From Oscillospiraceae bacterium (GTDB lineage Bacteria; Bacillota; Clostridia; Oscillospirales; Oscillospiraceae): a stretch of DNA of 40,170 bases. The notes under the pieces were generated by a model, which was given only the letters and a program-made list of their open reading frames with translations, was not told where the DNA came from and ran no database searches. The stretch lies in NCBI GenBank assembly GCA_902787755.1, contig CADAHL010000023.1:1-40170 (forward strand), written 5' to 3'. Below, one piece after another: positions 1 to 40,170 of this stretch; positions within the stretch are counted from its first letter, which is position 1; each line of letters starts with the position of its first letter. A program made the translations under genes and the position numbers.

Positions 1-98
1 GTACGAGTCTCTGCACTTATGCGTTTGAACCGCCGTGTACTGAACGGTACGCACGGTGGTGTGAGAGGTCGGGGCTTATTCAGCCCCTCCTACTCGAT
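1..98 (+). ncRNA. Group II intron, 3' end (domains V and VI), truncated by window edge
   Basis: Bases 29-37 pair with 52-60 as a nine-pair lower helix of domain V. A C31-G32-C33 catalytic-triad candidate lies in it, with the expected G32-T57 wobble. A short upper helix (38-40 with 47-49) and a CG dinucleotide bulge at 50-51 complete the domain. Domain VI follows: 71-75 pairs with 83-87, and A92 is a candidate branch-point adenosine. The tail ends in CTACTCGAT, a usual 3' end for bacterial group II introns. The reverse transcriptase part, if any, lies left of the window. The 3' splice site at about 98 is only a few bases from the stop codon of the neighbouring minus-strand gene. The CGC triad would fit bacterial class C, but that assignment is tentative. 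Confidence 0.85.
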
Positions 99-101
99 TT
101 C

Positions 102-1706
102 TTAAAAGGAGAAGGCTTCGATCAGGCCGTTCAGACCCTGATCCCGAAAGATGCCCTTGTAATAGGCCACCTCGTCCCGGATCAGATCGTCGATGACCTG
201 CATGCCCAGCAGCTCCACCGGGGCCTGGTCGTCGGTCATCAGATAGGGGCCGGGCTCATAGCGCTCCAGTCCGCCCTCCACCCGGGCCATCATGGCCTGG
301 AGCTCCGGCTGATCGGCGAGAAGTGCCCGGTTTTCTGCCCAGCGCTCCAGCAGAGCGGGATTCTCCGAGGCAAACAGCTCCCGGTTGGTGCCGCCGGAGA
401 CGTTCACCGTATACACCTCCGGGAAAACCCGGGCGATGGTGTCGGCCAGGTACTGGTTGATGTTGCCCTCCCGCTGGCCCCGCATGTTCATGTTCACCAC
501 CATGACGCCGTTTTCCTTCAGGTGTTCCTTCACCAGCGTGAAGAACTCCAGGGAGGACATCTGGAAGGGGATGGTGATGTCCTGGTAAGCGTCCACCATA
601 ATGAGGTCGTAGTCCCGATCCACCGCGTTCAGGTAGGCCCGGCCGTCATAGGTGGCCACGGGCAGCTCTGCGGGCATCTCAAAGTGCTTCCGGGCCAGGT
701 CCGTGATCTTCTCGTCGATCTCCACCCCCTCCACCCGGGCGTTGGGGAAGTACCGGGCGCAGAGGCTGCCGAAGGTGCCGGTGCCCATGCCCAGGATGAG
801 AACGTCGAAGTCCTCCGTCTCCTCCACCCCGGCCATCAGCGGCGAGGCCAGGGCGTAGTCGTAGTACATGCCGGTGAGCCGTCCGTCCTTGCGCAGGATG
901 GACTGGACCCCGAAGAGCACGTTGGTGGAGAGAATGACGCTGTCGCCGGTGTCCTCCACCTGCAGATAGTTGTACACCGACTCCCCCTCGTACAGCAGGT
1001 CCGTCTTCCAGAAGGCGAAGTCGGACCGATGGCCGAACAGGCAGGCGGGCAGATACAGCAGCAGGGCGATCCAGGCTCCCGCGCGCTTGCCCTTGCCGGA
1101 GAAGAAGTAGATCAGGGCCAGGGCCAGCAGGATCCCGGCGAAAATGAGGAAGGTCCAGGCGGTGCCCACGGCGGGGATGGTCACGAAGGTGGGCACGAAG
1201 GTGCCGATGATGCTGCCCACGGTGTTGGCGGCCCCCAGGGTGCCCACGATCCGGGCGTTGTCCTCCAGATTCTCCATGGTGTACTTGGCCAGGGAGGGAG
1301 TGACGGTGCCCAGCAGGAACAGGGGGAAGACGAAGATCAGCATACAGGCGGCGAAGGCGGCCCAGATCAGGTAGTTGGAATTGACCGAGAAGATCAGCAC
1401 CGCCGAGATGCCCAGGATCAGGTACTTGCCCAGCAGGGGGATCAGGGCGATCCACACCGCGGCGATCAGGATCCGTCGGTAGAGCTTGTCCGGATCCGGG
1501 TCCTTGTCGGCCTTCCGGCCGCCGTAGATGTTGCCCAGGGCCATGGCGATCATGATGGTGCCGATGATGATGGTCCAGACGATCTGGGAGGAGCTGAAGT
1601 AGGGCGCCAGCAGCCGGCTGGCCCCCAGCTCCACCGCCATGACGGACATGCCGGTGAAGAACTCGGTCAGGTACAGATACAGCTTGTTTTTCAGGATAGG
1701 TCTCAT
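102..1706 (-). CDS. Membrane-fused spermidine synthase-like protein (534 aa)
   Basis: The N-terminal half (about residues 10-210) is a run of hydrophobic segments like those in fused MFS/spermidine-synthase proteins. The C-terminal half is a class I methyltransferase-fold SpeE-like domain. A glycine-rich nucleotide site (LGMGTGTFGS) lies near residue 305, followed by an acidic VEGVEID strand, and VDAYQD lies near 370. Real spermidine synthases use decarboxylated SAM and putrescine; the fused membrane forms are often of unknown substrate, so polyamine synthesis is not certain. The start is supported by AAAAGGAG seven bases upstream. It is the last gene of a five-gene operon with a glycosyltransferase and a flippase. 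Its stop codon abuts the 3' end of a group II intron, but the reading frame looks complete. Confidence 0.85.
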   Translation of the reverse strand: MRPILKNKLYLYLTEFFTGMSVMAVELGASRLLAPYFSSSQIVWTIIIGTIMIAMALGNIYGGRKADKDPDPDKLYRRILIAAVWIALIPLLGKYLILGISAVLIFSVNSNYLIWAAFAACMLIFVFPLFLLGTVTPSLAKYTMENLEDNARIVGTLGAANTVGSIIGTFVPTFVTIPAVGTAWTFLIFAGILLALALIYFFSGKGKRAGAWIALLLYLPACLFGHRSDFAFWKTDLLYEGESVYNYLQVEDTGDSVILSTNVLFGVQSILRKDGRLTGMYYDYALASPLMAGVEETEDFDVLILGMGTGTFGSLCARYFPNARVEGVEIDEKITDLARKHFEMPAELPVATYDGRAYLNAVDRDYDLIMVDAYQDITIPFQMSSLEFFTLVKEHLKENGVMVVNMNMRGQREGNINQYLADTIARVFPEVYTVNVSGGTNRELFASENPALLERWAENRALLADQPELQAMMARVEGGLERYEPGPYLMTDDQAPVELLGMQVIDDLIRDEVAYYKGIFRDQGLNGLIEAFSF

Positions 1707-1728
1707 GGGAGCGCTCCTTTTCGTGCGT

Positions 1729-1756
1729 AGTGCTCAGTGCGCAGTGCTCAGTGCTC
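1729..1756. repeat. Four tandem 7-mers of the agtgctc type (array G)
   Basis: Units at 1729-1735, 1736-1742, 1743-1749 and 1750-1756 read agtgctc, agtgcgc, agtgctc, agtgctc. The array lies between the flippase and the SpeE-like gene. The flippase stop codon (1748-1750 on the minus strand) is inside the array. No inverted partner array or hairpin core is visible here, so this is a simple array. Confidence 0.85.
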
Positions 1757-3196
1757 AGAGGATGGTCCGCTCTTTCGCCGGACCAGATCCAGCAGAGAGC
1801 GGAAGCTGTCCACCTTCAGAAGCAGCGAGCCCAGCACGTACACGCCCACGCCCACCGGGATCTGCAGCGCCAGGGTCACAAAATTCCCCAGGCCCAGCAG
1901 GCTCAGGGGCCAGACGCAGGCGGCCATCAGCGCCGAGAGCAGCATTGCCGGGGCCAGATCCCGCAGCTGATCCCGGAAACGATAACGCAGCAGCTTCCGG
2001 TTGGGAAAGGCGTTGATGCAGAGATTGACAAGCCCCGCGCCCAGCTGCCCCAGGGCCATGGCCAGGGGGCCCAGAGGCACGGTGATGAACAGCACCGCCG
2101 TGTCCACCAGCTTTTTCAGGATCTCCAGAACCAGGAAAATATCGCTGCGGCCCACGGCCTTGATGGCGTTCAGGTTGGCGGTGTGGATGGGATACAGGGC
2201 GTAAAACAGACAGAAGATGCGCAGGAAGGGCACGCAGGGCAGCCACACGTCCGTCAGCAGCAGCCGGACCAGCGGCTCGGCGCAGACGGCCAGGCCGATC
2301 ATCAGCGGGGTCATCACGTAGCTGGACATCCGGATGGCCTTCCGGGTCAGCTCCCGGACCCGGGCGGTCTCGTCCTGCTGCTCGGACAGCACCGGCAGCA
2401 GCACCGAGTCGATGGAATAGTTGATGTTCTCCACGATCAGGTTGGGCATGTGGTTGCCCCGGTCGTAGAAGGCCAGGTCCGCGTCGGTATAGCGGATGCC
2501 CACGATCATGGGATAGAGACGCAGATAGATGGTGTCCAGCAGCTGGGCGCCCAGCAGCTTCCAGCCGTAGGACAGCAGGCCCTTCAGCCGCCGGAAGGAG
2601 AACATGGCCTTGGGCCGCCAGCCCACGGTGAACCAGAGGATCAGGGTGTTGACGGTGACGTTACTCAGCTGCTGGGCCACCAGCGCCCAGACCCCGAAGC
2701 CCCGCAGGGCCATGAAGATGCCCAGCGCCGCAGAAAACAGGGTGCCGCCCAGTGTGGCGAAGAAGAAGCGCTTGAACTGCAGGGTTTTGGACACGTAGGC
2801 CTGCTGCACGTTCTTCACGCCGGAGACCACCACCGTCAGACCCAGCACCCGGAGAATGGGCACCAGCTCCGGAGAGTGATACATCCGGGCGATCAGCGGC
2901 GAAAAGAGAAACAGCAGTCCGTACAGGACCAGGCAGAAGGCCACATTAAAATAGAAGACGGAGGAGAAGTCCAGGTCGTCCGGGTCCTTCTTCTGGATCA
3001 GGGCGTTGGCCATGCCGCTGTCCACAAAGACCATCAGGATCGAGGTGATGATCACCACCTTGCTCACCAGGCCGTAGAGCTCGGGAGCCAGGAGCCGGGC
3101 CAGCAGGATGGAGACCGCCAGGGATACCAGCTGGGCGCCGCAGCGCTCGAAGAAACGCCAGACCAGATTGCTGAACACCTTTGCTTTGCTGTTCAT
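1748..3196 (-). CDS. Polysaccharide flippase of the MOP superfamily (Wzx/WzxC-like, 482 aa)
   Basis: The protein is hydrophobic throughout, with about 12-14 predicted membrane segments. It begins with an amphipathic N-terminus followed by the VSILLARLLAPELYGLVSKV stretch typical of the oligosaccharide-flippase family. A mid-protein stretch (FYDRGNHMPNLIVENINYSI) also resembles WzxC-like exporters. Such proteins move lipid-linked oligosaccharides across the cytoplasmic membrane. A GGAGGG element lies upstream of the ATG. It is six bases from the upstream GT2 gene, so it is probably translated from the same mRNA. The final residues (SSEH) and the stop codon derive from a tandem 7-mer array. The substrate cannot be told from sequence. 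Confidence 0.88.
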   Translation of the reverse strand: MNSKAKVFSNLVWRFFERCGAQLVSLAVSILLARLLAPELYGLVSKVVIITSILMVFVDSGMANALIQKKDPDDLDFSSVFYFNVAFCLVLYGLLFLFSPLIARMYHSPELVPILRVLGLTVVVSGVKNVQQAYVSKTLQFKRFFFATLGGTLFSAALGIFMALRGFGVWALVAQQLSNVTVNTLILWFTVGWRPKAMFSFRRLKGLLSYGWKLLGAQLLDTIYLRLYPMIVGIRYTDADLAFYDRGNHMPNLIVENINYSIDSVLLPVLSEQQDETARVRELTRKAIRMSSYVMTPLMIGLAVCAEPLVRLLLTDVWLPCVPFLRIFCLFYALYPIHTANLNAIKAVGRSDIFLVLEILKKLVDTAVLFITVPLGPLAMALGQLGAGLVNLCINAFPNRKLLRYRFRDQLRDLAPAMLLSALMAACVWPLSLLGLGNFVTLALQIPVGVGVYVLGSLLLKVDSFRSLLDLVRRKSGPSSEH

Positions 3197-3202
3197 AGGC
3201 CC

Positions 3203-4192
3203 TTATCCCTCCCCTTCGGTGAAGCCCTTCTTCCGGCGGTACAGCCGATGGAGGCCGGGGAAGGCGGCCTTCAGAACGGTGGTGACCCGGTGGGACAGGG
3301 GCTTCGTCCGCCAGATCTCCCGATAGGGCGGGCGCAGCATGGCCCCGGCGTCGCCGGTGAGGTACAGCAGCTCATATTCCCGCTCCCGCCGGACGGCCCG
3401 GACCTGTTGGGCCTCGTCGCCCTGCACGTGGGGCAGCAGCGCGTCCAGCACGGCGATCTCGCCCCGGACAAAGCGCAGCAGCTTTTTGTAGTTCTTTCCC
3501 ACGCCGGTGCTCCAGGCCGAGGCGTTGGAGCCGATGCGGTAGGCGGACATGCAGCGGTCCAGGAAGCGCACCCGGCCGTTCATGGTCATCCACAGGGCGG
3601 CAGAGTAGTCGGTGAAGCCGTAGCTGTGGCCCACGTCCCGGAAATCCGGCAGACTCAGCAGCACCTCCCGCCGGGCCATGACGGAGCTGGTGTGGAAGGA
3701 CAGACTCATGCCCCGGATCACCAGGGAGAAGGGAATGTCCCGGTCCCCGGTCTGGGGGAACAGGGGGCCGTCGGGCCGGCTGTGATCCAGATACTCCCCC
3801 ACGGTGTTGTGCACACAGGCGGAGTAGTCCGGATGGGCGTCCAGGAAATCCGCCTGGAGCTGGAGCTTGTTCGGATCGGTCCAGCAGTCGTCCCCCTCGC
3901 AGACGGCGAAGTATTGCCCCCGGGCGTTGGGGTACAGCACCTGTTCATAGAGATTCACACCCTGAGAGTACAGGTTCACCGGCTGATAGAAGGGCCGGAT
4001 CCGCTCCGGGTAGCGTTCGGCGAATTCCCGGAGGATCCGGGCGCTGTCGTCGGTGGAGCAGTCGTCGTTGACCAGGATCTCGAAGGGGAAATCGGTCTGC
4101 TGACCCACAAAGCTCTCCAGGGTCCGGCGCAGATAGGCGCCGTGGTTATAGGCGGTGCAGAGCACCGATACTTTTATGGTCGAATTGTCCAT
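3203..4192 (-). CDS. Family 2 glycosyltransferase (329 aa)
   Basis: The GT-A fold is recognisable. It starts with KVSVLCTAYNHGAYLRRTLE (residues about 7-26), followed by EILVNDDCSTDDS (about 38-50). An acidic EGDDCW motif near residue 98 is the likely metal and nucleotide-sugar binding DXD equivalent. GT2 enzymes transfer a sugar from a nucleotide donor to a growing glycan at the cytoplasmic face. TTGGAG five bases before the ATG supports the start. The neighbours are a flippase downstream and, upstream, DUF4250 and a membrane protein that may be a GT-C enzyme, consistent with capsule or teichoic/wall glycan assembly. Donor and acceptor are unknown. Confidence 0.88.
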   Translation of the reverse strand: MDNSTIKVSVLCTAYNHGAYLRRTLESFVGQQTDFPFEILVNDDCSTDDSARILREFAERYPERIRPFYQPVNLYSQGVNLYEQVLYPNARGQYFAVCEGDDCWTDPNKLQLQADFLDAHPDYSACVHNTVGEYLDHSRPDGPLFPQTGDRDIPFSLVIRGMSLSFHTSSVMARREVLLSLPDFRDVGHSYGFTDYSAALWMTMNGRVRFLDRCMSAYRIGSNASAWSTGVGKNYKKLLRFVRGEIAVLDALLPHVQGDEAQQVRAVRREREYELLYLTGDAGAMLRPPYREIWRTKPLSHRVTTVLKAAFPGLHRLYRRKKGFTEGEG

Positions 4193-4208
4193 GTTGACTC
4201 CAAGTGAA

Positions 4209-4382
4209 TTAAAGAAAACGGTTCTGTTCCGGGCTGTAGGTATAGCCCAGCTCGCCCAGACTGCGCTCCAGCGCGTCCCGGTCGATCTGCTCGTCCTCGC
4301 ACAGCTCCTCCAGATCGGAGAAGCGGTCCCGCAGGCGGGTATTCACATAGCTCAAAAGAATAAAGGGATCCTTGGGAAGCAT
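4209..4382 (-). CDS. DUF4250 domain protein (57 aa)
   Basis: The short protein begins MLPKDPFILLSYVNTRLRD and ends with GYTYSPEQNRF, the two conserved ends of the DUF4250 family found in Clostridia and other Firmicutes. The function is unknown. An in-frame ATG exists seven codons upstream. However, AGGAGG sits six bases before the ATG at 4382 and inside the longer reading frame, so the shorter start is preferred. It lies ten bases downstream of the membrane protein and 16 bases upstream of the GT2 gene, in the same operon. Its presence in a glycan operon may be incidental. Confidence 0.85.
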   Translation of the reverse strand: MLPKDPFILLSYVNTRLRDRFSDLEELCEDEQIDRDALERSLGELGYTYSPEQNRFL

Positions 4383-4392
4383 GTCAGCCCTC

Positions 4393-5943
4393 CTATCCGC
4401 CAAAATGCATCAGCTGAATGTCCGAGGTGTAGGCGATGTAGTCGCCGTATTCGCCGAACAGGGTCACGGCGGCGCCCATCTCCCGGGCATAGTGCAGAAA
4501 GTTTTCCCGGTCGGCCTGCCAGGGGCCGATCAGATACAGGGCCCGGTCGTTGTCCTCGGGGGTGTAGACGTCGGTCAGATTGATGGTATCCTGGATCTCG
4601 AACAGGATATCCCCCCAGAAGCCTCCGGTGAGGGCTCCGTCGGACCAGACCAGGGCGTGGGGCACGGTCTTCCACTGGCCGTAGACCAGGTCCCGGCCGG
4701 CCGCTTTGGCGTCCCGGGCCAGGTCATAGTAAGGCGCCGGATCCAGGCTCTTCGTCCCGCGGAGGGAGGAGCCGTAGCTGAAGCCCAGATTTCCCAGACT
4801 CAATACGCACAGGCCCAGCAGCAGCCAGGTCCGGCCCTTCTCCTTGGCGAGCTCCAGCACCGGGAGCAGGGAGAGAGCCACCAGCGGATACCAGACGAAG
4901 AGGTAGATCTCCCGCAGCCGGATCTCCACCAGCACCCCCGCCGCCAGCACGCCCAGCAGGCTCACCAGGCACAGCAGCCACAGCAGCCCCGCCCCGTCGG
5001 GGGCTTTGCACTTGCGCAGCACCGGCGCCGCGGCGATCAGCACCAGCAGCAGGCAGAAGGCGAAGAACAGAGCAAAGAAGACCCGGGGGGAGGAGAAGCA
5101 GGCCGCGTCCAGGCCGGTGATGCCCCGGAGGCTGTGCCAGGCGTCCAGCAGCTTTTCCTTCAGACCGCCGCCCAGGGACACGGAACCGTAGATGCTTTTG
5201 GAGGGGACGCGCAGCAGACGCATGAGACCCAGTCCCGCCAGGTTCAGCAGCAGATAGCCCCCGGCTCTCGCAAGACTCTGCCGCTGGCTCCGGCGGCAGA
5301 GAAGCCGCCACAGCTCCAGGGCCAGCACCGGCAGCACCGCGACCAGGGTCTGCCGCAGGCTCTGCATTCCGGTGAGGAAGCACAGGGCCAGGCTGAAGAC
5401 CAGGGCGCCGGGGCGCAGCCCTCTCTCCGGCTGCAGGCAGGCTCTGGCATAGTCGCCGAAGATCACGAACAGGGCGATGAGATAGCAGGCGTAATAGCTG
5501 GCCAGAGTGAAGAACAGCTGCCCCTCCGGCTCCAGCAGCAGGCCGCGGCCCATAGGGGCGGCGACCAGGAGCAGCATGGCGGCCAGGATGGCGGTTTCGG
5601 ACTGGACGAAGGGCCGGAGCATCCACCAAAAGCTCCAGAGGATCAGAGCGCCCATCAGGGTGGTGGCCAGGGCCATGGACAGGTTGAGACTGCCCGTCAG
5701 ACCGTAGAACAGGGCCGCCGCCACCGGGGTGGCGATGGTGTAGTACTGGTTGCCGTAGATCCAGTTGGAGGGGAAGAGCGTTTTCTGACGCCACATTTCC
5801 CTTGCCAGCTGCATGTCCTCGAAAATGTCCCCATCGATAAAATAGGGCATATAGCGAAAGTTGATCAGGGCGAAGACGCCCAGAAAGGCCGCCAGACACA
5901 GAAGGACCGGGATCCGGACCCGAATGGGAGAAGACTTTGTCAT
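4393..5943 (-). CDS. Polytopic membrane protein, possible GT-C-type glycosyltransferase (about 516 aa)
   Basis: About eleven hydrophobic segments are visible, followed by a soluble C-terminal domain (about the last 120 residues). The first outer loop after the N-terminal segment contains YFIDGDIFEDMQ, an acidic cluster in the place where GT-C glycosyltransferases carry catalytic Asp/Glu residues. I infer a lipid-linked sugar transferase, or a related membrane protein of glycan assembly, from this and from the downstream GT2 and flippase genes; it is not proven. The chosen ATG at 5943 (MTKSSPIR) has GTGAGGG just upstream. The longest frame starts at 6015 but has no ribosome binding site. It is the first gene of the operon. 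Confidence 0.65.
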   Translation of the reverse strand: MTKSSPIRVRIPVLLCLAAFLGVFALINFRYMPYFIDGDIFEDMQLAREMWRQKTLFPSNWIYGNQYYTIATPVAAALFYGLTGSLNLSMALATTLMGALILWSFWWMLRPFVQSETAILAAMLLLVAAPMGRGLLLEPEGQLFFTLASYYACYLIALFVIFGDYARACLQPERGLRPGALVFSLALCFLTGMQSLRQTLVAVLPVLALELWRLLCRRSQRQSLARAGGYLLLNLAGLGLMRLLRVPSKSIYGSVSLGGGLKEKLLDAWHSLRGITGLDAACFSSPRVFFALFFAFCLLLVLIAAAPVLRKCKAPDGAGLLWLLCLVSLLGVLAAGVLVEIRLREIYLFVWYPLVALSLLPVLELAKEKGRTWLLLGLCVLSLGNLGFSYGSSLRGTKSLDPAPYYDLARDAKAAGRDLVYGQWKTVPHALVWSDGALTGGFWGDILFEIQDTINLTDVYTPEDNDRALYLIGPWQADRENFLHYAREMGAAVTLFGEYGDYIAYTSDIQLMHFGG

Positions 5944-6047
5944 AGGCACCCTCACATTGCGCAGAAATCGAACCATATACCAATATAAAGTACCACAGAC
6001 CCGGCCGTCTGGCAAGAAAATCCTTTGCGGCCCGGCGGGAGGGGCTA

Positions 6048-6076
6048 TTGATTCGCCGCCGGGAAGATGGTATAAT
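6048..6076 (+). promoter_or_regulatory. Promoter of the DivIVA-like gene
   Basis: TTGATT at 6048-6053 and a perfect TATAAT at 6071-6076 are separated by 17 bases. The ATG follows 33 bases after the -10 box, giving a short leader. Confidence 0.75.
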
Positions 6077-6109
6077 CAGACAACAAAGCAGCAAAGGAAT
6101 GGAAAAGCC

Positions 6110-6742
6110 ATGGCGCTGGACGATGCTTATTTTGACGCGATCCACATCGACGTCGTGAAGAGAAAATATTATAACGCCAACAAGGTGGAGGCCGTGTTTT
6201 CGGACATTCGCCGCCAGGCCCTGGAGCTGACGGCGGAGAACGAGCGTCTGCGCCTGCAGCTGGGGCAGCTGGACGGCCGGAAGGAGGAGATCGGCGACGC
6301 GGTGATCTCCGCCCAGATGCTCTACCGGGAGATCCTGAGCAAGGCCAACGCCCGGGCGGAGGAGATCCTGGCCCAGGCCGATGCCCAGGCAAACCAGACC
6401 CTTTCCCAAGCAAAGGAGCAGGCCGACAAGCTGCTGTCCCAGGCCCGGGAGCAGGCCGAGCAGACCGCTCTGGAGCGCCGGCGGCAGGAGGATTACGCCT
6501 CCCACAAGGTGGAGGCAGTGATCTCCCGGATCCGCCGGATGCATGAGCAGAGCATCGAGGAGCTGAACGCCGAGCTGCAGGACTTCCTGGCGGGCCTCAC
6601 GCCTCCGGAGGAAGAAGAGCCGGCAAAGGAACAGGAGCCCGAAAAGGAAGAGGAGCCCTCGGAGGAGGCCATGCAGCGGGAGCTGGCCGAGAAGGTGAAC
6701 CGCATCGCCGACTGGCTCCGGGAACTGGAGAAAGAGGACTGA
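6110..6742 (+). CDS. DivIVA-like coiled-coil protein (210 aa)
   Basis: After a short N-terminal part (IHIDVVKRKYYNANKVEAVF) the protein becomes a long charged coiled coil. Ala/Gln-rich heptads (SQAKEQADKLLSQAREQAEQ) span about residues 75-130. A Glu/Pro-rich linker lies around 165-185, then a final helix. This resembles DivIVA/GpsB-related proteins, which mark curved or septal membrane, but the N-terminal lipid-binding motif is not clear, so the family call is tentative. The frame is open further upstream. The ATG at 6110 is chosen because a consensus promoter lies at 6048-6076 and AAAGGA precedes it. It is divergent from the glycan operon and monocistronic, followed by a strong terminator. 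Confidence 0.7.
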   Translation: MALDDAYFDAIHIDVVKRKYYNANKVEAVFSDIRRQALELTAENERLRLQLGQLDGRKEEIGDAVISAQMLYREILSKANARAEEILAQADAQANQTLSQAKEQADKLLSQAREQAEQTALERRRQEDYASHKVEAVISRIRRMHEQSIEELNAELQDFLAGLTPPEEEEPAKEQEPEKEEEPSEEAMQRELAEKVNRIADWLRELEKED

Positions 6743-6761
6743 AAACGCCGCACCGGCGTGA

Positions 6762-6791
6762 AAAAGGCTGTGACGAAAGTCACAGCCTTTT
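6762..6791. terminator. Bidirectional terminator after the DivIVA-like gene
   Basis: A perfect 13-pair stem (6762-6774 with 6779-6791) with a GAAA tetraloop is flanked by A and T runs on either side. A near-identical copy lies at 7165-7196. A smaller hairpin (ACGCCG/CGGCGT, about 6745-6758) precedes it. Confidence 0.88.
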
Positions 6792-7164
6792 CCCTATGCA
6801 GACAAAGTAGAAAACCGAAAAAGCCTCGCAGAGTTTGCGCCCGCAGGCGCAAATAAAGTTATAATCCATTTTCTCCGGCGGCACCCTCCAGAGGGGCTTC
6901 TCTTGCCGCTGCGCGGCAATTCACCTTCTGTACGTCGGAGAAAATACTTCTCAGCCCGGAAGTGTGCGAGCTGGCCGCTATACGCGTAAACAATCTATTC
7001 AAATTCAAAGCGGCTGCTTTGAATTTGGGAGGAAAACGGAGGGAGCGGATATGCAGTTTTCACCGGTATCACGCGAAATGGAGCGAGCTTCGTTTGACGA
7101 AGTGCGCGCGCCGGGCTGCAGCCTCTCCGTCAAAAGAGTCCAAAGGACTTTTTTGACGGCCTCT
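6792..7164. other. Hairpin-dense intergenic block without a convincing gene
   Basis: Five strong hairpins follow each other. (1) 6834-6841 with 6846-6853, loop CGCA. (2) A 13-pair stem, 6868-6880 with 6933-6945, enclosing two inner hairpins (6884-6887/6892-6895 and 6903-6909/6913-6919), that is, a three-way junction. (3) 7000-7011 with 7016-7027, twelve perfect pairs, loop GGCT. (4) 7088-7092 with 7098-7102. (5) 7127-7141 with 7145-7159, 15 pairs with one wobble, a run of T in its 3' arm. Short frames of 64-120 codons cross the block but none has a good start and recognisable product. It may be a structured RNA or a palindromic mobile unit. Confidence 0.7.
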
Positions 7165-7196
7165 AAAAAGGCTGTGACGAAAGTCACAGCCTTTTT
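7165..7196. terminator. Bidirectional terminator, copy of the one at 6762-6791
   Basis: A 14-pair stem (7165-7178 with 7183-7196) with GAAA loop is followed by a T run. It lies just beyond the stop codon of the minus-strand 70-residue gene and can serve it in that direction. Confidence 0.88.
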
Positions 7197-7201
7197 CACG
7201 T

Positions 7202-7414
7202 TCACAGGATGGCGTTGATTTTGCTCTCGATGGCTCTGGCGATCTCCTCGGGGACGATCTTCTTGCTGACCACCAGATCGAAGATCTCGCCGCAGGTCTT
7301 CTTGTTGAAGAGCTTGATGGGATACTTCATGATCTGGGGGGCCAGCTCCTTGATGATGGCCACGCACTTCTCATTGGCAAAGCAGTCCTTTACGGTCAGA
7401 TGTCTGAAATCCAT
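7202..7414 (-). CDS. Small conserved-looking protein of unknown function (70 aa)
   Basis: The protein starts MDFRHLTVKDCFAN and is mostly helical, with KELAPQIMKYPIKLF and a C-terminal VPEEIARAIESKINAIL helix. I do not recognise a named family. The EKCVAIIKELAPQI...LFNKKTCGEIF pattern recalls short helical tails found at the ends of some Clostridial hydrolases, but here it stands alone. The longer frame begins at 7489; the ATG at 7414 is chosen because AAGGAGG lies six bases before it. It has its own promoter (7461-7489) and ends at a strong terminator, so it is probably a single-gene transcript. Confidence 0.75.
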   Translation of the reverse strand: MDFRHLTVKDCFANEKCVAIIKELAPQIMKYPIKLFNKKTCGEIFDLVVSKKIVPEEIARAIESKINAIL

Positions 7415-7460
7415 GGGAATCCTCCTTGTTTGGCGATATTTCCGTGTTGCCGGTATCCTT

Positions 7461-7489
7461 AATGTACCACAGGGGCCCGCCCCCGTCAA
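7461..7489 (-). promoter_or_regulatory. Promoter of the 70-residue protein gene
   Basis: On the minus strand TTGACG (7489-7484) and TACATT (7466-7461) are 17 bases apart. The -35 box overlaps the stop codon of the gene upstream. Confidence 0.65.
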
Positions 7490-7683
7490 CCTTGCCGCTC
7501 GCCCAGCCAGGCCAGAAGCGCGGTACCCAGGGCGGCCAGGGCGCTGAGGAAAAACAGGATCAGGAAGGGACGGCCCCGGAGAAGACCCAGCATGGGATTA
7601 TACACGTCCAGGATCACCAGCACCGTCAGAGCCAGGGTCAGGGCGATGCTCAGGTGAGGCAGCAGGGAAAGCAGTTTTTTCAT
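7486..7683 (-). CDS. Small membrane protein with two membrane segments (65 aa)
   Basis: After MKKLLSLLPH the protein has two hydrophobic helices (about residues 10-27 and 37-58) joined by a loop containing YNPMLGLLRGRP. No family is recognised. The ATG at 7683 overlaps the stop codon of the glycosidase gene by four bases (ATGA), with GGGAGG upstream, which is strong evidence of translational coupling. A start five codons earlier is possible but less well placed. It closes the operon that begins with ansA. Confidence 0.72.
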   Translation of the reverse strand: MKKLLSLLPHLSIALTLALTVLVILDVYNPMLGLLRGRPFLILFFLSALAALGTALLAWLGERQG

Positions 7684-8699
7684 CTCCGGTCCTCCCATCC
7701 TTCTTCCGTGATCAGCAGCAGATCCCCCAGCGGCCGGTCGGCGCCGTTGCTCTGGCGGCTGTAGCGCTCATGCAGGAAGGTCATCACCGCCGAGCCTCCG
7801 CCGTCCAGGTTATAGGCCCGCTGACAGCCCAGCTCTTCAAAGACCTTTGCCAGCTCCGGCAGCAGCATGCCCCGGGAATAGCCCTCCTGCCGCCCGTCCA
7901 CCAGCACGAAGCAATAGTGGCCGGGCTCGTAGTAGCCGATGGCGCTGCGGGGGTTGGGATAGCCCACGGCGGCGCTGGTCTCGTAGGAATCCATGGCATG
8001 GCCCTCCCGGTCCAGCAGCGCGGGGCCGAAGTTCCAGGCCTGGGCCACGCCCCGCTCCAGAAGCTCGTCCACGCTGTATTCGTCCCGCCGATAGGTCTCC
8101 ATCACGCCGTCCTCAAACAGCACGCACAGATCCCACCAGGTCTGGTCCTGGTGATAGATCTCCCCGTTGCGGACCAGAAAGCCCCGGTCCTGATAGAGCA
8201 TAAAGTCCCCGCTGATGGCCAGGATCGCGTGGGATTCGGCGTCCATCTCCATCAGGTCCTGGGTATCGAAGTATTCCATCGTCCCGTGGGCCGTCCGGGT
8301 CCGGAAATTGTCCAGGCTGGCGATATGAATGTCCGCCAAGTGGTAGGTGACGGTTTTGGCTCCCTCGCCGGTCTGGATGGTGGAGATGTGGATGGCCACC
8401 TGGGGACTGGTGTAGGAGTTTTCGGTGATCACCGTCTCTTCGGTGAACTGGTCGGCAAAGCGGATCTGCCAGGGCGTCCGGAGATCCGGGGTCGCCGTCG
8501 GCTCCGGTTCCGACACGGGCTCCGGCGTGGGGCTCGTCTCCGGCACAGGCTCCGGCGTCGCCGTCGGCTCCGGCGGGGCGGCGGGGGCTCGGTTCCGGGC
8601 CGGGAAGAGCTGCGCGCCCGCCGCGGCGCCCAGGATCAGCGCTGCCAGCAGCAGGTCCGCCAGAAGGGTCAGCGCGATGCGCTTCGGCGTTCTATTCAC
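7680..8699 (-). CDS. Phosphodiester glycosidase (NAGPA-like) family protein, secreted or anchored (339 aa)
   Basis: An N-terminal hydrophobic segment (about residues 8-30) is a signal anchor or signal peptide. A Pro/Thr/Glu-rich spacer (about 36-72, repeated PTATPEP-like units) follows. The globular domain from about 90 to the end matches the phosphodiester glycosidase family: NPRSAIGYYEPGHYCFVLVDGRQ is the best-conserved part, here given only in outline, and YNLDGGGSAVM is the hallmark motif. Family members cleave sugar phosphodiesters or act on exopolysaccharide; the substrate here is unknown. The start is a GTG at 8699 with GGGAG upstream. It overlaps the preceding FAD gene by eight bases and the next gene by four. 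Confidence 0.85.
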   Translation of the reverse strand: MNRTPKRIALTLLADLLLAALILGAAAGAQLFPARNRAPAAPPEPTATPEPVPETSPTPEPVSEPEPTATPDLRTPWQIRFADQFTEETVITENSYTSPQVAIHISTIQTGEGAKTVTYHLADIHIASLDNFRTRTAHGTMEYFDTQDLMEMDAESHAILAISGDFMLYQDRGFLVRNGEIYHQDQTWWDLCVLFEDGVMETYRRDEYSVDELLERGVAQAWNFGPALLDREGHAMDSYETSAAVGYPNPRSAIGYYEPGHYCFVLVDGRQEGYSRGMLLPELAKVFEELGCQRAYNLDGGGSAVMTFLHERYSRQSNGADRPLGDLLLITEEGWEDRR

Positions 8700-10284
8700 C
8701 TGGATCCGCTCCCTTCATCACCGCTTCGGCACAGCGCAGGCCGTCCACCGCCGCGGAGGTAATGCCCCCGGCGTAGCCCGCGCCCTCGCCGCAGGGATAT
8801 AGGCCCCGGATGGGGGAGCTCAGGTCCGCGCCCCGCAGGATCCGTACCGGGGAGGAGGAGCGGGTCTCCGGCCCGGTCAGCACCGCCTCCGGGTCGTCAA
8901 AGCCCCGGAGCTTCTGCCCCAGGGCCGGAATGGCCCGGGCCAGCACCCCGGTGATTTTCTCCGGCAGCACCCGGCGCAGATCGCCCCAGGATACTCCCGG
9001 CCGATAGCTGGGCTGTACCCGGCCAGGACCTGTACTGGGCCGTCCTGCCAGGAAATCCCCCACCAGCTGGGCGGGCGCCCGATAGTCCCCGCCGCCGCAG
9101 CGGTAGGCGGCCTGCTCGATCTGCCGCTGCCAGCGCATGCCGGCCAGCACGTCCGTGCCGGGAAAATCCCCGGTCTTCAGCGTCACCAGCAGGGCGGCGT
9201 TGGCGTTCTCTCCGTCCCGGGCGGCATAGCTCATGCCGTTGGTGACCACGGCTCCCGCCTCCGAGGCCGCGGCGAAGACCTGACCGCCGGGGCACATGCA
9301 GAAGGTGTAGGCGCTCTCCCCGTCGGGCAGATGCACGTTCAGGGAGTAATCCGCCGGAGGCAGGCTCCCCCGCTCCCGGCCGTACTGGGCCAGGTCGATG
9401 TCGGCCTGGCGGTGTTCGATGCGCACCCCCATGGAGAAGGGCTTGGGCTCCATGGGCACGCCCTGGGCCAGAAGCGCCTCAAAGGTGTCCCGGGCGGAGT
9501 GGCCGATGGCCAGGATCAGCTGGCTGCAGAGGATGTCCCGCTCTCCCTCCCGGTCCCGGACCCGGATGCCGGTGAGGGCGCCGTTCTCGATCCGCAGGGC
9601 CTGGAGCCTGGTGCCGAAGAGCACCCGGCCGCCCAGGGCCAGGATCTCCTCCCGGATGGCCTTCACTACGCTTACCAGCACGTCGGTGCCCACGTGGGGC
9701 TTGGCGTCGTAGGTCACGCTCTCCCGGGCGCCGTGGGCGTGAAATTCCTCCAGCACCCAGCGGATCCGGGGATCGTGAGTGCCGGTGTTCAGCTTTCCGT
9801 CGGAGAAGGTGCCGGCGCCGCCCTCCCCGAACTGGACGTTGCTCTCCGGGTCCAGGATCCCCTGTTCCCGCAGCCGCTCCACGTCCCTTTGCCGGGTGTC
9901 CACGTCCTGCCCCCGCTCGATCACCAGAGGCCTGGCGCCGGCCCGGGCCAGCGCCAGGGCGGCGAACATCCCCGCCGGGCCGAAGCCCACCACCACCGGC
10001 GGCGTCTCCGGCGTATAGCGGGGGATGACATAGTCCTGCTCCTCATAGAGCTGGGCGCTGCCGCAGCGGGCCTTTTTCAGTACCGCCTCCTCGTCCCCAT
10101 CCAGGGTCAGAAGCAGGGTGCAGATATAGTGGATATCGTCCTTGCGCCGGGCGTCCAGGGAGCGCTTGCGCAGCTTCCAGGACAGGATCCGCCCCCGGCC
10201 GATGCGCAGCTGTTTTGCCGCCTTCAGCGGCAGGGCCTCCAGGGGCTCCCCCGGCTCCAGGCGCAGGTTCCGGATCTGGATCAT
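8692..10284 (-). CDS. NAD(P)/FAD-dependent oxidoreductase, COG2509-like (530 aa)
   Basis: The first 90 residues form a small domain (IQIRNLRLEPGE...; basic RKRSLDARRK). It is followed by a Rossmann FAD motif, VVVGFGPAGMFAALALARAG, around residue 95. QFGEGGAGTFSDGKLNT and, near the C-terminus, PCGEGAGYAGGITSAAVDG are characteristic of this uncharacterised dehydrogenase family (also called BFD-like or 'FAD-dependent protein'). The reaction is unknown. The ATG at 10284 overlaps the stop of the upstream gene by four bases, with GGGGAGG before it; a start 14 codons earlier lies inside the neighbour and is less likely. It sits in the ansA operon beside a second FAD protein. Confidence 0.85.
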   Translation of the reverse strand: MIQIRNLRLEPGEPLEALPLKAAKQLRIGRGRILSWKLRKRSLDARRKDDIHYICTLLLTLDGDEEAVLKKARCGSAQLYEEQDYVIPRYTPETPPVVVGFGPAGMFAALALARAGARPLVIERGQDVDTRQRDVERLREQGILDPESNVQFGEGGAGTFSDGKLNTGTHDPRIRWVLEEFHAHGARESVTYDAKPHVGTDVLVSVVKAIREEILALGGRVLFGTRLQALRIENGALTGIRVRDREGERDILCSQLILAIGHSARDTFEALLAQGVPMEPKPFSMGVRIEHRQADIDLAQYGRERGSLPPADYSLNVHLPDGESAYTFCMCPGGQVFAAASEAGAVVTNGMSYAARDGENANAALLVTLKTGDFPGTDVLAGMRWQRQIEQAAYRCGGGDYRAPAQLVGDFLAGRPSTGPGRVQPSYRPGVSWGDLRRVLPEKITGVLARAIPALGQKLRGFDDPEAVLTGPETRSSSPVRILRGADLSSPIRGLYPCGEGAGYAGGITSAAVDGLRCAEAVMKGADPGE

Positions 10285-11489
10285 CGGCCCAACCTCCCCG
10301 CCAGACGGCCGCTGGACCAGGCCCACTGGAGGTTGAAGCCTCCGCAGTCGCCGTCGATATCCAGCAGCTCCCCGCAGACAAAGAGCCCGGGAACCAGCCG
10401 GCTCTCCAGGGTCTCGGGGTCAAAATCGGCGGTGCGCAGCCCGCCGGCGGTGACCTGGGCGTGGTCGAAGCCCTCGGTGCCCCGGACGGGCAGGCTGAAG
10501 TCCAGGCAGGCCCGGACCGCCCGGTCCAGCGCCGCCCGGTCCAGATCCCCGATGGGGGTATTGGCGCCGAGACCGGCGTATTTGACCACCATCCGGCCCA
10601 GCCGGTTGTGGAGCATCCCTGTGAACAGCTCCGAGGCGGGCGCCTCGGGGGCCTGGGTCTGCCGCCGGAGCAGCAGCTCCCCCAGCTCCTCCGCGCTCAG
10701 GGGCAGCAGGGCGGCATGGAGTGTGAGCCCCGTGCCGCCGGTGGCCGCCGCCCGGGACAGGTCGAAGACCGCCGGACCGGAGACCCCGGTATCGGTAAAC
10801 TGCAGCTCGCCCCGGCTCTCGGCCAGGCAGTAGTCCCGGCGCAGAAGCCGCAGCGCGCACTGGACCCGGACCCCCTTCAGGGCCCTGGGGTAGTCCGGCT
10901 CGGTGAGCAGCTGCACCAGGGCGGGATAGAGCCCGGTGCGCTTATGCCCCAGGGGCTTGAGCAGAGTATAGCCGTCCATCACGCCGCCCAGCTTGGCTCC
11001 GGCGCAGCCGCCGCAGGCCACGATCAGCTTGTCGCAGGTCATTTCGCCCTCTCCGGTGTTCAGTGCAAAGCCCCGGCCCCGGCGGTGGATCTCCTGGACC
11101 GGGCAGGGGGCGTGCTGCTCCACTCCGGTCTTGTCCAGCTGCAGGCGCAGCACGTCCAGCACGGAGTTTGCAGAGTTGGAGAGGGGGTAGACCCGCCCGC
11201 CGTATTCCTCCGCGGTGAGAAGGCCCAGACTGTGGAAAAAGGCCAGGGTCTCCTCCGGGGGGAAGGCGTTCAGGGCAGGCAGAGCGAAGGCCGGATCCTC
11301 TCCGTGATAGCGGGAGAGCTCCGCCCCGGTATTGGTCAGATTGCAGCGGCCGTTGCCGGTGGCCAGCAGCTTCCGGCCCACCCGCTGCTGCCGCTCCAGC
11401 AGGATCACCCGCCGGTCGGGGGATTGGGCGGCGGTGAGAGCGGCCATCAGGCCCGCGGCTCCCCCGCCGACGACGATTACAGTTTGCAT
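10281..11489 (-). CDS. HI0933/BaiN-type flavoprotein (402 aa)
   Basis: The N-terminal FAD dinucleotide motif (VIVVGGGAAGLMAAL, residues 4-18) and the family signature RKLLATGNGRCNLTN (about 38-52) are intact. So are the C-terminal VTAGG and CGELLDIDGDCGGFNLQWA motifs. This family is annotated as aminoacetone oxidase-like or, for BaiN, as a bile-acid 5-beta-reductase-like flavoprotein. The true substrate of most members is not known and nothing here decides it. AGGAG lies upstream of the ATG. It begins 13 bases after ansA and overlaps the next gene by four bases. Confidence 0.88.
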   Translation of the reverse strand: MQTVIVVGGGAAGLMAALTAAQSPDRRVILLERQQRVGRKLLATGNGRCNLTNTGAELSRYHGEDPAFALPALNAFPPEETLAFFHSLGLLTAEEYGGRVYPLSNSANSVLDVLRLQLDKTGVEQHAPCPVQEIHRRGRGFALNTGEGEMTCDKLIVACGGCAGAKLGGVMDGYTLLKPLGHKRTGLYPALVQLLTEPDYPRALKGVRVQCALRLLRRDYCLAESRGELQFTDTGVSGPAVFDLSRAAATGGTGLTLHAALLPLSAEELGELLLRRQTQAPEAPASELFTGMLHNRLGRMVVKYAGLGANTPIGDLDRAALDRAVRACLDFSLPVRGTEGFDHAQVTAGGLRTADFDPETLESRLVPGLFVCGELLDIDGDCGGFNLQWAWSSGRLAGRLGR

Positions 11490-11502
11490 CCTGTTCTCCT
11501 GT

Positions 11503-12504
11503 CTACAGCTGGTCCCGAAGAATATCGTGGGCCACGGGGGTATAGAACAGCCGGGCCGCCTGATTGGGGTCCCGGGTCTGGCCCAGGATCCACATGATCT
11601 TGGCGTAGGCCGCCTCCGTGGTCATATCGTAGGCCTCCAGCACCTGGGGATTGTCCTTGAGCCGGTAACCCACGCTGTACACCGACAGGTCCGAACCCTC
11701 GTTCTGCACCTGGGTGGTCATCACCAGAAACTTTCCGGCCCTGGTATAGCGGGCAACGGTATCGAAAAGCTGATCGTCCTGGTAGGAGGGAAGACCGCCC
11801 ACGCCGAAGCACTCGATGATCACCGCGTCCTTCCGCTCCAGCAGAAATTCCAACTGCTCGTGGTCGGTGCCCGGAACCATCTTGATGAGACCCACCCGCT
11901 CGTCCAAGGTATCGGAGAACAGGGGCAGGTGCCGGTAGTCCGGGGAGATATAGCACTGGAGCCGGTGATCGTGGAGGATGCCCAGATCCGGGTAATTGAT
12001 GCTGGAGAAGGCGGAAAAGCTCTTGGAGCAGGTCTTCCGGGCCCGGGTCCCCAGGATCACCCGGCCGCTGAAGACGATGCAGACCCCGTGGATCCTGTCC
12101 GAGCAGGCGCAGACAAAGGCGTCCTCCAGGTTCAGCTTGGAGTCGGTGGAGTCGTAGTTGATGGGCTTCTGGGCGCCGGTGAGAACGATGGGCTTCTGGG
12201 AACCCTGGACCAGGTAGCTCAGGCCCGCGGCGGTGTAGGCCATGGTGTCGGTGCCGTGGCTGATGACGAAGCCGTCGTACTCGTGGTAATGGGCCCGGAT
12301 GGCTCTGGCCACGGACAGCCAGTGGGCGGGAGTGATGTTGGTGCTGTCCAGGTTGAAGAGAGACAGACAGTCCACCTGGCAGAGGCCAGAGATGGCGGGC
12401 ACGTAGCGCAGCAGCTGCTCCGGGCTCAGCTCCGGGGTCAGTCCCTCCGCGCTCATCTCCGAGGCGATGGTGCCGCCGGTGCCGATCATAAGGATGCGTT
12501 TCAT
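11503..12504 (-). CDS. ansA: Type I L-asparaginase (333 aa)
   Basis: The protein carries both asparaginase signatures: GTGGTIAS (residues 8-15, nucleophile Thr12) and HGTDTMAYTA (83-92, Thr85-Asp86). TGAQKP follows. The cytoplasmic type I enzyme hydrolyses asparagine to aspartate and ammonia. Length and lack of a signal peptide fit AnsA rather than the secreted type II enzyme. AAGGAGG lies before the ATG and a TATAAT-type promoter lies at 12538-12567. It is the first gene of a five-gene operon whose other members are not obviously related to asparagine use. Confidence 0.9.
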   Translation of the reverse strand: MKRILMIGTGGTIASEMSAEGLTPELSPEQLLRYVPAISGLCQVDCLSLFNLDSTNITPAHWLSVARAIRAHYHEYDGFVISHGTDTMAYTAAGLSYLVQGSQKPIVLTGAQKPINYDSTDSKLNLEDAFVCACSDRIHGVCIVFSGRVILGTRARKTCSKSFSAFSSINYPDLGILHDHRLQCYISPDYRHLPLFSDTLDERVGLIKMVPGTDHEQLEFLLERKDAVIIECFGVGGLPSYQDDQLFDTVARYTRAGKFLVMTTQVQNEGSDLSVYSVGYRLKDNPQVLEAYDMTTEAAYAKIMWILGQTRDPNQAARLFYTPVAHDILRDQL

Positions 12505-12537
12505 GGAAAGCCTCCTTCGTTTGTTTCTTTATCCCTC

Positions 12538-12567
12538 ATTATAATGACCATCGGATGGCGAAATCAA
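12538..12567 (-). promoter_or_regulatory. Promoter of the ansA operon
   Basis: On the minus strand TTGATT (12567-12562) and TATAAT (12543-12538) are 18 bases apart. The -35 box lies inside the first hairpin arm of the neighbouring palindromic block. Confidence 0.6.
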
Positions 12568-12650
12568 TCGAGGATTCGATTGGTTTCGCTGCCAAACGAC
12601 AAGTTTGGCAGCGAATGACCCAAAGGGTCATTCGCCCGATTTACGGGCGA
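12559..12650. repeat. Chain of four contiguous hairpins
   Basis: Four palindromes abut or overlap by one or two bases. They are 12559-12570 with 12577-12588 (12 pairs, one wobble), 12587-12597 with 12603-12613 (11 perfect), 12612-12621 with 12625-12634 (10 perfect, AAA loop) and 12632-12638 with 12644-12650 (7 perfect). They lie in the 447-base gap between the divergent genes ansA and malQ, directly next to repeat element A. Confidence 0.85.
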
Positions 12651-12670
12651 GTTGAAAAGGGTGTAAAGTT

Positions 12671-12787
12671 AGTGAAGAGTGAAAAGTGAAAAGTGAAAAG
12701 TTATGGTGTCCCGCGAAGCGGGACGGATTCCAATTCGTCGGCTTCGCCGACACCGCATCTCTTCACGCTTCACTTTTATCTCTTCTC
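12671..12787. repeat. Repeat element A: inverted 7-mer arrays around two hairpins
   Basis: The left array has units agtgaag, agtgaaa, agtgaaa, agtgaaa at 12671-12698. Hairpin 1 is GTCCCGC-gaa-GCGGGAC (12708-12724). A spacer beginning GGAT follows, then hairpin 2, GTCGGC-ttc-GCCGAC (12737-12751). The right arm (about 12755-12787) is the imperfect complement of the left array. The rest of the gap to malQ (12788-12951) shows only a candidate promoter. Confidence 0.88.
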
Positions 12788-12863
12788 TTTGTACGATACC
12801 CTGGCATTGTCCACAAAAAAGAAAAATGAAATTTATCGCATCTGCCGAAGTTTTCCGGCCTTC

Positions 12864-12893
12864 TTGACTTGCGGCCCGGGGCTTTGGTAGTAT
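12864..12893 (+). promoter_or_regulatory. Candidate promoter of malQ
   Basis: TTGACT at 12864-12869 and TAGTAT at 12888-12893 are 18 bases apart, 58 bases before the ATG. Confidence 0.5.
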
Positions 12894-12951
12894 CCACCCG
12901 GACGGGTATGCGTCCTCGGCTGTTCTGAACATTCGGAAAGAAGGGAATACG

Positions 12952-14433
12952 ATGGAACGGAAAAGCGGCGTTTTGATGCCCATGAGCTCCCTGCCCTCCC
13001 GCTGGGGCATCGGCACCATGGGAAAGAGCGCTTATCAATTTGTGGATTTCCTGAAGGCCGCCGGGCAGAAATACTGGCAGCTGCTGCCCCTGGGCCCTAC
13101 AAGCTACGGCGACAGCCCCTATTCGGCCTTCTCCACCTTCGCCGGAAATCCCTACTATATTGATCTGGACCTGCTGGTGAAGGAGGGCCTGCTGAAGCCG
13201 GGCGAGGTGAAAGCGCCCGACTGGGGCGAGGATCCGGAGCGGGTGGACTATGCGAAGATCTACTTTAACCGCTTCGGCGTGCTGCGCCGGGCCTTCGAAC
13301 GGGGCCGGGAGCCTCTGGCCGAAGAGGTAGCGGCCTTCCGCCGGGAGAACGGCTCCTGGCTGGAAAATTACGCCCTGTATATGGCGGTGAAGAACCACTT
13401 CGGCATGGTCAGCTGGACCGAGTGGCCGGACGAGGAGATCCGCCTGCATCATCCCCGGGCCGTGGCGGAATACGGCGAGACACTCCGGGAGGACGTGGAG
13501 TTCTGGGTCTTTCTCCAGTTCCTGTTCTTCCGCCAGTGGCAGCAGCTGCGTTCCTACGCCCACGAGCAGGGCATCGAATTCATCGGCGATCTGCCCATCT
13601 ACGTGGCCCTGGACTCCGCCGACGTCTGGGCGGAGCCGAAGTACTTCCAGCTGGACCAGGACGGCCTGCCCAAAGAGGTGGCCGGGGTCCCGCCCGACGC
13701 CTTCACCGAGGACGGCCAGCTCTGGGGCAATCCGCTCTATGACTGGGACGAGATGCGCCGGGACGGCTTCGGCTGGTGGATCCGCCGGGTGGACGGGGCG
13801 AAGAAGCTCTACGACGTGATCCGCATCGACCATTTCCGGGGCTTTGAGAGCTACTGGGCCGTGCCCTACGGCGACACCACCGCCAAGCGGGGCCGCTGGA
13901 AGCCGGGTCCGGGCATGGATCTGGTGGGCGTGCTGCTCAGCTGGTTTTCCGGCCTGCGCTTCATCGCCGAGGACCTGGGCTATACCACCCCGGAGGTGGA
14001 GAAGCTCCTGGCCGATTCCGGCCTGCCCGGGATGAAGGTCCTGGAGTTCGGCTTTGACGTGAACGGCGACGCGGCCTACGCGCCCCACAACTGCGTGCCC
14101 AACAGCGTCTGCTACATCGGCACCCACGACAACGAGGTGGTGAAGGGCTGGATCCGGGCCCTGGACAAGGCCACCTTCCGCTATGCGAAGGAATATATGA
14201 ATATCAGCGACCAGGAGGGCTGGTGCTGGGGCATGATCCGTACGGGCATGGCCTGCGCCTCCCGGCTCTTCGTGGTACAGATGCAGGATCTGCTGGAGCT
14301 GGAGGGCGAGGCCCGGATGAATACCCCCGGCACTCTGGGCGGCAACTGGCAGTGGCGCATGCTGCCCGGCGCGGCCGACAAGGCTCTGGCCAGGCGCCTG
14401 AGAAAGCTCACCGAGCTGTATCGGCGGGCCTGA
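12952..14433 (+). CDS. malQ: 4-alpha-glucanotransferase (amylomaltase, 493 aa)
   Basis: This GH77 enzyme transfers alpha-1,4-glucan segments between maltodextrins in the cytoplasm. The N-terminus (SGVLMPMSSLPSRWGIG, then YWQLLPLGPTSYGDSPYS) is typical. Catalytic residues are visible: nucleophile Asp293 in RIDHFRG, acid/base Glu340 in IAEDLG, and Asp393 in THDNE. Full length for the family. AGAAGGG precedes the ATG. It stands alone, with a candidate promoter upstream and a long GC-rich hairpin downstream. No other maltodextrin genes are in the window. Confidence 0.95.
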   Translation: MERKSGVLMPMSSLPSRWGIGTMGKSAYQFVDFLKAAGQKYWQLLPLGPTSYGDSPYSAFSTFAGNPYYIDLDLLVKEGLLKPGEVKAPDWGEDPERVDYAKIYFNRFGVLRRAFERGREPLAEEVAAFRRENGSWLENYALYMAVKNHFGMVSWTEWPDEEIRLHHPRAVAEYGETLREDVEFWVFLQFLFFRQWQQLRSYAHEQGIEFIGDLPIYVALDSADVWAEPKYFQLDQDGLPKEVAGVPPDAFTEDGQLWGNPLYDWDEMRRDGFGWWIRRVDGAKKLYDVIRIDHFRGFESYWAVPYGDTTAKRGRWKPGPGMDLVGVLLSWFSGLRFIAEDLGYTTPEVEKLLADSGLPGMKVLEFGFDVNGDAAYAPHNCVPNSVCYIGTHDNEVVKGWIRALDKATFRYAKEYMNISDQEGWCWGMIRTGMACASRLFVVQMQDLLELEGEARMNTPGTLGGNWQWRMLPGAADKALARRLRKLTELYRRA

Positions 14434-14443
14434 AAAAGGAAAG

Positions 14444-14484
14444 CGATCCCGGACGGGCGCCCAGCGGCGCCCCGGCCGGGATCG
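14444..14484 (+). terminator. Hairpin after malQ
   Basis: A two-part stem (14444-14452 with 14476-14484, and 14455-14461 with 14466-14472, loop CAGC) follows the malQ stop codon. No long T run follows, so termination strength is uncertain. Confidence 0.6.
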
Positions 14485-14495
14485 TGGTGCTTCCC

Positions 14496-14523
14496 TTGAC
14501 TTTCCTAACGGCTGTGATACAAT
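14496..14523 (+). promoter_or_regulatory. Promoter of the histidine utilisation genes
   Basis: TTGACT (14496-14501) and TACAAT (14518-14523) are 16 bases apart. About 140 bases of leader follow before hutH, with GC-rich inverted segments around 14590-14660. I recognise no known riboswitch or clear operator in the leader. Confidence 0.7.
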
Positions 14524-14668
14524 GGCATAGTGGTTAAAACCAGTGCTTTCTGCCCGCTGTTTTTGTCTATTTTGGAGAATGCGGAGCAGCGGCCGCGCGG
14601 ACGGCGCTCTATTTTGATCGGAAGGAAGCTCTCCCGGCCGCGTCCGGAAGAGCGCGGGACGGTATATC

Positions 14669-16234
14669 ATGGAATGTGCGCGCAGCATATCCTGCGTCGC
14701 CCTGGACGGGCGGCATCTGACTCTGGACGCGCTGGTGGCGGTGGCCCGCTTCGGCGCGAAGGTGGAGCTGACGGAGGAGGCCGTGGAGGCCATGGCCCGG
14801 TCCCGGGCTCTGGCGGAGAAGATCGCCGGGGAGAAAAGAGTCGCCTATGGGATCACCACCGGCTTCGGGGACTTTGCCACGGTGGCGGTGCCGGAGGAGA
14901 TGAGCAGCCAGCTTTCCAACAACCTGATCCTCAGCCATTGCGTGGCCACCGGCGAGCCTTACTCCGACGAGCAGGTCCGGGGCATGATGCTCCTGCGGGC
15001 CAATGCTCTGTGCCTGGGCTTCAGCGGTGTGCGCCCGGTGCTGGTGGAAAAGCTGGTGGAGCTGCTGAACCGGCATGTGACCCCGGTGGTGCCTCAGAAG
15101 GGCTCCCTTGGGGCTTCCGGGGACCTGGCGCCCCTTTCCCACATGGGCCTGGTCCTGCTGGGCCGGGGCGAGGCTGTTTTTGAGGGCGAGACCCTTCCGG
15201 GGGCCGAGGCCCTGCGCCGGGCCGGGATCGAGCCGCTGGAGACCCTGGTCTCCAAGGAGGGCCTGGGCATTACCAACGGCACCTGCGCCATGACCAGCGT
15301 GGGCGCCCTGCATCTGTACGACGCCATCCGGGCCGCCCGGCTGGCGGACGTGATCGGCACGCTGTCGCTGACCGCACTGGCCGGTCAGCTGGACGCGTTC
15401 CAGGACCGGATGCATCAGGTCCGGGGCCAGCTGGGGCAGATCCTGGTGGCGAAGAATATCCGCCTGCTCACGGAAAACTGCGAGATCCTGGACCGGGCCC
15501 GGGGCCTGCGGGTCCAGGACGCCTATGCCCTGAGATGTATGCCCCAGGTCCACGGGGCGGTGCGGGACGCGCTGGAGTATATCCGCTCCAAGGTGGAGAT
15601 CGAGCTCAACGCCGTTACCGACAATCCCCTGATGTTCCCCGAGGACGAGGCGGTCATTTCCGGCGGCAATTTCCACGGCGAGCCCATGGCCCTGCCCTTT
15701 GACTTCCTGGCCATCGCGGTTTCGGAGCTGGCCAGCATCTCCGAGCGGCGGATCGAGCGGATGGTGAACGCCGCCCTGTCCAACGGCCTGACCCGCTTTC
15801 TGACCACCGAGGGCGGGGTCAACAGCGGCTATATGATCGTTCAGTATTCAGCGGCCTCCATGGCCTCGGAGAACAAGGTCCTGTCCCACCCGGCCAGCGT
15901 GGATTCCATCCCCTCCTCCGCCAACCAGGAGGACTTCGTCTCCATGGGCACCACCGCCGCCCGGAAGGCGGGCCAGGTGCTGGAGAACACCCTGTCGGTG
16001 CTGGCCTATGAGCTGCTCACCGCCTGCCAGGCGGTGGATATCCGCCGGAGGGAGGGCAGCTGCGGCAGCGGCCTGTCCCCGGTGCACCAGGCGATCTACG
16101 AGCACGTCCGGGAGAAGGTGGACTTTCTGGAGACGGACCGGGAGCTGTGGCCGGATATCCGTCAGGTGGAGAAGATGGTCCGCACCAATGAGCTGCTGGA
16201 CATCGTCTCCGAGCGGATACCGGACTTCGAATAA
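14669..16234 (+). CDS. hutH: Histidine ammonia-lyase (521 aa)
   Basis: It deaminates L-histidine to trans-urocanate, the first step of histidine breakdown. The Ala149-Ser150-Gly151 triplet in GSLGASGDLAPLSH forms the MIO electrophile. Tyr60 in YGITTGFG is the expected catalytic tyrosine, and NAVTDNPL and FHGEPMA are in place. The length is normal for the family. The ribosome binding site is weak (CGGGACGG), unlike those of the neighbours. hutU follows after 63 bases and hutI after that, so an operon is likely, driven by the promoter at 14496-14523. Confidence 0.95.
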   Translation: MECARSISCVALDGRHLTLDALVAVARFGAKVELTEEAVEAMARSRALAEKIAGEKRVAYGITTGFGDFATVAVPEEMSSQLSNNLILSHCVATGEPYSDEQVRGMMLLRANALCLGFSGVRPVLVEKLVELLNRHVTPVVPQKGSLGASGDLAPLSHMGLVLLGRGEAVFEGETLPGAEALRRAGIEPLETLVSKEGLGITNGTCAMTSVGALHLYDAIRAARLADVIGTLSLTALAGQLDAFQDRMHQVRGQLGQILVAKNIRLLTENCEILDRARGLRVQDAYALRCMPQVHGAVRDALEYIRSKVEIELNAVTDNPLMFPEDEAVISGGNFHGEPMALPFDFLAIAVSELASISERRIERMVNAALSNGLTRFLTTEGGVNSGYMIVQYSAASMASENKVLSHPASVDSIPSSANQEDFVSMGTTAARKAGQVLENTLSVLAYELLTACQAVDIRRREGSCGSGLSPVHQAIYEHVREKVDFLETDRELWPDIRQVEKMVRTNELLDIVSERIPDFE

Positions 16235-16297
16235 AGCAATCACCGGCGGTCTGCCGGTCCCCATAAAATGTTCAGAAATCGGAAAGGAGCATCCGTC

Positions 16298-18316
16298 ATG
16301 AATCTTGCAGACGAGGCCATGACCATCAAGCTGGATTACGAGCTGCCGGAATACCCGGAGATGGATCCCCAGTACCGCCGGGCACCCCGGCGGGAGGCAA
16401 AGCTCTCCCAGGCGGACAAGGCCCTGGCCATCAGAAACGCCCTGCGCTATATCCACCCGGATCACCATGCGCAGATGGCAAAGGAGTTCGCCAGAGAATT
16501 GGAGGAGCGGGGCCGGATCTACGGCTATCGCTTCCGGCCGGCGGGCAAGCTCTCCGGCAAGCCCATCGACCAGTATAAGGGCAAGTGCGTGGAGGGCCGG
16601 GCCATCCAGGTGATGATCGACAACAATCTGGACTTCGACGTGGCGCTCTATCCCTACGAGCTGGTGACCTACGGCGAGACCGGACAGGTCTGCCAGAACT
16701 GGATGCAGTACCGGCTCATCAAAAAGTACCTGGAGGAGCTGACCGACGAGCAGACCCTGGTGGTCATGTCCGGCCATCCCCTGGGCCTGTTCCACTCCCA
16801 CAAGCTGGCCCCCCGGGTCATCATCTCCAACGGCCTGATGGTGGGCGCCTTCGACGATCAGGAGCATTTCAACCGGGCCGCGGCCCTGGGCGTGGCCAAC
16901 TACGGCCAGATGACCGCCGGCGGCTGGATGTACATCGGGCCCCAGGGCATTGTCCACGGCACCTTCAACACCCTGCTGAACGCGGGCCGTCTGAAGCTGG
17001 GCATCCCCCAGGACGGGAACCTGGCGGGCAAGCTCTTTATCTCCTCCGGCCTGGGCGGCATGAGCGGCGCCCAGGGCAAGGCCGCGGTGATCGTGGGGGT
17101 CAGCTCCATCATCGCCGAGGTGGACGAGAGCCGGATCCGTACCCGCTACGAGCAGGGCTGGGTCACCCACGTGACCGACGATCTGGCCGAGGCGGTGAAG
17201 ATCGCCTTGGAGCACCAGAAGGAGGGCAAGGGCTGCGCCGTGGCCTATAAGGGCAATGTGGTGGATCTGCTGGAGTACCTGCTGGAGAAGGACGTCCATG
17301 TGGATCTGATGAGCGACCAGACCTCCTGCCACGTGCCCTACGACGGCGGCTACTGCCCCCAGGGCCTGAGCTTTGAGGAGCGCACGAGGATGCTGGCGGA
17401 GGACCCGGAGGGCTTCCACAAGCTGGTGGACGCCTCCCTGCAGCATCATTACGAGCTGATCTGCCGCTTCCACGACCGGGGCACTTACTTCTTCGACTAC
17501 GGCAACAGCTTCCTGAAGGCCGTGTACGACACCGGCGTCAAGAGCATGTGCAAAAACGGCGAGAACGACCTGGACGGCTTCGTCTTCCCCTCCTACGTGG
17601 AGGATATTCTGGGCCCCTGCCTGTTTGACTACGGCTACGGCCCCTTCCGCTGGTGCTGCCTGAGCCGGAACCCGGAGGATCTGGAGAAGACCGACCGGGC
17701 CGCCGCCGAGTACATCAAGGAGCACAACCGGCGCTACCAGGACTACGACAACTACGTCTGGGTCCGGGACGCCAAGAAGAACCAGCTGGTGGTGGGCACC
17801 CAGTGCCGCATCCTGTATCAGGACGCCATGGGCCGGATGAACCTGGCCCTGAAGTTCAACGAGATGGTCCGCAACGGGGAGATCGGCCCGGTGATCCTGG
17901 GCCGGGATCACCACGACACCGGCGGCACCGACGCGCCTTTCCGGGAGACCTCCAACATCAAGGACGGCTCCAACATCATGGCCGAGATGGCCACCCAGTG
18001 CTTCGCCGGCAACGCCGCCCGGGGCATGAGCTACATCGCCCTGCACAACGGCGGCGGCACGGGCATCGGCCGGGCCATCAACGGCGGCTTCGGCATGGTG
18101 CTGGACGGCTCGGAGCGGGTGGACACCATCCTGAAGATGTCCATGCCCTGGGACACCATGGTGGGCGTGGCCCGGCGCAGCTGGGCCAGAAACGAGCACG
18201 CCATGACCACCGCCGCGGAGTACAACAAGCTCTGCGCCGGCTCGGACCACATCACCATGCCCTACCTGGCCGATGACGCCATCGTGGAAGCGGCCGTGGA
18301 GAGCATGAAAAAGTGA
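16298..18316 (+). CDS. hutU: Urocanate hydratase (672 aa)
   Basis: It adds water to urocanate to give 4-imidazolone-5-propionate, using tightly bound NAD+. Conserved parts include QMTAGGWMYIGPQGIVHGT, SGLGGMSGAQ (NAD binding) and the C-terminal CFAGNAARGMSYIALHNGGG. At 672 residues it belongs to the longer version of the family seen in many Firmicutes. The ATG at 16298 is chosen over one at 16268 because AAGGAG lies eight bases before it. The last codons (ATGAAAAAGTGA) run into a tandem 7-mer array that supplies the stop codon and continues to the start of hutI. Confidence 0.94.
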   Translation: MNLADEAMTIKLDYELPEYPEMDPQYRRAPRREAKLSQADKALAIRNALRYIHPDHHAQMAKEFARELEERGRIYGYRFRPAGKLSGKPIDQYKGKCVEGRAIQVMIDNNLDFDVALYPYELVTYGETGQVCQNWMQYRLIKKYLEELTDEQTLVVMSGHPLGLFHSHKLAPRVIISNGLMVGAFDDQEHFNRAAALGVANYGQMTAGGWMYIGPQGIVHGTFNTLLNAGRLKLGIPQDGNLAGKLFISSGLGGMSGAQGKAAVIVGVSSIIAEVDESRIRTRYEQGWVTHVTDDLAEAVKIALEHQKEGKGCAVAYKGNVVDLLEYLLEKDVHVDLMSDQTSCHVPYDGGYCPQGLSFEERTRMLAEDPEGFHKLVDASLQHHYELICRFHDRGTYFFDYGNSFLKAVYDTGVKSMCKNGENDLDGFVFPSYVEDILGPCLFDYGYGPFRWCCLSRNPEDLEKTDRAAAEYIKEHNRRYQDYDNYVWVRDAKKNQLVVGTQCRILYQDAMGRMNLALKFNEMVRNGEIGPVILGRDHHDTGGTDAPFRETSNIKDGSNIMAEMATQCFAGNAARGMSYIALHNGGGTGIGRAINGGFGMVLDGSERVDTILKMSMPWDTMVGVARRSWARNEHAMTTAAEYNKLCAGSDHITMPYLADDAIVEAAVESMKK

Positions 18317-18339
18317 AAAGTGAAGAGTGAAGAGTGATG
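18312..18339 (+). repeat. 7-mer array bridging hutU and hutI (array D)
   Basis: Units agtgaaa, agtgaag, agtgaag, agtgatg run from 18312 to 18339. The hutU stop codon, the whole intergenic gap and the hutI start codon (GTG 18334 or ATG 18337) all lie inside. GAAGAG in the array is the only candidate ribosome binding site. Confidence 0.85.
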
Positions 18340-19572
18340 GAGAAGCTTCTGATCCACAACATCGGCCTGCTGGCCACGCCCCGGGGCCGTGAGGCCCGGA
18401 GCGGCAAAGCCCAGGGGGAGATCTGCCTGCTGCGCGGCGCCTGGATCCTCCTGGAGGGCGATCGGATCGCCGCCCTGGGGACCGGAGAGGCCCCGGAGAC
18501 GGACGCAAGGCGTCTGGATGCAGAGGGACGGTTGGTGACCCCGGGCCTGGTGGACGCCCATACCCACCTGGTGTTCGGCGGCTGGCGGCAGAACGAACTG
18601 GGGCTGAAGCTCCACGGCGCGGGCTATCTGGACATCCTGGCCGCCGGCGGAGGCATCCTCTCCACCGTGAAAGCCACCCGGGCCGCCACGGAGGACGAGC
18701 TGTTTGACAAGGCCCGGGCGGCCCTGGACGAGATGCTGGCCCTGGGAGTGACCACCGCGGAGGCCAAGAGCGGCTACGGCCTGGACCTGGAGACGGAGCT
18801 GAAGCAGCTGCGGGTGACCCGGCGGCTGAACCGGGAGCATCCCATGGATCTGGTCTCCACCTTCCTGGGAGCCCACGCCCTGCCCCCGGAATACAAGGAC
18901 GACCGGGAGGGCTATCTGCGCCTTCTCTGCGACACCGTGATCCCCCGGGTGGCGGAGGAGGGGCTGGCGGAGTACTGCGACGTGTTCTGCGAGACCGGCG
19001 TGTTCTCCGCCGACGAATCCCGCCGGATCCTGGAGGCGGGGCTGCGGCACGGCCTGCTGCCCAAGATCCACGCCGACGAAATAGATCCCATCGGCGGCTC
19101 CCGGCTGGCCGGAGAGCTGAGGGCCGTGTCCGCCGAGCATCTGATCGTCTGCCCCGAGGAGGGGATCCGGGCTCTGGCGCAGGGCGGCGTCATCGCCTGC
19201 TGCCTGCCGGCCACCAGCTTCTACCTGGGCTCCGCCTTCGCCCCGGTGCGGGAGATGATCGAAGCCGGCGTGCCGGTGGCCCTGGCCTCGGACTTCAACC
19301 CCGGCTCCTGCCCCAGCCTGAACCTGCAGCTGGTGATGAATCTGGCCTGCCTGCGCTATAAAATGACCCCGGAGGAGACTCTCACCGCCGTGACCCTCAA
19401 CGGCGCCGCCGCCATCGGCCGGGCGGGAGAGATCGGATCCCTGGAGCCGGGCAAGCTGGCGGATCTGGTGATCTGGGACAGTCCGGATCTGGATTACCTC
19501 TGCTACCGGATGGGCAGCAATCTGGCCGGACTGGTTTTGAAAAAGGGACAAATCGTGAAGCGCGAAAAGTGA
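18334..19572 (+). CDS. hutI: Imidazolonepropionase (412 aa)
   Basis: This metal-dependent amidohydrolase opens 4-imidazolone-5-propionate to N-formimino-L-glutamate. DAHTHLVFGG (His76 and His78) binds the metal, KIHADEIDPIGG carries further ligands and LASDFNPGSCPS the conserved aspartate. The start is a GTG at 18334 or the ATG next to it at 18337. The reading frame ends in REK followed by a stop codon that is part of the next 7-mer array (element B). It is the third gene of the hut operon. Confidence 0.95.
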   Translation: MMEKLLIHNIGLLATPRGREARSGKAQGEICLLRGAWILLEGDRIAALGTGEAPETDARRLDAEGRLVTPGLVDAHTHLVFGGWRQNELGLKLHGAGYLDILAAGGGILSTVKATRAATEDELFDKARAALDEMLALGVTTAEAKSGYGLDLETELKQLRVTRRLNREHPMDLVSTFLGAHALPPEYKDDREGYLRLLCDTVIPRVAEEGLAEYCDVFCETGVFSADESRRILEAGLRHGLLPKIHADEIDPIGGSRLAGELRAVSAEHLIVCPEEGIRALAQGGVIACCLPATSFYLGSAFAPVREMIEAGVPVALASDFNPGSCPSLNLQLVMNLACLRYKMTPEETLTAVTLNGAAAIGRAGEIGSLEPGKLADLVIWDSPDLDYLCYRMGSNLAGLVLKKGQIVKREK

Positions 19573-19680
19573 AGAGAGAAGAGTGAAGAGCTGTGGCGTC
19601 GGCTTCGCCGGCGGATCGTGATCTATGCCGCGAAGCGGCATACCGTATCTTTTCACTCTTCTCTTTTATCTCTCCACTTT
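19568..19680. repeat. Repeat element B: inverted 7-mer arrays around two hairpins
   Basis: The left array has agtgaag, agagaag, agtgaag at 19568-19588. Hairpin 1 is GTCGGC-ttc-GCCGGC (19598-19612) and a GGAT spacer follows. Hairpin 2 is TATGCCGC-gaa-GCGGCATA (19624-19642). The right arm (19643-19680) is the imperfect complement of the left. The hutI stop codon (19570-19572) is in the first unit. It may end the hut transcript. Confidence 0.88.
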
Positions 19681-19765
19681 AGACGAAAAAGCTCTGGTAA
19701 CCGGGAAAGGCCTGTGGTAGAATGGGGCCGGGCATCAAGTACATCAAGAGTTCAGGAGGTTCGCC

Positions 19766-20674
19766 ATGGCCAAGCTTGTGGAATGCATCCCCAATTTCAG
19801 CGTCAGCAGAGAGAAGGACGAGACTGTTTTTCAGGGACTGGTGGAGGTGGCGGAGAGCGTTCCGGGCTGCACGCTCTTTGACGTCCAGTCCGACGGCAAC
19901 CACAACCGCTGCGTCTTTACCCTGATCGGATCCCCCGCCGCCATTGAGGAGGCGGCCTTCCAGCTGTGTAAAAAAGCCTCCGAGACCATCGATATGCGCC
20001 TGCACCAGGGGCAGCATCCCCGGATGGGCGCCACCGACGTGATCCCCTTTGTGCCCCAGAAGGACGTGAGCGTGCAGGACTGCGTGGAGATGTCCAAACG
20101 GGTGGCCCAGCGCATCTGGGACGAGCTGCACATCCCCTCCTTCCTGTATGAGGACTCCGCCACCCGGCCGGAGCGGCGCAACCTGGCCGCCTGCCGGAAG
20201 GGGCAGTTCGAGGGCATGCCGGAAAAGCTGCTGGAACCGGACTGGGCCCCGGACTACGGCGAGCGCCGGATCCATCCCACCGCCGGCATCACCGCCATCG
20301 GCGCCCGGATGCCGCTGATCGCCTTCAACATCAATCTGAGCACCTCCGACGTGGAGGTGGCCAAAAAGATCGCCAGGGCCATCCGGGGCTCCTCCGGGGG
20401 CTTTCAGTACTGCAAGGCCATCGGCGTCATGCTGGCCGAGCGGGGCCTGGCCCAGGTGTCCATGAACATGGTGAATTTCGAGGGCACCCCCCTGTACTAC
20501 GCCTATGAGATGGTGCGGGTCCTGGCCGAACGCTACGGCGCCCACATCGTGGGCACCGAGATCGTGGGCCTGACCCCGGCCAAGGCCCTGGTGGACTGTG
20601 CCGAGCACTATCTGAAGATCGAGAACTTCGACTGCAAAAAACAGGTGATGGAGTATCACCTGATCGACCTATAG
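19766..20674 (+). CDS. ftcD: Glutamate formiminotransferase (302 aa)
   Basis: It moves the formimino group from N-formiminoglutamate to tetrahydrofolate, releasing glutamate. The start KLVECIPNFSVSREKD and the folate/substrate motif HQGQHPRMGATDVIPFVP (His80 and His84; His84 matches the catalytic His of the animal enzyme) are typical. Only the transferase domain is present; the cyclodeaminase partner is the separate gene at 20898. AGGAGG precedes the ATG. TAGAAT at 19718-19723 is a possible -10 box with a poor -35, so it may have its own promoter after element B. Confidence 0.94.
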   Translation: MAKLVECIPNFSVSREKDETVFQGLVEVAESVPGCTLFDVQSDGNHNRCVFTLIGSPAAIEEAAFQLCKKASETIDMRLHQGQHPRMGATDVIPFVPQKDVSVQDCVEMSKRVAQRIWDELHIPSFLYEDSATRPERRNLAACRKGQFEGMPEKLLEPDWAPDYGERRIHPTAGITAIGARMPLIAFNINLSTSDVEVAKKIARAIRGSSGGFQYCKAIGVMLAERGLAQVSMNMVNFEGTPLYYAYEMVRVLAERYGAHIVGTEIVGLTPAKALVDCAEHYLKIENFDCKKQVMEYHLIDL

Positions 20675-20675
20675 G

Positions 20676-20823
20676 CAATTGCGAAACACGTTTCGCAATT
20701 GAGGACTTGCGCTCATCGCAGCGGGCTTAGGCCCGCTTTGGTCGGCGCAAGGCCTCGCAGAGCTCGGCTCAGGGTGTTTTTGAGACGTACCCGCAGGGCA
20801 AGCTGCAAAGCTGCCTCAAAAAC
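20676..20823. repeat. Three large hairpins between ftcD and fchA
   Basis: Hairpin 1 (20676-20687 with 20690-20701) is nearly perfect. Hairpin 2 is CTTGCGC (20706-20712) with GCGCAAG (20745-20751), enclosing AGCGGGC-ttag-GCCCGCT (20720-20737). Hairpin 3 is GTTTTTGAG (20776-20784) with CTCAAAAAC (20815-20823). The GCCTCGCAGAG motif at about 20752 also occurs at about 6823 in the block after the DivIVA-like gene. Confidence 0.8.
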
Positions 20824-20897
20824 GGATTGAAATATCCTCCGGGGCAGAATCCTTTTCGTAGGGAAAAATTGCCGAGGAGTATAAGTAGGAGATAAAT

Positions 20898-21533
20898 ATG
20901 GAATTGTCTGAACTGACTGTTGCCGGCTTTGCCCAGGTCCTGGCCTCCGATGCCCCGGCCCCCGGAGGCGGCTCCGCCGCGGCCCTGACCGGCGCCATGG
21001 GCGCGGCTCTGACCGGTATGGTGGCCAATCTGACCCTGGGAAGAAAGCAGTACGCGGACTGCGCCGAATTTGCGGAGGCGGCCCGGGACCGGGCCGAGCA
21101 ATTCCGGATGCGCTTTCTGCAGCTCATGGAGGAGGATACCCGGGCCTACCGTCAGGTGAGCGCGGTTTTCACCATGCCCAAACAGACGCCGGAGGAAAAA
21201 GCGGAGCGCTCCCGGGCGATGCAGGAGGCGCTGAAGGCCGCGGTCCTGCCGCCGATGGAGCTGATGGAACTGGGCCGGATGGCCCTGCGGCTGAATCGGC
21301 AGCTGATGGAGCAGGGCTATAACACCAACGCCGTCAGCGATCTGGGCGTGGCCTTTCTGAACCTGAGCGCCGCCGTGCGGGGGGCCTGGCTGAATGTGCT
21401 CATCAACCTGGGCTCCATCAAGGATCAGACCTTCGTGGAGCAGTACCGGCGGCGCGGAGAAGAGATCCTGGAGGAAGCCCTGCCTCTGGCCGAGGAGGGA
21501 TACCGCCGGGTCCTGGAGCTGGTGGAAGGCTGA
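20898..21533 (+). CDS. fchA: Cyclodeaminase/methenyl-tetrahydrofolate cyclohydrolase family protein (211 aa)
   Basis: An all-helical protein of the FTCD C-terminal/FchA family. The conserved APAPGGGSAAALTGAMGAAL stretch lies at about residues 20-39, and NLGSIKD near 175. Next to ftcD its most likely job is deamination of 5-formimino-tetrahydrofolate to 5,10-methenyl-tetrahydrofolate and ammonia; cyclohydrolase activity is also possible in this family. AGGAG lies before the ATG. Downstream genes follow at 18, 12 and 28 bases, so it may be cotranscribed with the exporter pair and pyruvate kinase. Confidence 0.9.
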   Translation: MELSELTVAGFAQVLASDAPAPGGGSAAALTGAMGAALTGMVANLTLGRKQYADCAEFAEAARDRAEQFRMRFLQLMEEDTRAYRQVSAVFTMPKQTPEEKAERSRAMQEALKAAVLPPMELMELGRMALRLNRQLMEQGYNTNAVSDLGVAFLNLSAAVRGAWLNVLINLGSIKDQTFVEQYRRRGEEILEEALPLAEEGYRRVLELVEG

Positions 21534-21551
21534 GATCGGGAGAGATAGGCC

Positions 21552-22325
21552 ATGGACCTGACGAAAGAACAGCAGAGCCTGCTGCTGGACTGCATGCTGG
21601 AGATGGGTGAGCTGCTGCTGGACTGCGGGGCGGAGATCAGCCGGGTGGAGGATACCCTCAACCGCATCGGCAAAGCCTACGGCGCCAACCGGACCGACGT
21701 GTTCGTGATCCCGGCGCTCTTGAGCATCACCCTGAATTTTCCCATTACCGAGCCGGTGACCGAGACCCGCCGGGTCCGCTCCAACGGCAATACGGACTTC
21801 TACCGGCTGGAGAAGCTCAACGCCATCTCCCGCCGCTGCGTAAAAGAGCCCATGGCCCTGGACGAGCTGCGGGCGAGCCTGGATCATATCGCCGCCGGAA
21901 AGAAGCCCTTTCCCACGGTCCTTCTGGGCAGCATCATCGGCGCTGGAGGCTTCGCCGTGTTCTTCGGCGGCAGCCTGTGGGACGGCCTGGTGGCGGCGGT
22001 GTTCGCCGTGGGGATCTGCCTGCTCCAGGACCAGCTGGGCCGGACCCAGCTGAATACGGTGGCCTTCAACCTGCTCTCGTCCCTGCTGACGGGCCTGGGC
22101 GTGGGCCTGGTGACGGCGCTGGTCCCGGCGCTGCACATGGACAAGATCCTGATCGGCGATATCATGCTGCTGATCCCGGGCCTGGCCATGACCAACGCCA
22201 TCCGCAACATGCTGGTGGGGGACACCATCTCCGGCGCCACCCGCCTGGCCGAGACCCTGGTCTGGGCCGCGGCCCTGGCCGGAGGCACCATGGTGGCCCT
22301 GGCCATCGTGGCGGCCATCGGCTGA
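21552..22325 (+). CDS. Threonine/serine exporter family protein, large N-terminal part (ThrE/YjjP-like, 257 aa)
   Basis: A soluble N-terminal part contains CGAEISRVEDTLNRIG (about 26-41), the hallmark of the DUF1212/ThrE family. It is followed by about five membrane segments from residue 118 on. In actinobacterial ThrE the two parts form a single protein; here, as in many Firmicutes and in YjjP/YjjB, they are split and the small part follows 12 bases later. The pair probably exports threonine, serine or a small metabolite such as succinate; the substrate is not proven. GGGAG lies upstream of the ATG. Confidence 0.87.
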   Translation: MDLTKEQQSLLLDCMLEMGELLLDCGAEISRVEDTLNRIGKAYGANRTDVFVIPALLSITLNFPITEPVTETRRVRSNGNTDFYRLEKLNAISRRCVKEPMALDELRASLDHIAAGKKPFPTVLLGSIIGAGGFAVFFGGSLWDGLVAAVFAVGICLLQDQLGRTQLNTVAFNLLSSLLTGLGVGLVTALVPALHMDKILIGDIMLLIPGLAMTNAIRNMLVGDTISGATRLAETLVWAAALAGGTMVALAIVAAIG

Positions 22326-22337
22326 AGGAGGGCGGAG

Positions 22338-22766
22338 ATGAAAGAGATCGTCATTCAGCTGCTCAGCGCCTTTGCCGGCGGCTTCGGCTTCGCCCTGATC
22401 TTCGGCATGCGCCGGAGATATCTGTTCTTCGCCTCCCTGGGCGCCCTGCTGGGCTGGGGGGTCTATCTGCTGACCGACAGCCTGCTGGACAGCTATTTTC
22501 TCCCGCCCCTGTTCGCGGCGGCCTTCGCCGTGACCTATGCCGAGCTGATGGCCCGGGTGCTGAAGACCCCGGCCACGCTGTTCGTGATCCCGGCCATCAT
22601 CCCCCTGGTGCCCGGGGGCAGCCTGTTCTATACCATGAGCTATGCCGTCCGGGGCGACGCGGAGGGGGCTCGGCTTTCCGGGATCCAGACCCTGGAGAGC
22701 GCCCTGGCCATCGCCTTCGGCATCAGCCTGGTGCTGGCCCTGCGGGAGCTGAGAACCAAAAAATAA
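22338..22766 (+). CDS. Threonine/serine exporter family protein, small part (YjjB-like, 142 aa)
   Basis: Four to five hydrophobic helices make up nearly the whole protein. IPAIIPLVPGGSLFYTM in the middle is the conserved motif of the small ThrE/YjjB subunit (DUF3815). It pairs with the gene directly upstream. AAGGAGG lies before the ATG. It is followed after 28 bases by pyk, which suggests readthrough. Confidence 0.87.
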   Translation: MKEIVIQLLSAFAGGFGFALIFGMRRRYLFFASLGALLGWGVYLLTDSLLDSYFLPPLFAAAFAVTYAELMARVLKTPATLFVIPAIIPLVPGGSLFYTMSYAVRGDAEGARLSGIQTLESALAIAFGISLVLALRELRTKK

Positions 22767-22794
22767 CCGGCCCCGGCCGGAGAGGAGAATCACC

Positions 22795-24210
22795 ATGAGA
22801 AAAACCAAGATCATCTGCACCATCGGACCGGCCAGCGAGGATCCCGCCGTATTCCGGGCCATGTGCCTGGCGGGTTTGAACGTGGCCAGACTGAACTTTT
22901 CCCACGGCACCCATGAGGAACACCAGAAGAAGATCGACATGATCAAGGCCGTCCGGGCCGAGCTGGGTCTGCCCATCGCCATCATGCTGGACACCAAGGG
23001 CCCCGAGTACCGGATCAAGACCTTCCGGGAGGGCAAGGTGACTCTGAAGGACGGGGACGAATTTACCTTTACCACCCGGGAGGTTGTGGGGGACGAGCAT
23101 ATCGTCTCCGTCAGCTACAAGGGCCTGTCCCAGGACCTGGAGCCGGGCGACCGGGTGCTGGTGAACAACGGCCTGGTCATCTTCCGTGTGGAGAGCATCG
23201 AGGGCACCGAGGTCCACTGCCGGGTGATCACCGGCGGCGTTCTCTCCGACCGCAAGAGCATGAGCTTCCCCGGCAAGGTGCTGCACCAGGAATTCATGAG
23301 CGATCAGGACCGGGCGGACCTGCTCTTCGGCATCCGCAACGGGGTGGATTTCGTGGCCGCCTCCTTTGTCTCCTGCAAGCAGGACATGATCGATATGCGC
23401 ACTTTCCTGAATGAAAACGGCGGCAAGGAGATCGACATCATCGCCAAAATCGAGAATCAGTCCGGCGTGGACAACATCGACGAGATCTGTTCCATGTGCG
23501 AGGGCGTGATGGTGGCCCGGGGCGACCTGGGCGTGGAGGTCCCCTTCACCGAGCTGCCCGCCATCCAGAAGTATTTGATCACCCGGTGCCGCCTCCGGGG
23601 CAAGCGGGTCATCACCGCCACCGAGATGCTGGAGAGCATGATCACCAATCCCAGGCCTACCCGGGCGGAGATCAGCGACGTGGCCAACGCCGTCTACGAC
23701 GGGACCAGCGCCATCATGCTTTCGGGAGAGTCCGCCGCGGGCAAGTATCCGGTGGAGGCGCTGCGCACCATGAGCGAGATCGCCGAGGAGACCGAGCGGC
23801 ATATCGACTACAAGACCCAGTTCCAGACCCATGCCTTCCACATCCACAACCGGGTGGACGCCATCTCCCACGCCGCCTGCACCATGGCCATCGACCTGGA
23901 CGCCAAGGCCATCGTGGTCACCTCCCTGTCCGGCCTGACCGTGCGCATGGTCTCCCGCTTCCGGGCGCCCATCACCATCCTGGGCCTGGCCACCGGTGAG
24001 AAGGCCTGGTACAAGCTGGCGCTGTCCTGGGGCGTACTGCCTGTGATGACGGAGCAGTTTCCCAGCATGGAGGTGCTGAATTACTACGCCCTGCGGGCTG
24101 CCAAGGACGCCCTGGGTCTGAAGAGCGGCGATACCGTGGTCATGACCGGCGGCACCGCCACCGGCCAGAGCGGCAACACCAGCGTCATCCGCATCGAGAA
24201 TATCGTCTGA
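22795..24210 (+). CDS. pyk: Pyruvate kinase (471 aa)
   Basis: It transfers phosphate from phosphoenolpyruvate to ADP in glycolysis. The N-terminus KTKIICTIGPAS, the barrel motifs MLDTKGPE, IIAKIENQSG (catalytic Lys218, metal ligand Glu220), VARGDLGVE and ATEMLESM are all intact. The C-terminal regulatory domain ends with GGTATGQSGNTSVIRI. It has the short form of about 470 residues, without the extra PEP-utilising domain of Bacillus enzymes. AGGAG lies before the ATG. A reduced 7-mer inverted repeat follows the stop codon and may act as terminator. Confidence 0.96.
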   Translation: MRKTKIICTIGPASEDPAVFRAMCLAGLNVARLNFSHGTHEEHQKKIDMIKAVRAELGLPIAIMLDTKGPEYRIKTFREGKVTLKDGDEFTFTTREVVGDEHIVSVSYKGLSQDLEPGDRVLVNNGLVIFRVESIEGTEVHCRVITGGVLSDRKSMSFPGKVLHQEFMSDQDRADLLFGIRNGVDFVAASFVSCKQDMIDMRTFLNENGGKEIDIIAKIENQSGVDNIDEICSMCEGVMVARGDLGVEVPFTELPAIQKYLITRCRLRGKRVITATEMLESMITNPRPTRAEISDVANAVYDGTSAIMLSGESAAGKYPVEALRTMSEIAEETERHIDYKTQFQTHAFHIHNRVDAISHAACTMAIDLDAKAIVVTSLSGLTVRMVSRFRAPITILGLATGEKAWYKLALSWGVLPVMTEQFPSMEVLNYYALRAAKDALGLKSGDTVVMTGGTATGQSGNTSVIRIENIV

Positions 24211-24214
24211 ATGA

Positions 24215-24296
24215 AGTGAAGAAATAAGAGTGAAGAGCGAAGAGATATCCGTCTTTTCGCTCTTCCTTTTTCTCTTTTCGTCTTCTTTTCCTCAAG
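24215..24296. repeat. Element E: 7-mer inverted repeat without hairpin core
   Basis: The left units are agtgaag, aaataag, agtgaag, agcgaag (24215-24242). A short centre follows and then a pyrimidine-rich complementary arm to about 24296, with TTCGCTCT matching AGAGCGAA. There are no GC-rich inner hairpins. It lies five bases after the pyk stop codon and its 3' arm is T-rich, so it could terminate transcription. Confidence 0.75.
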
Positions 24297-24310
24297 TGTC
24301 CGCGCAGCCA

Positions 24311-24339
24311 TTGACAAACGCCGCCGGGAGTGATATATC
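24311..24339 (+). promoter_or_regulatory. Promoter of the cytidylate kinase-like gene
   Basis: A perfect TTGACA (24311-24316) is followed after 17 bases by TATATC (24334-24339), 31 bases before the ATG. Confidence 0.7.
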
Positions 24340-24370
24340 TTCCGGGAAAACACGGAAGGAGCGGGATACC

Positions 24371-24994
24371 ATGCGCATCATCACCATCAGCCGCCAGTTC
24401 GGCAGCGGCGGCCGGGAGCTGGGCAAGCGGCTCACGGATTATCTGGGCTGGGACTATTACGACAAGCAGATCCTGACGGCTCTGGCTCAGGAGCATGGGC
24501 TGGAGACGGACTATGTGCGCCGGGTGCTGGGCAACCACGGCTGGCAGAACGTACAGCTGACCTACCGCAACAGCTTTCAGCAGCTCTCCTTTGATCCCGG
24601 ACTGCGCACCCAGCTGCTGGTCCGGCAGCGGGAGCTGCTGCACCAGATCGCCGAGACCGGCCACGACTGTGTGATCGTGGGCCGGGATGCGGACGTGATC
24701 CTCCAGGACAGCCGGCCCTTCCGGATCTATGTCTGCGCCGATCTCCAGGCCCGGGCCGAGCGCTGCCTGCGCTATGAGCAGAAGCGGCCGGAAGAGCAGC
24801 GGCTGTCGGAAAAGGAGATCCTGCGCAACATCCGGCGGATCGACCGGAATCGGGCCCAGACCCGGGAGGTGCTCACCGGCAAGCGCCATGGCGACGGCAG
24901 CGCCTTCGATCTGACCGTGAACACCACCAACTGGGATATCAAGAAACTGACCCCGGCCCTGGGCGACTTCGCCCTGCGCTGGTTTGAGGAATAA
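24371..24994 (+). CDS. Cytidylate kinase-like family protein (207 aa)
   Basis: The protein begins MRIITISRQFGSGGRELGKR, the P-loop-like start of the cytidylate-kinase-like family (related to Cmk but not the housekeeping enzyme). WDYYDKQIL follows and VIVGRDADVIL lies around residue 100. DLTVNTTNWDI near the C-terminus is also typical. The substrate is unknown. The ATG at 24371 is preferred over an upstream in-frame ATG at 24230, which lies in the repeat; it has AAGGAG before it and a good promoter. The MATE transporter gene follows two bases after the stop codon, so the two are cotranslated. Confidence 0.85.
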   Translation: MRIITISRQFGSGGRELGKRLTDYLGWDYYDKQILTALAQEHGLETDYVRRVLGNHGWQNVQLTYRNSFQQLSFDPGLRTQLLVRQRELLHQIAETGHDCVIVGRDADVILQDSRPFRIYVCADLQARAERCLRYEQKRPEEQRLSEKEILRNIRRIDRNRAQTREVLTGKRHGDGSAFDLTVNTTNWDIKKLTPALGDFALRWFEE

Positions 24995-24996
24995 GC

Positions 24997-26361
24997 ATGG
25001 AGACGAAACTTGCCAAACGGGACCTGACCGAGGGCGTGGTCTGGAAAAAGCTGCTGGTCTTTTTCCTGCCCATCGCGGCGGGGACCTGCATTCAGCAGCT
25101 GTATAACGCGGTGGACGGCCTGATCGTGGGCCGCTTTGTGGGCACCGTTGCCCTGGCGGCGGTGGGCGGCAGCTCGGCCCAGATCATCAATCTGCTCATC
25201 GGCTTCTTCGTGGCGATCACCTCCGGCGCCTCGGTGGTGATCGCTCAGGTCTACGGCGCGGGCCGCACCCGGGACGTGCAGCTGGCGGCGGGCAACGCCA
25301 TCGCGGTGTTTGCCCTGCTGGGTCTGGTGCTGATGACCTTCGGCCTCATCGCCTCCCCGGCCATGCTCCGGCTGCTGCGGACCCCGGAGGATACCCTGGC
25401 CCAGTCCGCGCTCTATCTGCGCATCTATTTCATCGGCGTGCCCTTTGTGCTGGTGCTGAACATGGAGTCCAATATGCTCCGCTCCGTGGGCGATTCCTTC
25501 AGCCCCTTCCTGTTTATGGTGGTGGGCTGCGTGACCAATATCGTGCTGGACGCGGTGTTCGTGATCCTGCTGCGCTGGGGCGTGGCGGGCGTGGCCGTGG
25601 CCACGGTGATCGCCCAGGTGCTGAACATGGCGCTGCTCACCCTGAAACTCATGCGCACCAGGGAGGATTACCGTCTCAGCTTCCGGGAGCTGAAGCTCAA
25701 GGGCGTGTACCTGAGCAATATGCTGCGGCTGGGGATCCCGGCGGGCCTGCAGTCGTCCATGTACGCGGTGTCCAACATGATCATCCAGGTGGGCGTCAAC
25801 TCTCTGGGTACGGTGGTGGTGGCCTCCTGGGCCATGACCTCCAAGACCGACGGCATCTACTGGGCGGTAAGCAACGCGCTGGGGGCGGCCATCACCAGCT
25901 TCGTGGGCCAGAACCTGGGCGCCGGCCGGCAGGACCGGGTGAAGGACTGCGTCAAGCAGGGCATGATCCTGTCGGCGGGGATCACGGTGGCCATCTCCGG
26001 ACTGATCATGCTGCTGGCCATGCCGCTGCTGCACATTCTGACCACCGATCAGGCGGTGATCGACACCACCTATGAGATGATGACCTACTTCGTGCCCTAT
26101 TACATCACCTGGACGCTGATCGAGGTGCTCTCCGCGGTGCTGCGGGGCTCGGGCGACGCGGTGCGTCCCGTGGTGATCATCGGCCTGGGGATCTGCCTGT
26201 TCCGGATCGTCTGGATCGTCACGCTGTTCCAGATCGTCCACACGCTGCCGGTGCTGTGCCTGTGCTATGTGGCCTCCTGGGTGGTCACCGGTGTGGCCAT
26301 GCTGATCTATTACCGCAAAGGCACCTGGATGAAGAACAGCCGGATCCTGCTGGAGCACTGA
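24997..26361 (+). CDS. MATE family efflux transporter (454 aa)
   Basis: Twelve membrane segments in two homologous halves. The start KKLLVFFLPIAAGTCIQQLYNAVDGLIVGRFVG contains the usual P-x-x-x-G-x-x-x-Q-x-x-Y-N-x-x-D pattern of the family (given here as spaced positions within about residues 20-45). These proteins exchange Na+ or H+ for drugs or metabolites. The GAGGAAT before the ATG is weak and overlaps the previous gene's stop. It is the second gene of a three-gene set; the substrate cannot be inferred. Confidence 0.9.
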   Translation: METKLAKRDLTEGVVWKKLLVFFLPIAAGTCIQQLYNAVDGLIVGRFVGTVALAAVGGSSAQIINLLIGFFVAITSGASVVIAQVYGAGRTRDVQLAAGNAIAVFALLGLVLMTFGLIASPAMLRLLRTPEDTLAQSALYLRIYFIGVPFVLVLNMESNMLRSVGDSFSPFLFMVVGCVTNIVLDAVFVILLRWGVAGVAVATVIAQVLNMALLTLKLMRTREDYRLSFRELKLKGVYLSNMLRLGIPAGLQSSMYAVSNMIIQVGVNSLGTVVVASWAMTSKTDGIYWAVSNALGAAITSFVGQNLGAGRQDRVKDCVKQGMILSAGITVAISGLIMLLAMPLLHILTTDQAVIDTTYEMMTYFVPYYITWTLIEVLSAVLRGSGDAVRPVVIIGLGICLFRIVWIVTLFQIVHTLPVLCLCYVASWVVTGVAMLIYYRKGTWMKNSRILLEH

Positions 26362-26374
26362 GGGAGGGAAACGG

Positions 26375-26959
26375 ATGAAGATCCCGAAGGAGCTTCTGGA
26401 GCGGATCCTGGCCCGGGGGCCGGGGATCGTGGCCATCGACGGCCGCTGCGGCTGCGGGAAATCCAGTCTGGGCCAGATCCTGGCTGAGGAACTGGGGGCG
26501 AGCCTCTTCCACATGGACGATTTCTATCTGCCCTTCGCCCGGCGGAGGTCGAACTGGCGGGAGATTCCCGCGGGGAATATGGACTTGGAGCGCTTCCGTC
26601 GGGAGGTGCTGGAGCCGAGTCTGACCGGACAGCCGGTGCTCTACCGGGCCTATCGCTGCCCGGAGGACCGCTTCCTGGAAACCGAAGAGATCCCCTGGCG
26701 GCCCTGGGCCGTGGTGGAGGGCAGCTACAGTCAGCATCCCCTGCTGGCGGACGCGTATCGGACAAAGCTCTTCGTGACTGCCGACCCGGCGGTACAGGAA
26801 CAGCGCCTGCGCCGGCGGGAGGGGGAACACTTCTCTGCCTTCCGGGAGACCTGGATCCCCATGGAGGAGCATTACTTCCGGGCCTTCGCCATCGAGCGGA
26901 GCGCCGACGCCGTCCTGCTGACAGACCGGGAACCCATAGGCGTCCTGATGAGAGAATAA
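26375..26959 (+). CDS. Uridine kinase-like P-loop protein (194 aa)
   Basis: Walker A is GRCGCGKSS (about residues 23-31) after the strand GIVAIDG. HMDDFYLP around 46 is the usual substrate-binding region of uridine kinase-like proteins, and AVVEGSYSQHP (about 112-122) is the second conserved strand. KLFVTADP and a basic RRREGE lid follow. It could phosphorylate a nucleoside or another small alcohol; the family is broad. GGGAGGG precedes the ATG. It ends the MATE operon at a strong bidirectional terminator. Confidence 0.85.
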   Translation: MKIPKELLERILARGPGIVAIDGRCGCGKSSLGQILAEELGASLFHMDDFYLPFARRRSNWREIPAGNMDLERFRREVLEPSLTGQPVLYRAYRCPEDRFLETEEIPWRPWAVVEGSYSQHPLLADAYRTKLFVTADPAVQEQRLRRREGEHFSAFRETWIPMEEHYFRAFAIERSADAVLLTDREPIGVLMRE

Positions 26960-26963
26960 AGAA

Positions 26964-27011
26964 ACCGCGCGGAATGCGGATCCGGGATCCCGGAGCCATG
27001 TTCCGCGCGGT
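26964..27011. terminator. Bidirectional terminator between convergent genes
   Basis: An 11-pair stem (26964-26974 with 27001-27011) encloses a smaller CCGGGATCCCGG palindrome (26982-26993). T-rich sequence follows on either strand. It lies between the uridine-kinase-like gene and the oppositely directed hydrolase gene. Confidence 0.85.
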
Positions 27012-27014
27012 GTT

Positions 27015-27848
27015 TTATTCCTGCGGAGCGAAATAGTGCTCCGCGGCGTATTGAAAATGCTCTTCAAAGCGTGCTATGGCCTCCCGGACGACCTTCTTGG
27101 CGGGGAAAAACAGGTCGTAGGCGTGAAACCAGTCCGGGTACACGTCCACGGCCGCCTCCACGCCCGCCTCCTGCAGGTGACGCACATAGTCCACCGTCTC
27201 GGAGTAGAAGGGCTCGATGTCCCCCACAAAGGTATAACAGGGAGGCAGCCCCCGGTAGTCCTCCCGCCGGGCCGGAGCGGCGTAGCAGGAGACGATGTCG
27301 GTGCCGTAGGCCTCCCGCAGATAGCGCTTCCAGGCCTTCTGATTGCGCCGGGTGTTCCAGTTGGGGGCGTGATTGTCCCGGTTGGAGGGGGTGTCCCGGT
27401 CGTCCAGCATGGGGTACAGGGGCATCTGGTAGGCGATGTTCACCTCGCCCCGGTCATGGGCCAGCATGCACAGGGCCGCGGCCATGCCGCCCCCGGCGCT
27501 CTCTCCGCCCACCATGATCTGGTCCGGGCGGACGCCCAGCTCTTCGGCGTGCTCCTTCAAGTACAGCAGCGCCGCGTAGCAGTCGTGCAGGGCGGCGGGA
27601 TAGGGGTGCTTTTTCGACAGCCGGTAATTGGGGGCCACCAGCACCGCCCCGAATTTCACCACCAGGGACAGGGCCCGGGTGGCGAAAATATCCTTGGCCG
27701 AACCGGACTGATAGCCGCCGCCGTGGACCCAGAGCACCCCGGGCACGGGCTCCGGGTGCCGCTCCAGAGGCCGGAGGATCAGGAGCTTGATCTTGTGGCG
27801 CCCTACGGGGATGACCCGGCGCTCCGTCAGAAACAGATGTCTTGCCAT
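27015..27848 (-). CDS. Alpha/beta hydrolase, HSL-type (277 aa)
   Basis: The oxyanion-hole HGGG (residues 42-45) and nucleophile Ser117 in GGESAGGG mark the hormone-sensitive-lipase family. Asp210 (or Glu212) in FVGDIEPF and His242 in WFHAYD complete the triad. There is no signal peptide, so it is cytoplasmic, and probably an esterase or deacylase of small substrates. GAGAGGG precedes the ATG. It is nine bases downstream of the DUF6320 gene in a three-gene operon with an acyltransferase-like protein. The three may make and break the same kind of ester, but that is inference. Confidence 0.9.
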   Translation of the reverse strand: MARHLFLTERRVIPVGRHKIKLLILRPLERHPEPVPGVLWVHGGGYQSGSAKDIFATRALSLVVKFGAVLVAPNYRLSKKHPYPAALHDCYAALLYLKEHAEELGVRPDQIMVGGESAGGGMAAALCMLAHDRGEVNIAYQMPLYPMLDDRDTPSNRDNHAPNWNTRRNQKAWKRYLREAYGTDIVSCYAAPARREDYRGLPPCYTFVGDIEPFYSETVDYVRHLQEAGVEAAVDVYPDWFHAYDLFFPAKKVVREAIARFEEHFQYAAEHYFAPQE

Positions 27849-27857
27849 GGCGCCCTC

Positions 27858-28544
27858 TCAGAAGAAGAAATTTTTTTCCAGGACATGGCGCAGGGTGGGG
27901 ATCATGCCTGCCAGCAGCAGGAAGATCCCGGCTATGGCCAGGCAGGACAGGGAGTACAGACTCCAGCGGAACATCTGGGTGCCGAAGCTGATGTGTTCAA
28001 AGAACTCCACCAGCACCGTGAAGCCGCCCAGCAGCAGCAGAAAACCGCCGAAAATGAAGCAGCGCCCTTTTTTCAGATATTTCAGCAGGCAGACCATGGC
28101 GGTGGAGAGCAGGCAGCTGGACAGGATCACCGGCAGGGCAAAGCTGAGATACCAGTGTCCGCCGGTTTTCAGACAGATGTACAGCAGGTACAAGGCCGCC
28201 GCCCCGTGATCCACCGGCACAAAGACCTCGCCCAGAGGGTGCCGGAACCAGCGGGGCAGCGCGGCCACCACATAGAACAGGGCGATCCCCAGGATCACAT
28301 AGCCGCCCCAGCGAAGCTCGCCGTAGAGCTTCATACACACGATCAGGGTGACCAGCGAGGCCACCAGGCATAAAACCGTAAGGGCGATGGCGCCGGGCAG
28401 ATCGGACTGCCGATATTGGCCGGGCAGCCGGTCGGGATAGCTTTTTTCCGCCGCCGGGCCCTCCGGGTTCCACACCGGGGTCTGGCACAGCGGACACTCC
28501 TTCACGCCCTCCTGCAGGCGCACGCCGCATTTGACACAATACAT
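27858..28544 (-). CDS. Zinc-ribbon membrane protein, DUF6320-like (228 aa)
   Basis: The N-terminus (MYCVKCGVRLQEG...CPLCQTPVWN) is a four-cysteine zinc ribbon. It is followed by a linker and about six membrane helices from residue 48 to the end. The arrangement matches the DUF6320 family, which in gut Firmicutes is often seen beside condensation-domain acyltransferases. The function is unknown. AGGAG lies before the ATG. It starts three bases after the acyltransferase-like gene stop codon and ends nine bases before the hydrolase. Confidence 0.8.
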   Translation of the reverse strand: MYCVKCGVRLQEGVKECPLCQTPVWNPEGPAAEKSYPDRLPGQYRQSDLPGAIALTVLCLVASLVTLIVCMKLYGELRWGGYVILGIALFYVVAALPRWFRHPLGEVFVPVDHGAAALYLLYICLKTGGHWYLSFALPVILSSCLLSTAMVCLLKYLKKGRCFIFGGFLLLLGGFTVLVEFFEHISFGTQMFRWSLYSLSCLAIAGIFLLLAGMIPTLRHVLEKNFFF

Positions 28545-28547
28545 GCT

Positions 28548-29816
28548 TTATCTCCTGTTTGTCTCGATATCCACCGGGATCCCCAGCTCCACCAGACGGG
28601 AGAAGAAGCGTCGCTCCAGCTCCGACTCCCGGATATTGCGGATCATATTGATATAGGTGCTGCCCCCGTAGCTGAGCACCGAGCAGTTGTTGGGATAGCT
28701 GCGCTGGGGACCGATGATGAACTCCATCCGCCGGACATAGGGCTCCATGGGCGCCGGCAGCTCGATCCTGCCAAGGTTTGAGATGTTCAGGCAGCCGCCC
28801 TTCTCTCCGCTGCGCCGGTAGACCCCGTCCATCACCAGGTTTTTGAGCCCCAGCGGGGCCAGGCGCAGGAGGGTCAGCTCCTGGGGCTGGACGTTGGCGG
28901 CGATCATGCCCGCCATATTCTGGGGCGTAGCCTGGGCGCAGAGCTGGTGGTACATGGTTTTGCACAGCTCCCCCAGACTGTAATCGCCGTAGCGGGGATC
29001 GGCCCCGATGTTCAGCACCAGGGAGAAATTCCGCAGGGTCCTGCTGCCGTAGAGCCGGCGCAGATCCACGGGGATGGTGATCTTCACCGGGCGCTGCCGG
29101 GAACGGGGCTTTTCCGTGTCCTGGATCCCAATGATGCTCTCGGCCATCACCGCCGCCAGAAAGGCGGTGGCGGAGACCTTGTACTCGTGGGCCTTGTCCA
29201 GCAGGGCCGAGGTGGGGATCACCCCGCAGGTCAGATGCCGGAAGCCGCCGGCTTCCCGGGTGCCGTGGAGGCGATAGCTGGTCTCCTCCGCCCGGGAGGC
29301 CGCCACCGGGGCGGCGTTTTTCAGAAAGCTGTCCTCCAGCTCCTCCGGCGAGGGCTTCTCTCCCGGATCCCGGATCATGCCCTCCCGGGGGATCGCGAGG
29401 CCGTATTTGAGCTCCAGATACCGGGCCAGCAGATTGGAGAGAAATAGGATCCCGCCCCGGCCGTCGGTGAGAGCGTGGAAGAACTCCGCGGCGATCCGGT
29501 TTTTATACACCAGCACCCGCAGGCAGTTCTGCCGCAGCTCCCGGCGGCCCATGAAGGTCAGGGGGTAGGCGTAATCCTCCCGGACCAGCACCGGGTTCCG
29601 GCTCTCCTCCAGGTAGTACCAGAAGGCCCCCTTGCGAAGGGCGACGAAATAGGAGGGGAAGCGGGGGCGCAGGTCGTTCAGGGCCTGCTGCAGGATCTCC
29701 CGGTCCACGGGCTCGGAGAGCGTGGCGGAGACCCGGAAGGCGTTGGCCCAGTCCAGCCGGGTGATGGCCGGGAAAATAAGCGCCGCCGTATCCAGGCGGT
29801 ACCAGTTCTTCGACAT
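28548..29816 (-). CDS. Condensation-fold (alcohol acetyltransferase-like) protein (422 aa)
   Basis: The protein has the two-lobed condensation/acyltransferase fold. The catalytic motif is EFFHALTDGRGG (His114, Asp118), with Phe in place of the first His of the usual HHxxxD. The N-terminal WYRLDTAALIFPAI and C-terminal SYGGSTYINMIRNI resemble the alcohol acetyltransferase/PapA-like group. It may join an acyl group to an alcohol or amine; the substrate is unknown. The ATG at 29816 has GGAAAGGA upstream and is preferred over one ten codons earlier that lies in a palindromic leader. First gene of a three-gene operon. Confidence 0.8.
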   Translation of the reverse strand: MSKNWYRLDTAALIFPAITRLDWANAFRVSATLSEPVDREILQQALNDLRPRFPSYFVALRKGAFWYYLEESRNPVLVREDYAYPLTFMGRRELRQNCLRVLVYKNRIAAEFFHALTDGRGGILFLSNLLARYLELKYGLAIPREGMIRDPGEKPSPEELEDSFLKNAAPVAASRAEETSYRLHGTREAGGFRHLTCGVIPTSALLDKAHEYKVSATAFLAAVMAESIIGIQDTEKPRSRQRPVKITIPVDLRRLYGSRTLRNFSLVLNIGADPRYGDYSLGELCKTMYHQLCAQATPQNMAGMIAANVQPQELTLLRLAPLGLKNLVMDGVYRRSGEKGGCLNISNLGRIELPAPMEPYVRRMEFIIGPQRSYPNNCSVLSYGGSTYINMIRNIRESELERRFFSRLVELGIPVDIETNRR

Positions 29817-29835
29817 GACGTTTCCTTTCCGTAAA

Positions 29836-29874
29836 CGATAACGCAAGCTCCGGCGGAGGTTATCGCCGGAGCTT
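29836..29874 (-). promoter_or_regulatory. Palindromic leader or operator of the acyltransferase operon
   Basis: An 11-pair stem (29845-29855 with 29864-29874) can form. An alternative stem (CGATAAC at 29836-29842 with GTTATCG at 29859-29865) excludes it. The first palindrome overlaps the expected transcription start, so it could be a protein operator instead of an RNA switch. Confidence 0.5.
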
Positions 29875-29875
29875 A

Positions 29876-29904
29876 GTTATACATCAAATCGGGCCAAAAA
29901 GCAA
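29876..29904 (-). promoter_or_regulatory. Promoter of the acyltransferase operon
   Basis: On the minus strand TTGCTT (29904-29899) and TATAAC (29881-29876) are 17 bases apart. Confidence 0.6.
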
Positions 29905-29930
29905 CCGGCCGCGTCCGCCGGGCGAAGACT

Positions 29931-30452
29931 TCACTCTCCGAACTGCTTGTCGTAGATCTTTTTCAGCCCGCAGGGCCAGCACAGCAGCAGGGCCAGGGCC
30001 GATCCCACCAGGGTCTGCAGGACCTGGAAGGGAAATTTCATCACGGCGTAGGCGGGGGTGCTGTAGATAAAGGCCCGGCCCAGACTGTAGCCGGTGACGG
30101 TGATCACAAGTCCCAGAACGCTGCCCACCACGGAGCCCGCCACGGGTTTGGCCTTCATGAGCTTCCGGGCAAACAGGGACACCACCATGGCCTGAAGGCC
30201 ATGGGTCACCAGGGAGACGAACATGGGGGTGGGATAGAAGATCAGGTCCCCCAGGAAGGCGCCTACACCGCCTACGAACATGGCGTAGAGCGGATCGAGC
30301 AGGATAGCGGCGGTGACGATGATCACGTCGTTGAGATACATATGGCCGCCGGGCACCGGGACGCTGAGCACACTGCTGGACATGATCACGTTCATCGCCA
30401 GCAGCACCGCCGTCACTGTCAGCTTCCGGGTCGGGATCTCGCTGCGTTTCAT
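29931..30452 (-). CDS. ECF transporter substrate-binding (S) component (173 aa)
   Basis: Five to six membrane helices fill the protein. VPGGHMYLNDVIIVTAAILL and GGVGAFLGDLIFYPTPMF are typical of vitamin-specific S components, which use a shared EcfA-EcfT module encoded elsewhere. The divergent regulator at 30561 is of the MocR/PdxR type, so vitamin B6 or a related compound is a reasonable guess for the substrate, not shown by sequence. AAGGAGG precedes the ATG. A TATAAT box lies at 30491-30486 on the minus strand without a good -35, as expected for an activator-dependent promoter. Confidence 0.85.
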   Translation of the reverse strand: MKRSEIPTRKLTVTAVLLAMNVIMSSSVLSVPVPGGHMYLNDVIIVTAAILLDPLYAMFVGGVGAFLGDLIFYPTPMFVSLVTHGLQAMVVSLFARKLMKAKPVAGSVVGSVLGLVITVTGYSLGRAFIYSTPAYAVMKFPFQVLQTLVGSALALLLCWPCGLKKIYDKQFGE

Positions 30453-30480
30453 GGTGAAAACCTCCTTGACAGAAGATCTG

Positions 30481-30529
30481 GAACCATTATAATAAGAAAC
30501 TGGATCTATTGGTATTGCCAGTTTGGTTC
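30481..30529. promoter_or_regulatory. Nested inverted repeat between divergent ECF and MocR-like genes (operator)
   Basis: AAACTGG (30497-30503) pairs with CCAGTTT (30518-30524), and GAACC (30481-30485) with GGTTC (30525-30529). The repeat overlaps the TATAAT box of the ECF gene. It is a likely binding site for the neighbouring MocR-like regulator. TATAAG at 30535-30540 is a possible -10 for that regulator. Confidence 0.55.
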
Positions 30530-30560
30530 TTTTTTATAAGGTCAGATCGGAGGCGAAAGG

Positions 30561-31625
30561 GTGAACCTGCACATCGAGAAGCACACCGGCGAGAGCGCCT
30601 ATCTCCAGCTCTACCGCCAACTGCGGCAGGAGGTGGTCTCCGGCCGCCTGCCCTGCGGCAGCAAGCTGCCCTCCAAGCGCTTTCTGGCCCGGGAGCTGGG
30701 CTTGAGCGTCATCACCGTGGAGCACGCCTACGATCTGCTCACCGACGAGGGCTATGCCGTCTCCCGACCCCGGAGCGGGATCTACGTGAGCTTCGGCGGC
30801 CTGAGCGCTCAGCCCGCGCCCCGGGCCGCTCTGGAGGACATGAGCGCCGCCCTGGAGGGGGCGGAGGACTTCCCCTTCTCCCTCTGGGCCCGGACCATGC
30901 GCGGGGTGCTGGCGGAATACGACCGGCGGATCCTGGTCAAGTCGCCCAATATGGGCGTCTGGGAGCTGCGGCAGGCCCTGGCGGAGTACCTGGGCCGGAG
31001 CCGGGGCGTCTCCGTTCGGCCGGAGCAGCTGGTCATCGGCTCCGGCGCGGAGTATCTGTACGTGCTGGTGGCCCAGCTGCTGGGCCGGGAGCGGGTCTTC
31101 GCCCTGGAGGAGCCCTGCTATGAGAAGATCCGCAGGGTCTACGAGCTGGAGGGGGTACGGTGCCAGGGCCTGCCCCTGACCGATGACGGCATCGACCCGG
31201 AGGCTCTGAGGCGCTGCCGGGCGGGACTTCTGCACGTTACCCCCTATCACAGCTACCCCAGCGGCGTCACCGCTTCCGCCGCCAGGCGGCACGAGTACGC
31301 CGCCTGGGCCGAAGAGAGGGACGCGGTGATCGTGGAGGACGACTACGACTCCGCTCTGGCCGCCGCGGGACGGCAGATCGAGACGGTGCTGTCCATCGCC
31401 CCGGAGCGGGTCATCTACCTCAGCAGCTTCTCCAAGCTGCTGGCGCCCAGTATGCGCACCGGTTTTCTGGTGCTGCCCGAGTCCCTGCTGGAGCTGTACG
31501 AAGAGCGCCTGGGCTTTGCCTCCTGCACGGTGCCGGTGTTCGACCAGCTGGTGCTGGCCAGATTCATCCGGGACGGACACATGGAACGCTACATCAACCG
31601 CCGGCGCAGAAAAGATGCGCGATGA
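30561..31625 (+). CDS. MocR/PdxR-like regulator with short aminotransferase domain (354 aa)
   Basis: An N-terminal GntR winged helix (about residues 10-75; CGSKLPSKRFLARELGLSV) is followed by a fold-type I aminotransferase domain. The PLP lysine is Lys292 in SSFSKLLAPSMRTGF, and VIVEDDYDS carries the PLP Asp. MocR proteins usually have 450-500 residues with about 150 after this lysine. Here only 62 follow and the protein stops at MERYINRRRRKDAR, so much of the C-terminal small domain is missing. The start is a GTG with GGAGG upstream. The next gene starts 16 bases later. Loss of the C-terminus may alter or abolish PLP sensing. Confidence 0.85.
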   Translation: MNLHIEKHTGESAYLQLYRQLRQEVVSGRLPCGSKLPSKRFLARELGLSVITVEHAYDLLTDEGYAVSRPRSGIYVSFGGLSAQPAPRAALEDMSAALEGAEDFPFSLWARTMRGVLAEYDRRILVKSPNMGVWELRQALAEYLGRSRGVSVRPEQLVIGSGAEYLYVLVAQLLGRERVFALEEPCYEKIRRVYELEGVRCQGLPLTDDGIDPEALRRCRAGLLHVTPYHSYPSGVTASAARRHEYAAWAEERDAVIVEDDYDSALAAAGRQIETVLSIAPERVIYLSSFSKLLAPSMRTGFLVLPESLLELYEERLGFASCTVPVFDQLVLARFIRDGHMERYINRRRRKDAR

Positions 31626-31641
31626 AGAAGGGAGAAGCAAT

Positions 31642-32667
31642 ATGCTGTATTTTCTCAGTGACTACACCGAGGGAGCCCACCCGAAGCTCCTGGAGAGCCT
31701 GGCCCGGACCAATCTGGTCTCCCAGCCCGGCTATGGGGAGGACGAATTCTGCGCCGCGGCCCGGGAGAAGATCCGGCAGGCCTGCGGCTGCCCCGAGGCC
31801 CAGGTGTTTTTCCTGGTGGGCGGCACCCAGGCCAACCTGGTGACCATCTCCGCCCTGCTGGGGCGGACCGAGGCGGTGATCTGCGCCGAGACCGGGCATA
31901 TCGCCGTCCACGAGGCCGGGGCCATCGAGTACACCGGCCACAAGGCCCTGACCCTGCCGGCTGTGGAGGGAAAGCTGCCGGCGGCGGAGCTGGAGCGGTA
32001 TATGGAGGCCTTCCTGGCCAACGAGACCCGGGAGCACATGACCCAGCCGGGCATGGTCTATCTCTCTCAGCCCACAGAGCTGGGGACCCTGTATTCCAAA
32101 GCGGAGCTCACCGCGCTGTATGCCCTGTGCCGCCGCTATGATCTCAGGCTCTTCATCGACGGGGCCCGGCTGGGCTACGGCCTGATGAGCCCGGCGGCGG
32201 ATTTGAGCCTGCCGGAGCTTGCGGGGCTGTGCGACGTGTTCTACATCGGCGGCACCAAGGTGGGCGCCCTCTGCGGCGAGGCCCTGGTCTTCCCCCGGGG
32301 GGACGCGCCCCGGCATTTTCTCACCATGACCAAGCAGCAGGGAGCCATGCTGGCCAAGGGCCGGCTCCTGGGGGTCCAGTTCGACGCCCTGTTTACCGAC
32401 GGGCTGTACTGGCAGCTGGGCAAATGGGGCGTGGACCGGGCCATGGAGCTGAAGCGGGCCTTCCTGGAGAAGGGCTACCCCCTGTATATGGACTCTCCCA
32501 CCAACCAGCAGTTCGTGATCCTGACCCCGGAGCAGCGGGAGCGGCTGAGCCGGGAGGCGGCCTTCGAGGTCTGGGAGCCGCTGCCCGACGGCCGGACCGC
32601 GGTGCGCTTCGTCACCGGCTGGGCCACGCAGAAAGAGACCGTAGAGGCTCTGATCCGGCTGCTGTGA
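31642..32667 (+). CDS. Threonine aldolase/beta-eliminating lyase family PLP enzyme (341 aa)
   Basis: A fold-type I PLP enzyme. FLSDYTEGAHP starts it, VGGTQANL binds the phosphate, FIDGARLGYGL carries the PLP aspartate, and Lys206 in YIGGTKVGAL is the PLP lysine. This matches the low-specificity L-threonine aldolase family, which splits threonine to glycine and acetaldehyde; other beta-eliminating activities are possible. The frame is open further upstream. The ATG at 31642 is chosen because GGGAG lies before it and the protein start aligns with the family. It is probably cotranscribed with the MocR-like gene. Repeat element C follows its stop codon. Confidence 0.88.
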   Translation: MLYFLSDYTEGAHPKLLESLARTNLVSQPGYGEDEFCAAAREKIRQACGCPEAQVFFLVGGTQANLVTISALLGRTEAVICAETGHIAVHEAGAIEYTGHKALTLPAVEGKLPAAELERYMEAFLANETREHMTQPGMVYLSQPTELGTLYSKAELTALYALCRRYDLRLFIDGARLGYGLMSPAADLSLPELAGLCDVFYIGGTKVGALCGEALVFPRGDAPRHFLTMTKQQGAMLAKGRLLGVQFDALFTDGLYWQLGKWGVDRAMELKRAFLEKGYPLYMDSPTNQQFVILTPEQRERLSREAAFEVWEPLPDGRTAVRFVTGWATQKETVEALIRLL

Positions 32668-32668
32668 G

Positions 32669-32812
32669 AATGCGGAGTTCGGAATTGAGGGAAGAGATAA
32701 GAGAGAAGAGTGAAGAGCTAAGGTGTCGGCGAAGCCGACGGATAGGAATCCATGCCGCAAGGCGGCATACCACAACTCTTCACTCTTCCCTTTTCACTTT
32801 TCGTTTCGATTG
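32669..32812. repeat. Repeat element C: inverted 7-mer arrays around two hairpins, hybrid left arm
   Basis: The left arm starts with units like those of element F (GGAGTTCGGAATT around 32674-32686) and changes to agataag, agagaag, agtgaag. Hairpin 1 is GTCGGC-gaa-GCCGAC (32725-32739), followed by a GGAT spacer. Hairpin 2 is ATGCCGC-aag-GCGGCAT (32752-32768). The right arm to about 32812 contains a 13-base match to the left array in inverted form. It lies between convergent genes; the M20 gene stop codon (32794-32796) is inside the right arm. Confidence 0.88.
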
Positions 32813-33996
32813 AGATAATCGGCGCTGTAGCAGGCGTACATGGCGGCGGCCACGGTGAGGCAGCTCTCGTCGATGTCGAAGTCGGAGTGGTGGATGCCGG
32901 AGCGGGTCCGGGGGTCGGCGTCGTTGCCGGAGCCGATGTAGGCGTAGACTCCGGGGACCCGGAGGATGTACTCGGCGAAGTCGTCCCCGCTGAGGGAGGG
33001 CTTCCGGGAGCAGACCACGTGATCTTCCCCGAACAGGGCGAAGGCGGTACGCCTGGCCTCCCGTGTGGCCTCCGGATCGTTGGACAGCACCGAGGCGATG
33101 TCCTGCCATTGGATCTCGCAGGCGGCGCCGTAGAGGGCGGCGGTGTTCCGGGCCAGCTCCTCCAGCCGGGCCTTGGTCCCGGCCCGGGTCTCGGCGCTCA
33201 TGGCCCGGATGGTACCCTCCAGCTCCGCCCGGTCGGCCACCACGTTGTAGGCGCTGCCGGCCTCCAGGCGGCCGATGCCGATGAGGGTCGGGTCCATGGG
33301 GCCGGTGCAGCGGGTCACCAGGGACTGGACGGCGACGACGATCTGGCTGGCGATATACAGGGCGTCCACCCCCTTCTCCGGGGCGGAGACATGGGAGCCC
33401 AGACCACGGATCCGGATCCGGAACCAGTCCACGCTGGCGTTGTTGGGCCCCTCCATCAGCACCAGACTGCCCGCGTCGATCTCCGGGGCCAGGTGGACGC
33501 CGAAGCTGCGGGAGGCCTCGTCGATGGCCCCGCTGTCCACGATGACCCGGGCGCCGTAGCCCACCTCCTCCCCCGGCTGCCAGCTGAGCAGCACCCGGCC
33601 GGAGAACAGCCGGCGGTGCAGGCTCAGGGCCCGGGCCGCCTCCAGCAGGGCGGCGGTGTGGGCGTCGTGACCGCAGGCGTGCATCCGCCCGGGGCTCAGG
33701 CTCTGATAGTCCGCGCCGCTCTGCTCCGAAATGGGCAGGGCGTCGATATCCGCCCGGAGCACGATGCACCGGGGCGCCTCGGAGGGGGCGGCGCCGTCGA
33801 TCCGGGCCAGGACCCCGGTGCCGGCGATACGCTCATGGGGGACGCCCAGGGCGTCCAGCTCCTCTTCGATGATCCTCTGGGTCTCAAACTCCTCCCGGGC
33901 CAGCTCCGGGTGCTGATGCAGCCGCCGGCGCAGGGCGGTGACGTGCTCCCGATCGGCCAGGATCTGCCGGTACAGGATGTTCCGAACCTCGGTCAT
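32794..33996 (-). CDS. M20D-family amidohydrolase (400 aa)
   Basis: Metal ligands of the M20D/amidohydrolase family are in place. They are CGHDAHTA (about residue 105), PGEEVGYGA (about 135), FGVHLAPE (about 162) and, near the end, SGIHHSDFDIDE. Members hydrolyse N-acyl amino acids, hippurate-like compounds or indole-acetyl amino acids; the substrate here is open. The ATG at 33996 has AAAGGAG seven bases upstream and is preferred over an ATG twelve codons earlier. The last residues (NRNEK) and stop codon come from repeat element C. Divergent from the HD-domain gene with its own promoter. Confidence 0.9.
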   Translation of the reverse strand: MTEVRNILYRQILADREHVTALRRRLHQHPELAREEFETQRIIEEELDALGVPHERIAGTGVLARIDGAAPSEAPRCIVLRADIDALPISEQSGADYQSLSPGRMHACGHDAHTAALLEAARALSLHRRLFSGRVLLSWQPGEEVGYGARVIVDSGAIDEASRSFGVHLAPEIDAGSLVLMEGPNNASVDWFRIRIRGLGSHVSAPEKGVDALYIASQIVVAVQSLVTRCTGPMDPTLIGIGRLEAGSAYNVVADRAELEGTIRAMSAETRAGTKARLEELARNTAALYGAACEIQWQDIASVLSNDPEATREARRTAFALFGEDHVVCSRKPSLSGDDFAEYILRVPGVYAYIGSGNDADPRTRSGIHHSDFDIDESCLTVAAAMYACYSADYLNRNEK

Positions 33997-34023
33997 AGCG
34001 CTTCTCCTTTTTTGTTTTTGCCC

Positions 34024-34052
34024 ATTGTACACCCCAAAACCGGCGGAGACAA
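34024..34052 (-). promoter_or_regulatory. Promoter of the M20 amidohydrolase gene
   Basis: On the minus strand TTGTCT (34052-34047) and TACAAT (34029-34024) are 17 bases apart. It is back to back with the promoter at 34056-34084. Confidence 0.6.
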
Positions 34053-34055
34053 GGC

Positions 34056-34084
34056 TTGCTTTTTCCCGGCGCTGCTTTTATACT
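34056..34084 (+). promoter_or_regulatory. Promoter of the HD-domain gene
   Basis: TTGCTT (34056-34061) and TATACT (34079-34084) are 17 bases apart, 36 bases before the ATG. Confidence 0.65.
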
Positions 34085-34120
34085 GAAAATCGAAAAAGAA
34101 ACCCAAAAGGAGGAGACGCC

Positions 34121-34687
34121 ATGTTGACATTGGAAAGGGCCCGGGAGCTGAACGGGACCATGGTGACCGAGGAGCATCTGTGGCTGCACGCCAAGAACGT
34201 GTGCTACGCCATGGGGGCCATGGCCGAGCATTTCGGCGCTGACGTGGAGCATTGGCAGGCCATCGGTCTGCTCCACGACTACGACTATGAGAAGTACCCG
34301 GAGGAGCATCTGCAGCACACCCGGGAGCCCCTGCTGGCCGCCGGGCTCAGCGAGGAGGAGGTCCGGGCCATCCTCAGCCACGGCTGGGGGCATTGCAGCG
34401 ATGTGGAGCCGGTGACCGAACTGGAGAAAAGCCTGTACACCGTGGACGAGCTCACCGGCATTATCCAGGCCTGCGCCAGAATGCGGCCCCGGGGGATCCG
34501 GGACCTGGAGGTCAAGAGTTTCATGAAAAAGTTCAAGGACAAGAAATTCGCCGCCAAGTGCGACCGGGAGCTTATCCGGAAGGGCTGCGAGCTGCTGGGC
34601 ATGGAGCTGAGCCAGGTGGCGGAGATCTGTATCCGGGGGATGCAGGAGCACGCCGAGGAGCTGGGCCTTCTGGGAACGGAAGCCTGA
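34121..34687 (+). CDS. HD-domain protein (188 aa)
   Basis: His23, the His52-Asp53 pair in GLLHDYDYEKYP, and ILSHGWGH around residue 90 make a small metal-binding HD domain of the kind found in uncharacterised HDIG-type hydrolases. Such proteins are often phosphohydrolases. A basic C-terminal helix (FMKKFKDKKFAAKCDRE) follows. The function is unknown. AAGGAGGAG before the ATG fixes the start; an upstream in-frame extension lies in the divergent promoter region. Monocistronic, ending at a strong hairpin. Confidence 0.85.
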   Translation: MLTLERARELNGTMVTEEHLWLHAKNVCYAMGAMAEHFGADVEHWQAIGLLHDYDYEKYPEEHLQHTREPLLAAGLSEEEVRAILSHGWGHCSDVEPVTELEKSLYTVDELTGIIQACARMRPRGIRDLEVKSFMKKFKDKKFAAKCDRELIRKGCELLGMELSQVAEICIRGMQEHAEELGLLGTEA

Positions 34688-34699
34688 GAAATAAAAACG

Positions 34700-34729
34700 A
34701 AGGGACCCGGGGATCGCCCCGGGTCCCTT
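34700..34729 (+). terminator. Hairpin after the HD-domain gene
   Basis: A 13-pair stem (34700-34712 with 34717-34729) with ATCG loop follows the stop codon. A clear T run is missing. Confidence 0.7.
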
Positions 34730-34747
34730 ACGTCGTCCCGGCGGCTC

Positions 34748-34776
34748 TTCACAAGGGCCGGGAAGTATGATATAAT
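34748..34776 (+). promoter_or_regulatory. Promoter of ispG
   Basis: TTCACA (34748-34753) and a perfect TATAAT (34771-34776) are 17 bases apart, 39 bases before the ATG. Confidence 0.75.
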
Positions 34777-34815
34777 ACCAATTCCGACAATGAACAGACG
34801 CAGGAGGAAGACGCG

Positions 34816-35895
34816 ATGGATCCGAGACAGAACACGAGACCTGTAACCGTGGGCGGGCTGCCCGTGGGCGGCGGCGCGCCGGTGACGGTGCAGAGCATGT
34901 GCAACACCAAGACCTGGGACGTGGAGGCCACGGTGGCCCAGTGCAGGGCTCTGAAGGCGGCGGGCTGCGATATCGTCCGTCTGGCCATCCCCGATGAGCG
35001 ATCCGCCCGGGCCATTGACCGGATCAAGGAGCAGGTGGAGCTGCCCCTGGTGGCGGATATCCACTTCGACTACCGCCTGGCCCTGATGGCCGCGGAGCGT
35101 GGCATCGACAAGATCCGCATCAATCCCGGCAACATCGGCGGTCCGGAGAACGTGGAAAAAGTGGCGAAAGCCTGCAGGGAGCGGAACATTCCCATCCGGA
35201 TCGGCGTCAATGCAGGCAGTCTGGAAAAGCCTCTGCTGGAGAAGTACGGCCATCCCTGCCCGGAGGCCATGGTGGAGAGCGCCCGGGGCCATGTGGAGCT
35301 GCTGACCCGCTTCGGCTTTGAGGACATCTGCCTGTCCCTGAAATCCTCCACCGTGCCTATGACCATCGCCGCCTACCGCATGGCGGCCCAGACCTTCCCC
35401 TATCCCCTGCATCTGGGCGTCACCGAGACCGGCACCGAGTGGAACGGGACCATTCAGTCCGCCGTGGGCATCGGCACCCTGCTCTCGGAGGGCATCGGCG
35501 ACACCATCCGGGTCTCCCTGACTGCGGACCCGGTGCGGGAGGTCTCCGCCGGTATTGCCATTCTGAAGGCGGCCGGTCTGCGCAGAGGCGGCGTGAAGTT
35601 CGTCTCCTGCCCCACCTGCGGGCGCACGGAGATCGACCTGATCGGCCTGGCCCAGCGGGTGGAGGAACGGGTCCGGGATCTGGACCGGGACATCACCGTG
35701 GCGGTGATGGGCTGCGTGGTCAACGGCCCTGGAGAGGCCCGGGAGGCCGACTACGGCATCGCCGGCGGCCGGGACAAGGGCCTGATCTTCCGCAAGGGTC
35801 AGGTCGTGGGGACCTACGACTACGACCGGCTTCTGGACGCGCTGATGGAACTGATAGAGAATTCGGAATTCGGAACTCGGAATTCGGAATTATAA
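34816..35895 (+). CDS. ispG: 4-hydroxy-3-methylbut-2-enyl diphosphate synthase (359 aa)
   Basis: It makes HMBPP from methylerythritol cyclodiphosphate in the MEP isoprenoid pathway, using a [4Fe-4S] cluster. Cluster ligands Cys265 and Cys268 (SCPTCGR) and Cys300, with Glu307 in VVNGPGEA as the fourth ligand, are all present. VQSMCNTKT and INPGNIGG are typical N-terminal motifs. AGGAGG lies before the ATG. The natural C-terminus seems to be around LMELIE. The last eleven residues (NSEFGTRNSEL) are encoded by a gaattcg 7-mer array, an unusual repeat-derived tail. polC follows, an arrangement known in Firmicutes, but dxr and rseP are not upstream. Confidence 0.95.
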   Translation: MDPRQNTRPVTVGGLPVGGGAPVTVQSMCNTKTWDVEATVAQCRALKAAGCDIVRLAIPDERSARAIDRIKEQVELPLVADIHFDYRLALMAAERGIDKIRINPGNIGGPENVEKVAKACRERNIPIRIGVNAGSLEKPLLEKYGHPCPEAMVESARGHVELLTRFGFEDICLSLKSSTVPMTIAAYRMAAQTFPYPLHLGVTETGTEWNGTIQSAVGIGTLLSEGIGDTIRVSLTADPVREVSAGIAILKAAGLRRGGVKFVSCPTCGRTEIDLIGLAQRVEERVRDLDRDITVAVMGCVVNGPGEAREADYGIAGGRDKGLIFRKGQVVGTYDYDRLLDALMELIENSEFGTRNSEL

Positions 35896-36015
35896 GGTGG
35901 ACCAATGTTCCCGGCTGCCTGTTAGCGCGGGAACGACTGGCGCTGTACGGATCTCAAGCGCCGTGGTTTGCTTCGGATCGGCTCATTCCGAACTCCGAAC
36001 TGCGAATTCCGAATT
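35859..36015. repeat. Repeat element F: gaattcg 7-mer arrays around two hairpins
   Basis: Left units gaattcg, gaattcg, gaactcg, gaattcg, gaattat occupy 35859-35893. Hairpin 1 is GTTCCCG (35907-35913) with CGGGAAC (35928-35934) and an inner GCT/AGC. Hairpin 2 is GGCGCT (35939-35944) with AGCGCC (35957-35962). The right arm (about 35985-36015) carries the inverted units. The layout matches elements A-C, but the 7-mer is different. It fills the space between ispG and polC; the ispG stop codon is at the end of the left array. Confidence 0.88.
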
Positions 36016-36030
36016 GAAAAGGAGCTGTGC

Positions 36031-39000
36031 ATGATAAACCATACCCCGTTTTTGACCATGTTTCCCGGCTGCCGGGATCTGAGCTACCTGGCCGGGGGCC
36101 TGGAAAAAGCCTATGTGAACCGGGTGCAGATTGTCCTGGCCGATCAGACCATGACGGTCAGCGCCTGGTTTCCCGCCCAGCCCTCCCCGGTGGAGACTCA
36201 GCGGATCCAGGACCGGCTCCGGGAGGAGTACGGCCTTCAGGGCGTGAGCCTGGAGGCGGAGTACCCCGAGGCCAGGCCCGTCTCCGCGCCGGAAGCGGCG
36301 GTCAGCTCCGCCAAGCCCGGCGCGCCGGTGGGCGAGGTGCTGCTGGGCCGGACGATCCGCCAGCATCCCGTGCCCATGAACACCCTGGCTCTGGAGACCG
36401 GACGGGTGACGGTGGAGGGCGACGTGGTGGCCGTGGATATCAAGAACACCAAGAAGGGCGGGGCCATCCTGGCCTTCGACCTGACGGACCGGACCAACAC
36501 CGTCCGGGTCACCCGCTTCTTCCGCCCGGACGACGACCGGGCTGTGCTGGACAAGGTGGGCAAGGGCGATCATCTCTATGTCCAGGGCGACTATACCTAC
36601 TCCCGCTTTGAGGGGGATATGGTCCTGGAGCCCCGGAACATCATGAAGGGCAAGCGCTACATCCGGCCGGACAACGCGCCGGAAAAACGGGTGGAGCTGC
36701 ACATGCACACCCGCTTCTCCGCCCTGGACGCCCTGACGGATCCCGACGCCATCGTAAAGCGGGCCGCCTATTGGGGCATGCCCGCCATCGCCGTCACCGA
36801 CCACGGGGTGGCTCAGGCCTTCCCGGATATGTGGAAGGCGGGCAAGAAGCACGGGGTCAAGATCATCTACGGCATGGAGGCCTATTACTTCAACGACATG
36901 GACGGCAACCGGGCGGTGAGCGGCCGGTCCAAGCTGCCCCTGGACGCGGAGTTCGTGGCCTTCGATATCGAGACCACGGGCCTGGACGCCCAGCACTGCC
37001 GCATGACCGAGATCGGCGCCATCCTCTTTTCCGGCGGCGAGATCAAGGAGACCTTCAACACCTTTGTGGACCCCAAGCAGCCTATCCCCGCGGAGATCGT
37101 GCGCCTGACCGGCATCCGGGACAGCGACGTGGCCGGGGCCCCGGAGGAAAAGGAGGCCATGGAGAGGTTTATGGACTTTGTGGGCGACCGGCCCATCATC
37201 GCCCATAACGCCTCCTTCGACGTGGGCTTTATGATGGCCGCCGCCCGCCGCCAGGGCCTGAAATTCGATCCGGTGTACCTGGACACCCTGGCCATCGCCC
37301 AGGCCCTGCTGCCGGAGATGAAGCACTTCAAGCTGGATCAGGTCTCCGACCATCTGGGCCTGCCCAAATTCAACCACCACCGGGCCTCGGACGACGCCAT
37401 GGTGGTGGCCCGGATGATGGACAAGTTCATCCCCATACTGCGCCAGCAGGGGGCCCGATGCGTGGACGACGTGGAGACCGTGTGCCAGTCCCTGCGCCGG
37501 ACGGATCTGGCCAAGACCTATCACATGGTGCTGCTGGTGAAGAATCGCACGGGGCTGAAGAATCTGTATGAGATGATCTCCCAGTCCTATCTGAAGTACT
37601 ACCACCGCACCCCCAACATCCCCAAGAGCCTGCTGATGCAGCACCGGGAGGGGATCCTGGTGGGCTCGGCCTGCGGGATGGGCGAGCTGTACGGCGCGGT
37701 GATGCGGGGCGTGTCCAACGAGGAGTTGGAGAAGATCGCCGCGCTCTATGACTACCTGGAGATCCAGCCCATCTGCAACAACAGCTTCCTGGTGGAAAAC
37801 GGCCGGGTAAAGGACGTGAGCGTGCTGGAGGACTACAACCGCACCATCCTGGAGCTGGGCCGACGCATGGGCAAGCCCGTCATCGCCGCCAGCGACGTGC
37901 ACTTCCTGGACCCGGAGGACGAGCAGTACCGCAAGATCCTCCAGGCGGCCAAGCAGTTCTCCGACGCGGACCGTGACTGCCCCATTTTCTTCCGCACCAC
38001 CGAGGAGATGCTGGCGGAGTTCCAGTATCTGGGGGAGGAGACGGCCAAAGAGGTGGTCATCACCAATACCCGGGCCATCGCCGACCAGGTGGAGCCCCTG
38101 GAGCTGCTGCCCAAGGGCCTATTCCCGCCCAGGATCGAGAACTCCGCCCAGCAGCTTCGGGATCTGGTCTACGGCAAAATGCACCGCATCTACGGCGAGA
38201 ACCCGCCGGAGATCGTGGTCAGCCGGGTGGAGACCGAGCTGAAGACCATCCTGGACCACAATTACGACGTGATCTACATGTCCGCCCAGAAGCTGGTGCA
38301 GAACTCCCTGGAGCACGGCTATCTGGTGGGCTCCCGGGGCAGCGTGGGCTCCTCCATCGTGGCCTTCATGTCCGGCATCACCGAGGTCAATTCCCTGCCG
38401 CCCCACTATGTCTGCCCGCACTGCTGCCACTCCGAGTTCATCACCGACGGCAGCGTGGGCTGCGGCGCGGATATGCCGGAGAAGGACTGCCCCGAATGCG
38501 GCACCCGGATGAACCGGGACGGCTTTGATATCCCCTTCGAGACCTTCCTGGGCTTCCCCGGCAACGAGAAGACCCCGGATATCGACCTGAACTTCTCCGG
38601 CGAGTACCAGGGCAAGGCCCACAAGTACACCGAGGTGCTTTTCGGCTCCGACCATGTGTTCCGAGCCGGCACCATCGGCACCCTGGCGGAGAAGACGGCC
38701 TACGGCTACGTGAAGAAATACCTGGAGGAGCGGGGCATCAAGGCCACCAAGGCTGAGGAGAACCGGCTGGCCCTGGGTCTGGTGGGCATCAAGCGCACCA
38801 CCGGCCAGCACCCCGGCGGCCTGGTGGTCATCCCCCAGGACAAGGACGTGACGGATTTCTGCCCGGTCCAGCATCCCGCGGACGACCCCAACTCCGATAT
38901 CATCACCACCCACTTTGAGTACCACTGCATGGAGGATAACCTGCTGAAGCTGGACGAGCTGGGCCATGATGACCCCACCATGATCCGCATGATGGAGGAT

Positions 39001-40026
39001 ATGACCGGCGTGGACGCCAAGACCATCTCCCTGTCGGACCCGGAGACCATGTCCATCTTCACCAGCCCCAAGGCCCTGGGCCTGCCGGACGACGACCCCA
39101 TCATCGGCCATACCGGCTCCATCGGCGTGCCGGAGTTTGGCACCCCCTTTACCCGGCAGATGCTGGTGGATACCCAGCCCAACGCCTTTGATACCCTGGT
39201 GCGGCTGTCCGGCTTCTCCCACGGAACCGACGTGTGGGCCGGGAACATCCACGATCTGATCGTCAACGGCATTGCCTCGGTCAACGAGACCATCGGCTGC
39301 CGGGACGACATCATGCTCTATCTGATCCAGAAGGGCATGGCGCCGGCCCTGGCCTTCAAGACCATGGAGGCCGTCCGAAAGGGCAAGGTGAAGAAGAGCG
39401 GCGAGTTCCCCGGAGGCGCCGAGGCCCAGATGAAGAGCATGGGCGTGCCGGAGTGGTGGATCGAGTCGGCCCGGAAGATCGCCTACCTGTTCCCCAAGGC
39501 CCACGCGGTGGCCTACGTGATGATGGCCTTCCGCATCGCCTGGTTCAAGGTCCATCAGCCCCTGGCCTTCTACAGCGCCTATTTCTACCGCCGCAGCCAG
39601 AAGGGCGGCTTCGACGCGGCCATGATGACCGTGGGCACCGAGGGCGTGCGCCGGAAGATTAACGACATGCGCCGCAAGTCCGACCGCACCGCCAACGAGG
39701 AGGATCTGCTGGTGACCCTGGAGGCGGTGTACGAGTTCAATCTCCGGGGCTTCACCTTCGCCAACATCGACCTGTACGAGTCCGACGCCATCCGCTTCAA
39801 GCCCGTGGGCGACAAGCAGCTGCGCCCGCCCTTCGTGTCCGTGGCGGGCCTGGGCGAGACCGCGGCCCAGGATCTGGCACGCTGCGCCGCCGAGGGCAGG
39901 CAGTTCGTGTCCATCAAGGAGCTGTCCGCGGCCTGCAGCAAGGTCAGCCAGAGCCATCTGGATGCCCTGAAGGCCCTGGGCGCTCTGCGGGATCTGCCCG
40001 ACGACAGTCAGATCTCCCTCTTCTGA
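36031..40026 (+). CDS. polC: DNA polymerase III alpha subunit, PolC type (1331 aa)
   Basis: Main replicative polymerase of low-GC-type Gram-positives. Domains in order: N-terminal region (to about 120), OB fold (VTVEGDVVAVD, about 125-205), first PHP part (ELHMHTRFSALDAL, about 221), inserted 3'-5' exonuclease (FVAFDIETTGLD, about 310-480), second PHP part, a zinc module (CPHCC and CPECG, about 794-825), then the palm with TPDIDLNFSG carrying catalytic aspartates near 849-851. It is about 100 residues shorter than Bacillus PolC, mostly at the N-terminus. The ATG at 36031 has AAGGAG six bases upstream, directly after repeat element F. An in-frame extension to 35968 would be coded by the repeat and is rejected. 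Confidence 0.97.
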   Translation: MINHTPFLTMFPGCRDLSYLAGGLEKAYVNRVQIVLADQTMTVSAWFPAQPSPVETQRIQDRLREEYGLQGVSLEAEYPEARPVSAPEAAVSSAKPGAPVGEVLLGRTIRQHPVPMNTLALETGRVTVEGDVVAVDIKNTKKGGAILAFDLTDRTNTVRVTRFFRPDDDRAVLDKVGKGDHLYVQGDYTYSRFEGDMVLEPRNIMKGKRYIRPDNAPEKRVELHMHTRFSALDALTDPDAIVKRAAYWGMPAIAVTDHGVAQAFPDMWKAGKKHGVKIIYGMEAYYFNDMDGNRAVSGRSKLPLDAEFVAFDIETTGLDAQHCRMTEIGAILFSGGEIKETFNTFVDPKQPIPAEIVRLTGIRDSDVAGAPEEKEAMERFMDFVGDRPIIAHNASFDVGFMMAAARRQGLKFDPVYLDTLAIAQALLPEMKHFKLDQVSDHLGLPKFNHHRASDDAMVVARMMDKFIPILRQQGARCVDDVETVCQSLRRTDLAKTYHMVLLVKNRTGLKNLYEMISQSYLKYYHRTPNIPKSLLMQHREGILVGSACGMGELYGAVMRGVSNEELEKIAALYDYLEIQPICNNSFLVENGRVKDVSVLEDYNRTILELGRRMGKPVIAASDVHFLDPEDEQYRKILQAAKQFSDADRDCPIFFRTTEEMLAEFQYLGEETAKEVVITNTRAIADQVEPLELLPKGLFPPRIENSAQQLRDLVYGKMHRIYGENPPEIVVSRVETELKTILDHNYDVIYMSAQKLVQNSLEHGYLVGSRGSVGSSIVAFMSGITEVNSLPPHYVCPHCCHSEFITDGSVGCGADMPEKDCPECGTRMNRDGFDIPFETFLGFPGNEKTPDIDLNFSGEYQGKAHKYTEVLFGSDHVFRAGTIGTLAEKTAYGYVKKYLEERGIKATKAEENRLALGLVGIKRTTGQHPGGLVVIPQDKDVTDFCPVQHPADDPNSDIITTHFEYHCMEDNLLKLDELGHDDPTMIRMMEDMTGVDAKTISLSDPETMSIFTSPKALGLPDDDPIIGHTGSIGVPEFGTPFTRQMLVDTQPNAFDTLVRLSGFSHGTDVWAGNIHDLIVNGIASVNETIGCRDDIMLYLIQKGMAPALAFKTMEAVRKGKVKKSGEFPGGAEAQMKSMGVPEWWIESARKIAYLFPKAHAVAYVMMAFRIAWFKVHQPLAFYSAYFYRRSQKGGFDAAMMTVGTEGVRRKINDMRRKSDRTANEEDLLVTLEAVYEFNLRGFTFANIDLYESDAIRFKPVGDKQLRPPFVSVAGLGETAAQDLARCAAEGRQFVSIKELSAACSKVSQSHLDALKALGALRDLPDDSQISLF

Positions 40027-40108
40027 AGCGCCCGGCGGAGGTTCGGAAAAACAAAAAACCGGGAGGAAACGCTGAACCGAACCAGTAAAAACGGACAATA
40101 GACAAGAA

Positions 40109-40149
40109 CCCCCTTGATGTAGGAAAATAGGAGTACTACATCAAGGGGG
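40109..40149. repeat. Perfect 13-base inverted repeat before a truncated gene
   Basis: CCCCCTTGATGTA (40109-40121) and TACATCAAGGGGG (40137-40149) are separated by 15 bases. The right arm contains the ribosome binding site of the next frame. It could be an operator, a translational control hairpin or part of a mobile element end. Confidence 0.8.
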
Positions 40150-40156
40150 AATTATT

Positions 40157-40170
40157 ATGGCAAGGATATA
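40157..40170 (+). CDS. Start of an unidentified gene, cut by the window end
   Basis: ATGGCAAGGATA begins seven bases after AAGGGGG. Only four complete codons (MARI) are visible, too few to identify a family. The palindrome in front of it would fit an insertion sequence or a self-regulated gene. Confidence 0.45.

Follow-up and report, generated by a model that had tools for sequence, protein, structure and literature searches.

Non-coding 118-bp elements with heptamer arms in an Oscillospiraceae genome: probable miniature relatives of rRNA intervening sequences

The window, our term for the whole 40,170-nucleotide stretch of an Oscillospiraceae contig that was analysed, carries three related elements, A, B and C, between protein genes. 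Element A separates divergent genes for an asparaginase and a 4-alpha-glucanotransferase. The amidohydrolase gene upstream of element B has its stop codon in the left arm, and a formiminotransferase gene follows downstream in tandem orientation. Element C is flanked by convergent genes, and its right arm contains the stop of an M20 peptidase gene. An earlier note, written from the letters alone, had described three elements of one layout: a 7-mer array, a hairpin, a spacer beginning GGAT, a second hairpin and an inverted array. We found all three, with a single architecture. The three-base hairpin loops and the GGAT spacer had been described correctly, as had the exchange of hairpins, the GTCGGC type being second in A and first in B and C, where the ATGCCGC type is second. 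The coordinates given for A and B were close; the span given for C was too long by 19 bases on the left and 7 on the right (Table 1).

Table 1. Elements A to E and a solitary array in the window
Feature	Position	Strand	Description
Element A (putatively mini-IVS-like, non-autonomous)	12671..12788	+	118 bp, covariance-model boundaries
A, arms	12671-12707 and 12752-12788		
A, hairpin 1	12708-12724		GTCCCGC-GAA-GCGGGAC
A, middle	12725-12736		GGATTCCAATTC
A, hairpin 2	12737-12751		GTCGGC-TTC-GCCGAC
Element B	19561..19678	+	118 bp, covariance-model boundaries
B, arms	19561-19597 and 19642-19678		
B, hairpin 1	19598-19612		GTCGGC-TTC-GCCGGC
B, middle	19613-19624		GGATCGTGATCT
B, hairpin 2	19625-19641		ATGCCGC-GAA-GCGGCAT
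Element C	32688..32805	+	118 bp, covariance-model boundaries
C, arms	32688-32724 and 32769-32805		
C, hairpin 1	32725-32739		GTCGGC-GAA-GCCGAC
C, middle	32740-32751		GGATAGGAATCC
C, hairpin 2	32752-32768		ATGCCGC-AAG-GCGGCAT
Element D	24215..24282	+	Arms as in A to C (four 7-mers and inverted 7-mers), no hairpin core; model E 2e-7
Element E	35857..36018	+	AATTCGG 7-mers (4 and 4 inverted, by eye) around two other hairpins, gcpE-polC junction
Solitary AGTGAAG/AGTGAAA array	18309..18337	+	Single arm, overlies gene junction

The unit reads, in order, four 7-mers (AGTGAAR), a 9-mer (AGTTRYGGT), hairpin 1, the 12-base GGATNNNNATYC, hairpin 2, ACCRYAACT and four inverted 7-mers; each arm comprises 37 bases and is inverted at the far end. 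The arrays are thus more regular than had been claimed, with four 7-mers and a 9-mer of the AGTTRYGGT type per side. The unit is discrete, non-coding and of near-fixed size, as proposed, and its length is about 118 bp rather than 115 to 145: the 83 parsed hits measured 113 to 122 bp (median, 118), a range that partly reflects the selection of full-length copies. A search pattern for the core matched A and C and had no match in 100 shuffles. Hence, the core does not arise by chance; B departs from the pattern by sequence. Covariance-model E-values for A, B and C ran from 4e-19 to 5e-22, values that are partly circular because all three were among the 24 training sequences. Rfam gave no match above the gathering score anywhere in the window, the best sub-threshold match lying at element A (21.1 of 34.7 bits).

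Other repeats were seen in the window. Element E has an architecture similar to that of A to C. Positions 1729-1758 hold an AGTGCTC/AGTGCGC 7-mer array beside a gene start, in the AGTNNNN frame of the element arms. Immediately left of element A, positions 12540-12640 hold a separate non-coding repeat of four back-to-back hairpins. This repeat had no Rfam match, resembles its copies in numerous congeners at 84 to 99% identity (own copy G000:C40, 99%; G067:C50, 98%) and is far better conserved than element A.

As the earlier note had proposed, we scanned the genome (2.54 Mb) and its relatives with a covariance model. The model was trained on 24 own copies, A, B and C included. In the own genome, scoring 150 of 799 candidates gave at least 50 distinct places at E <= 0.1; element D adds one more. 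Own-copy statistics used 37 full-length places, 14 of 51 being left out as truncated, chimeric, over-long or weak. Together with 46 hits from relatives and named records, these made up the 83 parsed full-length hits, 82 of them distinct; six over-long or partial hits in relatives (L040, L041, L056 twice, L090 and L097) and three that duplicated another row had been dropped. Pairing tests used 77 of the 82 copies, and the five badly fitted ones (three own, two from relatives) were kept for the target-site-duplication test only.

Over-long and partial copies also occur, and some arms have fewer or more 7-mer units. The forms seen among chimeric or partial copies (L066, L005, L070, L078, L019 and L075) were a single-hairpin unit, an AGTGAAG arm paired with an AATTCGG arm, and a nested other repeat. 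Certain relatives' copies carry AATGAAA 7-mers in the same frame. Expanded 7-mer arrays were observed upstream of a formiminotransferase gene (L083; AGTGAGG, inverted AACTCCY) and downstream of an IVP gene, described below (L227; AGTGGTC). Hence, the arrays are able to grow far past four units. Perhaps replication slippage of 7-mers alone, as in simple-sequence repeats, together with chance hairpins, produced the elements? This would fit the expanded arrays and a survey of repeat-rich genomes, the majority of which reportedly have heptanucleotide repeats as their commonest class (PMC4679880). It is already contradicted by the regular architecture, with typically four units per arm and a conserved 9-mer and core, and by a position-specific variant, AGATAAN, which is the second unit from the outside in 10 of 34 right arms and 5 of 34 left arms and occurs twice in total at the other three positions. 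We regard slippage alone as highly improbable.

The highest identity among the 37 own copies was 91% (666 pairs), which argues against a recent burst. A 99% identical copy with identical immediate flanks was seen in G067 (L145) and G111 (L121); it is probably one copy, orthologous between closely related species.

Elements A, B and C each folded better than all 200 of their dinucleotide shuffles, with z scores of -5.1 to -9.6 as RNA (five strands tested) and -4.0 to -7.8 as DNA (six strands). Their terminal inverted repeats are predicted to form one long stem, as in an rRNA intervening sequence (IVS). For element C, the predicted fold is the same for RNA and DNA and on either strand: a long stem ending in a perfect four-way junction, with a GGAT/ATCC hairpin between hairpins 1 and 2. 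For element B, a four-way junction is predicted for both strands as DNA; as RNA (+), both hairpins form with the middle open, and the centroid shows a rod-like alternative. Element A favours a rod, with the hairpin arms pairing across.

Hairpin stems differ in sequence from copy to copy. They paired with their own partners at 0.93 to 1.00 and at 0.72 to 0.88 after swapping, and in five of six pooled stem classes none of 2,000 swaps equalled the true pairing, in a test in which the parser chose the best-pairing stems of each copy, which favours the true partner, and kinship was not controlled. The exception, hairpin 2 with 5-bp stems (n = 9), did not exceed the swaps. In the pooled set, the 28-base outer arms likewise paired best with the arm of their own copy (0 of 2,000 swaps as good); own copies alone showed no covariation of these arms beyond the consensus (593 of 2,000 swaps as good). 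An identical stem never occurred twice in one copy (0 of 77; 4.2 expected; P = 0.012; P = 0.07 for the 34 own copies alone); identical stems would presumably favour the rod over the cloverleaf. Hairpin loops were GNA, or the complement TNC, in 123 of 164 cases. As a check on strand preference, wobble pairs were counted in the 34 own copies, giving 107 G-T versus 80 A-C.

The earlier note knew of no described family like these elements. That claim was not supported: their arms and hairpins match an element of the same genome that encodes an IVP, the 23S rRNA-intervening-sequence protein, a four-helix bundle (PF05635), and the repeat also lies in the 16S rRNA genes of two relatives. This complete member of the window family (G000:C6; L076) precedes a kinase gene of the FGGY family (Pfam) and has its IVP gene, at 8401-8706, in the middle. 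Leading up to the gene are four AGTGAAN 7-mers, AGTTATGGT, a hairpin and GATTGTAATT; after it come TTATAATCC, a hairpin, ACCGCAACT and four inverted 7-mers. The arms, the 9-mers and both hairpins are like those of A to C, and the TAA stop of the IVP lies within TATAATCC. The protein has 115 residues (PF05635, 1.2e-28; TIGR02436, 2.3e-32).

At the orthologous place in G067 (L226) we found arms, a hairpin, GGATCGAAAT, an IVP gene, TTATAATCC, a hairpin and an arm. The sequence aligns to L076 at 75% from the upstream gene to the IVP and at 84% beyond, where apparently the same kinase gene follows. The model also matched a complete 114-bp unit directly downstream of this IVP gene (G067:C44; L226:415-528). 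Hence, the gene has a left half on one side and a whole unit on the other, and the orthologue is not clean; the arrangement suggests a tandem or nested insertion. The own genome has three IVP genes: besides that of L076, one (L222) lies between AATTCGG arrays, the 7-mer of window element E, and the third (L223) has no such arms. In G080, two left halves with hairpins stand ahead of an IVP gene (L213) and a right half comes after it, the 7-mers being, by eye, of the GGAATTR type.

Orthologous gene junctions were compared in 101 congeners at the junction of dnaG, assigned by Pfam, with a gene encoding HD and HD_assoc domains that we take to be dgt; the 30 best loci were fetched. Three of these (own genome, G021 and G082) carry a mini element by the model, and seven have a gap of at most 41 bases. 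Nine have inserts of 438 to 593 bases, each an ORF matching PF05635 within inverted 7-mer arrays (AGTGCGT, AGTTTTG, AGTTCGT and others), and the remaining loci have other repeats or gaps. Depending on the species, this one gene junction thus holds an element with an IVP, a mini element or a short gap. Since the IVP elements of several species look orthologous here, the pattern is partly one of old descent with loss. Between gcpE and polC, where element E lies in the window, G035 has an IVP gene between AGTGAAG arrays, and the flanks align at 85% and 69%.

In G575 and G471, which belong to another family of the order, the model matched inside a 16S rRNA gene (7.7e-13 and 3e-11), and in both the Rfam SSU match runs across the model match. 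The whole G575 insert folds as one long stem (z = -13.7). The two 16S inserts (L281:1470-1652 and L285:752-935) are bracketed by two copies of a target hairpin, which may be an approximately 31-bp duplication of the target; the intergenic copies show no such duplication. In L301, an IVP gene lies in 23S rRNA, adjoining LSU positions 1190 onward in the Rfam LSU match, a classical IVS place; 7-mer-like repeats are visible by eye at the readable end, the other side being masked. The window copies lie between protein genes and not in rRNA genes. With relatives of the same covariance family in two 16S genes, we therefore call them IVS-like rather than IVSs.

Bacterial rRNA IVSs have been known since about 1990, and their origin, their function and the role of S23 are described as still open (PMC4990558). 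The IVS of Coxiella is reported to have tandem heptamers and an S23p ORF and to be excised by RNase III, and an old hypothesis holds that the IVS ORF serves mobility (PMC4990558). Short IVSs lacking an ORF appear, in the relevant part of PMC2672173, in the rRNA of Salmonella (83 and 99 nt) and Photorhabdus (112 nt). We recognised no description of IVP elements or mini-IVSs dispersed outside rRNA among the papers of the open-access library that was searched.

The repeat is patchy among congeners: the covariance model found it in 43 of 102 genomes of the genus, and blastn in 18 of 60 relatives, own included. Order-wide, the model found it in 30 of 295 genomes and 21 of 149 genera. The strict core pattern, to which some but not all of the own copies conform, matched 10 stretches in 84,980 named genomes, with titles naming Pseudoflavonifractor, Oscillospiraceae, Clostridiales or Clostridia and some from goat and red deer. 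It was absent from a viral contig collection, which argues against phage origin insofar as so strict a pattern excludes close copies only.

Copies keep close to gene ends. Using a coding-frame heuristic (at least 80 codons with coding-like GC3), we observed that an inbound frame ends within -25 to +30 of 38 of 74 copy edges, compared to 144 of 3,926 shifted edges, and that the stop codon of such a frame falls within an arm in 21 of the 37 own copies. AGTGAAG at a period of 7 presents TGA in every frame within three units; insertions at gene ends may be tolerated for that reason. Might the elements instead be RNA structures for processing or stability that the host maintains where genes meet, which spread through descent and gene conversion and are not selfish? 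Strong stem pairing, edges flush with gene ends and the absence of two identical hairpins from any one copy would agree with this, but such a role sits poorly with the patchy presence among congeners, the short gaps at the orthologous junction, the insertions into 16S rRNA and the occurrence, in the window, between genes of any relative orientation (divergent at A, tandem at B, convergent at C). We consider it quite unlikely.

The earlier note had suggested a mobile or recombining unit. Exchangeable hairpins, the many places occupied, the patchy distribution and a junction with either a unit or a short gap support this in part; the target-site duplications that it had proposed to look for did not appear in any of the 82 copies (mean adjoining repeat, 0.43 versus 0.45 in permutations). 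The genes flanking A and those flanking C were not seen side by side in any of 61 genomes (4 candidates scored per genome). For B, the formiminotransferase gene, the sole flanking gene searched, was found in 10 of the 61; in the nine relatives among these, its upstream neighbours differ and nothing like B was seen ahead of it.

An insertion that produces an inverted copy of its flank, giving hairpins with a Shine-Dalgarno sequence as the loop, was also considered. A hairpin stood at offset 0 of 7 of 160 edges versus 1.0 expected, and offsets 1 to 9 had 4 to 8 each. The exact junction is hence not special, and we rejected the idea. A small palindrome with a GGA loop was seen at once or a few bases after the copy in L113, L118, L158, L027, L096 and the right flank of L072; in L072, L113, L027 and L158 it overlaps a Shine-Dalgarno-like stretch ahead of a start codon.

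How general is an IVP gene between inverted arrays? PF05635 was found in 44 of the 102 genomes of the genus, 27 of which also bear the repeat (odds ratio, 4.2; p = 0.001; kinship not corrected); 16 of the 43 repeat-bearing genomes, the drafts being incomplete, show no IVP gene. Among 50 of the 78 genus matches listed, namely, the best-scoring ones and 20 fetched from chosen genomes, 32 loci reached an inverted-repeat score of at least 16, compared to 2.6% of swapped pairs. Twelve of the 50 are the dgt-dnaG junction, and 20 of the other 38 pass. A 7-base periodicity was found upstream at 26 of the 50 loci and downstream at 26, any other period from 5 to 11 at 2 at most. In a sample of the phylum, 46 of 299 genomes have an IVP; 23 of 30 fetched loci pass the score, versus 2.3% in swaps, with period 7 upstream at 15 and downstream at 14 and periods 8 or 11 in a few. 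Several of the loci that fail (18 of 50 in the genus, 7 of 30 in the phylum) lie behind other multi-hairpin repeats. A second class of IVP genes was noticed (L224, L228, L230, L232, L233, L237, L238, L240 and L241), with upstream hairpin runs, short constant linkers (GTGATGTG, GTGATATT and ATGAAATC types) and no matching downstream arms.

These loci bear on whether the elements are DNA elements of the MITE or REP/BIME kind, moved by a DDE or Y1/RAYT-type transposase, with the IVP a passenger in one copy. Inverted ends of 37 bp, a near-fixed length and many copies are what such elements would have, and a Y1 transposase domain has two matches in the genome. The one examined (L033:2508-3038; Y1_Tnp, 3e-6, Pfam), however, has a different repeat (GTAGGGGCGAC...; GTAGGGGCGACC...GGTCGCCC) both ahead of it and inside it, partly translated within the protein (GDPCGRP), and so offers no REP/RAYT identity for the window elements. 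The lack of target-site duplications in the 82 copies likewise led us to reject a MITE that makes them. Among the own copies examined, none is a transposase-encoding partner with shared ends; the partner encodes an IVP instead. Because repeat arms bracket the gene at most of the IVP loci tested, the IVP does not reflect a single passenger event. A transposase-driven origin is therefore unlikely. A match to a known REP/MITE family, which the earlier note would have taken against its proposal, was found neither in Rfam nor by the marks of REP/RAYT or MITE elements.

Taken together, the 118-bp elements are probably non-autonomous "mini-IVS" elements and belong to a dispersed family in which an IVP is encoded by the full-length members. 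A mini form would arise when the IVP gene is lost by internal deletion and the middle closes into GGATNNNNATYC. In a transcript, the arms would form a stem of about 37 bp topped by the hairpins. This RNA stem is probably a substrate of RNase III, by analogy with rRNA IVSs, and would be cut or trimmed as reported for them; such cutting would make insertions tolerable at gene ends and in rRNA. The IVP, acting in trans, would recognise the folded RNA or single-stranded DNA and may take part in copying the element to new sites, the least certain step. With no target-site duplication and a top pair of only 91% identity, the copies do not show present activity.

A broader reading seems to us possible rather than probable: that IVP/IVS elements form a general class of mobile elements in bacteria, with arms of short repeats, mostly 7-mers; that IVP genes lie phylum-wide between inverted arrays of many sequences, often AGTNNNN-like; that the IVP acts, both in cis and in trans, on a folded cloverleaf RNA or on a single strand, copying it into gene ends and rRNA helices; and that it supports swarms of non-autonomous mini elements. 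If so, rRNA IVSs are merely the insertions that landed in rRNA.

Here, an element of the IVS kind is seen in about 50 copies away from rRNA; one genome has both the IVP-bearing form and miniature ones, and relatives have copies in rRNA. Substrates, a candidate factor and natural alleles are thereby at hand, making mobility and RNase III processing directly testable, and with them the old question of how rRNA inserts spread. Mini-IVS elements may also explain part of the intergenic heptamer repeats reported in bacteria.

Several known systems invite comparison. MITEs and palindromes of the ERIC and bcr1 types have a similar size, a palindromic layout and many dispersed copies; the window elements differ in their 7-mer arms, in having an IVP-encoding partner instead of a transposase and in the lack of any target-site duplication found. 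REP-RAYT systems and BIMEs place GC-rich hairpin pairs between genes, whereas the window elements have no GTAG foot and the Y1 gene examined accompanies another repeat. Avd of diversity-generating retroelements is distantly similar to the IVP of one dgt-dnaG locus (L166; bAvd, 7.8e-7; DivGenRetAVD, 5.1e-7; both under the curated cut-off), a resemblance of one IVP type through which an RNA-based route becomes conceivable; the L076 IVP did not match Avd at E <= 0.001. Cyanobacteria have a heptamer repeat, STRR, comparable to the element arms. Like the elements, the heptamer repeats of cyanobacteria and Beggiatoaceae (TAACTGA) are intergenic direct repeats of 7-mers, patchy across phyla; they are described as mostly direct arrays beside start codons, and the sections describing them draw no link to an IVP (PMC4679880).

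The rRNA IVSs of Coxiella, Leptospira and Salmonella come closest. The window elements differ from them in their dispersal (about 50 copies, those of the window intergenic), in arms of typically four 7-mers and in two covarying hairpins around the GGATNNNNATYC middle. They share with them a long terminal inverted repeat that acts as the stem and, in the full-length form, an IVP gene: L076 encodes it cleanly and L226 with an extra unit, while A, B and C themselves are without it. Also in common are short forms lacking an ORF, the tandem heptamers reported for Coxiella and a location in rRNA, in the case of this repeat in 16S genes of relatives. Hence, the arms and hairpins of the IVP-bearing element, together with the copies in 16S rRNA, place the window elements near the bacterial rRNA intervening sequences.
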